DNA of 49,160 bases from Verrucomicrobiota bacterium (GTDB taxonomy: Bacteria > Verrucomicrobiota > Verrucomicrobiia > Limisphaerales > Fontisphaeraceae), in the NCBI GenBank assembly GCA_037139415.1, contig JBAXGN010000034.1, forward strand, positions 1 through 49,160, read 5' to 3'. The notes under the pieces were generated by a model that was given only the letters and a program-made list of their open reading frames with translations, ran no database searches and was not told where the DNA came from. This document shows positions 1-49,160 of the stretch, piece by piece. Position 1 is the stretch's first letter, and every line of letters starts with the position of its first letter. A program made the position numbers and the translations under genes.

Positions 1-2
1 AC

Positions 3-53
3 CTCGACCGCCGCACCCGCGCCAAACGCTGGATGATCAGTGTCCCTGAATAA
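3..53 (+). CDS. C-terminal tail of a truncated upstream gene
   Basis: Reading frame 3 is open from the window edge to a TAA at 51-53 and would encode a basic tail ending in RAKRWMISVPE. The other two forward frames also stop within 50 bases, so the choice rests only on the protein-like composition of this tail. The rest of the gene lies outside the window and no family can be named. It could also be non-coding. Confidence 0.35.
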   Translation, partial: LDRRTRAKRWMISVPE

Positions 54-298
54 CCGACTCCCTCGATGCAAACCATCAAAATGGGGCGGCTGAAAATGGA
101 ATCCCATTGGCAACCGTCCCATTTTGCATTTTTATGCCTGAACATATTTCATTCCGCACTCCGCAATCCGAAATCGAATTATTCTCCTCTGGGAGGCAAC
201 CAACTCCAACCAGTCCCTGCTACCATGAGGCCCATGAATGACATGAATATGAATATATATTCGAGACCCGAATTGCGAACTCCGAACTGGCGGCAACC

Positions 299-326
299 AT
301 TCGCGTGGATTGGCGTGATTCGCGGG
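299..326. repeat. Tandem triplicate of an ATTCGCGTGG-type unit
   Basis: Three consecutive degenerate units start at 299 (ATTCGCGTGG), 309 (ATTGGCGTG) and 318 (ATTCGCGGG). The unit length of 9-10 bases and the recurring ATTsGCG core make chance unlikely. I remember similar phrases from intergenic DNA of Verrucomicrobiota and Planctomycetota, but I cannot verify this here. Confidence 0.6.
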
Positions 327-360
327 CTCCGGTCTTCGGTCTTGGCACCTTCTGGTCATA

Positions 361-391
361 ATTTTTATGCCAATAAATTTTTCTGCCATGT
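361..391. repeat. Dispersed ATTTTTCTGCC dimer, copy 1
   Basis: Two half-units lie in tandem, ATTTTTATGCC near 361 and ATTTTTCTGCC near 377, spaced about 16 bases apart. The same two-half architecture recurs at 693-724 and 878-908. Confidence 0.6.
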
Positions 392-426
392 TCGATTTCC
401 CATCCGTGGTGGAAAATCAAATTCAT

Positions 427-443
427 CACAATTTTATCACAAT
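427..443. repeat. CACAATTTTA[T/G]CACAAT repeat, copy 1
   Basis: A 17-base element reading CACAATTTTATCACAAT. It recurs at 945-961 with a single T-to-G difference. Additional CATCACAA words lie at about 464-487, so the block 423-487 is a cluster of CACAA words. Confidence 0.5.
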
Positions 444-516
444 TTGTGTGAAAAATTCTATTTCATCACAAAAACATCACAATTTCCAAAACTGTACCAC
501 CTATCCGTGGCGTAGT

Positions 517-534
517 CGCCGACGTGAGTCGGCG
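517..534. repeat. Perfect GC-rich hairpin (CGCCGAC / GTCGGCG)
   Basis: CGCCGAC at 517-523 pairs perfectly with GTCGGCG at 528-534 around a GTGA loop. It is a compact GC-rich stem inside AT-rich DNA and is not followed by a T-run, so it resembles a REP-like palindromic unit more than a classical intrinsic terminator. Confidence 0.6.
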
Positions 535-692
535 CAAACTATTCAACCGTCTACCTTGCAATGGCTTATGAACCAAATCTCCCATAAAACTTCACCATTA
601 CACCGCCCACACTGGTGTAATTTTGGGCTACTTTTGGAGTACTTTTTCCTGGCATTCCAACTCCAAACTCCCAGCTTCTACCTTTTGGCGGT

Positions 693-724
693 GATTTTTC
701 TGCCCCAAAATATTTCTGCAAAAG
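693..724. repeat. Dispersed ATTTTTCTGCC dimer, copy 2
   Basis: ATTTTTCTGCCCC is followed by AATATTTCTGCAAAA. It matches copy 3 (878-908) over about 30 bases with few differences, and copy 1 more loosely. Confidence 0.65.
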
Positions 725-761
725 TTCTTTCGGATTGCCGTTTTCGCGCTTCGGACTTATT

Positions 762-788
762 CCATCCTGTCCATCCCGTTCATCCTGT
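762..788. repeat. Tandem 9-bp repeat CCATCCTGT x3
   Basis: Three contiguous 9-base units: CCATCCTGT (762-770), CCATCCCGT (771-779) and TCATCCTGT (780-788). Each differs from the first at one position. This is a phased micro-repeat in non-coding DNA. Confidence 0.75.
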
Positions 789-877
789 CTTTCGAATTCG
801 CGTTTTTAGCATATTTCGCGGTTTGCATTCCTCGCCCGCTTTAACTCCTGCCTCCAAGCCCCTGTCTTCTTCACTTT

Positions 878-908
878 AATTTTTCTGCCCAACAATATTT
901 CTGCAAAA
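878..908. repeat. Dispersed ATTTTTCTGCC dimer, copy 3
   Basis: ATTTTTCTGCCC is followed by ACAATATTTCTGCAAAAA, nearly identical to copy 2. Copies 2 and 3 bracket the 9-bp tandem repeat at 762-788, so the whole 690-910 segment looks like one composite element. Confidence 0.65.
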
Positions 909-944
909 ATGTTCCGGTTTCAGACTTCGAATTTGTTACCCATG

Positions 945-961
945 CACAATTTTAGCACAAT
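945..961. repeat. CACAATTTTA[T/G]CACAAT repeat, copy 2
   Basis: The 17-base element CACAATTTTAGCACAAT has one mismatch to the copy at 427-443. Confidence 0.5.
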
Positions 962-1062
962 CCTGATGTCAACGAACCTGTTCTAGCCGGTTAAAAGATT
1001 TGTCGTTTGTTTGATTGCAAAAATTGTGACAACAAGGCATGGTATTGACCGTAGTATCTGGT

Positions 1063-1089
1063 CAGGCGCAAGGCGATTCCATGCGCCTG
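1063..1089 (+). promoter_or_regulatory. Hairpin in the adk 5' leader
   Basis: CAGGCGCA at 1063-1070 pairs perfectly with TGCGCCTG at 1082-1089 around an 11-base loop. It ends 43 bases upstream of the adk ATG and has no T-run after it. It may stabilise or regulate the leader; it could also end a small upstream transcript. Its function is not shown by sequence alone. Confidence 0.45.
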
Positions 1090-1132
1090 TGTTCTGTGCC
1101 AAAACGAAACGCAGTGAACGACAGGAATAACC

Positions 1133-1801
1133 ATGAATAAATACATCATTATGGGAGCCAATGGGTCTGGCAAGGGCACCCAGGCAACCCGCTTGTGCAA
1201 AATCTATGACCTCATTCATATTTCCGTGGGCGATATTTTCCGCTGGAACATCCAAAACCATACCAAGATGGCCGCGCGTGTGCAGCGCATCATCGCTTCC
1301 GGGGCGCTGGTTTCCGATGATGTGGTCGAGGAAGTGGTCAAGTTTCGTTTGGACCAGCATGACTGGAACTATGGGTTCATCCTGGATGGCTTTCCGCGTA
1401 ACCGCCCGCAAGCAGAATTTTTCCTGGAATCATACGATATTGATGCCGTGATCAATATCGAAGTGCCCGATGACGTGGTGGTTGACCGAATGCTAAGCCG
1501 CCGGCTCTGTTCCAAATGCGGACTGGATTATAACCTGATTTTCCACCGACCCAAACAAGAGGATGTCTGCGACGTCTGCGGCGGTAAACTGATCAGCCGC
1601 CAGGATGATAACCCGGATTCCATCAAGGAACGCCTCAAGGAATATCACGACAAGACCCAACCCATCCTGGATTTGTTCAGCCGCAAGGAAATGATCGTGC
1701 AGGCGGATGGCACCCAACCGCCTGATCAGGTTCAAGCGCAGATTTGCGGCGCACTGGATAAGGCCCATGCCGGCAAGCTCGGTTCCTCGCGGTCTGCCTG
1801 A
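1133..1801 (+). CDS. adk: Adenylate kinase (zinc-LID type, divergent)
   Basis: Adenylate kinase interconverts AMP plus ATP and two ADP in the cytoplasm. The 222-residue protein has an N-terminal P-loop GANGSGKGT (8-16), an NMP-binding segment beginning SVGDIFR (31-37), the FILDGFPRN motif (82-90) and a LID with four cysteines (C126, C129, C146, C149) spaced like the structural zinc site of Gram-positive-type enzymes. The start at 1133 is supported by an ACAGGA ribosome site about 8 bases upstream and puts the P-loop at the usual position. Two features are unusual: the P-loop has Asn where most enzymes have Pro (GAPGxGKGT), and the NMP motif reads GDIFR rather than GDMLR. It could therefore be a second, divergent adenylate-kinase-like nucleotide kinase rather than the housekeeping copy. 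It converges on the rbsD-like gene, with 17 bases between the two stop codons. Confidence 0.88.
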   Translation: MNKYIIMGANGSGKGTQATRLCKIYDLIHISVGDIFRWNIQNHTKMAARVQRIIASGALVSDDVVEEVVKFRLDQHDWNYGFILDGFPRNRPQAEFFLESYDIDAVINIEVPDDVVVDRMLSRRLCSKCGLDYNLIFHRPKQEDVCDVCGGKLISRQDDNPDSIKERLKEYHDKTQPILDLFSRKEMIVQADGTQPPDQVQAQICGALDKAHAGKLGSSRSA

Positions 1802-1818
1802 TGGCCCGCCGCTCAACC

Positions 1819-2208
1819 TCAGGCCGATTCGAGAATCATGTTCGCATATTGGGTGGTATCACCCGTGCGGATCAGTCCAATCGCCTGGGGTACGCGTTTC
1901 TTGAACTCCACATGCGGTTCATGGGTCAGGGTGACCCCTTTGAGGGCTTTCGCAAACGCAAGTTGAGTGGCAGGGGTGTTATGCTCCAGGAATTCCCGCG
2001 CCATCCAGGCCTTGCCGAGCACAAAGTTAGGCCGGATCGCATTGAGCACTTGCAGTACCGTCGGTAGATCATCCACCAGGGAAATATCCACCGTCTCGAT
2101 TTGCGGCCAGAACGGAAAGCCGCGATCCGAGATGACAAAGGTGTTCGTATGACGCACCCGGCTGAGCAGGTCGTTGATGCGCGGATTCAAAATGCCAGTT
2201 TTCAACAT
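1819..2208 (-). CDS. RbsD/FucU family sugar mutarotase (D-ribose pyranase-like)
   Basis: A protein of 129 residues, the usual length for the family. RbsD/FucU proteins interconvert pyranose and furanose (or alpha/beta) forms of ribose, fucose and related sugars in the cytoplasm. Visible hallmarks are RHTNTFVISDRGFP, which places His20 and Asp28 exactly where the catalytic pair of RbsD lies, a later HxxFK-like segment (His99) and the C-terminal RTGDTTQYANMIL, matching the family RxGexxpYaNiiL signature with Tyr121. No ribose ABC transporter or kinase is adjacent, so the sugar cannot be assigned. The gene is divergent from the acetate transporter across about 109 bases. Confidence 0.85.
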   Translation of the reverse strand: MLKTGILNPRINDLLSRVRHTNTFVISDRGFPFWPQIETVDISLVDDLPTVLQVLNAIRPNFVLGKAWMAREFLEHNTPATQLAFAKALKGVTLTHEPHVEFKKRVPQAIGLIRTGDTTQYANMILESA

Positions 2209-2317
2209 AAGTAGTTATAAATTTAAGGTCCGTCCACAGCTTAAATCATGGGGGTGCCAAAATCTATAAAATTCCGTTCGACAAAACCAAAGTTCAAGGT
2301 AAGGTTTGCCCGTTGTT

Positions 2318-2905
2318 ATGACTAATGAGACCATTATAAAAGATAATACAGCCAATCCAGCCCCGCTCGGGTTGTTCGCCTTCGGCATGACTACCGTGTT
2401 GCTCAACCTGCATAATGCCGGGTTCTATGAGTTGAACAGTATGATCATGGCCATGGGGATTTGCTATGGTGGCGTGGCGCAAGTCATCGTCGGCATTATG
2501 GAGTGGAAGAAAAAGAACACCTTTGGCACGGTGGCGTTCACTTCCTACGGGTTGTTCTGGTTGAGCTTGGTTGTGCTTTGGGTGCTGCCCAAAGTGGCAG
2601 GTGTGACTGCCACCGATAAAAAGGCGGTGGGTTGCTATCTCGTCGTTTGGGGATTATTCACGTTCATTCTCCTCGTGGGGGCCTTGAAAACCAATAAAGC
2701 CTTGATTACGGTATTCGCCACCTTGACCCTATTATTCTTCTTGTTGGCCGCTGGCGATTTCACCGGCAATGCCATGTGGACCACCATTGCCGGCTACGAG
2801 GGTATTTTCACCGGTCTCTCCGCTATTTATCTGGGTGCGGCTCAAGTGCTGAATGAGATGCATGGCCGGACGGTGTTGCCCATCGGCGAATGCCCCAAGG
2901 CCTGA
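2318..2905 (+). CDS. Acetate/succinate transporter (SatP/YaaH, GPR1/FUN34 family)
   Basis: A small membrane protein of 195 residues with six evident hydrophobic segments and the family signature [14 protein letters not shown] near the N-terminus. Members take up acetate and succinate through a hexameric channel-like structure in the inner membrane. I start at the ATG at 2318; an in-frame TTG at 2306 would add four residues and is closer to one of the two AAGGT-like ribosome sites (2296-2304), so the exact start is uncertain. The C-terminus (GECPKA) is short and hydrophilic. A hairpin at 2981-3000 lies downstream and may terminate the transcript. Confidence 0.87.
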
Positions 2906-2980
2906 CGGGATACGTTGGCTGGTAATGGCTTGAGGCGCTGCATTCTCCCTTGCAGTGTGTGGCTGGTTGGCCCGTCTCCC

Positions 2981-3000
2981 GCGTCAAAGTTTTTTGACGC
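2981..3000 (+). terminator. Perfect 8-bp stem hairpin after the acetate transporter
   Basis: GCGTCAAA (2981-2988) pairs with TTTGACGC (2993-3000) around a GTTT loop. The run of T lies within the loop and descending arm rather than after the stem, so this is a plausible but non-classical terminator for the transporter transcript, just before the efflux operon. Confidence 0.5.
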
Positions 3001-3064
3001 CTGAAAATTCGTAATTCTGCTTCATTTCATCCAGGGACTTGTGCATGATGCCGCGAATTGTGCC

Positions 3065-4498
3065 ATGACAAACCTGATGAGACAGGCCATTAATTTGTGT
3101 GCGATCCTGGCTCTGACGGCTGGGATGACCGGGTGTATCCGGTACGAAGCCAAGCCGTTAATGCCGATGCAGTCTGCGGCGGCATTGGAGGCTCGCGGCC
3201 TCGAGGATGCATCGTTACGGCAGTTTCTCGCCACCAACGCCCCCGCTTTGGCGCGGGAATGGCCCCGCAAATCATGGGACATCGAGAGCCTGACGTGGGC
3301 CGGCTGGCATTTCCATTCTTCCATCGCGGTGGCGCGCGCTCAATACGAAGTCGCACGGGCCGGAATTGTGACCGCTGGCGGGCGGCTCAATCCCGTAATT
3401 TCCTCCGTGTTCGGCTATAGCGCCACCGCTGGCACCGGCCTGAATCCATGGATGCCGGGGCTTTCTCTCGACGTGCCGATCGAAACTGCCGGCAAGCGCA
3501 ATGACCGCATCGAACAAGCGCGGCACGCCTCCTTCGCGGCCTACTTTGGAGTGGCAACGGCGGCCTGGCAGGTGCGCACGCACATTCGGGCAACTGCCTT
3601 GGAATGGGCGGCCGCCCGCAAGCGCCAGACTTTTCTTGAAACCCAATTGCAGGCGCAGGATGAAATGATCCGTTCCCTGGAACAGCGGGTGACGGCTGGG
3701 GCGCTGACGGCGGTGGAACTCATGCCCGCCCGGGTGCAGCGAACCAGGATTCTGGTAGATCTGGATGATGCCAAGCGGGTGTCCATGGAAGCTTTGCCCA
3801 GGTTGGCGGATGCCATCGGCTTGCCCGCCCGCGCTCTGCAAGGGGTGAATATCAGCATGGATGTCTTTGCCGGACCGTCCCCGCGCCCGGCAGCGTCCCT
3901 CAATATTCCCGAACGCCGCCAGCAGGTGCTGCAGCAGCGCCCGGAGATTTTGGCCGCGCTGGAGGAGTACGCCGCCACTCAGGCCTCCTTGCAGCTTGAG
4001 ATCGCGCGGCAATATCCCGATGTGCATCTCTCGCCCGGCTATCAATGGGATCAGGGCAATAGCAAATGGACGCTCGGCATGAGTTTGGAGTTGCCGGTGC
4101 TGAACCAGAACCAGGGCCCCATTGCCGAGGCCAAAGCCCGGCGCGAGGCGGCGGCCGTACGATTCATGGCGTTGCAGGCGCGCGTGCTCTCGGATTTGGA
4201 CCTAGCCTCCGCCTCGCTTCAGGCCGCGCAAGCGCATCAAGCAGCGATGGAGCCGGTGCGCGCGGCCTTGGAAACGCAGCGCCGCTCGCAGCAAAGCCTG
4301 GTGGATGCCGGCGCGCTGGATCGCCTGGATCTATTGGCCACGCGGGTGGAGTTGGCCGCCAATGAACTGGCGCTGTTCGAAGCGCGCTATAAAGTGGAAC
4401 AGGCATTTTTAACCTGGCTGGATGCCAGCCAGGTCGGTCCGTTAGCGGCGCCATCTGATGCCGCCAAACCCATAACCCCTCAGCAAACAAAACCGTGA
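3065..4498 (+). CDS. Outer membrane efflux lipoprotein (TolC/CusC family)
   Basis: This is the outer-membrane channel of a tripartite efflux system. The protein begins with a short basic segment, a hydrophobic stretch and a lipobox-like GMTGC, so it is probably a lipoprotein with the mature end at that Cys. The body is rich in Ala, Gln, Arg and Leu with long helical heptads and two homologous halves, as in the OEP family; the total of 477 residues is typical. I chose the ATG at 3065; a GTG at 3041 with AGGGA only a few bases upstream is possible and would add eight residues. The stop overlaps the GTG start of the adaptor by three bases (GTGA), so the two are probably translationally coupled. 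Confidence 0.85.
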   Translation: MTNLMRQAINLCAILALTAGMTGCIRYEAKPLMPMQSAAALEARGLEDASLRQFLATNAPALAREWPRKSWDIESLTWAGWHFHSSIAVARAQYEVARAGIVTAGGRLNPVISSVFGYSATAGTGLNPWMPGLSLDVPIETAGKRNDRIEQARHASFAAYFGVATAAWQVRTHIRATALEWAAARKRQTFLETQLQAQDEMIRSLEQRVTAGALTAVELMPARVQRTRILVDLDDAKRVSMEALPRLADAIGLPARALQGVNISMDVFAGPSPRPAASLNIPERRQQVLQQRPEILAALEEYAATQASLQLEIARQYPDVHLSPGYQWDQGNSKWTLGMSLELPVLNQNQGPIAEAKARREAAAVRFMALQARVLSDLDLASASLQAAQAHQAAMEPVRAALETQRRSQQSLVDAGALDRLDLLATRVELAANELALFEARYKVEQAFLTWLDASQVGPLAAPSDAAKPITPQQTKP

Positions 4499-5502
4499 AA
4501 AACATCATTTTAGGATTGGTCCTTGGTGCGGCGCTTGGCGGCCTGGGCGCCTGGTGGTTCGGCAACTCCGGCCACGAGGAGAAAGCTCCCGAAAAGAAAG
4601 AGGAAGCCCACGGCGAGCAAAAGGAGTCCTTTCTCCAGCATACCACCAATGGCCAGACCTTCCTCAAACTGGACGCCGCCGCGCAGGCTCGCAGCGGTCT
4701 GCAAGTGGCGGCCTTGACCGTCGCCCAGCTCAAGCCTGAAGTGAAGACGTTCGGGCGCGTTCTGGACCCCGCCCCCCTGGCTGCCATGGTTTCAGAATTG
4801 GCCGTGATTGAGAACGCGATGCAGGCCGCGCTCAAGGAGCAGGAGCGCCTGCGCCGGTTGGCGCAGGATCAGAATGCCTCGGCGCGCGCCATTGAAGCGG
4901 CGGAAACCACCGTCCAGCAGAGCCGCCTGCAGATTGCGGCGATCCAGGAGCGGATCGCGCTGGCTTGGGGCAAAGCGGTGGCGTCCCGATCGGATTTATC
5001 CGCCTTCATTCGTCAGTTAATTCAGCAGACGACCGTGCTGGTTCGCTTGGATTTGCCTTTGGGCTCCGCCATCTCCGGCCAGCCATTGTCCGCGCAAGTG
5101 GCTCCTTTGTCGGCAGAAGATAGCCGGTTGGAGGCGCGGTTTCTCAGTGCCGTCACCAGTGCCGATCCGCTGACGCAAGGGCAGGGGTTCATGTTCCAAA
5201 CGGATCCCGGCCAGATTTCCCTGCCGCCGGGTTGCGCGGTCGTCGGTTGGATGACTATCCCGGGCCAATCAGAAACGGGCGTGCTGGTGCCTCGCGAGGC
5301 GTTGATCCGCCATGAGGGGGAAAACTTCGTTTATGTCCAGACCGGCGCTGAGACCTTTGAGCGTGTGGAGGTGGTGGTGAAACGGTTCACGGATCGCGGT
5401 GCATTCGTGATCAAAGATATAAAGACGGGGGACAAAGTCGTCGTGGCTGGAGCGCAGCAGTTGTTATCCGAAGAACTCAAGGCCAAGGGGGGCGCTGACT
5501 AA
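4495..5502 (+). CDS. RND efflux periplasmic adaptor (membrane fusion protein)
   Basis: A 335-residue adaptor linking the outer-membrane channel to the RND pump. It starts with GTG overlapping the previous TGA. The N-terminus is a single membrane anchor (IILGLVLGAALGGLGAWWFG) followed by a charged linker rich in Glu, Lys and His (about residues 25-45). An alpha-helical hairpin at about 100-170 contains repeated Glu/Gln/Arg heptads. The C-terminal part holds a beta-barrel and membrane-proximal segment (GVLVPREALIRHEGENFVYVQ and a GDKVVVAGAQQLLSEELKA end) typical of HlyD/CusB adaptors. No clear metal-binding methionine cluster is visible, so the substrate is not established. One base separates its stop from the pump gene. 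Confidence 0.87.
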   Translation: MKNIILGLVLGAALGGLGAWWFGNSGHEEKAPEKKEEAHGEQKESFLQHTTNGQTFLKLDAAAQARSGLQVAALTVAQLKPEVKTFGRVLDPAPLAAMVSELAVIENAMQAALKEQERLRRLAQDQNASARAIEAAETTVQQSRLQIAAIQERIALAWGKAVASRSDLSAFIRQLIQQTTVLVRLDLPLGSAISGQPLSAQVAPLSAEDSRLEARFLSAVTSADPLTQGQGFMFQTDPGQISLPPGCAVVGWMTIPGQSETGVLVPREALIRHEGENFVYVQTGAETFERVEVVVKRFTDRGAFVIKDIKTGDKVVVAGAQQLLSEELKAKGGAD

Positions 5503-5503
5503 C

Positions 5504-8500
5504 ATGTTGCAAGCTATCGTTCAGTTTTCCCTCCGGTTCCGGGGTGTGGTGGTGGCGCTTGCCTGTCTGCTGCTGGCGTTCGGCTTGTACGTGGCCCGGA
5601 ATGCCAAGCTGGATGTCTTCCCGGACTTTGTGCCGCCCCAGGTGGTCATCCAGACGGAAGCTCCGGGGCTATCCCCCGAGCAGGTCGAGGCGCTCGTGAC
5701 GCGCCCCGTGGAAACTGCGGTCAACGGCCTCGGCAACCAGGAGGCCATGCGCTCCGAGTCCATCCAGGGGCTTTCCATCATCACCGTGGTGTTCAAGGAG
5801 GGCACGGAAATTTATACCGCCCGCCAAATGCTGGCGGAAAAGCTGACGGCGGTGGTCGGGCAGTTGCCGGCCGGTGTCAGGACGCCCAAGATGTCGCCGC
5901 TAACCTCATCCACCATGGACATGCTCAAGGTGGGGATGCTCTCCGATAAAATGTCGCCAATGGAACTCCGGACGTTTGCCGATTGGACCGTGCGGCCCAG
6001 GTTGTTGGCGGTTCCGGGCGTGGCCAAGTGCAGCGTCTTCGGCGGCGATGTCCGCCAATGGCAAATCCAGGTGGACCCGGAGAAATTGCGGGCGCGCGGG
6101 GTGGCGCTGACGGATATCCTGGCGGCCGCGCGTGCGGCCACTGGCGTGCAAGGCGCCGGGTTCATCGAGAACCAGAACCAACGGGTGCTGCTCCAAACCG
6201 AGGGGCAGACGCTCGATCCGGAAATCCTGGGCGGCGTGGTGGTGGCGCATCGGGATGGCCAGAGCGTGCTGCTGCGGGATTTGGCCCGGGTGGTGGAGGG
6301 CGTGGAGCCGAAGTTCGGCGATTCCCTGATCATGGGCAAGCCGGGCATCCTGCTCACCATGTCGAGCCAATACGGCGCCAACACCATGGAAGTTACGCGG
6401 GAACTTGAAGTCGCGCTCGAAGAATTGAAGCCCGTGTTTAAGCAGGAAGGCATCACGCTCTATCCGCGCCTGCATCGCCCCGCTACCTTTATCGAGACGG
6501 CCCTCACCAACATGAAAGGCTCCCTGGCGCTGGGCGGCATCCTGGTGGCGGTGGTGTTGTTCATCCTGCTGGGCAGCATCCGCACCGCGCTGATCTCCAT
6601 CACGGCCATTCCGCTGTCCTTGCTGACGGCGGTCATCATTCTGGACAAGCTGGGCATTACGCTGAACACCATCACCCTGGGCGGATTAGCCATCGCCTTG
6701 GGCGAAGTGGTGGACGATTCAATCATTGATGTGGAAAATATCTTTCGCCGATTACGGGAGAATCGGGCGCTGGCCCAACCGCGTCCGGCCTTTGCGGTGG
6801 TCCTGGACGCTTCCCTGGAAGTGCGCCGGGCGGTGGTGTTTGCCACGTTCGTGGTGGTGCTGGTGTTCCTGCCGGTGCTGACGCTCACTGGCCTGCAAGG
6901 GAGCTTCTTCGCGCCACTGGCGCAAAGCTACATCCTGGCCATCCTGGCCTCGCTGGTCATGGCGCTGACGCTGACGCCCGCGCTGGCCTTCCTTTTTTTT
7001 GGCCGGGGGGTTCGCAGCTTATCGGAACCATGGCTGCAACGGATGCTCAAGGCGGCGTACGGCTGGATTCTCAAATGGATTCTGCGCGTTCCCTCGCTGC
7101 TGATCATTCTCGTCGCGGCGGCGTGCGTGTGGGCGGTCACCCGGTTGCCGCAATTGGGCGGGGAGTTCCTGCCGGAATTTCGCGAAGGCCATTTCGTCCT
7201 GCAAGTCAGCACCGCGCCGGGCACGTCGCTGCCCGAGATGATGCGGCTGGGCAAACAACTGGCGGCTGCCCTCCTGGCGCATCCCAAGATTGACACTGTG
7301 GAGCAACAGATCGGCCGGGCAGAGCAGGGGGAGGATCCTTGGGGCCCGCATCGCAGCGAGTTTCACGTTGAATTGAAACGTATGCCTGCTGAGGAAGAGG
7401 AAAAGATGTCTGACGAAATCCGCAAAATCCTCGGCGAGTTTCCGGGCATCCAATTTGAAGTGCTCACCTTCCTCGGTGACCGCATTGGTGAATCCATCTC
7501 CGGCGAAACCGCTCAGGTGGTGGTCAGCCTCTTTGGCGACGACTTCGATCTGCTGGATGAAAAGGGCGCGGAAGTGGCGCAGGTGCTGCAAACCGTCAAG
7601 GGCGCCCGCGATGTGCAAGTCAAGTCGCCGCCCGGTTCGCCGCGCCTGACCATCCGCCTGCGTTTCGACCGCCTTTCGCAATTCGGTATGCGGCCCGTCG
7701 AGGTGCTGGAGGCCATCCAAACCGCCTATCAAGGCACCGTGGCCGCGCAGACCTATCGCGGCAACCAAGTCACCGATCTCGCCGTCATCATGGCCGACTC
7801 CTTCCGTCGCGACCCGGAATCCGTGGGCACGCTGATGCTCCGCAATTCCCAAGGGCTCTCGGTGCCGCTGAGTGAAGTGGCCGAAATTGAAATGGGCAAC
7901 GGCCGCTTCAGCATCCTGCGCGAGGGGGCGCGCCGGCGGCAGACCGTCACCTGCAACGTGGAGAATCGTGACATCGAAACCTTCGTGGCCGAGGCCCGCG
8001 AGAGCATCCGCGCCAAAGTCACCTTGCCCCACGACCTCTATTTGAACTACAGCGGCGCCGCCGAAGCCCAGCAGAAGGCCCGCCATCAACTCCTCCTCCA
8101 TTCCGCCATTGCGGCGGTGGGCATCCTGCTGTTGCTGGCGGTGGCCTTTCGTAGCTGGCGCAACCTGCTGCTGGTGCTGTGCAATCTGCCCTTTGCCTTG
8201 GTGGGTGGTGTGTTAACCCTTTGGCTTTGCAAGAAGTTCGGCGAGAGCGGCACCTTGAGCATCGGCGCGCTGGTGGGTTTTGTGACCCTCTTCGGCATCA
8301 CCATGCGCAATTCTATCATGATGATTTCCCACTTTGAGAACCTCGTGAAAAACGAAGGGATGACCTGGGGCGTGGATGCGGCCCTGCGGGGCGCTTCCGA
8401 ACGCCTGATGCCGATCCTGATGACCGCCACCGTCACCGCGTTGGGGTTGTTGCCGCTGGCTTTGGGGGCGGGGGAAGCGGGTCGCGAGATTGAAGGCCCC

Positions 8501-8605
8501 ATGGCGATGGTCATCTTGGGCGGTCTGGCCACATCAACACTGCTCAACCTCCTCGTGCTCCCCACGCTGGCGTTGCACTTTGCCAAATTCAATCAGGCGG
8601 AATAA
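5504..8605 (+). CDS. RND efflux pump, CusA/CzcA-type (heavy-metal efflux branch)
   Basis: This 1033-residue inner-membrane pump drives substrate export with the proton gradient. The size and the segments LDVFPDF (36-42), PVETAVNGLGN (68-78) and a second long hydrophobic block at the C-terminus fit the HME-RND branch, which exports Cu/Ag or Zn/Co/Cd. In TM4 the usual DFGxxVDGAxxxxEN motif reads ALGEVVDDSIIDVEN (398-412): the first Asp is replaced by Ala, while Asp404, Asp405 and Glu411 remain. This variant makes substrate and proton-relay details uncertain, and small organic substrates cannot be excluded. A T8 run lies at 6993-7000. The gene converges on cysA with only 17 bases between them. 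Confidence 0.9.
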   Translation: MLQAIVQFSLRFRGVVVALACLLLAFGLYVARNAKLDVFPDFVPPQVVIQTEAPGLSPEQVEALVTRPVETAVNGLGNQEAMRSESIQGLSIITVVFKEGTEIYTARQMLAEKLTAVVGQLPAGVRTPKMSPLTSSTMDMLKVGMLSDKMSPMELRTFADWTVRPRLLAVPGVAKCSVFGGDVRQWQIQVDPEKLRARGVALTDILAAARAATGVQGAGFIENQNQRVLLQTEGQTLDPEILGGVVVAHRDGQSVLLRDLARVVEGVEPKFGDSLIMGKPGILLTMSSQYGANTMEVTRELEVALEELKPVFKQEGITLYPRLHRPATFIETALTNMKGSLALGGILVAVVLFILLGSIRTALISITAIPLSLLTAVIILDKLGITLNTITLGGLAIALGEVVDDSIIDVENIFRRLRENRALAQPRPAFAVVLDASLEVRRAVVFATFVVVLVFLPVLTLTGLQGSFFAPLAQSYILAILASLVMALTLTPALAFLFFGRGVRSLSEPWLQRMLKAAYGWILKWILRVPSLLIILVAAACVWAVTRLPQLGGEFLPEFREGHFVLQVSTAPGTSLPEMMRLGKQLAAALLAHPKIDTVEQQIGRAEQGEDPWGPHRSEFHVELKRMPAEEEEKMSDEIRKILGEFPGIQFEVLTFLGDRIGESISGETAQVVVSLFGDDFDLLDEKGAEVAQVLQTVKGARDVQVKSPPGSPRLTIRLRFDRLSQFGMRPVEVLEAIQTAYQGTVAAQTYRGNQVTDLAVIMADSFRRDPESVGTLMLRNSQGLSVPLSEVAEIEMGNGRFSILREGARRRQTVTCNVENRDIETFVAEARESIRAKVTLPHDLYLNYSGAAEAQQKARHQLLLHSAIAAVGILLLLAVAFRSWRNLLLVLCNLPFALVGGVLTLWLCKKFGESGTLSIGALVGFVTLFGITMRNSIMMISHFENLVKNEGMTWGVDAALRGASERLMPILMTATVTALGLLPLALGAGEAGREIEGPMAMVILGGLATSTLLNLLVLPTLALHFAKFNQAE

Positions 8606-8622
8606 CGCCGCAGCGGCGACGC

Positions 8623-9726
8623 TTAGATTCCGTCTGCGAAGTTGGGCGGCAGTTCGTGGGCCACCGAGGTTTCCGGCGGCAGTTCGGCACCCTCTTGGGC
8701 CAGCACCCGGTACTGCTTAATCTGGAACGAGACTTCGCTGCCTTCGGAGAGGCCATGGACCGAATAGTCTTCCTTGGACACACGCGCCCGCACGGTCAGG
8801 CCGGACGGCATTTCCAATTCCAACCGCAAGGCGACGCCCAGAAAGAAGGTGTGCCGCAGGATGGCGTGGTAACGGTATTGGGTGAGGTCGCCGGAAATCT
8901 GCACCGCGTAGGGGCGGAAGCCGATGCGCATTTTCTGGCCTTCGCCCAGGCCGTGCGCCGGGAATTCCAGTTCGCCGTAGCGCGCCACGCCATTCTTTAC
9001 CTCGGTTTCGAGCATGTTCATGACGCCGATGAAGCGGGCGACGAATTCGTTGACCGGCCGCTCATAGACTTCGCGGGGGGTGCCGATTTGTTCAAGGTGG
9101 CCACGGGAGAAAATGGCGATGCGCTTGGAGACTTCCATGGCCTCCTCCTGATCGTGCGTGACGAAGATGGTGGTGACGTTCAGATCGTGGTGCAGGCGGA
9201 CCAACCATTCGCGGAGTTCCTGCCGGATTTTGGCGTCCACCGCGCCGAACGGTTCGTCGAGCAGCAGGACGTCCGGCTTGGAGGCGAGGGCGCGGGCGAT
9301 GGCCACGCGCTGGCGCTGCCCGCCGGAGAGCTGGTGCGGATGCCGCTTTTCCAAGCCTTGGAGGCCGAAAAGTTCGAGCAGTTCCTGGACACGCGCTTCG
9401 CGATCTTCGCGCTTCCAGTTTTTGATTTTCAGGCCGAAGGCGATGTTATCGAAGACGGACATGCTCTTGAAGAGGGCGTAGTTCTGGAACACGAACCCGA
9501 TGTTGCGTTGTTGCACGGGCACATCGTTGACCTTTTGGCCATGGACGAAGATGTCGCCTTCGGTGGGCGTTTCCAAACCGGCGATCATGCGCAGAACGGT
9601 GGTCTTGCCGCCGCCGCTGGGGCCGAGCAGCGCCATGAGTTCGCCGTCTTCGACTTCAAAATTGATCTGGCTGACGGCGGCGACGTCGCCAAAGCGTTTG
9701 CTGATGTTTTTAAGTTGGATGCTCAT
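8623..9726 (-). CDS. cysA: Sulfate/thiosulfate ABC transporter ATPase CysA
   Basis: This is the ATP-hydrolysing subunit of the sulfate importer, a peripheral protein on the cytoplasmic side. The 367-residue sequence has Walker [10 protein letters not shown] (35-43), signature LSGGQRQR (133-140), Walker B VLLLDEP (153-159) with an [10 protein letters not shown]-loop, and switch His191. The C-terminal ~120 residues form the TOBE-like regulatory domain seen in CysA/MalK-type ATPases. The start is the ATG giving [13 protein letters not shown]; the frame stays open upstream into cysW, but that part does not resemble an ATPase and overlaps cysW. It is the last gene of sbp-cysT-cysW-cysA. Confidence 0.93.
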
Positions 9727-9746
9727 GTGGCGTTGTGGCGTTGCAA

Positions 9747-10664
9747 TCAGTAGTGCGGTTCGTTTTCGAGGGGCGGGGTTTCCACCGTTTGCGCCAGTTC
9801 CAGTTCGCGGTGGGTCCGCCATTCCAGGTAGGTCTTGAGCAGGAGGGTGACGAGCGCCAGCATGGCTAGCAGGCTGGCGACCGCAAAGGCGGCGGCGGCG
9901 TTGTATTCGTTGTACAGTTTCTCCACGCGCAGCGGCATGGTATCCGTCTGCCCGGTGATGTGGCCCGAGACCACCGAGACCGCGCCGAATTCGCCCATGG
10001 CCCGCGCGTTGCACAGGATGATGCCGAAGAGCAGGCCCCACTTGATAGAGGGCAGGGTGACGTGCCAGAAGGTTTGCCAGCCGCTCGCACCCAGCGTCAG
10101 CGCCGCCTGCTCCTGCTCGGTGCCTTGCGATTGCATGAGCGGGATCAGTTCGCGGGCGACAAAGGGGAAGGTAATGAACACCGTGGCCAGTACAATGCCC
10201 GGCACGGCGAAGATGATTTGAAGGTCGTGCCGGCCCAGCCAGGGGCCGAGGAATCCCTGGGTGCCGAACAGCACCACGAACATCAACCCCGCCACCACCG
10301 GGGAGACGGAAAACGGCAGATCAATCAGCGTGATGAGAAATGATTTCCACCGGAACTCGAACTTGGTGATCGCCCAGGCGGCAGCGACGCCAAAGACCAC
10401 GTTCAGCGGCACGGAAATCACGGATACCAGCAGGGTGAGTTTGATGGCGGACCAGGAGTCAGGGTGCGTCAGGGATTTCAGATAGTATGCCCAGCCTTTG
10501 GCGAACGCCTGCACAAAGACGTTCAGCAGCGGCAGCAGCAGGAACACCAGCGCGAACGCCAGGGCGATCACGATCAGCGTCCATTTGACCACGGGATGCT
10601 CTTCCGAGCCGCGCTGCGATTGGCGGCGTTCCTTCGCCCAGTTGCGTTTGATGGTGCCAGCCAT
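9747..10664 (-). CDS. cysW: Sulfate ABC transporter permease CysW
   Basis: Second membrane subunit of the sulfate importer, 305 residues with about six transmembrane helices. The EAA loop that contacts the ATPase is visible as [21 protein letters not shown] followed by [19 protein letters not shown], a hallmark of CysW. The N-terminal ~25 residues are basic and hydrophilic. Its ATG lies three bases after the cysT stop, so the two permease genes are probably co-translated, and 20 bases separate its stop from cysA. Confidence 0.93.
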
Positions 10665-10667
10665 AGT

Positions 10668-11492
10668 TCAGTGTTGAAAGCGACTCGCCCATTGTTCGAG
10701 CCAGTTGACCAGTGCCAGCAGCACGAAGGAAATCGCCAGCAGCACCACCGCCAGCGTAATTGCGCCATGGTAATCGTACTCTTCCAGGCGCATCACGATG
10801 AGGTAGGGGGCAATCTCGGTTTTAAACGGCAGATTCCCGGAGATAAATACGATGGAACCGTATTCGCCAATGGCCCGTGCAAAGGCCAGGGAGAACCCAG
10901 TGAGGATCGGCGGCCAGAGCGTGGGGGCGATGACGCTGCAAAAAGTGCGGAAGCGCCCCGCGCCGAGGATGGCGGCGGCTTCTTCCACATCGCGATCCAT
11001 GCTTTCGATGACCGGTTGCAGGGTGCGGACCACAAACGGCATGCCGACGAAGGTCAGGGCGATCACCACTCCCAGCCGGCTGTAAGCTCCTTGGATGCCC
11101 AGGGGCGTCAGGAAGTGGCCGAGCCAGCCGTTGGCCGCAAACAGGTTGGCCAGCGTCAGGCCTGCCACGGCCGTGGGTAGCGCAAAGGGAAAATCAATCA
11201 GCGCGTCCAGAAATCGGCGACCGGGAAAATCATAGCGCACCAGCACCCAGGCCAGCAGGGTGCCGAAGATGGCGTTGGCCAGCGCGGCGGCAAACGACGC
11301 GCCAAAGGTGAGCTTGTAGGCGGCCAAGGCGCGCTCGGTGGTGGCTAATCGCCAGAAGTCCGCCCATGACATTTCAGCGACCCGCAAGAACATCGCGCCA
11401 ATGGGGATCAGCACGAGGATGCTCAGATAACACAGAGAAAAGCCCATCGTCAGGCCGAAGCCGGGCAACAATCGTTTTGGGCGATTAGGCAT
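10668..11492 (-). CDS. cysT: Sulfate ABC transporter permease CysT
   Basis: First membrane subunit of the importer (also called CysU), 274 residues with about six helices. Diagnostic segments are DFPFALPTAVAGLTLA in the middle and the EAA loop EEAAAILGAGRFRTFCSVIAP followed by ARAIGEYGSIVFISGNLPF. I use the ATG at 11492 (MPNRPKRLLPGFG); an in-frame TTG two codons upstream is possible. The 85 bases between this gene and sbp contain a short inverted repeat AGGTTT-TC-AAACCT (11501-11514), which may modulate expression of the membrane subunits relative to the binding protein. Confidence 0.93.
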   Translation of the reverse strand: MPNRPKRLLPGFGLTMGFSLCYLSILVLIPIGAMFLRVAEMSWADFWRLATTERALAAYKLTFGASFAAALANAIFGTLLAWVLVRYDFPGRRFLDALIDFPFALPTAVAGLTLANLFAANGWLGHFLTPLGIQGAYSRLGVVIALTFVGMPFVVRTLQPVIESMDRDVEEAAAILGAGRFRTFCSVIAPTLWPPILTGFSLAFARAIGEYGSIVFISGNLPFKTEIAPYLIVMRLEEYDYHGAITLAVVLLAISFVLLALVNWLEQWASRFQH

Positions 11493-11577
11493 GCGCAATT
11501 AGGTTTTCAAACCTGAACTTCCGTAACTCTAGGCGCATGATAAAAAAAGCCAAGCATTCTTGAAAACTTTTTCCGGT

Positions 11578-12663
11578 CTAATGCCGCGGCATCTGGTCGA
11601 AGGCGGCACCTTCGGAGAAATGCGTCTTTTGGGCATTTGCCCAACCGCCAAACAGTTCATCAATCGTGAATAGTTGCACTTTCCCCAATTGCTTTTCCGC
11701 GCGTGACGCCGCTGGCTCAAACTGCGGACGGTAATAATGTCGGGCAATGATCTCCTGCCCGGTTTCGCTGTAGAGGAAATTCAGATACGCTTTGGCAACG
11801 GCCTCGGTGCCTTTGTGTTTCACGACCTCGTCCACGATGGCCACCGGCGGTTCGGCCAGAATGCTGATGGAAGGCACCACGAGTTCATTCTTTTCGCCGC
11901 TCATTTCCTTGAGCGCCAGATGGGCCTCATTTTCCCAGGCAATCAGCACATCACCGATGCCTCGTTGAGTGAAGGAGGTGGTAGCGCCGCGCGCCCCGGA
12001 ATCCAAGATCGGAACATTGCGGAAAATGGCCGTGACAAACGCTTTGGCTTTCGCCTGATCGCCTTGGTTTTTCTTCAAAGCATAGCCCCAGGCCGCCAGG
12101 TAATTCCAGCGCGCGCCGCCCGAAGTCTTTGGGTTGGGAGTTATCACTGAAACGCCGGGCCGGGCCAAGTCATCCCAATCCTTGATGTTCTTAGGATTTC
12201 CTTTGCGCACCAGGAAAACGATGGTCGAAGCGTACGGGGTGCTGTTATGCGGTAAGCGCTTTTGCCAATCCGCACTCAAAAGCCGACCCTTTTCCGCAAT
12301 CATATCAATGTCATAGGCCAGTGCCAGCGTCACCACATCGGCCTTTAACCCATCAATGACCGCCCTGGCCTGTTTGCCGGACCCGCCATGGGATTGTTGG
12401 ATGGAAAGCTTATCACCCGTCTTGGTCTCCCACTGTTTGATGAATACCGTGTTGATGTCCCGATACAACTCCCTCGTGGGATCATACGAGGCGTTGAGCA
12501 GCGTGAATTCTCCGGCCCCGGCAACGTTGCTCAGGACCATACCGCAAAGCAGCACCCCTGCCGCGCTTATCAAACGACCGTAAATCGCGACAGCTAACGC
12601 TGGCCAGCTAACGAAAGATTGACCGGAATTCAACGGTGCCATTTTCATAAAAATCACTTTCAT
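11578..12663 (-). CDS. sbp: Periplasmic sulfate-binding protein Sbp
   Basis: A 361-residue solute-binding protein that captures sulfate in the periplasm and delivers it to CysT/CysW. The N-terminus holds a basic start and a hydrophobic export signal ending around NVAGAGEF; mature Sbp begins [15 protein letters not shown]. Strong family hallmarks include [37 protein letters not shown] and [19 protein letters not shown]. The signal region is longer than usual; internal ATGs close to the start (MKMAPLN...) are possible alternatives. It is first in the operon and divergent from the Rrf2 regulator, which probably controls it. Confidence 0.93.
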
Positions 12664-12777
12664 AAACCATAAAACACACTTTTATAATCGAAATACTAAG
12701 GATGCATAAAATGCTGAATCACAGCAAAATGTCAAATTTGTTTTTATACTTGATAAAATCGGTCAAGTATCCACAAT
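12664..12777. promoter_or_regulatory. Divergent promoter region between sbp and the Rrf2 regulator
   Basis: An AT-rich 114-base stretch that must hold the promoters for the sulfate operon (leftward) and the Rrf2 gene (rightward). TATACT at 12745-12750 is a possible -10 for the rightward promoter and TTATAA-type words lie near the sbp end, but no matching -35 boxes are obvious. The clearest element is the inverted repeat at 12746-12770, annotated separately. Confidence 0.6.
12746..12770. promoter_or_regulatory. Candidate Rrf2 operator (8-bp inverted repeat)
   Basis: ATACTTGA (12746-12753) and TCAAGTAT (12763-12770) are perfect inverted arms separated by nine bases (TAAAATCGG). The site ends eight bases before the Rrf2 start and overlaps a possible -10 box. 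Its length and symmetry fit a dimeric winged-helix regulator such as Rrf2, so autoregulation and control of the sulfate operon are plausible inferences. Confidence 0.65.
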
Positions 12778-13245
12778 ATGGCCATGAAGTTAACGTTGCG
12801 CAGTGAATATGCTCTCCGTGCTCTGGCTGTCTTGGGGATGTCCTATGAGCAGCCGGTGGTCCCCATTGAAACAATTTCATCCCAGCAGCATATCCCTAAA
12901 CGCTTCTTAGAGCAAATTCTTAACGATTTAAAAAATGCCGGCATCGTGGAAAGCCGACGCGGTACCAATGGCGGGTATCGCCTGGCCAAGCCGCCCGAGC
13001 AGATTTCCCTAGCCTCGGTGATTCGGCACTTGGATGGGGCGCTGGCGCCAGTCCGGTGCGTAAGCGAGAATTTTTATCAGCAATGCTCGTGCCCGGATGA
13101 GGCGCGATGCGGCATCCGCAGCATCATGAAAGAGGTGCGTGATGCCATTGTGAAAACCATGGATAACATCACGGTGGCAGACCTTTGCGCACGTTATCGC
13201 AAGCTCCAAGGTGATCTAAACAATCCGACGGATTACGTGATTTGA
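12778..13245 (+). CDS. Rrf2 family transcriptional regulator with a Cys-rich loop
   Basis: A 155-residue winged-helix repressor/activator of the IscR/CymR/NsrR family. The N-terminus MKLTLRSEYALRAL and the wing region ESRRGTNGGYRLAKPPEQISLASVIRHLDG are classic Rrf2. Four cysteines lie in the region that carries the Fe-S ligands of IscR (C94, C103, C105, C111), although the spacing differs from the IscR C-x5-C-x5-C pattern; CymR, the cysteine-synthesis regulator, lacks such cysteines. Its position, divergent from sbp-cysTWA, indicates control of sulfate uptake. The start may be the ATG at 12778 or the one two codons later (12784). Confidence 0.9.
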   Translation: MAMKLTLRSEYALRALAVLGMSYEQPVVPIETISSQQHIPKRFLEQILNDLKNAGIVESRRGTNGGYRLAKPPEQISLASVIRHLDGALAPVRCVSENFYQQCSCPDEARCGIRSIMKEVRDAIVKTMDNITVADLCARYRKLQGDLNNPTDYVI

Positions 13246-13260
13246 CGCGGTATGGAAAAA

Positions 13261-13280
13261 TGTTCATTTTTTATTGAACA
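13261..13280. promoter_or_regulatory. Inverted repeat upstream of the GbsR-like gene
   Basis: TGTTCA (13261-13266) and TGAACA (13275-13280) are perfect inverted arms around eight bases of A/T. It lies 21 bases before the GbsR-like start and is a plausible operator for that protein or for another dimeric regulator. An intrinsic terminator for the Rrf2 gene is less likely because the stem is AT-rich and short. Confidence 0.5.
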
Positions 13281-13290
13281 AAATGAAAAT

Positions 13291-13302
13291 TAGGCTAGCC
13301 TA
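13291..13302. promoter_or_regulatory. 12-bp perfect palindrome at the GbsR-like start codon
   Basis: TAGGCTAGCCTA is perfectly self-complementary and its last base is the A of the ATG at 13302. A protein bound here would block translation initiation or transcription, which suggests autoregulation. It also leaves no obvious Shine-Dalgarno sequence, favouring a leaderless or weakly initiated mRNA, or use of the ATG at 13308. Confidence 0.5.
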
Positions 13303-13832
13303 TGCCCATGACGCTGCAATTGGAATCTCGTAGCCTTGCTCCACGAGATCGTCAGTCTCCTGCGCCACTAACGGCGCTGGAAACTGAAGTCATTGATTTT
13401 TTCGTTCATCTGGCACGCCTGCTCGGCTTGCCTAAATCCGTCGCGGAAATATACGGACTGCTCTTCTTGAGTTTGCAGCCACTCTCCATGGACCAAATCA
13501 TGGGCCGTTTGTCAGTCAGCAAGGGGTCGGCCAGCCAGGGACTCAAGTTTTTGCGCAATCTGGGAGCGGTTCAAACTGTGTATGCGGCTGGCAGTCGGTG
13601 CGACCATTTCAAGGCGGAAACCGAATTGCGCCGGTTGGCGGGCGGTTTTTTGAGCAAGCAACTGGGGCCGCATTTTGAATCCAGTCTGGAACGGCTGGAA
13701 CGAATTGAGCGGGGTTTGGCTCAGGTACCGGAATCCGAGCGGGGAGAATTGGGCATGCGCGTCCGGAAACTGCGACAGTGGGAAAAGCGGGGGCGGCAAT
13801 TGGCACCCGTACTGGCCAAACTGCTCGGGTAA
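13302..13832 (+). CDS. GbsR/MarR-type winged-helix transcriptional regulator
   Basis: A protein of 176 residues with a helix-turn-helix core reading IYGLLFLSLQPLSMDQIMGRL followed by SVSKGSASQGLKFLRNLGAV, the signature of GbsR-like MarR regulators. The C-terminal third (FESSLERLERIERGL and on) is a charged helical dimerisation region with coiled-coil character. Family members respond to small ligands (choline in Bacillus GbsR) and control nearby genes. It precedes the polysaccharide locus in the same direction by 143 bases and could regulate it, but there is no direct evidence. Two palindromes just upstream suggest autoregulation. ATG codons at 13302 and 13308 are both possible starts. Confidence 0.85.
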   Translation: MPMTLQLESRSLAPRDRQSPAPLTALETEVIDFFVHLARLLGLPKSVAEIYGLLFLSLQPLSMDQIMGRLSVSKGSASQGLKFLRNLGAVQTVYAAGSRCDHFKAETELRRLAGGFLSKQLGPHFESSLERLERIERGLAQVPESERGELGMRVRKLRQWEKRGRQLAPVLAKLLG

Positions 13833-13975
13833 ATCAGATAGACATACCGTCGTATGAAACGGCGGATTAAACATCGTGGTGAAGGCGAGAACGCCCATCG
13901 CGCTCAAGGTGCGATGGCGGCGAATGGCGGTAGCATGATTAGACCAGACCATGACCAGTGTTATAACGAAAAACC
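13833..13975 (+). promoter_or_regulatory. Leader region of the polysaccharide locus
   Basis: A stretch of 143 bases without a real gene. It contains a hairpin, CCATCGC (13895-13901) with GCGATGG (13911-13917) around a 9-base loop, immediately followed by the first copy of a 38-bp direct repeat (13917-13954). An ATG inside that repeat (13951) opens a 15-codon frame running past the start of the next gene, so it may act as an upstream ORF. No convincing -35/-10 pair is visible. Confidence 0.5.
13917..13954 (+). repeat. 38-bp direct repeat, copy 1
   Basis: The segment starts GCGGCGAATGGCGGTAGC and ends CCAGACCATGA. It aligns without gaps to 14677-14714 with 31 of 38 identities, and all seven differences are transitions. 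The two copies flank the methyltransferase gene at 13976-14698. Confidence 0.7.
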
Positions 13976-14698
13976 ATGGAAACGGTGAACTTGATTAAGA
14001 AAATACTACGACCGTTTGTTCCTCAAATCGTGTTGGAGCGGCGGAAAATGGCCGTAGTCGAACGGCTGGGTAAAAAGGAAATCGCCGATTGGCAGGCAAG
14101 GGGGTGTCCGGTACCACCGCCTCATATCGTAAAACAAAGGACCATTGGAGAGTATCAACGCAAATATGGATACAACATTTTGGTGGAAACGGGGACGTTC
14201 AATGGCGATATGGTGGAAGCGCAGAAAACCAACTTCAAGAAAATTATTTCGATTGAGCTGGGAGTTGATTTGTTTGTGAAGGCACAACAAAGATTTGCCA
14301 AGGATAAACACGTTCGCATTGTACAGGGCGATAGTGGGAAAATGCTGCCGAACATTTTAAAATCTATAAATGAACCCGCCATATTTTGGTTGGATGGACA
14401 TTACTCCTCAGGCCCAACAGCAAAAGGAGATAAAGAGTGTCCAATATGGGAGGAATTGGATGCTGTTTTCAATGCGAAAATGCTGAATCATATTCTATTA
14501 ATTGATGATGCACGGCACTTTGTCGGTACGGGTGATTATCCTACAATTGATGCTTTAACAAAATATATCACAAGCAAAAACGGAGCATATCATGTCGAGG
14601 TGAAACACGATATTATACGCTATGAGCTTCGGGAAACCGTATCACCTGGTTCGTCATTATACAACGAAGGCGTAGCGCGGCGAGTGGCGGTAGCGTAA
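13976..14698 (+). CDS. Class I SAM-dependent methyltransferase-like protein
   Basis: A 240-residue cytoplasmic protein probably modifying a sugar of the surface glycan. A SAM-binding motif I variant reads LVETGTFNGDMV (69-80), followed by an acidic motif II-like SIELG (92-96), a GDS (118-120) and FWLDGHYSSGP (137-147) with PIWEEL, a pattern I associate with uncharacterised methyltransferases in polysaccharide clusters. The acceptor is unknown. The gene looks AT-richer than the regulators and exporter on either side, and its last codons (ARRVAVA) come from the second copy of a 38-bp repeat, so it was possibly inserted here. No clear ribosome site precedes the ATG at 13976. Confidence 0.75.
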   Translation: METVNLIKKILRPFVPQIVLERRKMAVVERLGKKEIADWQARGCPVPPPHIVKQRTIGEYQRKYGYNILVETGTFNGDMVEAQKTNFKKIISIELGVDLFVKAQQRFAKDKHVRIVQGDSGKMLPNILKSINEPAIFWLDGHYSSGPTAKGDKECPIWEELDAVFNAKMLNHILLIDDARHFVGTGDYPTIDALTKYITSKNGAYHVEVKHDIIRYELRETVSPGSSLYNEGVARRVAVA

Positions 14699-14714
14699 TC
14701 AGATCGGACTATGA
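14677..14714 (+). repeat. 38-bp direct repeat, copy 2
   Basis: The segment starts GCGGCGAGTGGCGGTAGC and ends CGGACTATGA. It encodes the last residues of the methyltransferase and includes the wzm start codon. It is 31/38 identical to 13917-13954. A shorter match (CCAGACCATGA, 28175-28185) to copy 1 lies at the start of the exostosin-like gene. Confidence 0.7.
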
Positions 14715-15601
14715 GCGAGAATACTAATTTCAATCCCACGCTGGTGGGTTCCCAATTGAGTGAATCGAGCTGGGACACGATTCTGCGTCCCCGCCACGGC
14801 TGGTTTGAACTACAACTTGGGGAATTATGGCGCTATCGTGACTTGACGATGATGTTTTTCTGGCGCGATTTCGTCGCACAATATAAGCAGACCATCCTCG
14901 GACCGCTGTGGTATTTCATTCAACCACTGTTCACGACGCTGCTTTTTACCGTGGTGTTTGGAAAGGTGGCGAAACTTTCCACCGATAGTCTGCCACCGGT
15001 CTTGTTTTATATGGCTGGCATCACTGGGTGGAACTATTTTTCTGAATGCCTGAACCGCACTTCGGGAACTTTCATCAATAACGCCAATATTTTTGGGAAG
15101 GTGTATTTTCCGCGTTTAGCGGTTCCACTTTCGATCGTCTTCAGTAACCTCGTTAAGTTCGGGATCCAATTTCTGCTGTTTGCCAGTTTCATGGCATACT
15201 ATTGGGTGCAGGGGGCGGCTATTCATCCCAATGCTTTGGTGCTCCTGACCCCGGTCTTGCTGCTGATCATGGCCGCGCTGGGGTTGGGTACTGGCATTAT
15301 TGTTTCGGCGCTGACCGTAAAATATCGGGATTTGCAAATTCTGGTCACCTTTGGAGTGCAACTGGCCATGTATGCTACGCCGGTTATTTATCCACTCTCA
15401 ATCATCGCAGAAAAGTATCGTTGGATCGTGCTGGCAAACCCCATGGCCCCGGTCATTGAAACATTTCGCTACGCGTTTTTAGGGGCGGGAACGTTTAATC
15501 CTATCCATCTACTGATCAGTGCGGTGACTACAGTCATCATTTTATTTGTGGGCATAGTGCTGTTCAACCACGTCGAGCGGACGTTCATGGATACAGTTTA
15601 G
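14711..15601 (+). CDS. Polysaccharide ABC exporter permease (Wzm-like)
   Basis: The membrane subunit of an ABC-2 type polysaccharide exporter, 296 residues with about six hydrophobic helices. The N-terminal cytoplasmic part contains ELWRYRDLTMMFFWRDFVAQYKQT, followed by ILGPLWYFIQPLFTTLLFTVVFG, the classic Wzm/RfbA/KpsM-family opening. The C-terminal NPMAPVIETFRYAFLG segment is also typical. It pairs with the ATPase 17 bases downstream and exports lipid-linked glycan across the inner membrane. Confidence 0.93.
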   Translation: MSENTNFNPTLVGSQLSESSWDTILRPRHGWFELQLGELWRYRDLTMMFFWRDFVAQYKQTILGPLWYFIQPLFTTLLFTVVFGKVAKLSTDSLPPVLFYMAGITGWNYFSECLNRTSGTFINNANIFGKVYFPRLAVPLSIVFSNLVKFGIQFLLFASFMAYYWVQGAAIHPNALVLLTPVLLLIMAALGLGTGIIVSALTVKYRDLQILVTFGVQLAMYATPVIYPLSIIAEKYRWIVLANPMAPVIETFRYAFLGAGTFNPIHLLISAVTTVIILFVGIVLFNHVERTFMDTV

Positions 15602-15618
15602 ACGAAGGACCTTCGGCT

Positions 15619-16953
15619 ATGAGTGATATTGCGATTCAGGTGGACAGTCTGTGGAAAAAATACCGACTCGGTGTAGTTGGAACCGGTACGTTGCGCCACG
15701 ACTTGAACCGCTGGTGGCACCGGGTACGTGGAAAATCGGATCCGTATGCGGCAATCGAACCGGCTGACAACGCCAACGGGACAAGAGCGGGTGGTGATGT
15801 CGCCAGTGGTCTTCAAACCGATGAGATTTGGGCGCTGCGCGATCTTTCCTTTGAAGTCAAGCGCGGTGAAGTGATGGGAATCATTGGGCGCAATGGGGCG
15901 GGAAAAAGTACGCTGCTCAAAATATTTTCACGAGTTACGGCGCCGACCCGGGGAGAAGTACGCATTAAAGGCCGTATCGCGAGTCTGCTGGAGGTGGGAA
16001 CGGGTTTTCATCCGGAACTGACTGGCCGAGAAAATATCTTTTTAAACGGTGTGATTTTGGGGATGACCAAGGCGGAAATCCGGAGCAAGTTCGATGAGAT
16101 TGTGGATTTTGCCGGGGTGGAAAAGTTTATAGATACACCGGTGAAACGCTATTCCAGCGGAATGTGTGTGCGTCTGGCCTTTGCTGTGGCGGCGCATCTC
16201 GACCCCGAAATCCTTTTGATTGATGAAGTCTTGGCTGTGGGCGACCATGCGTTTCAGCAAAAGTGCCTTGGCAAAATGAAACAAGTCTCGCACGATCTTG
16301 GACGGACCGTGTTGTTTGTCAGCCATAACATGGCAGCCTTGCGAGCACTATGCACCCGGTCTTTGTTGCTGACGGGCGGCACGAAGGCTTTTGACGGAGC
16401 GTCGGCAGAGACAATTCAGAGGTATCTGGAAGGCAGTTCAACCGGGGAAACCATCGTGACTTGGAACGCGAATGAGGCGCCGCAAGCGGACGGTTTCGTC
16501 ATGCATTGTGCTTACATTCGAAATGGTGCCGGGAACATTGTCAACACGGTCCACCATGATGAGGGTTTTGATATTTGCGTGGAATATGAATTGAGCAAGC
16601 ACCTTAGCGGGATGCGCATTGGTTTCATGATGCAAACGAACGAAGGGGTGGTGGTGTGTGGGTCAAATGATGTGAACGAGGCAATGGACAATGTTCGCCA
16701 ACCTAATGTCTATGTAAGTGTGTGCCGATTTCCGCCATACGTGTTGAATGAAGGGCAATATCAAATTCAACTTGGTGCCGAAACACCGTTAGGGAGTATG
16801 AGCATCTTAACGCCATTTTGTTTGAGTTTCCAGGTTCAGGATTTGGAACGGCATGGGCACGTTAAAATTAAATTACCGGGTATTGTGCGTCCAAGGTTGG
16901 CATGGAAAGTTGAGACCATCCCTGCTTTAACCACCGGTCGGCGTGAACCCTGA
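15619..16953 (+). CDS. Polysaccharide ABC exporter ATPase with C-terminal glycan-recognition domain (Wzt-like)
   Basis: A 444-residue ATPase powering the Wzm exporter. Walker A GRNGAGKST (90-98), signature YSSGMCVRLAF (178-188), Walker B ILLIDEVLAVGD (198-209) and switch His236 are all present. An unusually long N-terminal insert (about 20-70) precedes the strand before Walker A. Residues ~275-440 form an extra beta-rich domain like the Wzt C-terminal module that binds the terminal modification of the glycan and selects finished chains; this fits the many decorating enzymes in the locus. The ribosome site AAGGA (15605-15609) sits inside a 13-base palindrome, CGAAGG-A-CCTTCG (15603-15615), so translation start may be structure-sensitive. 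Confidence 0.93.
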   Translation: MSDIAIQVDSLWKKYRLGVVGTGTLRHDLNRWWHRVRGKSDPYAAIEPADNANGTRAGGDVASGLQTDEIWALRDLSFEVKRGEVMGIIGRNGAGKSTLLKIFSRVTAPTRGEVRIKGRIASLLEVGTGFHPELTGRENIFLNGVILGMTKAEIRSKFDEIVDFAGVEKFIDTPVKRYSSGMCVRLAFAVAAHLDPEILLIDEVLAVGDHAFQQKCLGKMKQVSHDLGRTVLFVSHNMAALRALCTRSLLLTGGTKAFDGASAETIQRYLEGSSTGETIVTWNANEAPQADGFVMHCAYIRNGAGNIVNTVHHDEGFDICVEYELSKHLSGMRIGFMMQTNEGVVVCGSNDVNEAMDNVRQPNVYVSVCRFPPYVLNEGQYQIQLGAETPLGSMSILTPFCLSFQVQDLERHGHVKIKLPGIVRPRLAWKVETIPALTTGRREP

Positions 16954-16988
16954 CCAAGTGGAGCTGGTTAAAATGAGCAGAGCAAGCC

Positions 16989-17804
16989 ATGTTGCATAGC
17001 ATAAATAATCTATTTTGGAGGGTTTTTCTGGGTTGGGGTGCTTGGCGCCGACGCCTGATATTTCAGATCAAACTGCATTATGCGCCGGAACTGGATATAC
17101 GCGTACCATTAGGGCAAGGGCTTTGCTGTCCTCCTTTTAACGAAGATATTGGAAGTTGTTTTTCTGAAATTTTTCTAGGACGGGAATACGATAATTTGTT
17201 GGAGAAAATGCCCATGCCGCAATGCTGGGTGGACATGGGGTGTCATGCGGGATTTTTTTCCTTGTGGCTGCTCTGGCAGCGTCGTCGTCAAAATGCAAAC
17301 GGCATCTGCGCGGCTTTATTGGTGGACGCTGACCGTCAGCATGAGGCATGGTTAGAGCGGTTGATCCGTATTAACGGATTGGACCAGCAATGGACTTTCC
17401 AACTTGGTGCCATCGCTAATGAGCCTGGTGAATGCGAATTCGTGGAACGTGGCTACATGGCTTCTTCGCTTAAGGCGATTGATGGGCAGATCGGTACGGT
17501 GGCAAGAGTAAAAGTACTGACGGCCATCGAGATTGCGCGGAAGTTTCCTGGACCGTATGATTTGATAAAACTGGATGTGGAGGGTGCTGAGTATGAGTTT
17601 CTGTCGAGCTATTCCGACTTGACTCGGCAGGCGCGGTACTTGCTGGTGGAATGGCATTCCTGGCATCGCGGGGGGGGGGGGCAACGTCAAATCCAGACCA
17701 TGGCAGATCAGCAGGGCTTCGCGTTGGTATCTGAAATCCAACCGGCACGAGGTGTGAAACAGGGCCAAACAGGTGTCATTTTATATAAGAATTTGCGGTT
17801 TTAA
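16989..17804 (+). CDS. FkbM-type methyltransferase containing a G12 tract
   Basis: A 271-residue putative O-methyltransferase for a glycan residue. Motif I is CWVDMGCHAGFFSLWLL, and YDLIKLDVEGAEYEFL later matches the FkbM hallmark IKLDVEGxE. Near the C-terminus, codons 228-231 are four consecutive GGG glycines, part of a run of 12 G at 17670-17681. Loss or gain of one G would shift the frame and end the protein within about 30 codons, removing the last ~40 residues. An ATG at 16973 opens a nine-codon frame overlapping the start and could act as an upstream ORF. No clear ribosome site is visible before 16989. Confidence 0.82.
   Translation: MLHSINNLFWRVFLGWGAWRRRLIFQIKLHYAPELDIRVPLGQGLCCPPFNEDIGSCFSEIFLGREYDNLLEKMPMPQCWVDMGCHAGFFSLWLLWQRRRQNANGICAALLVDADRQHEAWLERLIRINGLDQQWTFQLGAIANEPGECEFVERGYMASSLKAIDGQIGTVARVKVLTAIEIARKFPGPYDLIKLDVEGAEYEFLSSYSDLTRQARYLLVEWHSWHRGGGGQRQIQTMADQQGFALVSEIQPARGVKQGQTGVILYKNLRF
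17670..17681 (+). repeat. Homopolymer of 12 G inside a methyltransferase gene
   Basis: Twelve consecutive G follow CGC and precede CAACG. In the present state they are read as four Gly codons and keep the frame open. It is the longest mononucleotide run I see in the window. Runs of this length are prone to slipped-strand mispairing and, in surface-glycan genes, often act as on/off switches. Confidence 0.85.
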
Positions 17805-17926
17805 TTCTGGAATGCATAATCGCCGCAAGGGGCGACAAATAGTCACTGCGCAATGGCGACAACGGCAACAGTTACTAAGACGTACTGCATATATTGGTCA
17901 TTATCCAAGTCAAATGTCATTGATTT
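17805..17926 (+). other. Intergenic gap with a short GC hairpin
   Basis: One of the few gaps over 100 bases inside the polysaccharide locus. TCGCC pairs with GGCGA around GCAAG at about 17819-17833, and the following GCAATGGCGACAACGGCAACA is loosely similar to the locus leader repeat. No promoter boxes are convincing. It may hold an internal promoter for the following glycosyltransferase genes. Confidence 0.35.
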
Positions 17927-18973
17927 ATGCATGTGATTAACCTTGAAAAATGGGCCATTGTGGCGCCTAACAATGAGACCGGGGTGGGCAGAATGACCCA
18001 AGATCTTCGCCGTCTCTTGGATCCCATTCGGGTCTTGGTCGCTCCGAACAGACGTCTCAAATCCAATCCGCTTTCAGGACGCGACGCGATGCTGGTCTGG
18101 GAGCAGGGTGGGGAAGTGTTGCAAAGCCAGTTGGCCGGACTTCATGGAATTATCCTATTTGAAGATAGTGAGTACGCGCATAAGACCATTGAAGCAGCCA
18201 GTTCCATGGGGATCAAAGTGGTCATGTTTGTGCTTTGGGAATGGTTTCGGTATTATGCGAAGATCTGGCAAAGCTGCGATGTGTTTGTATGCAATACAGG
18301 CTTCAGTGCGCAATTGATGCGCAAATTTGGCTTTCGTAACACGGTTCAATTGACGTGGCCTGTGGATGTGGCTTCCCTGCCTAATCGCATTCGATCAGGC
18401 CCAGCTCGAGTGTTTGTGCATAATGCAGGACTATTTGAGAAGGATGATCGCAAAGCAACCGTGGAAACGTTGGAAGCATTTTCATTGGTGCGCAAGCCTG
18501 AGATACAATTGATTGTAAGAGTACAAAATGAACTCACAGTGTCTATTAACGATTCGCGTATCCAGATCAAGCGAGGTAATCTCGCAGATTTCCGGGATTT
18601 ATACAAAGAAGGCGATGTTGCGGTACATCCCTCCAAGTGCGAAGGACTGGGGTTCGCACTGTTGGAGGCGATGGCAAGTGGAATGCCGTTAATTACGACT
18701 GATTACCCCCCAATGAACGAATATGTGACTCGTAAGTCCATGTTGGTGGCCACCAAGTGGGGAAAATATCCGGCGGAACAAACTCAATATATTCCTCAGG
18801 CTCATTTCAAACTTCCCAAAGTGAAGGATCTGGCCAGTAAAATCAGTTGGTGTGCCGAGAACGACATGGGTGCCATCAGTCGGGAAAATCGCGCTTGGGC
18901 GGAACAGGTTTTTGCCCCGGCTCGCTTGCGCGAGCAATGGCTGACCCAACTCTGCCAGATCGAGGGCGCTTAG
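17927..18973 (+). CDS. Glycosyltransferase, GT4-like
   Basis: A 348-residue retaining GT-B glycosyltransferase candidate, cytoplasmic or membrane-associated. The N-terminal domain is divergent and starts INLEKWAIVAPNNETGVGRM, with the glycine-containing acceptor-side loop typical of GT4. The C-terminal donor domain has VAVHPSKCEGLGFALLEAMASGMPLITTDYPPMNEYV, i.e. the E-x7-E motif (EGLGFALLE) that contacts the nucleotide-sugar. Donor and acceptor sugars cannot be read from the sequence. It follows a 122-base gap and precedes the CgeB-like gene by 25 bases. Confidence 0.85.
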   Translation: MHVINLEKWAIVAPNNETGVGRMTQDLRRLLDPIRVLVAPNRRLKSNPLSGRDAMLVWEQGGEVLQSQLAGLHGIILFEDSEYAHKTIEAASSMGIKVVMFVLWEWFRYYAKIWQSCDVFVCNTGFSAQLMRKFGFRNTVQLTWPVDVASLPNRIRSGPARVFVHNAGLFEKDDRKATVETLEAFSLVRKPEIQLIVRVQNELTVSINDSRIQIKRGNLADFRDLYKEGDVAVHPSKCEGLGFALLEAMASGMPLITTDYPPMNEYVTRKSMLVATKWGKYPAEQTQYIPQAHFKLPKVKDLASKISWCAENDMGAISRENRAWAEQVFAPARLREQWLTQLCQIEGA

Positions 18974-18998
18974 AGCAAGCTGACGCGGCCATCACTTT

Positions 18999-20189
18999 AT
19001 GCGTATCTTCTATGCCATCGTGGACACGCCCAACGCCAATTTTGCCTCGCAGATTTGGCGCAATAGTTTCCATCTTACCCTGAAGGAGATGGGGCATGAG
19101 TTGGTCGAGTTCGATTATGATTTGACCGAGACCATGCGGAAACTGGATCCGTCGGATCCGTCTCAAGCCGCGTATATTGCCACTAATAGGCCGCGCCTGA
19201 GCGAAGCCTTAGTAAGACAGCTACGCCGTCTTCACGAGCAAAAGCCGGTGGCTCTCATGTTTAGTTATTTTTATGATGCCTGTATCATGCCGGAGGCAAT
19301 TGAGGCGATTAAAGCCATGGGCATCGTGACGGTCAATTGGTATTGCAACGCGTCACATCAGTTTCATCTCATTGAGAAAACAAGCCCGCAGTACGATTAT
19401 ATTTTAACGCCGGAGCGGCATCGGATTCCTGATTATCTGCGGATTGGTGCCCGGCCGATTTATTGTCAAATGGCGGCGAATCCGTCCATTTACCGGGCGT
19501 ATGATTTACCCCGGGAATACGATTTGACCTTCGTCGGTCAAGCGTATGGCGATCGCCCCGAGTATATCCGGCAGTTGCTGCAGGCTGGCTTGGGTGTTCG
19601 CGTGTGGGGGGAGAATTGGAACTATTTTTCCCCCAATCCCATATCGCCGGAAAAATGGAATGCCCAACGAGTTTGGCGCGGTCTTCGACGCCGTGCAGCC
19701 AAATATAAGGACATTTTTATGGCGTCTCCGCTCTTGCAGAGAGATGCAGATCCTATTTCGCCAACTGTTGTCAGTGCGCCGCACGTCGCGCTGCCGGGCG
19801 GTATCATCGGTGGCGTTTTGTCGGATGAGGAAATGATCAAACTCTATAGCCGCTCCAAGATTAACCTTGGGTTTTCTTCCTGCGGAGAAACCCACCGTAC
19901 AAATCAGCGCATACAGCAGGTGCGGTTGAGAGACTTCGAGGTTCCAATGAGTGGCGGGTTCTACCTGGCGGAGTACTTTGATGAGCTTGAGAACTTTTTT
20001 GAAATCGGGAAAGAAATCGTTTGCTTTAGAAATGCCGACGAGTTGATTGAAAAGGCCACTTATTACCTGAGTCATGACGAAGAACGGGAGCGCATACGGA
20101 TAGCCGGGTTGGAGCGCAGTCGCCGAGACCACACCTGGCAGAAGCGACTGGAAGTAGCGTTTAAGGAGATGGGATTAGCGTCTCGGTAA
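18999..20189 (+). CDS. CgeB-like glycosyltransferase
   Basis: A protein of 396 residues with the layout of CgeB/spore-maturation-type GT-B proteins: an N-terminal domain with VALMFSYFYDACIMPEAIEAI and TVNWYCNASHQF, a central YDLTFVGQAYGDRPEYIRQLL strand-loop, and the C-terminal KINLGFSSCGETHRTNQRIQQVRLRDFEVPMSGGFYLAEYFDEL. The last block matches the CgeB C-terminal signature in which a Phe/Glu-containing loop precedes a GGFyL strand. CgeB relatives are thought to transfer sugars in surface glycans; the reaction here is unknown. It lies one base upstream of the following GT2 gene. Confidence 0.8.
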   Translation: MRIFYAIVDTPNANFASQIWRNSFHLTLKEMGHELVEFDYDLTETMRKLDPSDPSQAAYIATNRPRLSEALVRQLRRLHEQKPVALMFSYFYDACIMPEAIEAIKAMGIVTVNWYCNASHQFHLIEKTSPQYDYILTPERHRIPDYLRIGARPIYCQMAANPSIYRAYDLPREYDLTFVGQAYGDRPEYIRQLLQAGLGVRVWGENWNYFSPNPISPEKWNAQRVWRGLRRRAAKYKDIFMASPLLQRDADPISPTVVSAPHVALPGGIIGGVLSDEEMIKLYSRSKINLGFSSCGETHRTNQRIQQVRLRDFEVPMSGGFYLAEYFDELENFFEIGKEIVCFRNADELIEKATYYLSHDEERERIRIAGLERSRRDHTWQKRLEVAFKEMGLASR

Positions 20190-20190
20190 T

Positions 20191-21264
20191 ATGGTGTCCG
20201 ACTCTCATCCACAGGTCTCGGTAATCATGCCGGTTTATAATGGTGAACCGTTTTTGCGAGCCGGCATCGCGAGCATTTTGGGGCAAACATGGGGAGACTT
20301 CGAGTTGTTGGCAATTGATGACGGGTCTGCGGATGCGAGTTGGGCGACGCTTAAATCCATTGGTGACCCACGGGTGCGCTGTTTTAAGCAGCCCAAGAAT
20401 CAAGGACCAGCAGCGGCTCGCAACCTTGGTCTTCAGGAAGCGCGGGGCCGTTACATTGCGTTTTTTGATTGCGATGATCTTGCCAGTTCTGACCGGTTGG
20501 CATTACAAGTTGGTTATTTGGAGCAACATTCTGAATGCGGCATGGTCAATGGTTGGGTGCAGAACATGAACGATCAAGGCGATCCCACCGGAACTGCTTA
20601 TGGATTTAAGGGCGCTTCGGCACAATTGGCGGCAACGCTGTTATTTTATAATTGTCTGAGCACTTCGACGTTTATATGTCGGCGGGAATGTGTGGCGCAA
20701 GAACGTTTTGACGTCACTTTGGCGGTTGCCTCGGATTATGAATTTTGGTCGCGTCTGGTGGTTTCATATATGGGTTATGTGGTACCCAAGGTGCTCACTT
20801 GGTATCGGGAACATCCGCAAAATTTGACGCATCGGAAAAGGGATCAGGCCACGGATTGCCTGGAGCGTATCATGAGCAGACAGTTATTCCGCTTGGGCAT
20901 TGAGCCAACAGCGGAGGAAATGGCAGTGCATTTGCGAATGATGCAGTTTCACCACGGAACCGCTCAAAGCGCGGTGATGTTGGCGGAAGAATGGCTGCTA
21001 AAGATTGATGCAGGCAATCAGCAACACGGGGTTTATCAGTCTAACCCGCTCCGCCAAATTCTTTATGAACGTTGGTATCAGGTTTGTCATAGTGCCGGGG
21101 GGGTGGGGTTCTGGACTTGGCGGGCATTCAACCGTTCCGCCTTGCGCGCGTATGGCCAGCCGACCTTGAAAGAGCGATATGAACTGGTGCGCCTGGTAAC
21201 ACGGGGTGCTTTGAAAAACACACTGTACGGCAAACCACCGTCCTGTTCTTCACAAATCGCATAA
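20191..21264 (+). CDS. Glycosyltransferase family 2
   Basis: A 357-residue inverting GT-A glycosyltransferase. The family hallmarks are at the N-terminus: VSVIMPVYNGE, LLAIDDGSADAS with the nucleotide-binding Asp pair, NQGPAAARNLGLQEARGRYIAF, and a DxD-like metal motif reading FFDCDD. The C-terminal ~120 residues are extended relative to a minimal GT2 domain and hydrophilic. A G7 run lies at 21097-21103 near the 3' end. The ATG at 20191 is the likely start, just after the previous stop, although GTG at 20194 is possible. Confidence 0.9.
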   Translation: MVSDSHPQVSVIMPVYNGEPFLRAGIASILGQTWGDFELLAIDDGSADASWATLKSIGDPRVRCFKQPKNQGPAAARNLGLQEARGRYIAFFDCDDLASSDRLALQVGYLEQHSECGMVNGWVQNMNDQGDPTGTAYGFKGASAQLAATLLFYNCLSTSTFICRRECVAQERFDVTLAVASDYEFWSRLVVSYMGYVVPKVLTWYREHPQNLTHRKRDQATDCLERIMSRQLFRLGIEPTAEEMAVHLRMMQFHHGTAQSAVMLAEEWLLKIDAGNQQHGVYQSNPLRQILYERWYQVCHSAGGVGFWTWRAFNRSALRAYGQPTLKERYELVRLVTRGALKNTLYGKPPSCSSQIA

Positions 21265-21266
21265 CC

Positions 21267-23120
21267 ATGTGTGGCATAGCTGGCATTGTGGCCCTCGCCG
21301 CAGAAACGTATCGTCCCCGGCTTGAGGGGATGATCCAGGCGCTCAAGCATCGTGGGCCTGATGATGATGGACGTCATTTTTTTACCACGTGCGCGCTGGG
21401 ACACACACGCTTGAGCATTGTGGATCTAGGCGGTGGACAGCAGCCCATGGTGACCGCAGGTGGCCAGGTCGCCATTAGTTTCAACGGTGAAATCTATGGG
21501 TACAAAGCCCTGCGTCAGGAGTTGTCCCCGTATCCGTTCCGGACGGTCGGCGATACGGAGGTGATTCTGGCCATGTATGAGCGCGACGGAGCAGATATGA
21601 TGCCGCGACTACCAGGCATGTTCGCGTTTGCCATTTGGGATGATCGCCGGCGGGAGTTATTTTGCGCGCGCGATCGGTTTGGCGAAAAGCCGTTTTATTA
21701 TGCGATCGGCCGGGCTGGGGAATTTATTTTCGCCTCAGAAATCAAAGCAATTCTAGCGACCGGCTTGATTGAACCAGAGTTTAACCCGGAGGCGTTGTGC
21801 GATTACCTGCGGCGTGGGTATGTCAATCCCAACCGGACCATTTACCGCAATGTATGCACTCTGCCTCCCGCGCATCAACTATTGTGGAAACAGGGAACCG
21901 TGGAAGTAAAACGTTATTGGAAACTGCCGGAGACGGTGGAATCCATTTCCCTGGCAGAAGCAACGGAACAATTTCGGCATTTATTCGATCAGGCGGTGGC
22001 ACGGCAATTGGTGGCGGATGTGCCGGTTGGTACGTTTCTCAGTGGCGGGTTGGATTCCAGCACTATTGTGGCAGTCGCCGCCAAGAATCATCCGCAATGC
22101 CGCACCTTTTCGTTTGGTTTTGGCAAGTCCATTAATGAACTTCCGTACGCGCGCGAGGTGGCTGACCAATATCATACCCAGCATTTGGAGTTGCTGGAAA
22201 ACCGTTCCGATCTGGCAGAGTTGCTGGTTAAAATGCAGGTGGTGTACGACGAACCGTTGGGAGATCCGGCGAATGTCCCCACGTATTTATTGTCGCGGTT
22301 AGCTCGGCAACATATCACGGTGGCGCTCGCAGGCGAGGGGGGCGATGAGTTAACCGGAGGTTATTCTTTTTGGTACCGGCCACTATTTCAACTCGAGCGC
22401 GCACGGCGGTTGCCGGAAATTACTGCGACGCTTATTCGGATGGTGGCGGCGCTGTGCAAGCTAAGTCGGACTACGTTGCCACGTCCGCTGGCGGAATTAT
22501 GGGAGGGTTTCTTTCTGAAATCCCATTATGGTAACAGTCTGGCCGCGCATACGGCTCGCACTGTGAATTTCAATGACCAGGAATTGAGGGGGATGGGAGT
22601 GGATTTGCCGCTCAGTGATGGTGGCAGCACTACGGTTGGTGATCTCAATTCGGTCATGCATTGGGATGTGGACAATTACCTGGCCGGAGACATTCTGACA
22701 AAGACCGACCGTGCGTCCATGGCATGGGGGCTGGAAATGCGTTGCCCGTTTTTGGATATGGATTTTGCCTCGTTTTGCCTCACATTGCCGTACCGACTTA
22801 AAATTACCACGAGCTGCGACAAGTTTTTGCTTCGGCAGGTGTATGAGCAAACCTGGCCGGCTTCGATTCGGCGTCGAGCCAAACAGGGATTTGGCCCGCC
22901 AATTTGGGATTGGTTTAAACAACCGGAAATTCAAGAACTCAAACATTCGGTGTTCGGGAATAGTCAAAGCAAACTCTATCAGTATCTTTCGTCAACTGCG
23001 GTCAGAGGCTGGACTGAAGAGAATGGGTATCGCACCTGGGTGTTACTCATACTGGGGCTATGGTTGGAAAGGCATGGGCTGTCGGGAAAACAAGGTAGTG
23101 CGGTTGCTGCCACGGCGTGA
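21267..23120 (+). CDS. Asparagine synthase-type glutamine amidotransferase
   Basis: A 617-residue enzyme combining an N-terminal class II glutaminase domain (catalytic Cys2 after Met removal, RGPDD at 29-33, SFNGEIYGY at 71-79) with a C-terminal synthetase domain whose PP-loop is SGGLDSS (259-265). In chemistry it transfers ammonia from glutamine to an ATP-activated carboxylate. Free asparagine synthesis is possible, but copies within polysaccharide clusters are usually thought to amidate uronic acids or other carboxyl groups of the glycan; the context favours this. The start must be the ATG at 21267, because Cys2 has to be the second residue. Its stop overlaps the next gene by GTGA. Confidence 0.92.
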   Translation: MCGIAGIVALAAETYRPRLEGMIQALKHRGPDDDGRHFFTTCALGHTRLSIVDLGGGQQPMVTAGGQVAISFNGEIYGYKALRQELSPYPFRTVGDTEVILAMYERDGADMMPRLPGMFAFAIWDDRRRELFCARDRFGEKPFYYAIGRAGEFIFASEIKAILATGLIEPEFNPEALCDYLRRGYVNPNRTIYRNVCTLPPAHQLLWKQGTVEVKRYWKLPETVESISLAEATEQFRHLFDQAVARQLVADVPVGTFLSGGLDSSTIVAVAAKNHPQCRTFSFGFGKSINELPYAREVADQYHTQHLELLENRSDLAELLVKMQVVYDEPLGDPANVPTYLLSRLARQHITVALAGEGGDELTGGYSFWYRPLFQLERARRLPEITATLIRMVAALCKLSRTTLPRPLAELWEGFFLKSHYGNSLAAHTARTVNFNDQELRGMGVDLPLSDGGSTTVGDLNSVMHWDVDNYLAGDILTKTDRASMAWGLEMRCPFLDMDFASFCLTLPYRLKITTSCDKFLLRQVYEQTWPASIRRRAKQGFGPPIWDWFKQPEIQELKHSVFGNSQSKLYQYLSSTAVRGWTEENGYRTWVLLILGLWLERHGLSGKQGSAVAATA

Positions 23121-24367
23121 AAATAGCCATTCTCAACAATTTGTACCAGTTTGGCGGGGCGGAGACGGTGGCGCGCCAAGTGTACGAGGGGGTGCGTCAG
23201 GCGGGCCACGAGGCACACTACTACGTCGCGTTTGGACCTGTAATTCCAAAGGGAATATATTCATTTTACCCCAAAATATTAACCCGCTTGAGCCATACCC
23301 GTTTTAACGTTTGGGTAGAACGAGTGTTTCCCAGATTATCATGGTGTGAGCCCCGATTTCGAAAATTGGCAGCGTCCGACTATGATGTGATTCATCTGCA
23401 TAGTTTCCATGCCAACTATGTTTCGCTGGAGGCTCTTGCTTTCCTAGCGAAGCATAAACCACTAGTCTGGACGTTTCACAGTTATTGGGGAATCACGGGT
23501 GGTTGCGATCCGCCCTTGGATTGCCGCCGATTTATGGAACAATGCGGCCAATGTCCGCAGGTGGGCAAGTGGCCGATTGGGGCGGTGGATCGCACCGGGG
23601 AAGAATTGCGTCGGAAAATCCAGGTGCTTGGGCCCGCGCCTATCCATGTAGTCTCGCCGTCACAGCACTTGGCTAAGACGGTGCGCGAGAGCAGGGTGGG
23701 GCGGCGTTGGGCGATGCACGTTATCCCCAATGGGGTGTCTGCGGCCCGTTTTACGGGAGCCCGCAAGCGGGATGCCGATTTTCGCAGCCGCCTTGGCCTG
23801 CAGCCTGACGCGTTGGTGATTCTGGCGGTCACCAGGAATTTTTTGGATGTGGACAAAGGGTTCGGCATGATTCGCGAGGCGTTGGTTGATTCTGCCAGTG
23901 CGGCCACCCAGGTGGTTTTGGCGGGACAAAATAGCGATGTGGCGGCGCGCGAACTTGCCGGATATCATGCGTGTCATTCGGCTGGGTATGTTGAGAACGC
24001 AGTGCGTCTGGCGGAATATTATGAGGCGGCAGACATATTCTTATTTGCGTCATCCAGCGAGAATTTTCCATGCGTAATCCTGGAGGCAATGGCTGGCGCG
24101 TGCTGTGTGGTGGCAACTCCGACGGGCGGGGTGGTGGAACAAATTGAACACGGCAAGTCAGGACTGTTGGCTGCGAGTATTTCCGGCAAAGCGTTGGGAG
24201 AAACGCTCCGGCTGGCGTTGGGTCGTCCAGAACGGATTCGGCAAATTGGAGCAGCCGCCAGAATGAGAGTGCAGGATTGTTTCAGTGAAGAGCGGATGAT
24301 TCGCGCACACCTGGAATTGTACCAAAAACTGGTGCCAACCGATGTGAAAAAGTGTGTAACCGATTAA
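23117..24367 (+). CDS. Glycosyltransferase, GT4 family
   Basis: A 416-residue GT-B enzyme starting with GTG that overlaps the AsnB stop. N-terminal LNNLYQFGGAETVARQV shows the GT4 glycine loop; the middle contains VWTFHSYWGITGGCDPPLDCRRFMEQCGQCP, a cysteine-bearing loop common to one GT4 subgroup (WcaC/WbaZ-like). The donor domain has VIPNGV and DIFLFASSSENFPCVILEAMAGACCVVATPTGG with the E-x7-E motif. Function is presumed addition of one sugar to the growing glycan. It overlaps the following GT2 gene by 16 bases. Confidence 0.9.
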   Translation: MKIAILNNLYQFGGAETVARQVYEGVRQAGHEAHYYVAFGPVIPKGIYSFYPKILTRLSHTRFNVWVERVFPRLSWCEPRFRKLAASDYDVIHLHSFHANYVSLEALAFLAKHKPLVWTFHSYWGITGGCDPPLDCRRFMEQCGQCPQVGKWPIGAVDRTGEELRRKIQVLGPAPIHVVSPSQHLAKTVRESRVGRRWAMHVIPNGVSAARFTGARKRDADFRSRLGLQPDALVILAVTRNFLDVDKGFGMIREALVDSASAATQVVLAGQNSDVAARELAGYHACHSAGYVENAVRLAEYYEAADIFLFASSSENFPCVILEAMAGACCVVATPTGGVVEQIEHGKSGLLAASISGKALGETLRLALGRPERIRQIGAAARMRVQDCFSEERMIRAHLELYQKLVPTDVKKCVTD

Positions 24368-25200
24368 AGATAAGCGCTTACATTCCCTGCTTTAACAGAG
24401 TCGCATGCATTGAGCAGGCGGTGACAAGCCTGCAAAACCAGTCAATTCAACCGGATGAAATACTGGTGGTGGATGACGGCTCAACCGATGGGTCTGCCGA
24501 GGTTGCAATCGCCAAAGGGGCGCGGGTTCTACGGCTGGAGAAAAATCTTGGACGAGGCGCCGCTCGTGCAGCGGCCATGACGATGGCTCAGCATGAGTTG
24601 GTTTTGTGTTGTGACGTCAGTACAACGCTGGACCATAACTTTGTTAAGCATGCATTGCCTTGGTTTGCGCATGATAACGTGGCGGGAGTGTACGGCATCG
24701 TCACCCAACCTACCGCTAGAAACTTGGCGGAACGCTGGCGCGGGCGGCATCTGTTCCAAGTGGGCGTAAACGCAGAGGTGCGCCATGGCGCACTGCTCGC
24801 CTCAGGTGGTGCCATGGTGCGAGCATCGGCGGTTCGGCAGGTGGGGAACTATGATCATCGCCTGCGGCATTCAGAAGATGCGGAATTAGGTAGGCGGTTA
24901 CTAAAGGCTGGGTATGACGTGGTGCAGGACCCGAAATTAAAGATCATGTCCCTCGGTCACAATACGTTGGGACAAGTATTGGAACGTTATTGGCGGTGGT
25001 ACGCTGGAGAGGCGGAAACGGCCAGTTATCAGGAATATTTCAAGAATATTGTTTTTGCTTTCAAAGTCATGGCAATGGCGGATTTGCGCGACCGTGATTT
25101 ATTAAGCGTGCCCGTTAGCCTTTTTTGTCCGCACTACCGGTTTTGGCGCTCGTGGTGGCGTTGTCACTGCCGGCGTGGGAAAACGCTGCTGGCGTTATGA
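24352..25200 (+). CDS. Glycosyltransferase family 2
   Basis: A 282-residue GT-A enzyme. It begins KISAYIPCFNRVACIEQAV with the GT2 strand, then ILVVDDGSTDGSAEVAIAKGARVLRLEKNLGRGAARAAAM, and a metal-site region that reads CCDVSTTLD instead of the usual DaDD, so the metal motif is degenerate. ALLASGGAMVRASAVRQVGNYDHRLRHSEDAELGRRLL is the expected acceptor-side ED motif. The start is taken as GTG at 24352; no ATG lies near the start of the domain. It overlaps the previous gene by 16 bases and the next by ATGA. Confidence 0.85.
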   Translation: MCNRLKISAYIPCFNRVACIEQAVTSLQNQSIQPDEILVVDDGSTDGSAEVAIAKGARVLRLEKNLGRGAARAAAMTMAQHELVLCCDVSTTLDHNFVKHALPWFAHDNVAGVYGIVTQPTARNLAERWRGRHLFQVGVNAEVRHGALLASGGAMVRASAVRQVGNYDHRLRHSEDAELGRRLLKAGYDVVQDPKLKIMSLGHNTLGQVLERYWRWYAGEAETASYQEYFKNIVFAFKVMAMADLRDRDLLSVPVSLFCPHYRFWRSWWRCHCRRGKTLLAL

Positions 25201-26114
25201 GCAAAATGGCAAATGCCCCTTTTATTTCGGTGGTGATACCCACTTGTCATCGCAACGACCTATTGGCGCGCTGTTTGGCCCTTTTGCATCCGGATGTTCT
25301 AAATCTGGCTTCCGAAGAATATGAAGTCATCGTCACGGATGACGGTGTGAATACCACGGCGGAACGCTTGTTGGGGGATCAGTTTCCTTACGTGCACTGG
25401 ACGGCCGGACCGAAGCGTGGGCCGGCGGCGAACCGCAATCATGGGGCGCAAATGGCGCAGGGCGAGTGGGTCGCCTTTCTGGATGATGATTGCATTCCGT
25501 CGCCAGGCTGGTTGCCCGCCTTGATCAGTCGAGCGCGAGGGAATTCGGTGGATGTTATTGAGGGGCGTACGGTGATTCCCAACAAGCAAGACCGGCCTTT
25601 GACTCATGCCGTGGAAAATCATTCGGGCGGGGTTTTTTGGAGTTGTAATCTCGCTGTTAAACGCACGTTTTTCCACCAGATTGGCGGATTTGATGAAGAT
25701 TTTTTGGAAGCCGGAGGAGAAGATATGGAATTTGGCGCACGAATTAAGCGCAGTGGTTCGATTATCTTTTGCGCTGATGCCGTGGTAAATCATCCGCAAT
25801 ACCCTATTGGTTTGAGGCGCTTGTTAAAAAGCGTGATGCATTCTCGGTGGATCATTTTGTACCAGTTGAAGACCAAGGAGGGGCTGGACCCCGCCTGGCC
25901 GCTGCACCGATGTCTGGCACGAAGTTTGGGTACGGCACTATTGGACCACATGCGCACGACGAAACAGTTTTCGATGGGATTGACACAAGCCGCATGGAAA
26001 ACGCAGGTGTTCTACGAAATGTGGAAATGGTTGGTTTTCATTCCTGTACTGGGGGTTAAATTATTCTGGCTGTGGCGTTTTAGAAGAGCAATGCTGGCTC
26101 GTGGTAATCAGTAA
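25197..26114 (+). CDS. Glycosyltransferase family 2
   Basis: A 305-residue GT-A enzyme whose ATG overlaps the previous TGA. Hallmarks: ISVVIPTCHRNDLLARCL, VIVTDDGVNTTAERLL, RGPAANRNHGAQMAQGEWVAFLDDDCIPSPGW with an intact DDD metal motif, and IGGFDEDFLEAGGEDMEFGARIKRSG with the catalytic-base ED pair. The C-terminus carries one or two hydrophobic helices (WLVFIPVLGVKLFWLW), so it may be membrane-associated. The frame is open further upstream, but that part overlaps the preceding gene and is not domain-like. Confidence 0.9.
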   Translation: MSKMANAPFISVVIPTCHRNDLLARCLALLHPDVLNLASEEYEVIVTDDGVNTTAERLLGDQFPYVHWTAGPKRGPAANRNHGAQMAQGEWVAFLDDDCIPSPGWLPALISRARGNSVDVIEGRTVIPNKQDRPLTHAVENHSGGVFWSCNLAVKRTFFHQIGGFDEDFLEAGGEDMEFGARIKRSGSIIFCADAVVNHPQYPIGLRRLLKSVMHSRWIILYQLKTKEGLDPAWPLHRCLARSLGTALLDHMRTTKQFSMGLTQAAWKTQVFYEMWKWLVFIPVLGVKLFWLWRFRRAMLARGNQ

Positions 26115-26126
26115 TTTTCATTGTAT

Positions 26127-27221
26127 ATGGCGACGAATGAACATCCGATTCAGCGTGTGGCGTTGAGTTACCATCCGACGGAATGGTGGTTTGACCATCT
26201 GGCGAGTGGGTTCGCCAAAAACAATGTGACGGTCGAGCGGTTTGCCGCGCCGTTTCGCAAGGCACCTGGTTTTTCTTGGGATGTATCCCTCCAGGAGCGA
26301 TTGGCTGAGTATCGGGATGACTCCGCACTATACTTAGGTTCACCGACGGTATTATATGGGGACTTGGTGAAACTGGCATGTCCGACTGCCATTTGGCATG
26401 ACTACTTTTCTGAAGAAACGGACGCCGAATATCTGCCGATGGCCCAGTTATTTGACTTGGTATTTCTAACTTCAAAGGACGGTTTGAATAGGATGATTAG
26501 CAAAGGATGCGACAATGTTTTTTGGTTGCCGCATGGGTTTGATGACACGCTGGAATACAATCAGAACCTTGCCAGAATATATCAAGTCGGTTTTGTGGGG
26601 GCGACAAATCTACCGAGCCATGAAAAACGCCGTCGGTTATTGCCAATGCTGGCGGCCAAATATCGGATGAATGAGTACCAAACACCAGTGTTTGGAAATG
26701 AGATGTACCGGGTCTATAATCAGTCAAAAATCGTTGTCAATATTCCCAATCTCAGCAGCTTTAACATGCGAAACTTTGAAGCCATGGCGGCGGGCGCGCT
26801 ACTCCTCACAGAACCGGTCGGGCATGGTATGAGCGAATTATTTCAGGAGGACCGTCATTATGCGGTCTATTCCAGTCCGGAAGAACTGGTGAGTAAAATT
26901 GATTACTTCCTTGCGCACGATCAGGAACGCGAGACGATTGCCCGGAGCGGCCAGGCGGAGGTAGTTGCCCGGCATTCCTACCGCCACCGTGCGGCCGAAG
27001 TGCTGTCCCGCGCCAGCCAAATCCAGGGGCGGCGCTGGCGTTCTCAGAATCCGGATCACCTGGCGAAGTGCTATGCCGTTTTTTACCATCGGCAACAACG
27101 GCTGGATTTGTTGCTGCGCCTGTTGAAAAAGCCCGGGCTGGGGGCGGGGGCCCGGTGGTTTGTTTTACTGCGGTGTCTGCGGGGCGTCTTGGCGGCCCTC
27201 AAGCAACCCGCCCCATGCTGA
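26127..27221 (+). CDS. CgeB-like glycosyltransferase
   Basis: A 364-residue protein with CgeB-like organisation and thus a second member of this group in the locus. YQVGFVGATNLPSHEKRRRLLPML is the central strand-loop, and KIVVNIPNLSSFNMRNFEAMAAGALLLTEP is the conserved C-terminal block with the FNmRnFEamAaGa signature. A GxD-type nucleotide-sugar site is implied but not visible in detail. The ATG at 26127 is preferred over an in-frame TTG at 26121. It ends nine bases before the split methyltransferase. Confidence 0.82.
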   Translation: MATNEHPIQRVALSYHPTEWWFDHLASGFAKNNVTVERFAAPFRKAPGFSWDVSLQERLAEYRDDSALYLGSPTVLYGDLVKLACPTAIWHDYFSEETDAEYLPMAQLFDLVFLTSKDGLNRMISKGCDNVFWLPHGFDDTLEYNQNLARIYQVGFVGATNLPSHEKRRRLLPMLAAKYRMNEYQTPVFGNEMYRVYNQSKIVVNIPNLSSFNMRNFEAMAAGALLLTEPVGHGMSELFQEDRHYAVYSSPEELVSKIDYFLAHDQERETIARSGQAEVVARHSYRHRAAEVLSRASQIQGRRWRSQNPDHLAKCYAVFYHRQQRLDLLLRLLKKPGLGAGARWFVLLRCLRGVLAALKQPAPC

Positions 27222-27230
27222 TTTGCGGTT

Positions 27231-28148
27231 ATGAATAATTCTCAAACTGACCAATCCGATGTGCCTTCCGCCAGTGATCCGCTGGCCGTCTTTTTGAGCG
27301 ATCCTGGGTCTCATCTGGCGGATATCCTTTACCTGAATTTCCGCGTCTATAAAAAGCATTTGCTATGGCAGTTTTTCGAGACGGCTTTGGCTGCGCTCAA
27401 ACCCGGTACCGAACAGGCATTGCATGTAGTGGACGTGGGGGCGTAGATGGGGCATGACGCGCGCTTTTTGCTTCACAAGCTCACCCATGGTTTTGAGCAG
27501 GCGCCACCGTGGAAGCGCACCTGCTTGCACTTGATCGAAGGTGACTCTGATTTGTTGGCCCGCGGCAGGGAGTTTTGGCGTGGCACTGAGGCGAAAATAC
27601 CATTGGACTGGGAATTCATCCAGGCGGCTTTGGTGGAGCCTTTGCCATTGGCCAGTGACTCACAGAATCTGGCTGTCTGTTCGGAAGTGGTGGAGCATCT
27701 GGTTGCACCAGAGAATTTGTTTGCCGAAATTTTTCGCATATTAAAGCCCGGTGGATTTTTGATTTTGACCACGGACAATTCGCCCTCCGCGCTGCAAATG
27801 GTGCGCCGCATTCCGGTGTGGCTGAAAGGGCAATACCGGCAACAATATGCCCGCCCGGACAAGGCGGAGGTAGTGACCGCCGAGGCGTCCATTCGTGGGA
27901 AAGAATATGAAATTTACGGACATATTAACTTAAATCCGACGCGCATTTGGGAACAAATCGCGCGTGGCGTGGGATTCGAGATATTCAGTTTTGGCACCTA
28001 TGAATCGATTCGGCGTGGCGGTGGCAGTAAATCTCCGGGGGCCTTGGCTTTCTATTTTACGATGGGCTTTATCGTTTCCTTACTGCCGCGAAGTCTCGGA
28101 CGGTTTTTTGGTGACACGACGGCCTTATTGTTGCGCAAACCTCAGTGA
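27231..28148 (+). pseudogene. Methyltransferase interrupted by an in-frame amber codon
   Basis: One continuous frame of 305 codons is broken by a TAG at codon 72 (27444-27446). The N-terminal part (27231-27446) ends VVDVGA and the next codon after TAG is ATG, continuing MGHDARFLL: the stop lies inside SAM-binding motif I. The rest has CSEVVEHL (motif II/III-like), LAEIFRILKPGGFLILTTDN and an ordinary end, so it is a class I methyltransferase of the Methyltransf_11/23 type. Options: a true nonsense mutation, a two-part gene with reinitiation at the ATG directly behind the stop (GGGGG precedes), stop-codon readthrough, or a sequence error. Codons downstream are not degraded, suggesting a recent event. 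Confidence 0.75.
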
Positions 28149-28181
28149 GCGATGCGCTATGGGTGATGCAGACGCCAGACC

Positions 28182-29309
28182 ATGAAGCGTAGGTTATATT
28201 CAGAAAAAGAGTGGCTCCCGGTGGGAGTTCCGCATGTTTTTCTGCTGGATGCCTTTTGGGGATGTGATCGTTACGACCCAGAAAATAATTACCGGCAAGT
28301 CACGGCGTCATACTTTCGAGATGCGTCAAGTATTTTCGAGATGGTTGCCACCTTGGCGGAATCTGATGCTGCGTTATTACCGATGGATTGGCATGATACC
28401 ATTTCCAAACCTCAATTAGCCGCACTGGCACAACGTATTTTCACGACAGCTCGTTTGGGCGGCAAGCCGGTTATTGTATTTTTGATTTGTGACGCCCCAA
28501 TCAAGGTGAATTGGCCCCCTCACGCATTGGTGATTCGTATTGCCGTGCATCGGTCATGGCGACAGCCGAATGAGCATATTATTCCTCAGTGGAGCAAGGA
28601 TTATATTCAGGATGAGCAGGGGGGGGTATTGGTCACTCGTGAAAAGGCGCTTTGTCCTGTTGTTGGTTTTTGCGGTTACGCACCTCCTTTGGGCATGCGA
28701 TGGAGCCGGCAGAAGTTAAAGGAAACCTTGCGGCTATTCGCGTACTATGCGGGCTTGGCAAAATGGGCGCCCACCCGTACCGCGCACGCTGCCCGAGTTC
28801 GGGCGCTCTTGGAACTGCGAAAATCTCCGTTGGTGGAATGTAATTTTCTCATCCGCGAACAATCCGCCTTTGCAAATTCGATGGGGGCATTCCTGCCAGG
28901 CGGATCTGTGGAAGCAGCACGCGTGCGGCGGCGGGAGTTTGTCAATAACTTGGTGGCCAGCGATTATGTGCTTTGCTCGCGTGGGTGGGCAAACTGCAAT
29001 ATTCGATTTTATGAAGCGCTCAGTGCCGGACGCATCCCTGTATTGGTAGATACGGATTGCGTGCTTCCATACGAAGGGCTGATTGACTGGGAAAAATATT
29101 GCGTGATTGTGAAAGAATCCGAATTGGCCGACATTGGCCGGCAGGTGTCGGCGTTTCATTCCGGCTTGTCATCGGCTGAGTTTGTTGCCCGTCAAAAGGC
29201 GTGTCACCAACTTTATCATGAATGGCTTGGACCGCAGGGGTTTTTTAGTCATGTTCATTTATTACTGAAGCCATTCAAAGAAAACGGGTTCATTTTTGGA
29301 ACTGAATAA
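28182..29309 (+). CDS. Exostosin-family (GT47-like) glycosyltransferase
   Basis: A protein of 375 residues. The C-terminal segment SDYVLCSRGWANCNIRFYEALSAGRIPVLVDTDCVLPYEGLIDWEKYCVIV fits exostosin proteins, which have an RFyEalsaGcIPVi block and a conserved DW shortly after. Exostosins are GT-B inverting transferases best known from heparan sulfate and plant walls; bacterial relatives occur in capsule clusters. The N-terminal half is divergent. A G8 run lies at 28619-28626, inside codons for QGGV. The region before the ATG shares CCAGACCATGA with the 38-bp repeat near 13944. Confidence 0.8.
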   Translation: MKRRLYSEKEWLPVGVPHVFLLDAFWGCDRYDPENNYRQVTASYFRDASSIFEMVATLAESDAALLPMDWHDTISKPQLAALAQRIFTTARLGGKPVIVFLICDAPIKVNWPPHALVIRIAVHRSWRQPNEHIIPQWSKDYIQDEQGGVLVTREKALCPVVGFCGYAPPLGMRWSRQKLKETLRLFAYYAGLAKWAPTRTAHAARVRALLELRKSPLVECNFLIREQSAFANSMGAFLPGGSVEAARVRRREFVNNLVASDYVLCSRGWANCNIRFYEALSAGRIPVLVDTDCVLPYEGLIDWEKYCVIVKESELADIGRQVSAFHSGLSSAEFVARQKACHQLYHEWLGPQGFFSHVHLLLKPFKENGFIFGTE

Positions 29310-29319
29310 CATCAAACGC

Positions 29320-30213
29320 ATGCCGATCCGCATTAAACACGCTTTCCGCAGGATTTTCACCAGCCCTGAGTATGTGTTGCGCCCTCAAAATGTTCTCCGG
29401 CGGTTGCTGCTGCGCCGCAAGTACCATCAGTTGCAGGTGGCGATTGTGTTGCCGTTTGGGGCTACGATTCTGGTGGAGGAGGGAGATTACATTGGAAATC
29501 ATCTTATCAATACCCGTTGTTATGACCCGGCGTTAAGTGAACTCATTTGGCGGCTGGTTCAGCCGGGGGATGTATGCGTGGATGTGGGGGCAAACATCGG
29601 GTACATCACTCTGCTGATGGCCATGCGGTGCGGACCGCGCGGCCGTTGTGTTAGCTTTGAAGCGGATCCGGTGATCTATGAAAAGCTCAAGCAAAATACT
29701 GCCCGAAATAACCTAGGACAGGTGGTAATCTTGCATAATCTGGCTGCTTCCAACGAAAACAAGTCGCTCTTCTTTCAGTCAGCCAGAGGCTTGAATTGCG
29801 GGTTGGGGCATGTGGTTGAAAGCGGGAACGTCGGCGCCGAGGCTGGCTCTCTGATTACCATTCAGGCGGTGCCCTTGGACGAACACCTTTCCGCGTATCC
29901 GTTTATTCGAGTGGTGAAGTTGGATGTTGAAGGCCACGAGTATCGGGTGCTGCAAGGCATGGATCGAATGTTGCGTGAGCACCGTGTGGGAAATTTGTTT
30001 TTTGAAAACCACGAACGTGAAACCTCTCCAATTCTGCCACTGCTAACCGGCTTTGGCTATCAAGTTTTTCAGATTGCCAAACGTTTTTCTGGCCCATCGC
30101 TGGGAAAAATCAATGAGCTGTCGGGTTATAATTTGGAACCAAATTATGTTGCCACCTTGTGCCCGGACGCTTTAAGTGCGCTGGCGCACAATAAGGGATG
30201 GCATGTGTTTTGA
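29320..30213 (+). CDS. FkbM family methyltransferase
   Basis: A 297-residue protein. Hallmarks are VCVDVGANIGYITLLMAMRCGPRGRCVSFEADPVIYEKLKQN, the canonical FkbM motif I plus motif II, and FIRVVKLDVEGHEYRVLQGM, the conserved IKlDVEGhE block. It probably O-methylates a sugar hydroxyl. I take the ATG at 29320 as start; a TTG at 29296 in the same frame would overlap the previous gene by 14 bases. It overlaps or abuts the next gene depending on that gene's start. Confidence 0.87.
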   Translation: MPIRIKHAFRRIFTSPEYVLRPQNVLRRLLLRRKYHQLQVAIVLPFGATILVEEGDYIGNHLINTRCYDPALSELIWRLVQPGDVCVDVGANIGYITLLMAMRCGPRGRCVSFEADPVIYEKLKQNTARNNLGQVVILHNLAASNENKSLFFQSARGLNCGLGHVVESGNVGAEAGSLITIQAVPLDEHLSAYPFIRVVKLDVEGHEYRVLQGMDRMLREHRVGNLFFENHERETSPILPLLTGFGYQVFQIAKRFSGPSLGKINELSGYNLEPNYVATLCPDALSALAHNKGWHVF

Positions 30214-30263
30214 ATGGCACATTCCCCTTTAGTGGATGCCCGGCGGTTAGAAGGAATATTGCG

Positions 30264-31421
30264 GTGTTAAAATGGTTGACACACATGTCCGGTTTGTCGT
30301 GGATGTTGGCGCTGCTCGCCGCTGCCTATTTACTCGTGGGATTTTATGGCATGGTTTTTCGCGACCGCGGTGCCTTGGATCTTCGGCTGCGGTGGCTGAG
30401 TCAACAAACGGCTGCGAAGGAGGCAAGTCCTGATGCGATAACGGAAACGATTCAATATCAGCCATATCCTCCATGGGCTTTCTTTAGTGGCCAACTGTTT
30501 GTGCTATCCATGTCTTGGGCCGCTTCCAAAATATATTTTGCCGGTGTAAATTTAGTAGCGTTGCTGAGCTTAGTGTGGTGGCTGATCTTGATTGGCAAGG
30601 GGTACTCCAATGTGGAACGGTGGTTTGTCATTTGTACGGCGTTCGCGGTGGCGGGAATGGCGGTATGCTTGCGATTGGGCCAATACAGCATCATTGTGAC
30701 AGCCTGTTTAGCATGGATGATTTGGCTGTTGGAAAGGAAAAAGGAATTGCTCGCGGGCATCTTGCTCGGGGTCGCCATGATTAAGCCGCATTTGGCCATC
30801 CCGTTTGCATGTATTCCGTTGGTACGGCGCCAATGGCGATGTCTGATGGTAACATTGATTTATCTTGCCGTTGGCACCTTGGTCAGCGGGGTGGATTCAG
30901 GTGAGTCGCTCCTGGAATCTTTCCGAGGGATGAATAACGCTATCCATAAGGATATGCGCATGGGCCTGCTGGACGGACTAAAATGGATTGGGTTGAATCA
31001 TGTTCAAGTGATGGTGATCGGTCTGGTGGTTGGCGGTTCGATTTGTATATGGTTTATTCACAAGTACCAGCATGTGTCGTCATTGACCCTGGCCGCTTTA
31101 TGCGCGGTCACGAGCTTGTTGTGGAGTTATTCCAGGCGGTATGACCAATCATTGCTATTCTTTTTAATGGTGGCAATCGCTTCAAGAGTCCCAAATCCAC
31201 ATGGGCGAAATGCTTGGTTTCCTTTTTTGGTGGTTGGCATTACCGTTTGGACTCCGTTTACCGAGCCGCTTTGGCATGGCTGCTTACCCGTCGTCATTGG
31301 TGCAATCTGGATATTCGGGGTGGCATGGCTGTGCGTCGAAACGTCTGCCCAAGTTGCAGTGAAACAGGCGGATGTGTCTAAATCGGTGGGCCCCACAAAT
31401 TCATCGTTTTGCGATTCTTAA
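30264..31421 (+). CDS. GT87-like integral membrane glycosyltransferase (DUF2029 type)
   Basis: A 385-residue polytopic protein with about nine or ten hydrophobic helices. Typical features of the GT87/PimE-like family are a periplasmic loop with YQPYPPWAFF after the first helix, RLGQYSIIVTACLAWMIW and GILLGVAMIKPHLAIPF. Such enzymes use polyprenyl-phosphate sugars on the outer face of the inner membrane. I prefer the GTG at 30264 because AGAAGGA (30249-30255) sits eight bases upstream; the ATG at 30198 would overlap the previous gene by 16 bases. The C-terminal ~25 residues are hydrophilic. Confidence 0.78.
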   Translation: MLKWLTHMSGLSWMLALLAAAYLLVGFYGMVFRDRGALDLRLRWLSQQTAAKEASPDAITETIQYQPYPPWAFFSGQLFVLSMSWAASKIYFAGVNLVALLSLVWWLILIGKGYSNVERWFVICTAFAVAGMAVCLRLGQYSIIVTACLAWMIWLLERKKELLAGILLGVAMIKPHLAIPFACIPLVRRQWRCLMVTLIYLAVGTLVSGVDSGESLLESFRGMNNAIHKDMRMGLLDGLKWIGLNHVQVMVIGLVVGGSICIWFIHKYQHVSSLTLAALCAVTSLLWSYSRRYDQSLLFFLMVAIASRVPNPHGRNAWFPFLVVGITVWTPFTEPLWHGCLPVVIGAIWIFGVAWLCVETSAQVAVKQADVSKSVGPTNSSFCDS

Positions 31422-31467
31422 GCTCAAGGGAAAACGAAGGTTTTATGGGGTATCATTTTCACCGTTG

Positions 31468-32595
31468 ATGGCTAACCTTGTTCAGATCGTTCCCCGGCTG
31501 CCTCCCAATGTGGACGGGGTGGGGGATTACGCACGGGTATTGGCGGCAAAATTACACGCTGATCATGGATTGGCATCGCGATTTATTGTGGGTGACCCAC
31601 TGTGGCCAGGGGCACCTTCAGATTTTCCTTTCCCGACCGTTGGCGTTCGGCAACGCACAGGGGAAAATTTAGCGCATTTGTTAGGAACGCATGCCCTGGG
31701 CGAGGTGGTTTTACTCCATTATGTGGGCTATGGGTATCACTACCGTGGCATTCCATTCTGGCTGGTTTCAGGACTAAATCGCGCGCAAAACAACGGCCAG
31801 CGGCTGGTCGTTTTTTTTCATGAATTATGGTCGGTCGGACCACCTTGGAGCAGCGTATTTTGGCTTCGCTGGCTGCAATGGTGGCTGGTGCAAAACCTTA
31901 GCCACCGTGCCGACCGATGCCTGACCAGTACGCGGCGCATGGCACTGTGGCTCAAGCTGGACGCACCGGTTATGACGATTCCCAGTTCGGTTGTAACCAC
32001 GGTACGCGGGGCCGGGATAAAGGTTCGCAGCCATCCACCCTGGTCCGTCATGGTTTTTGGATTAACACACACCCGTTTGCGCACCATTCAGGCACATGCC
32101 AATTTCCTGCGTGATTTGAATCAGCGCGGAGCTTTGTTGCGCATTTTGGTGGTTGGACATGCGGCACGGGGCGGCGCGGATCCGAGTGACGACATTCGTT
32201 TCTTGGCCCAACTGGTTTCCCAAGACAAAATTTGCATCCGCGCTTCAGTTGAAGAAAATGAGGTGATTGGCGCGTTTCAGGAGGCATCGTTTTACCTGAC
32301 TTTTTACCCTCCAACTCTGGCAGGGAAGTCTAGTAGCTTTACCACCTCGCTGGCGTGTGGGTGTCCAGCGGTATTCCACCAGGGTGGTGACGCCCGGCCG
32401 CTCACAGCGGGAAAAGAATTTATGGTATGTGACGGTTCGCCATTGGCAGTTGCGCGGTTTATGGAAGAGGCCAGTCAGGGGAAGCTGGCTGCGGTCGGTG
32501 CAGCGGGGCAGGCGTGGTATCGCGAATACGCGGATTGGCCGGTGTTGGTCAATCGCTACGCGCAAATTTTGAATCCATTACTACGCTCCGGATGA
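31468..32595 (+). CDS. Glycosyltransferase, GT4-like
   Basis: A GT-B protein of 375 residues. It begins ANLVQIVPRLPPNVDGVGDYARVLAAKL, the N-terminal glycine loop of GT4 enzymes, and contains LVVFFHELWSVGPPW and a donor-side block with FYLTFYPPTLAGKSSSFTTSLACGCPAVFHQGG. The usual E-x7-E motif is not evident: the position is occupied by AGKSSSFTT, so it may use an altered donor site or be inactive. The ATG at 31468 is preferred because the in-frame region upstream (from GTG/ATG-like codons at 31372) overlaps the previous gene. Confidence 0.78.
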   Translation: MANLVQIVPRLPPNVDGVGDYARVLAAKLHADHGLASRFIVGDPLWPGAPSDFPFPTVGVRQRTGENLAHLLGTHALGEVVLLHYVGYGYHYRGIPFWLVSGLNRAQNNGQRLVVFFHELWSVGPPWSSVFWLRWLQWWLVQNLSHRADRCLTSTRRMALWLKLDAPVMTIPSSVVTTVRGAGIKVRSHPPWSVMVFGLTHTRLRTIQAHANFLRDLNQRGALLRILVVGHAARGGADPSDDIRFLAQLVSQDKICIRASVEENEVIGAFQEASFYLTFYPPTLAGKSSSFTTSLACGCPAVFHQGGDARPLTAGKEFMVCDGSPLAVARFMEEASQGKLAAVGAAGQAWYREYADWPVLVNRYAQILNPLLRSG

Positions 32596-33602
32596 AAATA
32601 CTGATGGCATCCTATGCGTATTATCCCCATGTGGGCGGCATCGAAACGGTTGGGGGGTTGCTGGCGGAGGAGTTTATTCGGCAGGGCCACGAACTTAAAG
32701 TAGTAACCCATGTCGCTGAAACTGGCGGCGATCGCTTGCCCTATGAAGTGCTGCGCCGACCCAATCTGGCGGCGTTTTTGCGAACGGTTGTTTGGTGTGA
32801 AATCCTCTTTCATAATAATATCAGCATGCGATATGTCTGGCCGCTTGCTTTGGTCGCAAGACCGTGGGTGATCGCGCATCATGGGTGGATTTCCCGTTCC
32901 AATGGGCGCGTGGGAGTACGTGATTGGTGGAAGCGTTGGCTTACGCGATTTGCAACCAATGTCTGTATCAGCCAAGCGCTTCCTGATATGTTGCCGGTCG
33001 CTTGCACCGTTATTCCCAATCCATATCAGGCGAGTGTTTTCCGTGTGTTGCCGAATGTTCAGCGGAATCAGGACCTGGTGTTTTTGGGGCGCTTAGTCTC
33101 CGAAAAGGGGGCGGCAATATTGCTGCAGGCGTTGGCAACGATCGCACGGAAGCGAATACGTCCGTCCTTGAGCATTATTGGCGATGGCCCGGAACGCCCG
33201 CTGTTGGAGAGGTTGGCAAATGAATTGGGTTTGCAGAAGCAAGTGAGGTTTTGCGGACAGGTGTATGGTCCAAAACTGGCTGCGCTGTTAAACCAACATC
33301 GGCTCTTGGTGGTGCCTTCTTTATTGAATGAACCATTCGGGTTGGTGGCGATTGAGGGCATTGCTTGTGGGTGTGTGGTTGCGGGTTCGGAAGGGGGCGG
33401 CTTAAAAGATGCCATTGGGCCATGTGGCATGACGTTCGCCAATGGCGATGTCACGGCATTGGCCAGCGTGCTGCAAACGCTTTTACAGCACACGGCCAAT
33501 ACCGCTAAATTTCTTGAAGCGGGCGAATTGCACCTAAGAAAGCATCGGCCAGATGTGGTGGCCGCGCAATATCTTGAGGTGTTTAAAGCCGCGATACGGT
33601 AA
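32592..33602 (+). CDS. Glycosyltransferase, GT4 family
   Basis: A 336-residue retaining GT-B enzyme. N-terminal KILMASYAYYPHVGGIETVGGLLAEEF is a textbook GT4 opening; the donor domain has DLVFLGRLVSEKGAAILLQAL, SIIGDGPERPLLERL and VVPSLLNEPFGLVAIEGIACGCVVAGSEGGG with the E-x7-E motif. The ATG overlaps the previous TGA (ATGA), and the stop is adjacent to the next ATG (TAA-ATG), so three glycosyltransferase genes form a coupled block. Confidence 0.92.
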   Translation: MKILMASYAYYPHVGGIETVGGLLAEEFIRQGHELKVVTHVAETGGDRLPYEVLRRPNLAAFLRTVVWCEILFHNNISMRYVWPLALVARPWVIAHHGWISRSNGRVGVRDWWKRWLTRFATNVCISQALPDMLPVACTVIPNPYQASVFRVLPNVQRNQDLVFLGRLVSEKGAAILLQALATIARKRIRPSLSIIGDGPERPLLERLANELGLQKQVRFCGQVYGPKLAALLNQHRLLVVPSLLNEPFGLVAIEGIACGCVVAGSEGGGLKDAIGPCGMTFANGDVTALASVLQTLLQHTANTAKFLEAGELHLRKHRPDVVAAQYLEVFKAAIR

Positions 33603-34832
33603 ATGCTTGTTGTCAGTCATCCCACCGGCAATGAATTTGTTCGGGCCTTGCTTTATGAAGCGGCTAAAAGAGCTGTACTGTTGAAGTTTTTTACCACTCT
33701 GGCGACGGCCAAGTCTGACTGTCTGTGGCCGGCAAGAGTTGGTCGTCGGCGCGCTTATGCATTGCCAAAAAGCATTTTGGAAACGCGTCCGATGCGAGAA
33801 TCCGTGCGGTTACTGGCTACTAGCATGGGATTTACCTGGCTCACCCGCCATGAGTGCGGATGGGCTTCGGTGGATGCTGTTTATCGTGATCTTGATGCAC
33901 ACATGGCCACTTGGCTGACATCGCTGGGTAAGGCTAAGTTTTCGGGTGCCGTGCATGCTTATGAAGATGGCGCACTGGCGACTTTTCAAGCGGCACGTCA
34001 GCAAGGGTTACGTTGCAGTTACGAGTTGCCGATCGTCTACTGGGAAACCAGCCGCCGCCTTTTGGCGGAGGAAGCGCTACGCTATCCAGAGTGGGAACCA
34101 ACGTTGGTGGGTACGCGTGATTCGGCAGCCAAGTTGGAACGTAAAACCCGGGAGATTGATTTGGCTGACGTGGTTGTTTGCCCGAGTGCGTTCGTGGCAC
34201 GCTCGGTACCGGAGCGACACTCTAAAAAATGCGTTGTGGCGGAATTTGGTTCGCCTGAAGTCCCTTCAGCAAGCATTGCGTCACATAGCCGCAACCGTCC
34301 CTTTCGACTGTTATTTGCGGGTTCGATGACCCAGCGCAAAGGTTTGGCCGACCTATTTGCGGCCATGCGCTTGCTAAAACGCAAGGATATCATCCTCGTG
34401 GTTTTTGGCGCGCCATTGGCGCCTCATGAGTTCTATCGGCGTCAGTATCCGGATTTTATCTATGAACCGCCCCGGGCGCATGCCGAAGTGCTGACACTCA
34501 TGGGCTCATGCGATGCGTTGGTGCTGCCATCCATTGTCGAAGGGCGTGCTTTGGTGCAGCAGGAAGCCATGCAGTGCGGGCTGCCGTTGGTGGTAACCGC
34601 CAATGCCGGTGGCGAAGATTTGATTGAGGCGGGACGCACAGGTTTTCTCGTGCCAATCCGCTCGCCGGAGGCGCTGGCGGAAAAAATCGCGTGGTTTGCC
34701 GACCATCGGGCTGATTTGTTTGAAATGGGGTTGCTCGCCCGACAGAAATCAGCGCAATATACTTGGCCAGCCTATGCGCAAAAAATCCTGTCACATGCGT
34801 TGATCGTTGAGGACTGTGGTGCTGACCATTAA
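33603..34832 (+). CDS. Glycosyltransferase, GT4 family
   Basis: A GT-B enzyme of 409 residues starting directly after the previous stop. The opening LVVSHPTGNEFVRALLYEA is unusual for GT4 and lacks the standard glycine loop. The C-terminal donor domain is clear: FRLLFAGSMTQRKGLADLFAAMRLL, ILVVFGAPL and ALVLPSIVEGRALVQQEAMQCGLPLVVTANAGGEDLIEAGRTGFLVP with an EGRALVQQE motif. The relation to the other GT4 enzymes suggests a separate acceptor class. No sugar can be assigned. Confidence 0.87.
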   Translation: MLVVSHPTGNEFVRALLYEAAKRAVLLKFFTTLATAKSDCLWPARVGRRRAYALPKSILETRPMRESVRLLATSMGFTWLTRHECGWASVDAVYRDLDAHMATWLTSLGKAKFSGAVHAYEDGALATFQAARQQGLRCSYELPIVYWETSRRLLAEEALRYPEWEPTLVGTRDSAAKLERKTREIDLADVVVCPSAFVARSVPERHSKKCVVAEFGSPEVPSASIASHSRNRPFRLLFAGSMTQRKGLADLFAAMRLLKRKDIILVVFGAPLAPHEFYRRQYPDFIYEPPRAHAEVLTLMGSCDALVLPSIVEGRALVQQEAMQCGLPLVVTANAGGEDLIEAGRTGFLVPIRSPEALAEKIAWFADHRADLFEMGLLARQKSAQYTWPAYAQKILSHALIVEDCGADH

Positions 34833-34843
34833 CTGGGGATAAA

Positions 34844-36331
34844 GTGAAGCATCTGAAAAATTCACGACGCACCATGGAAACTGCGGGGCTGAATTATGCT
34901 GCCGCATTCCAAACGGGCGAATTGACATTTATCAAGCGGCTGGTCTGGGTGTATTTCTGGCTGCTGATTTTTGAGGGGGCATTTCGCAAATGGTGGTTGC
35001 CCCAATTTTCCAATCCGCTGTTGGTTATCAGAGACCCGATCATAATCATGATTTATGTTCTAGCCGCCCAGCATCGCTTGCTTCCGGTGGGAAATAAAAT
35101 GGGGACTTTCAGCGCGCTTTTGGCCATTACCAGCATGTTGGGTGTGGTGCAATTGGGGATGCACTTGGTCACCCTGCCGGTGATGCTTTACGGTTTGCGA
35201 TGCAACTTTCTTCACGTGCCGTTGATTTTCTTGCTGCCACAAATCTTCGACGCGGAGGACGTGCGCCGCATTGGCCGATGGGTCTTGATCGGCACAGTGC
35301 CCATGGCCATCTTGATGGTGTATCAATTTCGCGCGCCACAAGATGCCTGGATTAACCGCACGGTTGGCGCGGGGGAAGGGTTTCAGTTGGCGTCAGCGAT
35401 GGGCAAAATACGACCACCGGGCACCTTCTCATTTATTACGGGGGTGGTTTCCTATTTTGCCATGGCTACGGCGTTCCTCAGTTACGGTATGGCCGGGCGG
35501 AGCATCTACCCGCGCTGGTTGCTGATCGCGAGTACCGTTGGCATAGCCTTGGCGTTGTCGGTATCTGGCAGCCGGTCCACAGTATTGGAGTCCGCCATTG
35601 TGTTGGCTACCTTCGCGCTTGGGATGGTCAGAGCACGTCAAATGGCAGCCGGCTTGAGCCGGTTGTTGATTTTGGTAGTGATCGCCTTGTTTATTCTGGG
35701 CTACACGCAACATTTCGACGAGGGGAAGGAAGTCCTGGGGGCACGGTTTGCGGAAGCATCAAACACGGAAAAGGAGGGGGGCGGATTGGCTCAGAGATTT
35801 TTCAACCAATTCACTGGTCCGATTCGGATTCTTTTCGATGTTCCCATATTTGGGCAAGGGGTTGGGGTGGGGACGAACGTAGGCGCCAAACTAATGACAG
35901 GGGAAATGCAGTTTCTCGTGTCCGAGGGCGAATGGGGGCGTTTGGTTGGCGAGTTAGGCCCATTATTAGGGGTGGCGATGATTTGGTTTCGACTATCGCT
36001 AGCCCTATGGATGGGGCAGCTTTGCTATCGCATGGTTTCGCGTGGAAATATTTTACCGCTAATGTTGTTTAGTTGTTCTGCCTTGAATGTGGTTTCCGGC
36101 CAGTGGGGACAATCCACCACGCTTGGCTTTAGTGTGCTGGGTGCCGCCTTGGCACTTACTGCGGCAAAACATGCTGATGAAGCCGCGATTGCACAAGTAC
36201 TCTCCTCAGCACCACCGATCAATCAAATTAGTGCGAAGCCCAAACGCACCATGTATCCAGCAGGCGCCTATGGTGGTCGAAAGCCTAAAGCTCCCGTCGA
36301 GTCAGATGATGATGAAGATATTTTTAAATGA
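34844..36331 (+). CDS. O-antigen polymerase/ligase-like membrane protein (Wzy/WaaL type)
   Basis: A 495-residue polytopic inner-membrane protein with about ten to twelve helices. The start is GTG at 34844 behind GGGGA; an ATG at 34874 is possible. FEGAFRKWWLPQFSNPLLVIRDPIIIMIYVLA at the front, RPPGTFSFITGVVSYFAMA and LSVSGSRSTVLESAIVLA in the middle, and a periplasmic loop before FGQGVGVGTNVGAKL are typical of O-antigen-ligase-like proteins. The last ~60 residues are hydrophilic and end in an acidic ESDDDEDIFK tail. Its co-occurrence with a Wzm/Wzt exporter is unusual: Wzy normally works with Wzx flippase, and none is present. It may be the ligase or polymerise repeats on the outside. Confidence 0.83.
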   Translation: MKHLKNSRRTMETAGLNYAAAFQTGELTFIKRLVWVYFWLLIFEGAFRKWWLPQFSNPLLVIRDPIIIMIYVLAAQHRLLPVGNKMGTFSALLAITSMLGVVQLGMHLVTLPVMLYGLRCNFLHVPLIFLLPQIFDAEDVRRIGRWVLIGTVPMAILMVYQFRAPQDAWINRTVGAGEGFQLASAMGKIRPPGTFSFITGVVSYFAMATAFLSYGMAGRSIYPRWLLIASTVGIALALSVSGSRSTVLESAIVLATFALGMVRARQMAAGLSRLLILVVIALFILGYTQHFDEGKEVLGARFAEASNTEKEGGGLAQRFFNQFTGPIRILFDVPIFGQGVGVGTNVGAKLMTGEMQFLVSEGEWGRLVGELGPLLGVAMIWFRLSLALWMGQLCYRMVSRGNILPLMLFSCSALNVVSGQWGQSTTLGFSVLGAALALTAAKHADEAAIAQVLSSAPPINQISAKPKRTMYPAGAYGGRKPKAPVESDDDEDIFK

Positions 36332-37551
36332 GCAGGATGCTTTTTTACCCATGGAATTTCGGGTTCTGTGAGCGTGAATTTGTGAGAGTCCTTTTAGTTG
36401 CCAATTACCCGCCGGATCGCCAGCAAAGCATGTGGCGTCTAGCTCGGCTTTTCTCAAACGCACTGCCCCAGTTTGGCGTCCGTTGTGAAATCATCCAACC
36501 ATCACCGGTGTTTGGCGGTCGTCTGCCATCCAATCGCGGTTTGGGAAAATGGCTCGGCTACCTGGATAAATATCTACTTTTCCCGAAAAGCCTTGCACGT
36601 GCGGCAGGGCGATGGATGTCCGGCCCGCCACAGGATGCATTAATTCATATCCTGGATCACTCCAATGCGGTTTATACCCGGGTCTTGCAACCTTGGCCGC
36701 ATCTGGTGACCTGTCTGGACTGTTTGGCGATTCGCTCCGCTCAAAATGAATTTCCTGAAAATCCCACCCGCTGGACGGGGAAACAACTTCAGCAGGCAAT
36801 TCTCGGTGGTTTAAACCGTGCCTGCCATATTGCGGCTGCCTCCCTGGCAACCGCACGCGATGTAGGGCGCCTGTGCACCTTGCCGCCCCAACGGCTGAGC
36901 ACAATTCACCTTGCCCTAAATTATGGCTATGCGCCAATGGGGGAAAGTGAGGCTGCGCGGCACATTAAAGCTTTATTATCGCGGGCGTCGTTTTCGGCCA
37001 CGAAGTTGGTAGAACCCTTTCTCCTGCATGTTTCCGGCAACCAATGGTACAAAAATCGTCCAGGTCTATTGCGGATGTACCTCCTGCTTGTGCAGCAGCA
37101 ACCCACAGTTCCGCGATTGATATTGGTTGGGGAACCGTTGCCCAATGTTCTGCGTCGTTTTATCGCCGAGCACGGCTTGTCGGATCACGTCACGGTCCTT
37201 ACGGATTGTGGTGATGAGGAGTTGCGCGCCTTATATACGCGGGCGGAATTGGTATTATTCCCCTCGTTGGCCGAGGGGTTTGGGTGGCCTATTCTTGAAG
37301 CTCAGGCATGTGGCGGTCGCGTCCTCACCAGCGACGTTGAGCCCATGCCGGAAGTGGCCGGAGCATCCGCATTTTTTGTCAATCCGCGTGATGATCGAGC
37401 GGCGGCTGAGGTGTTGGGCCAGGCCATTCAAGAACCCGCGGCGTCGCGGCGGGCGCGGATCGCTGAAGGTTTGCAAAATGTGCAACGGTTTTCATTGGAC
37501 AACATGATGACGCAATACGTCCAACTCTACCGGAATTTAATCAAACAATGA
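36328..37551 (+). CDS. Glycosyltransferase, GT4 family
   Basis: A 407-residue GT-B enzyme with ATGA overlap to the polymerase-like gene. The N-terminus VRVLLVANYPPDRQQSMWRLARLF is preceded by about 22 residues that are not GT4-like; a GTG at about 36382 may be the real start, although the overlap favours 36328. HVSGNQWYKNRPGLLRMYLLL, LILVGEPLP and LVLFPSLAEGFGWPILEAQACGGRVLTSDVEPMPEVAG form the donor domain with the E-x7-E motif EGFGWPILE. It is followed at one base by the next GT4 gene. Confidence 0.9.
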   Translation: MSRMLFYPWNFGFCEREFVRVLLVANYPPDRQQSMWRLARLFSNALPQFGVRCEIIQPSPVFGGRLPSNRGLGKWLGYLDKYLLFPKSLARAAGRWMSGPPQDALIHILDHSNAVYTRVLQPWPHLVTCLDCLAIRSAQNEFPENPTRWTGKQLQQAILGGLNRACHIAAASLATARDVGRLCTLPPQRLSTIHLALNYGYAPMGESEAARHIKALLSRASFSATKLVEPFLLHVSGNQWYKNRPGLLRMYLLLVQQQPTVPRLILVGEPLPNVLRRFIAEHGLSDHVTVLTDCGDEELRALYTRAELVLFPSLAEGFGWPILEAQACGGRVLTSDVEPMPEVAGASAFFVNPRDDRAAAEVLGQAIQEPAASRRARIAEGLQNVQRFSLDNMMTQYVQLYRNLIKQ

Positions 37552-37552
37552 C

Positions 37553-38713
37553 GTGAAGCTGCTGCACTCCATTCGTACCGTGAATCCTGCTCGCGGAGGT
37601 CCCATCGAGGTGGTCCGGCAGTTCGGCCTGGAGCATCAGCGCGCTGGACATGACGTGCGGGTGGCATCCCTTGACCACCCCTTGGATGCTTGGGTGCGAG
37701 CGTTTCCTTTTCCGGTGATCGCGTATGGGCCAGCTCACTTTAATTTTGGATACCGTGCGGATTTTGTATCACGCCTGATCCAGGATGCGCGTGAAATGGA
37801 TGCGGTGATTATCCATGGGCTCTGGCAGTATAGCGGGCTGGGGGTCTGGCGAGCGTTTCGTCATCGTCACCCGCCCTATTGCATTTTTCCTCATGGCATG
37901 TTGGATCCGTGGTTCAAACGTCAATATCCGCTCAAGCACTTTAAACAAATGGTGTACTGGCGGTTGGCCGAACGGCGCATTTTGCGCGATGCGCGCGCGG
38001 TATTATTTACATGTGAAGAAGAGCGGCGGCTGGCACAAAACACGTTTCAGCCATATCATTGCACCGAACGGATCACGCATTTGGGTGTGGAACCTCCACC
38101 CGCCAACGCCGAATCAGCGCGCCAGGCATTTTTGAATCATTTTGAAAGTTTGAAAGGCTCCCGGTTGTTGCTGTTTCTGGGACGCTTGCATCCCAAGAAA
38201 GGCGTGGATCTGCTGTTGCGTGCTTTTGCGAAAATCGCGATTTTAAATGCGAATTGGAAATTAGTCATGGCCGGGCCGGACCAACTGGGGCAGCAGGCGG
38301 AGTGGAAACAGTTAGCGTCACAGTTGGGGTTGGCTGACCGTATCGTTTGGACTGGACTGCTGCAAGGTGAGTTGAAATGGGGGGCCTATTATGCGGCGGA
38401 GGTTTTTACCCTGCCATCACATCAGGAAAATTTTGGTCTGGCGGTGGTGGAAGCCATGGCGTGCGGAGTGCCGGTGTTGATTTCCACAGCGGTCAATATC
38501 CACCGTGAAATCACCGCAGACAACGCGGGGTTTGCCGAACCAGACCAGCAGGACGGTATTGACCGATTACTCCGGAGGTGGTTGGAATTGCCGATGGCTG
38601 AACAACAAAGAATGCGCGGCAATGCGCGGCGTTGTTTTGGGCAACGCTTTGAAGTGACACGGGCGGCGGAACAGTTTATCTCTGTGTTGGCTGATTTGGG
38701 AATTGGCAAATGA
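37553..38713 (+). CDS. Glycosyltransferase, GT4 family
   Basis: A 386-residue GT-B enzyme starting with GTG one base after the previous stop. MKLLHSIRTVNPARGGPIEVVRQF is the N-terminal glycine loop; LLLFLGRLHPKKGVDLLLRAFAKI, KLVMAGPDQ and VFTLPSHQENFGLAVVEAMACGVPVLIST form the donor domain with ENFGLAVVE. The gene belongs to a WcaI/WcaF-like sub-cluster (37553-41422) resembling parts of colanic-acid-type loci. The stop overlaps the acetyltransferase ATG. Confidence 0.92.
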   Translation: MKLLHSIRTVNPARGGPIEVVRQFGLEHQRAGHDVRVASLDHPLDAWVRAFPFPVIAYGPAHFNFGYRADFVSRLIQDAREMDAVIIHGLWQYSGLGVWRAFRHRHPPYCIFPHGMLDPWFKRQYPLKHFKQMVYWRLAERRILRDARAVLFTCEEERRLAQNTFQPYHCTERITHLGVEPPPANAESARQAFLNHFESLKGSRLLLFLGRLHPKKGVDLLLRAFAKIAILNANWKLVMAGPDQLGQQAEWKQLASQLGLADRIVWTGLLQGELKWGAYYAAEVFTLPSHQENFGLAVVEAMACGVPVLISTAVNIHREITADNAGFAEPDQQDGIDRLLRRWLELPMAEQQRMRGNARRCFGQRFEVTRAAEQFISVLADLGIGK

Positions 38714-39276
38714 CAAATACGTGTGCATTTACCGGTCCTTCATTCACACTGAAAAATCGCCTAGGACGATTGGTGTGGGGGTGGGTGTACGTTGTGTTGT
38801 TCCGCTTGAGTCCGCGCCCTTTGCATGGCTGGCGCTGCTTTCTGCTGCGTTGCTTTGGAGCCAAACTGGGGCGAAACTGCCATATCTATCCGAAAGCCAT
38901 TATTTGGGCGCCGTGGAATTTGGAATGTGGCGACGAGGTGGGGGTCGCCGACGGGGCCACGCTTTACACGCAGGCGCGAATCACCCTCGGCTATCGTTGT
39001 GTCGTTTCACAGGGCAGTCATCTCTGCACCGGTACGCATGACTATGAATCCGCAGGCTTTGAGTTATATGCCCGTCCCATCACTGTGGGTGCCATGGCCT
39101 GGCTATGCGCGGAATGTTTTATTGGCCCCGGCATCACGATTGGGGAAGGTTCGGTTGTTGGTGCCCGCTCCGTTGTCACCAAGGACATGCCCGCGCGGAT
39201 GGTCTGTGCCGGTCATCCCTGCAAACCGTTGAAACCGCGAAAAATCCGCGACACATCTTCCGAGGTTAAAGCATGA
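38710..39276 (+). CDS. WcaF-type left-handed beta-helix O-acetyltransferase
   Basis: A 188-residue hexapeptide-repeat acetyltransferase that moves acetyl from acetyl-CoA to a sugar hydroxyl. The N-terminal ~50 residues contain a hydrophobic helix (GRLVWGWVYVVLF) and then LRCFGAKLGRNCHIYPKAIIWAPWNLECGDEVGVADGA, the WcaF family opening. Hexapeptide repeats follow, with the catalytic-type His in CTGTHDYES and a C-terminal GPGITIGEGSVVGARSVVTKDMPARMVCAGHPCKPLKPR. ATGA overlaps link it to both neighbours. Confidence 0.9.
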   Translation: MTNTCAFTGPSFTLKNRLGRLVWGWVYVVLFRLSPRPLHGWRCFLLRCFGAKLGRNCHIYPKAIIWAPWNLECGDEVGVADGATLYTQARITLGYRCVVSQGSHLCTGTHDYESAGFELYARPITVGAMAWLCAECFIGPGITIGEGSVVGARSVVTKDMPARMVCAGHPCKPLKPRKIRDTSSEVKA

Positions 39277-40175
39277 CGAATCCTCTTTTCACCAAGCGTG
39301 ATTCGGTGCCGGTGTCGGTGTTGGTTCCAATCAAAAATGAGGCGCATAATTTGCCGCGCTGTCTCGCTTCCGTGGCCTGGGCGGATGAAATTTTCGTGGT
39401 GGATTCCCAAAGTACGGATGGATCTGCTGCATTGGCTGAATCGTTAGGGGCGCGAGTTGTTCAATTCAATTACACCGGCCAGTGGCCGAAGAAGAAAAAT
39501 TGGGCGCTGGAAAGCCTACCATTTCGCCATGACTGGGTATTCATTATTGATGCCGACGAAGTGCTGCCACCGGAAGCCGAGGCTGAATTTCGGCGGGCAT
39601 TATCGTTACCACAATCAAATGTGGCTGGCTACTGGATTAACCGGCGCTTTATGTTCATGGGAAAGTGGTTGCGACATGCCTATTATCCCAATTGGAACTT
39701 GCGCTTGTTCAAACATCGCCTCGGGCGCTATGAACAATTAATCGCTGGCGACACTGACAGCGGGGATAATGAAGTGCATGAACACATTGTTTTGTCAGGC
39801 CCGACCGCTCGCCTTCAGTGTGAAATGGAGCATTTCGCTTTTCCCTCGGTTTCCGTGTTTGTGGAAAAGCATAATCGCTATTCCAACTGGGAGGCGCATT
39901 TCGCGTTGGCGAAACCTGGCGAGTCTGCCGCCTGCCTATCGGATCCGGTGGTGGCGCGTCGCCGTCGCCTCAAAATGCTGGCGCAAAAAATGCCTTGCCG
40001 GCCATGGCTCCGTTTTCTCTATGTCTATTTCTGGCAACGCGGTTTTCTGGACGGGCGCGAGGGGTATTACTTTGCCCGGCTACATGCCATGTATGAACTT
40101 TTAAGCGTGGCCAAGGCCTATGAGCTTAAAAAATCTCGTGACCACAAGACGCCGCCCCAATACCCCGCGCCATGA
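39273..40175 (+). CDS. Glycosyltransferase family 2 (WaaE/KdtX-like)
   Basis: A 300-residue GT-A enzyme. The opening SVLVPIKNEAHNLPRCLASVAWADEIFVVDSQSTDGS and the following QWPKKKNWALESLPFRHDWVFIIDADEVLPPE are the signature of WaaE-type beta-glucosyl/heptosyl-core transferases (DSxSTDxT, KkNwAl, DADE). The middle holds GYWINRRFMFMGKWLRHAYYPNWNLRLF, again typical of this group. Overlaps with both neighbours indicate coupling. The acceptor is presumably a glycan intermediate and not necessarily lipid A core. Confidence 0.9.
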   Translation: MTNPLFTKRDSVPVSVLVPIKNEAHNLPRCLASVAWADEIFVVDSQSTDGSAALAESLGARVVQFNYTGQWPKKKNWALESLPFRHDWVFIIDADEVLPPEAEAEFRRALSLPQSNVAGYWINRRFMFMGKWLRHAYYPNWNLRLFKHRLGRYEQLIAGDTDSGDNEVHEHIVLSGPTARLQCEMEHFAFPSVSVFVEKHNRYSNWEAHFALAKPGESAACLSDPVVARRRRLKMLAQKMPCRPWLRFLYVYFWQRGFLDGREGYYFARLHAMYELLSVAKAYELKKSRDHKTPPQYPAP

Positions 40176-41422
40176 AGATAATTGTTTGGGGCATTAATTA
40201 CGCGCCGGAGGTGGTGGGCATCGCTCCCTGTAACGCTGCCGTGTGTGAATTTCTTGAACGGCGCGGCCATGAGGTGCGAATGATCACCACGTTTTGCTAT
40301 TACCCAGCCTGGTGCAAATTGCCCGCAGATGAAGATCTGCTCTATCGCACGGATATTCTGAACGGTGTACCCATTCATCGGTGCTGGCACTATGTGCCCC
40401 GGAAAGTGACCAGTCTGCGGCGTGTATTTCATGAGGCCTCGTTCGTGGTGACCGCCTTTTTACGCCTGATGGCTTTGCCAAGACCTGACGTGCTCGTAGT
40501 GGTTTCCCCTCCCTTATTGTTGGGGGTGTTTGCGTGGTTCGCGAGCGTGATTAAACGCTGCCCGTATGTCTTCCACGTTCAGGATTTGCAACCGGATGCT
40601 GCGGTGGGGCTTAAAATGGTCCAGTCTGGCCTGTTATTGCGCGGTCTGTATGCTCTGGAAACCATTGCGTATCGTCGGGCAGCGCGAGTATCCGGCATCA
40701 GTCAGGGGATGTTACAGGCGTTTCGCCGCAAGCACGTCGCAGAGCATAAAATCCTGTATTTTCCCAATAGCATCTCTTTGACATACGACTTGGATTATCC
40801 GCAAGAACCAGGCGCGTTTCGCCGACAGCACGCGTTGTCAAAGGATGACTTTCTGGTCGTATATTCCGGCAACCTCGGCGTTAAACAGGGGTTGACGCTG
40901 CTGCTTGATTGCGCCGCGCATTTGCGCGACGAGACCATTAAATTGGTGCTTTGCGGCGATGGGGCCATGCGTGAGGCGTTGGCCAGGCAGATCAAGGATC
41001 GCAATTTATCACAAATCCTGCTGCTTCCATTGCAACCTGAAGCCAAGTATGTCGCTATGTTGCGGGACGCCAATCTGTGTGTAATTACCCAACAACCCGG
41101 AACCGGGTATGCGTTTTTCCCCAGTAAACTCCTTCCGACACTGGCGCTGGGCAAGCCAGTGCTGGCGGTTGCGGATGGTAAAAGTGAGCTTTTTCGTGTC
41201 ACCCAGTCTGGCCGCTTTGGCATTACCCTGGCAACGCTTGATGCTGCTACGATTGCCCAAACCATAATGCAACTCGCAAAATCTCCCGAATCCTTGGCGG
41301 GGATGGCCCAAGCTGGCTGCGACTATGTCCGGCAATTTGACCGGAAAACTGTGCTCACCGCCTTTGAGCAGGAGTTGAGGTCCCTTTGTCGTTTTCCTGA
41401 AACCTTAAAGAAGAATGTGTAA
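40172..41422 (+). CDS. WcaI-like glycosyltransferase, GT4 family
   Basis: A GT-B enzyme of 416 residues. KIIVWGINYAPEVVGIAPCNAAVCEFLERRGHEVRMITTFCYYPAW and the later DVLVVVSPPLLLGVFAWFA and YVFHVQDLQPDAAV are diagnostic of WcaI (colanic acid fucosyltransferase) relatives, and a hydrophobic segment at about 110-130 may anchor it to the membrane. The donor domain contains FLVVYSGNLGVKQGLTLLLDCAAHL and LCVITQQPGTGYAFFPSKLLPTLALGKPVLAVAD, where the second glutamate of the usual motif is replaced (PSKLL), as in WcaI proteins. It ends the run of overlapping genes. Confidence 0.9.
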   Translation: MKIIVWGINYAPEVVGIAPCNAAVCEFLERRGHEVRMITTFCYYPAWCKLPADEDLLYRTDILNGVPIHRCWHYVPRKVTSLRRVFHEASFVVTAFLRLMALPRPDVLVVVSPPLLLGVFAWFASVIKRCPYVFHVQDLQPDAAVGLKMVQSGLLLRGLYALETIAYRRAARVSGISQGMLQAFRRKHVAEHKILYFPNSISLTYDLDYPQEPGAFRRQHALSKDDFLVVYSGNLGVKQGLTLLLDCAAHLRDETIKLVLCGDGAMREALARQIKDRNLSQILLLPLQPEAKYVAMLRDANLCVITQQPGTGYAFFPSKLLPTLALGKPVLAVADGKSELFRVTQSGRFGITLATLDAATIAQTIMQLAKSPESLAGMAQAGCDYVRQFDRKTVLTAFEQELRSLCRFPETLKKNV

Positions 41423-41441
41423 AGTTGACTTATAAACAGCT

Positions 41442-42068
41442 ATGGCTTCTCCTCGGACTTATTCACCGGAAGTAATCCAGCAGCCCATGCGCAGGATGCT
41501 GGGCAAGCTGAAAAGCATGGATGTCCCGGTCAGGTCCATGCGTGCCCTGGAATTTTTCGCACGGGAAGGCGACTGGCATACGGTAAGCTATGCGACCGAG
41601 GTAAGTTCCTTGGATGCCTGGGAAATCAACCCGCAGTGTGAACCGGCCTTGCGGCGTAATTTGCCGCTGGCCAACATTCGCATCGGTGATTCGTTTATTC
41701 TGGCCCGACAACCTGAATTTACGCATGCGTTCGATTTCCTGGTATTCGATAATCCACTCTGTTTATTCGGAAAGAACGGGGAACTTTGCGAGCATTTTGA
41801 AGCGTTGGAATTGGTTCCAATCCTGATGAAAGAGCATGGCGTGCTCATCTTTAACATCAATTATCATCCCTACGGATATGATTCCAATCCTGAATGGCGG
41901 CGGCGGCGGCAGGCGTATTACGGAATTTCCGACCCCGCACGGTTGGATTTCGACTTTGCACAGGAATTTTATCAGTGCAAAATAAAAAAGTTTGGCTTCA
42001 CGGTGCAAAAGTTCTTTATTTTTGACCGGCATGACGGCATTATGGCTTACGTCACAATGGTCCTATAG
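41442..42068 (+). CDS. Uncharacterised protein, possible methyltransferase fold
   Basis: A protein of 208 residues that I do not recognise. RALEFFAREGDWHTVSYA, LDAWEINPQCEPALRRNLPLANIRIGDSF and FDFLVFDNPLCLFG resemble strand-loop pieces of a class I SAM-dependent fold (motif I-, II- and IV-like), but motif I lacks the GxGxG pattern. The C-terminal half is aromatic and charged, ending FIFDRHDGIMAYVTMVL. It lies between the WcaI-like enzyme (19 bases) and the PIG-L protein (43 bases), so it likely belongs to the glycan-decoration module. Confidence 0.6.
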   Translation: MASPRTYSPEVIQQPMRRMLGKLKSMDVPVRSMRALEFFAREGDWHTVSYATEVSSLDAWEINPQCEPALRRNLPLANIRIGDSFILARQPEFTHAFDFLVFDNPLCLFGKNGELCEHFEALELVPILMKEHGVLIFNINYHPYGYDSNPEWRRRRQAYYGISDPARLDFDFAQEFYQCKIKKFGFTVQKFFIFDRHDGIMAYVTMVL

Positions 42069-42111
42069 AGATAGGGCACTACGAGTCTGATAAATCGTTT
42101 GGCGGGAAATA

Positions 42112-42792
42112 ATGAAAAAAGAAAACGTACTGGTTGTAGAAGCGCACAGTGATGATTCAGTAATCAGCGTGGCTGGTTTTTTGGAGAAATTTCGCGCGAA
42201 GTACAATTATCACTTTCTGCTCTTGGCCGCATCCGATGTCAAGATGCACCATGCCGGGACGGTCACGCGCGCGCAACGAATTGCAGAATACGAGACGTAT
42301 GTGAAATATTTTGAGGGACGCTGGCATTCGGATTCGCAGGTTCCGTTGGATGCGGACGGCGAGTTGGACCAGGTGCCTTTCAGGACGTTGGTGCAAATTA
42401 TTGAATTCACCATTAACCGGGTGCGCCCATCATTACTGATCTGTCAGGGGCCTTCTTTTCACCAGGATCACCGCGCTGTCCATGAGGCCACCATGGCGGC
42501 CACCCGCCCAACCTCCCGTTTTTTCCCCAAAGGAATGTATCTCATGGAGAATCCTACCTATGTCCATTCCCTTGGCCCGCAGACGGATTTTAAGCCGGAT
42601 ACCTATGTGCAGCTTACCGAGCGGGAATTGAAACTGAAGTTAAATTGCTTCCGGACCTGTTTTCCCAGTCAGATTCGAAAAGGTGACAACTACCTTTCGG
42701 AAGAAGGTATTCGGAGTTGGGCCCGCTATCGCGGCATTGAGGCGCGCTGTCAGTATGCCGAGGCGTTGCAAACCTATATTCGTGCCATCTAG
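42112..42792 (+). CDS. PIG-L/LmbE family deacetylase
   Basis: A 226-residue zinc-dependent N-deacetylase candidate that would release acetate from an N-acetylated amino sugar. The N-terminal motif reads VEAHSDDSVISVAGFL, i.e. AHSDD instead of the common AHPDD, with the metal-binding His and Asp pair intact; the second motif is FHQDHRAVHEAT, matching HxDHxxvhea. Both metal-binding regions are therefore present. It precedes a WbqC protein by a short gap; a deacetylase followed by an acyl-transfer enzyme is consistent with re-acylation of a free amine. A GGCGGG ribosome-like site lies just before the ATG. Confidence 0.88.
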   Translation: MKKENVLVVEAHSDDSVISVAGFLEKFRAKYNYHFLLLAASDVKMHHAGTVTRAQRIAEYETYVKYFEGRWHSDSQVPLDADGELDQVPFRTLVQIIEFTINRVRPSLLICQGPSFHQDHRAVHEATMAATRPTSRFFPKGMYLMENPTYVHSLGPQTDFKPDTYVQLTERELKLKLNCFRTCFPSQIRKGDNYLSEEGIRSWARYRGIEARCQYAEALQTYIRAI

Positions 42793-42858
42793 CCATCCTT
42801 GCGCCTAAACAGAGGCCCTTCGCCGACAATCCATGTAACGAACACCGTTGATCGGAGT

Positions 42859-43674
42859 ATGCTCTCTCCCGAGGCAAGCCAACCTTCCAAACTCAATTGC
42901 AGTGAATCTGTTGGTTCTGTCGCGGCAACCGCGCTGGCCCAACGGGTGGTTTCCATTCACCAGCCCCATTACTTACCCTGGCTGGGTTTGCTGGCCAAAA
43001 TTGCTGCCAGTGATATTTTTATTTGGCTCGATACTGTCCAATATAACCGGTGGGATTTTCAACATCGCACCCGCTATTCCACCGAGCATGGCCTGAAATA
43101 TTTGAGCCTTTCCGTATGTTCCAAAGGGACGCAAACGAATCGGGTATTGATCAAGGACGTGCTTTTGGCGGATAAACAGATTCTTCCAAAACACTTTCAA
43201 ACTCTGCGCCATCGCTATGGTAAAACTCCGGGCTGGAAACACGTCAAAGAACGACTAGCGTACATTTACCATCACCCCTTTGAACGCATGGACGAAGTAT
43301 GCTGGGCCACGACGCGTCTGTCGCTGGATTTGTTTCATTTGAAACCTGTTGTCCATATTGCCTCACAGCTTCCGGTTGTTGGGGTTAAAAGTGAGCTGAT
43401 GCTGAATCTCACCCGTGCGGTGGGCGGGGACCATTATTTGTCCGGACCGGGAGCCCGTACTTATCTCGATATGGCAATTTTTGCTCAAGCTGGCACCGGT
43501 GTAAGTTTCCATGAGTTTAAACACCCAATCTGGAAACAAACTTCCGGCCATCCATTCCACGCTGCCGCGTTTGCGATGGAGTGGTTTCTTGAAGAGCCTG
43601 AGGAAGCCGTCGCCGGTTTTCAACAATTGCTTCGTTCCAACCTCAATCACCCTTCTCGTTGCTTCCAGTATTAG
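42859..43674 (+). CDS. WbqC family protein
   Basis: A 271-residue protein. The diagnostic WbqC opening is RVVSIHQPHYLPWLGLLAKIAASDIFIWLDTVQYNRWDFQHRTRY, with family-typical LTRAVGGDHYLSGPGARTYL later. WbqC-like proteins occur in O-antigen loci and are implicated in acylating amino sugars, possibly with an amino acid, though the biochemistry is not firmly established. I use the ATG at 42859, which still leaves about 30 residues before the family domain; a TTG at 42801 region is an alternative. This is the last gene of the polysaccharide locus, followed by a large nested hairpin. Confidence 0.87.
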   Translation: MLSPEASQPSKLNCSESVGSVAATALAQRVVSIHQPHYLPWLGLLAKIAASDIFIWLDTVQYNRWDFQHRTRYSTEHGLKYLSLSVCSKGTQTNRVLIKDVLLADKQILPKHFQTLRHRYGKTPGWKHVKERLAYIYHHPFERMDEVCWATTRLSLDLFHLKPVVHIASQLPVVGVKSELMLNLTRAVGGDHYLSGPGARTYLDMAIFAQAGTGVSFHEFKHPIWKQTSGHPFHAAAFAMEWFLEEPEEAVAGFQQLLRSNLNHPSRCFQY

Positions 43675-43683
43675 CCTGGTTGG

Positions 43684-43747
43684 CCGTGGAAATAGCTCTG
43701 CCGCAACGAATACCGGCGTTGCGGAGAGAAGATCATAATTTCCACGG
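43684..43747. terminator. Nested inverted repeats between convergent genes (bidirectional terminator)
   Basis: The outer arms CCGTGGAAAT (43684-43693) and ATTTCCACGG (43738-43747) are perfectly complementary. Inside, CTCTGCCGCAACG (43696-43708) pairs with CGTTGCGGAGAG (43717-43728) with a single bulge. The right outer arm lies within the last codons of the oxidoreductase gene. The location between two converging genes and the strong stem support a two-way terminator; there is no long T-run. Confidence 0.7.
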
Positions 43748-45079
43748 TGGGCGGTACACCTTGCCCGTCAGTTTGGCTGCTTCGGCGTCGTTCATCATTT
43801 CTTCCTTTTCCGGATCCCACTTAATCTTGCGGCCTAAACGGGCGGCAATGTTGCCCAAGTGGCATACGGTGGCGGAACGATGGCCAATAGCCACGTCGCA
43901 GATTGGCAGTTTTCGGGACTTGATACAGTCAAGCCAGTTTTGGTAGTGGTCCAAGCTCACGTAAATGTGCTTGAGCTGATCATCCGGCATGGCGGGGATG
44001 TCGTCCAAGTCCTCCATTTTCTGAGTATCGCAGGTTCGCACGAAAGGGCGGTTGACGTGAATAATGCCCTTATCACCGATAAAAACGGTGCCGGTAATTT
44101 CGGATTTGCTCTTGGTGGCCGGTTGGTCGGCTTTCGCACCCTGATTCAGGTCAATCTTTACGCCGTTGGCATACTTGTATTGGATGGAACTCCAGGTGAA
44201 AACCTCGAAGCGTTTCTGCGGATCATATTCTGCCTTGCCTTCAATCTCGACTGGTCCGGTATTATCCATCTCCAGCCCCCATTGTGCGATGTCGAGATGA
44301 TGAGCGCCCCAGTTGGTCATCTGGCCGCCGGAATAATCCCAGAAGAAGCGAAAATAGTAATGCACCCGTGACTTGTTGTACGGGCGGTCGGGTGCCGGGC
44401 CGAGCCACATGTTATAATCCAACTCTGGCGGCGGCGCGCTATCGGGTGTGTTATCCAACTTTGGGTCCCAGTTGACTTTCGGGAGCCCGACTTTGATGGT
44501 GTGGACCTTGCCGATTTTACCCAAGCGCAACATCTCAATGGCGGTGCGGTAAGTTTTCATGGATCGCTGCATACTGCCGGTCTGCACAATCCGGTTGGTT
44601 TTGCGGGCGATCTTAACGAGGGTTTTACCTTCTTCGATGAACAAGGTGAGCGGCTTTTCGCAATAGACATCTTTGCCGGCTTGGCAGGCATCCACTGCCT
44701 GCATTGCGTGCCAATGATCCGGCGTCGAAATCACGACGCCATCCAGGCTTTTGTCTTCCAATAGCTTGCGGTAATCACCATAGGCGGTAACCGGTTTGCC
44801 CTGGGCCTTGACAATCGCCGTCTGGGCTTTGGCGATAATGTTTTTATCCACGTCGCAGATGGCGGCCACCATCTTCTTCTTGAGGAAAAATCCCATGTTT
44901 TGCATGCCGCGGTTGCCTACCGCGATGAAACCAATACGCGCAAGGTCGCTGGGATTTTCTCCGGTGGCCGCCTTGGTTTCATTCAGGAAAATGTTTGGAA
45001 GTGCCAAGGTGGCACCAATACCAACACTGGCATTGCGCGTCTGCTTCAAGAACGCGCGCCGGTTTACTTGTGTCTTCAT
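43733..45079 (-). CDS. Tat-exported Gfo/Idh/MocA family oxidoreductase
   Basis: A 448-residue NAD(P)-dependent dehydrogenase acting on a sugar or cyclitol, exported folded. The N-terminus MKTQVNRRAFLKQTRN carries a twin-arginine signal. The Rossmann start is ARIGFIAVGNRGMQNMG, followed by AAICDVD; VYCEKPLTLFIEEGKTLV contains the family EKP motif with its catalytic-type Lys; YSGGQMTNWGAHHLDIAQW is the C-terminal domain hallmark. Such Tat-exported members are abundant in Verrucomicrobiota and Planctomycetota. The ATG at 45079 is chosen because it gives the Tat signal; the frame stays open upstream but adds a non-signal basic stretch. It is divergent from the CvpA-type gene. Confidence 0.9.
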   Translation of the reverse strand: MKTQVNRRAFLKQTRNASVGIGATLALPNIFLNETKAATGENPSDLARIGFIAVGNRGMQNMGFFLKKKMVAAICDVDKNIIAKAQTAIVKAQGKPVTAYGDYRKLLEDKSLDGVVISTPDHWHAMQAVDACQAGKDVYCEKPLTLFIEEGKTLVKIARKTNRIVQTGSMQRSMKTYRTAIEMLRLGKIGKVHTIKVGLPKVNWDPKLDNTPDSAPPPELDYNMWLGPAPDRPYNKSRVHYYFRFFWDYSGGQMTNWGAHHLDIAQWGLEMDNTGPVEIEGKAEYDPQKRFEVFTWSSIQYKYANGVKIDLNQGAKADQPATKSKSEITGTVFIGDKGIIHVNRPFVRTCDTQKMEDLDDIPAMPDDQLKHIYVSLDHYQNWLDCIKSRKLPICDVAIGHRSATVCHLGNIAARLGRKIKWDPEKEEMMNDAEAAKLTGKVYRPPWKL

Positions 45080-45125
45080 TATTTGTTTTGGCACTGTGTT
45101 GCTGGAAATATGCCGTTTTTTTCTA

Positions 45126-45137
45126 CGGTTGCAACCG
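45126..45137. promoter_or_regulatory. 12-bp palindrome in a divergent intergenic region
   Basis: CGGTTGCAACCG is perfectly self-complementary and lies in the middle of the 120 bases between the divergent oxidoreductase and CvpA-type genes. It is a candidate operator for a dimeric repressor (LacI-family sites have this kind of central-CG or GC palindrome), but no regulator gene is adjacent. Confidence 0.45.
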
Positions 45138-45199
45138 GTAAAAAACATGGACGCATTTTTCGCGTGCTTTTCGCGGCGGGGTTGGTTAGATTGCCGCGT

Positions 45200-46462
45200 A
45201 TGATCATTTGGATTATTGCTGCGTTGTGCATCGTTGCGACTGTGGTCCTGGGGTACACCCAGGGGGCGGTGAAGGGGATTGTTTCCACCGTTGGTTTAAT
45301 GATCGCCGCCGCGATCTGCGTGCCCGGTGGGGCCATTCTTCAGCCGATGCTGAATAAAATCGGGTTTGCCAACCCGCTGATTCCGATTTTCATCGCTCCC
45401 GTGTTAGTGTTGGCTGGGGCGATGGTTGTGGTCAAGGTGATCGCCAACGCGGTGCATCACCAGGTGGAAACTCATTACAAATACAAGGAGCCGGAATTGC
45501 GGATGACTCTTTGGAAGCGCACCAATGAACGGTTTGGCCTCGCCGTGGCCTTGGTTAGCGCCTTGGTTTACACGACCCTGATCGCCACGCTCATTTACGT
45601 GATGGGCTATCCGGCATTGTTGCTTTCCAATAGCGAAGATCCTTCCAATATGCGCTACCTGGTCATGGCGGCCGAGTCGCTCAAGGACACTAAAATGCAC
45701 AAGGTGGCGGCGGCGTTCGATCCAGCGCCCAAAAAGTACTATCAATATTGCGATATCATCGGTTTGGTGCATCAAAACCCCATGTTGTGGGGGCGTTTGA
45801 CCAGCTATCCGCCGTTGCTGGTGTTCGGCGAGCGCGATGAATTTCAGGCCATCGGCAGCGACCAGCAGGTCAGCCGGCTCCTGATGGAACAACCACCCAA
45901 GCCCATCGGTGAGCTGCTTGCCGACCCCAAAATTCAGGGAGTGATGACCAATGCGGATTTGGTCAAACAATTGTTCGATGAATTTCTCAAGCTCGATTAC
46001 GAGGATTTGACCAATTACTTGTGGACCGGTAAATCGCCCAAATTTGAGGAGGAAAAAATATTAGGACGCTGGACGGTAAATCAGGGTGCTTCGCTCAAAG
46101 CCATGCAGCGCGCCAATCCGAAGTATCCGGCGCAAACTTGGGGTGCGTTCCGGCAGGCATTTGACAAATCGGAATTCCGCTGTACCGCGGTCGGGTTGGT
46201 GGACAAACAGTTCGTGGTGCGCACCTATTTCGGGCATCCGAGTGTACAGCCTGGGGCTCCCCCCGAACCGCCCGTGATGAAAGTGGATAAAGGCACTTGG
46301 AATAATATCGGCACTGGAAAATACGAACTCAGCGACGCCGGTGGAAACAAAGTCATGATTTCCATTGATGGTGATCGGTTCCAGATGGAGACCAAGATGG
46401 AGATGCCCGCCAAGGCCGCGCCCCAATTCAAGTGGGTCATTGTGTTTGATCATGATGACTGA
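45200..46462 (+). CDS. CvpA-domain membrane protein with a long C-terminal extension
   Basis: A 420-residue protein. The first ~150 residues have four hydrophobic helices in the CvpA/colicin-V-production arrangement (MIIWIIAALCIVATVVLGYTQGAVKGIVSTVGLMIAA opening, with the GxxkG pattern after helix 1). CvpA proteins normally have 160-200 residues; here about 260 more follow. The extension contains ILGRWTVNQG and a second GTWNNIGTGKYELSDAGGNKVMISIDGDRFQME, reminiscent of lipocalin-like beta-barrel strands, though this is weak. The ATG at 45200 is preferred; open sequence upstream overlaps the divergent oxidoreductase gene. The function of the protein is unknown. Confidence 0.72.
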   Translation: MIIWIIAALCIVATVVLGYTQGAVKGIVSTVGLMIAAAICVPGGAILQPMLNKIGFANPLIPIFIAPVLVLAGAMVVVKVIANAVHHQVETHYKYKEPELRMTLWKRTNERFGLAVALVSALVYTTLIATLIYVMGYPALLLSNSEDPSNMRYLVMAAESLKDTKMHKVAAAFDPAPKKYYQYCDIIGLVHQNPMLWGRLTSYPPLLVFGERDEFQAIGSDQQVSRLLMEQPPKPIGELLADPKIQGVMTNADLVKQLFDEFLKLDYEDLTNYLWTGKSPKFEEEKILGRWTVNQGASLKAMQRANPKYPAQTWGAFRQAFDKSEFRCTAVGLVDKQFVVRTYFGHPSVQPGAPPEPPVMKVDKGTWNNIGTGKYELSDAGGNKVMISIDGDRFQMETKMEMPAKAAPQFKWVIVFDHDD

Positions 46463-46522
46463 TGGAACGTTCGGCAAAGGTGCCTGAGGCCACCAAATTT
46501 GTTCACGAAGAAAAACCTTATA

Positions 46523-47878
46523 ATGCGCACTTTTGTTTTCTTAGTGCTGCTATTGGTAGTGGGGAACGGAGTTTGCTTGGCGGAAAACCCGCTGCCCAAC
46601 GCTGGATTTGAGGACGGCACTAACAAGATGTGGTGGTCCATTGGCGACAACTCTTCGCAGATCATTCCCGAGGCCGCGCGCACTGGGAAGTTGGGGCTGC
46701 GGATTGGTTCCCTCAAATACAACCCGATGGGCGCGTCGGTTTCCAGCGCCCGTTTGCCGGTGACTCCCAGACAGGAATTCACCCTCTCTTTCTACGCCAA
46801 AGGCGTGCCCAAATGCTGCGGGGTTTACCTGATGTTCGCAAATGACGCTGGGAAATCCGTCGCCAACGCAGACCCGAGGTTTCGTGGCGGTGGCGGACAC
46901 CCGGTATGCGTAGTGGATAAGCAAGAGGGTGAATGGAATGCCTATAGCCTCTCGGCCCAAGCACCCACCAACGCCGCGTTCGTCGGCATCTGGGTCCATT
47001 CCTTTTCGGGTGCTACCGGGTTGGTGGATTTCGATGACTTCGCCTTTGCGGGCATTGCGCCGGACGCGGTTGCCGTGCCGCCCGCGCCGCCCCGGAAAGT
47101 GGCACCCGCTCCTGGCGCTGGCCAACCGGTCAAGTTGCCGTCCCGCAAATCTCCGCCGATCATCATCATCAAACTGGATGACGTCAAACAAGTCCGTGGC
47201 AACATCAGCGTTCCATGGGTGAAAGTGGCGGACTTCCTCAAGTCTCGCCAGATCAAGGGCGGGTTCGGCGTGGTGTGCGAGACGTTGCAGGAGGCCGCTC
47301 CGGCTTATGTCAAATGGATCAAGGAACACCACGACTCCGGCCTCATCGAATTTTGGTATCACGGATGGGATCACGGTACGCACGTCGAGAACGGCGTCGA
47401 ACTCAAGGAATTCAACGGGCGCAGTTACGAAGATCAGAAGGCGCGGTTCGATAAATCGCAGAAGTTGGCCTTGGAGAAACTTGGTTTTGCCTTCCAGACC
47501 TTCGGTCCGCCGGGCGGTGGCACGGGGGATGGCATGGATGCCAATACCTATCGCGTCATGCAGGCTGACCCGTATATGAAAGCTTGGCTCTATCCCCAGC
47601 CAATGGATGACGCCGGCAAAGCCCTCGAAGGGCAGGGGAAGGTGGTCATCCTTGATCGGGTTTGGGCCGTGAATTTTGAAAGTGCCGTGGGGGTACCGGA
47701 TTTCGACCGTTTTGTCGCTGGCTACGCCGCGAGTCCGGAGCGTGACTATTTCGTTTTACAAGGACATCCCGTTCCATGGGGCGAGGCGCGTTTTAACGAG
47801 TTCGTCCGCATCATTGACTTCCTGGTGGAACAGAAAGCTGTCTTCATTCACCCGTCTGAATACAAAAAGCTACGGTAA
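46523..47878 (+). CDS. Secreted NodB-like polysaccharide deacetylase with N-terminal carbohydrate-binding-like domain
   Basis: A 451-residue exported protein. MRTFVFLVLLLVVGNGVCLAENP is a signal peptide with likely cleavage after CLA. Residues ~22-180 begin NPLPNAGFEDG and are beta-rich like a CBM4/9-type carbohydrate-binding domain; a Pro/Ala linker (185-210) follows. The C-terminal part has the NodB motif 1 Asp pair KLDD (217-220), motif 2 YHGWDHG giving H280 and H284, and FGPPGGGTGD as motif 3. It would deacetylate extracellular amino-sugar polymers. The ATG at 46523 is chosen because it gives a clean signal peptide; a TTG at 46499 is in frame. A perfect hairpin spans its stop codon. Confidence 0.82.
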   Translation: MRTFVFLVLLLVVGNGVCLAENPLPNAGFEDGTNKMWWSIGDNSSQIIPEAARTGKLGLRIGSLKYNPMGASVSSARLPVTPRQEFTLSFYAKGVPKCCGVYLMFANDAGKSVANADPRFRGGGGHPVCVVDKQEGEWNAYSLSAQAPTNAAFVGIWVHSFSGATGLVDFDDFAFAGIAPDAVAVPPAPPRKVAPAPGAGQPVKLPSRKSPPIIIIKLDDVKQVRGNISVPWVKVADFLKSRQIKGGFGVVCETLQEAAPAYVKWIKEHHDSGLIEFWYHGWDHGTHVENGVELKEFNGRSYEDQKARFDKSQKLALEKLGFAFQTFGPPGGGTGDGMDANTYRVMQADPYMKAWLYPQPMDDAGKALEGQGKVVILDRVWAVNFESAVGVPDFDRFVAGYAASPERDYFVLQGHPVPWGEARFNEFVRIIDFLVEQKAVFIHPSEYKKLR

Positions 47879-47896
47879 CAATTCGATACCGTAGCT
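47868..47896. terminator. 10-bp perfect hairpin at the end of the deacetylase gene
   Basis: AGCTACGGTA (47868-47877) pairs perfectly with TACCGTAGCT (47887-47896) around a nine-base loop. The stop codon TAA at 47876-47878 lies at the top of the first arm. It sits before the convergent propeller gene and is likely a terminator or transcript-stabilising stem; no T-run follows. Confidence 0.6.
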
Positions 47897-47985
47897 GGCG
47901 CTGGTATGGTAGCGCATACGGTTCGTAGTTGTCCGCCCCATTTTCATGGGTGCCTCAGCACTCTGTGGGGCAAGATCGCTTAGGG

Positions 47986-48969
47986 TTACGGGATGGGTTT
48001 CACGGCGGTGGTTTCCCGTGTGTGGGAAGGCTCCATTTGCTTCCAGACGATTCGTTTGTCGAGTGCGACTTCCAGGAAGACAACGCGCGCGCCCGGCTTG
48101 GACGAACGCGAGGCGCAGGCGATGAGGGTATTTCCGCTGGCGAGGCGTGTGGATTCGCAAAAACTGCCAATGTTGAGTTCGGTGGGAAGGTTCGTGGCGG
48201 TCAATGTCCAGACAATTTTTCCTGCTGGATCAACTTCCACTACTTGAGCTGGCTTGTAACCGGAAATAAGGGTGTTGCCATTGGCCAGGCGGCTGGCGCT
48301 ATAAGCCATCGGCAGATCCCACTCCTTGAGTAATTTCCCGGTGAAGTCGTATTCGCGAAGTTTGTGCGAGTAGCATTCGCCCACCAGCACAGTGTTTTGC
48401 GGGGTCAACCGGATGAAGCGTGCGGTCGCGTGCCCTTTGCCCTTGGCTTTGACGTTGAAACTGCGGAGGGGTTGGCCCTGGCGATCAATTTCGGTAATGC
48501 GGCCTGCGTCGCATTCATTGATCAGGATATTACCATTGGGCATGGGCTGGCAGGACATGATTTCGTCCTCGTACTGGTAATCAAAGAGCGTCTGTTTGTC
48601 GGCACTGATCAGGCGCACACCACCCTTTTTGCCGGTGCGGGGTGAAGGCAGGTACGCGACCAGTACGGCACCATCAGGCATGGGCCATGCGTCAATCGGG
48701 CGGACTTGGGAATAGACCCAGACCGGTTCACCGTCCGCGTTGAATTTGGTGATTTCATAGGTATCCACATCACAGGCGATGAACGGGTAGCCGGGCTTTG
48801 TGGAATCGGCGGCCGTTTGCCGGGATTCCAGCCCTTGGGGAGGATGCTTAATGATAGTCGTCTGGACATCAGATTTTGGATTACTGAATGGCTCTGCTCC
48901 CGATACCAGGGCGACCAGCGCAAGCTGGCTGCTGAGCAACGCGTGCAGGTAGGTTTGAACCGGTTTCAT
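47986..48969 (-). CDS. Secreted beta-propeller protein (PQQ-repeat/arylsulfotransferase-like)
   Basis: A 327-residue exported protein. MKPVQTYLHALLSSQLALVALVSGAEP is a signal peptide. The body has repeated strand-turn units such as YEITKFNADGEPVWVYSQ, GRITEIDRQGQPLRSFNV, KLREYDFTGKLLKEWDLP and AQVVEVDPAGKIVWTL, interleaved with PDGAVLVAYL, PNGNILINE and ANGNTLISG, i.e. about six blades. This pattern is common in PVC-group proteins called hypothetical or PQQ-binding-like beta-propeller. No catalytic residues are identifiable. The ATG at 48969 is preferred over one nine codons upstream because it gives a clean signal peptide. It converges on the deacetylase gene. Confidence 0.8.
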   Translation of the reverse strand: MKPVQTYLHALLSSQLALVALVSGAEPFSNPKSDVQTTIIKHPPQGLESRQTAADSTKPGYPFIACDVDTYEITKFNADGEPVWVYSQVRPIDAWPMPDGAVLVAYLPSPRTGKKGGVRLISADKQTLFDYQYEDEIMSCQPMPNGNILINECDAGRITEIDRQGQPLRSFNVKAKGKGHATARFIRLTPQNTVLVGECYSHKLREYDFTGKLLKEWDLPMAYSASRLANGNTLISGYKPAQVVEVDPAGKIVWTLTATNLPTELNIGSFCESTRLASGNTLIACASRSSKPGARVVFLEVALDKRIVWKQMEPSHTRETTAVKPIP

Positions 48970-49160
48970 GTTATGCTTTCCAGCGGCCTGATACATTCCA
49001 GGTTTGCCAGGTGTTGTTTCATTGGTTCCAACTCATTTCGCCCGGCGACTTTCTTTGAAGACTACTCGCCTCCAGATTTTGTTGCAACCGTTTTACGCCG
49101 CCATTCGTAATGCGTCAGTGACAGCGGGGAAAACCGCATGGGGGGTGATTCACGCGGAAC
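48970..49160. other. Window end without a supportable gene
   Basis: About 190 bases upstream of the propeller gene. It should hold that gene's promoter, but no convincing -35/-10 pair is visible. Forward open frames here are short and not domain-like. Confidence 0.5.

Follow-up and report, generated by a model that had tools for sequence, protein, structure and literature searches.

Gene content of the locus

The window, that is, the whole stretch of 49,160 nucleotides analysed here, comes from a draft genome of 7.9 Mb in 378 contigs, which is 98% complete. Out of 14 named genomes used for comparison, those nearest to it by UvrA are members of Kiritimatiellales, Planctomycetota, and Verrucomicrobia, a result that fits a placement in Verrucomicrobiota but does not prove it. 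Four adjoining genes of the window form a glycan-export module:

14711..15601, forward strand: Wzm-type ABC-2 polysaccharide export permease (PF01061), conserved beside fkbM in the relatives G034 and G444
15619..16953, forward strand: Wzt-type ATPase (PF00005) with a Wzt C-terminal domain (PF14524, 41.6 bits), conserved in the same two relatives
16989..17804, forward strand: FkbM-family methyltransferase of 271 aa (TIGR01444, PF05050) with a class I methyltransferase fold; the frame is open at the present tract length
17927..18973, forward strand: group 1 glycosyltransferase of the module (PF13692), 42% identical in G034 and 39% in G444

The Wzm and Wzt homologs lie 5' of fkbM, and a long series of glycosyltransferases follows 3' of it. 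With polysaccharide export genes and glycosyltransferases adjoining fkbM on its two sides, the description of the region as a surface-glycan locus in the first-pass annotation, which was made from the letters alone, is borne out. The presumed substrate is an exported surface sugar chain, which the FkbM product probably methylates.

The order wzm-wzt-fkbM-glycosyltransferase recurs in G034, which belongs to another family of the same order, and G444, a member of the same class, has the order wzm-fkbM-wzt-glycosyltransferase. Three families within a single class keep the module (14711-18973 in the window; L148; L214), in which fkbM may precede or follow wzt. Besides the copies in G034 and G444, no comparable module was found when 320 genomes of the order and samples of several hundred genomes of the class and phylum were covered, nor was the association of FkbM with Wzt found in more distant homologs. 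The viral contigs that were searched yielded no relative and no exact match to the flanks of the G tract described below.

The FkbM methyltransferase

Assignment of the 271-aa product to the FkbM type, as first proposed, stands: in the profile search both models exceed their curated cut-offs, TIGR01444 with 51.3 bits (cut-off 37.7) and PF05050 with 28.5 bits (cut-off 22.7). Among 35 relatives, no variation is seen at residues G84, D196, E198, G199, E201, E221, and H223, and hardly any at K194. The AlphaFold2 model (mean pLDDT 86) has the class I methyltransferase fold, the solved structures that match it by fold are SAM methyltransferases, and the best solved structure by sequence is the FkbM protein 2py6.

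The window protein thus has its domain, conserved residues, and fold in common with the FkbM family (TIGR01444; solved member 2py6), but differs in that its C-terminal loop of four glycines is coded by a homopolymer of 12 G. In the model, this loop falls between a strand (residues 215-223) and a helix (232-241), which is followed by two further strands (244-250 and 261-268).

The G tract and the reading frame

The features of the tract and its surroundings are as follows:

17670..17681, forward strand: homopolymer of 12 G (G12), counted in the sequence and read as GGG GGG GGG GGG, which codes for Gly228-Gly231
17682..17801, forward strand: codons 232-271, which a -1 or +1 slip removes and which form the last helix and the final two strands in the model (frame computation and structure model)
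17732..17734, forward strand: TGA reached after the gain of one G (13 G), with a product of 248 aa (frame computation)
17755..17757, forward strand: TGA reached after the loss of one G (11 G), with a product of 255 aa (frame computation)

The tract is flanked by the codons CGC and CAA. Its count of 12 G and its position in codons 228-231 agree exactly with the first reading of the sequence, which had also noted that the present length keeps the frame open (ORF 16989-17804, forward strand). That reading had placed the stop after loss of one G near 17757, had expected an earlier TGA after gain of one G, and had estimated that either slip would cost about 40 C-terminal residues; the computed stops and the computed loss of the C-terminal 40 residues match on all three points. 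The frame is preserved with 9 G or 15 G. Because a slip deprives the modelled fold of its final helix and of two core strands, inactivation of the enzyme is likely, and on the same structural grounds the truncated products, whether of 248 or 255 aa, are likely to be inactive.

The tract in the other copies of the module

The G12 tract is absent from both other copies of the module. In G034 the loop reads WHSWHGGGGGL, with its glycines coded GGC GGC GGC GGC GGG, and in G444 it reads WHSWNGFASDGD and has no glycine run. The loop region is gap-free in the alignment of all three copies, the loop of the window is as long as those of the relatives, and the segment equivalent to the C-terminus of the window protein is recognisable in both G034 and G444.

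Homologs with GGx codons of other composition and no change in length had been named beforehand as an observation that would count against a switch. This is what one sees in part, since the nearer relative, G034, has the same glycine loop at equal length and codes it mostly with GGC. As G034 shares the glycine loop, with five glycines coded mostly by GGC, a constraint of the protein explains the glycines at least in part; and because the homopolymer is not shared while the loop length is equal, the case for a tract built as a switch is weakened. A tract restricted to one lineage would still be compatible with a switch, such tracts often being confined in this way.

Rarity of long G/C runs in the genome

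Inside the window, the second-longest G/C run has 8 bases. The whole genome holds 41 G/C runs of at least 9 (26 of 9, 13 of 10, one of 12, which is the fkbM tract, and one of 15), and the G12 is therefore one of two G/C runs of at least 11 in 7.9 Mb. A/T runs of at least 9 number only 15, and the longest has 10 bases. This rules out a general tendency toward homopolymers as the cause of the long tracts and makes the long tail specific to G/C.

In an 800-kb sample of the genome, the number of runs drops about five-fold with each extra base, and extrapolation from the shorter runs gives an expectation of about 0.04-0.2 G/C runs of at least 12 genome-wide. The surplus over expectation already begins at 9-10 bases, so the G12 marks the far end of a general tail rather than an isolated outlier. 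It is unusual, but it was chosen after the fact as an extreme.

Other genes with long runs

A run of nine G on contig C10 of the same genome (C10:7778-7786; L038:1603-3229) splits an exosortase gene, with PF09721 matched over 2-95 in one frame and over 98-253 (E 2.7e-31) in the next, and with the change of frame exactly at the run. The split gene, whose C-terminus is of the XrtU type, may be in an OFF state, may be a pseudogene, or may reflect an assembly error. A second exosortase (L049:1472-2524, contig C46) has an in-frame G9 in a Gly-Gly motif, whose position in the protein, judged by eye, roughly matches that of the tract in the split gene, and a second FkbM methyltransferase gene (L052:2238-3164, contig C60) has nine C in its coding strand.

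Runs of at least 9 are thus present in two of the five exosortase genes and two of the 11 FkbM genes of the genome. The binomial estimate for such counts arising by chance is about 1e-4 for the exosortases and 5e-4 for the FkbM genes, the families having been picked after the fact and the input (~20 tract-bearing genes among ~6500 genes) relying on estimated gene totals. Both families are glycine-rich at the tract sites.

Runs of 9-15 also occur in genes that have no evident connection with the surface and encode ROK, CheW, ABC-F ATPase, response regulator, and histidine kinase proteins. The run of 15 G (L071:2001-2015, contig C256) belongs to a histidine kinase of 493 aa and is situated near codon 476, where a slip alters the last residues only; a KaiC-like gene starts after the stop codon of this kinase. 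In-frame tracts of ten G are found in the genes of a two-partner-secretion-domain protein (L050, contig C48) and a PMT/TPR membrane protein (L048, contig C38).

In the relative G012, from the same order, an Acyl_transf_3 gene (L121:615-1782) is split exactly at a run of 11 C, with the profile matched over 3-61 and 68-321. Assembly error could produce the same picture of a split gene both here and in the exosortase.

Long runs in the relatives should be read with care. Several of their long poly-G runs are located at the end of a contig or next to a housekeeping gene that is interrupted, and the poly-G at contig ends in L118, L119, L136, and other loci, which reaches 78 bases, is probably a sequencing artefact. 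Counts of long poly-G runs were compared across the relatives but dropped as evidence because several of the runs are at contig ends. Further candidates for split genes were rejected: in some, a well-supported gene occupies the other strand, in L142 a truncated nuoK is joined with a frame that is not recognised, and in L145 the tract is near the end of a kinase and the continuation is not recognisable.

Explanations for the tract

The most probable explanation, to which we give a probability of roughly 0.55, is that the G12 is a slippage site in a functional, probably switchable fkbM gene of an exported glycan. Replication slippage, which we infer to take place here at appreciable frequency, would act on the tract inside a gene whose enzyme would decorate the glycan exported by the adjoining Wzm and Wzt, and the assembled length of 12 G would be the ON state. 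A slip by any number of bases not divisible by three would give a truncated and presumably inactive protein that lacks this C-terminal part of the fold, whereas reverse slips would restore full-length FkbM. The cell population would then be a mixture with and without the glycan modification, as is the case in simple-sequence contingency loci. We count the split exosortase, the runs in the two families, and the split acyltransferase of G012 against pure coincidence; the runs in non-surface genes, the lack of the tract in the modules of both relatives, and the possible assembly errors count against a switch.

A quite possible alternative, which ranks below the switch, is that the homopolymer is incidental: a favoured glycine loop happens to use four GGG codons and may be somewhat mutable, with out-of-frame cells being purged and nothing being switched. 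The five glycines at the same place in G034 (four GGC and one GGG) and the gap-free loop in the three module copies fit this explanation, as do the long G runs in genes without a surface role. With 217 runs of at least four glycines per genome and GGG making up 20% of glycine codons, 0.37 cases of four consecutive GGG would be expected per genome without avoidance. GGG-GGG pairs, however, occur at about half their expectation (30 observed versus 66 expected, an approximately two-fold avoidance), and with this applied the expected number of all-GGG quartets falls to ~0.03 (0.035) per genome; the tracts in two of five exosortases and two of 11 FkbM genes also argue against an incidental origin. 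It is very unlikely that the tract is an artefact of assembly or sequencing, with a true length that is not 12 or was not resolved. The draft state of the genome (378 contigs) and the poly-G errors visible in relatives, such as the 78-G run at a contig end, lend this some weight, but the flanks of this internal tract are unique, and its assembled length coincides with an open frame and with a loop that is gap-free against two relatives.

A further proposal concerns the role of the enzyme. The first-pass annotation had suggested that the Wzt C-terminal domain may read the methyl state and that switching could thereby change chain termination; in its full form, the G12 would switch export of the whole glycan, with FkbM making a terminal methyl mark that this domain requires. 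In ABC-exported O antigens, the end group is read by the carbohydrate-binding domain of Wzt, and the terminators combine a methyltransferase, a kinase, and a coiled-coil ruler or are a Kdo-dependent transferase (PMC11231755). The window resembles the WbdD-type methyl terminators (PMC3482155, PMC11231755) in having a methyltransferase beside Wzm and a Wzt with the C-terminal domain (PF14524, at the score given above), and fkbM adjoins wzm/wzt in three genomes. It differs from them in that the protein belongs to the FkbM family and consists, at 271 aa, of a methyltransferase domain only, the profile search and structure model revealing no kinase domain and no coiled-coil beyond an N-terminal helix (residues 2-31). 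A decorating methyltransferase is therefore more likely than a terminator, and going without a required terminator reportedly carries a cost (PMC11231755). We consider an export switch highly improbable; a link between FkbM and Wzt-read chain termination is speculative, and the earlier suggestion is not supported.

Relation to known phase-variable loci

Host-adapted pathogens are the best-known setting of phase variation through slippage in G tracts, and poly-G phase-variation loci are established in surface-glycan genes of Campylobacter, Helicobacter, and Neisseria. The fkbM tract is like the contingency loci of these genera (for a Neisseria survey, see PMC5084427) in tract length, in-frame location, and glycan function. 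In those genera, however, there are many loci and variation has been shown in reads and strains, whereas the window offers one long tract in one assembly. With 12 G, the tract falls in the range of homopolymers known to slip (9 G or more), and a G9 slips in Akkermansia. An indel of one unit disrupts the gene (stops at 17732 and 17755), with a predicted loss of activity. Conservation of the tract in orthologs, which is common but not obligatory for contingency loci, is not seen in G034 and G444.

Contrary to the first impression that no case had been described in Verrucomicrobiota, a precedent exists. In 2011, van Passel et al. listed long tracts in Akkermansia muciniphila and suggested phase variation; among the genes listed are two for the capsule, Amuc_1413 with a G tract and the acyltransferase gene Amuc_2098 with ten C (PMC3048395). 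A 2026 study then reported that Amuc_1413 had changed from G9 to G10 and that mucin binding was lost with this change, and it described mixed reads as well as alleles of 8, 9, and 10 G among published genomes (PMC13055324). Amuc_1413, a Wzc/Wzz-like exopolysaccharide gene, and fkbM are alike in that both are polysaccharide genes of Verrucomicrobiota with a poly-G tract, where a one-base frameshift leads to a premature stop. They differ in that the Akkermansia tract is a G9 situated early in a different gene, the product being shortened from 735 to 98 aa, and in that length variation and a phenotype were observed there (PMC13055324). The fkbM G12 is thus a candidate case of an already known phenomenon, poly-G phase variation in polysaccharide genes of Verrucomicrobiota. 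An incomplete search of the open literature found no report of a phase-variable FkbM gene in an ABC-transporter glycan locus.

If the tract varies, the Akkermansia finding would be extended to another lineage of Verrucomicrobiota and to a glycan methyltransferase of an ABC-transporter locus. Seen together with the G/C tracts that split the exosortase and acyltransferase genes, such variation would point to random switching as a common trait of envelope glycans in these bacteria. A bolder and, in our estimate, unlikely proposition is that long G tracts serve the lineage as random switches, each independent of the others, for the control of its exported-glycan and exosortase machinery, in a multi-locus repertoire that would comprise the FkbM gene of the window, the second FkbM gene, the two exosortases, and the two-partner-secretion protein; the literature searched held no report of multi-locus phase variation in this order of bacteria. 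Acyltransferase genes with C tracts are found both in G012 (11 C, split) and in Akkermansia (Amuc_2098, ten C).
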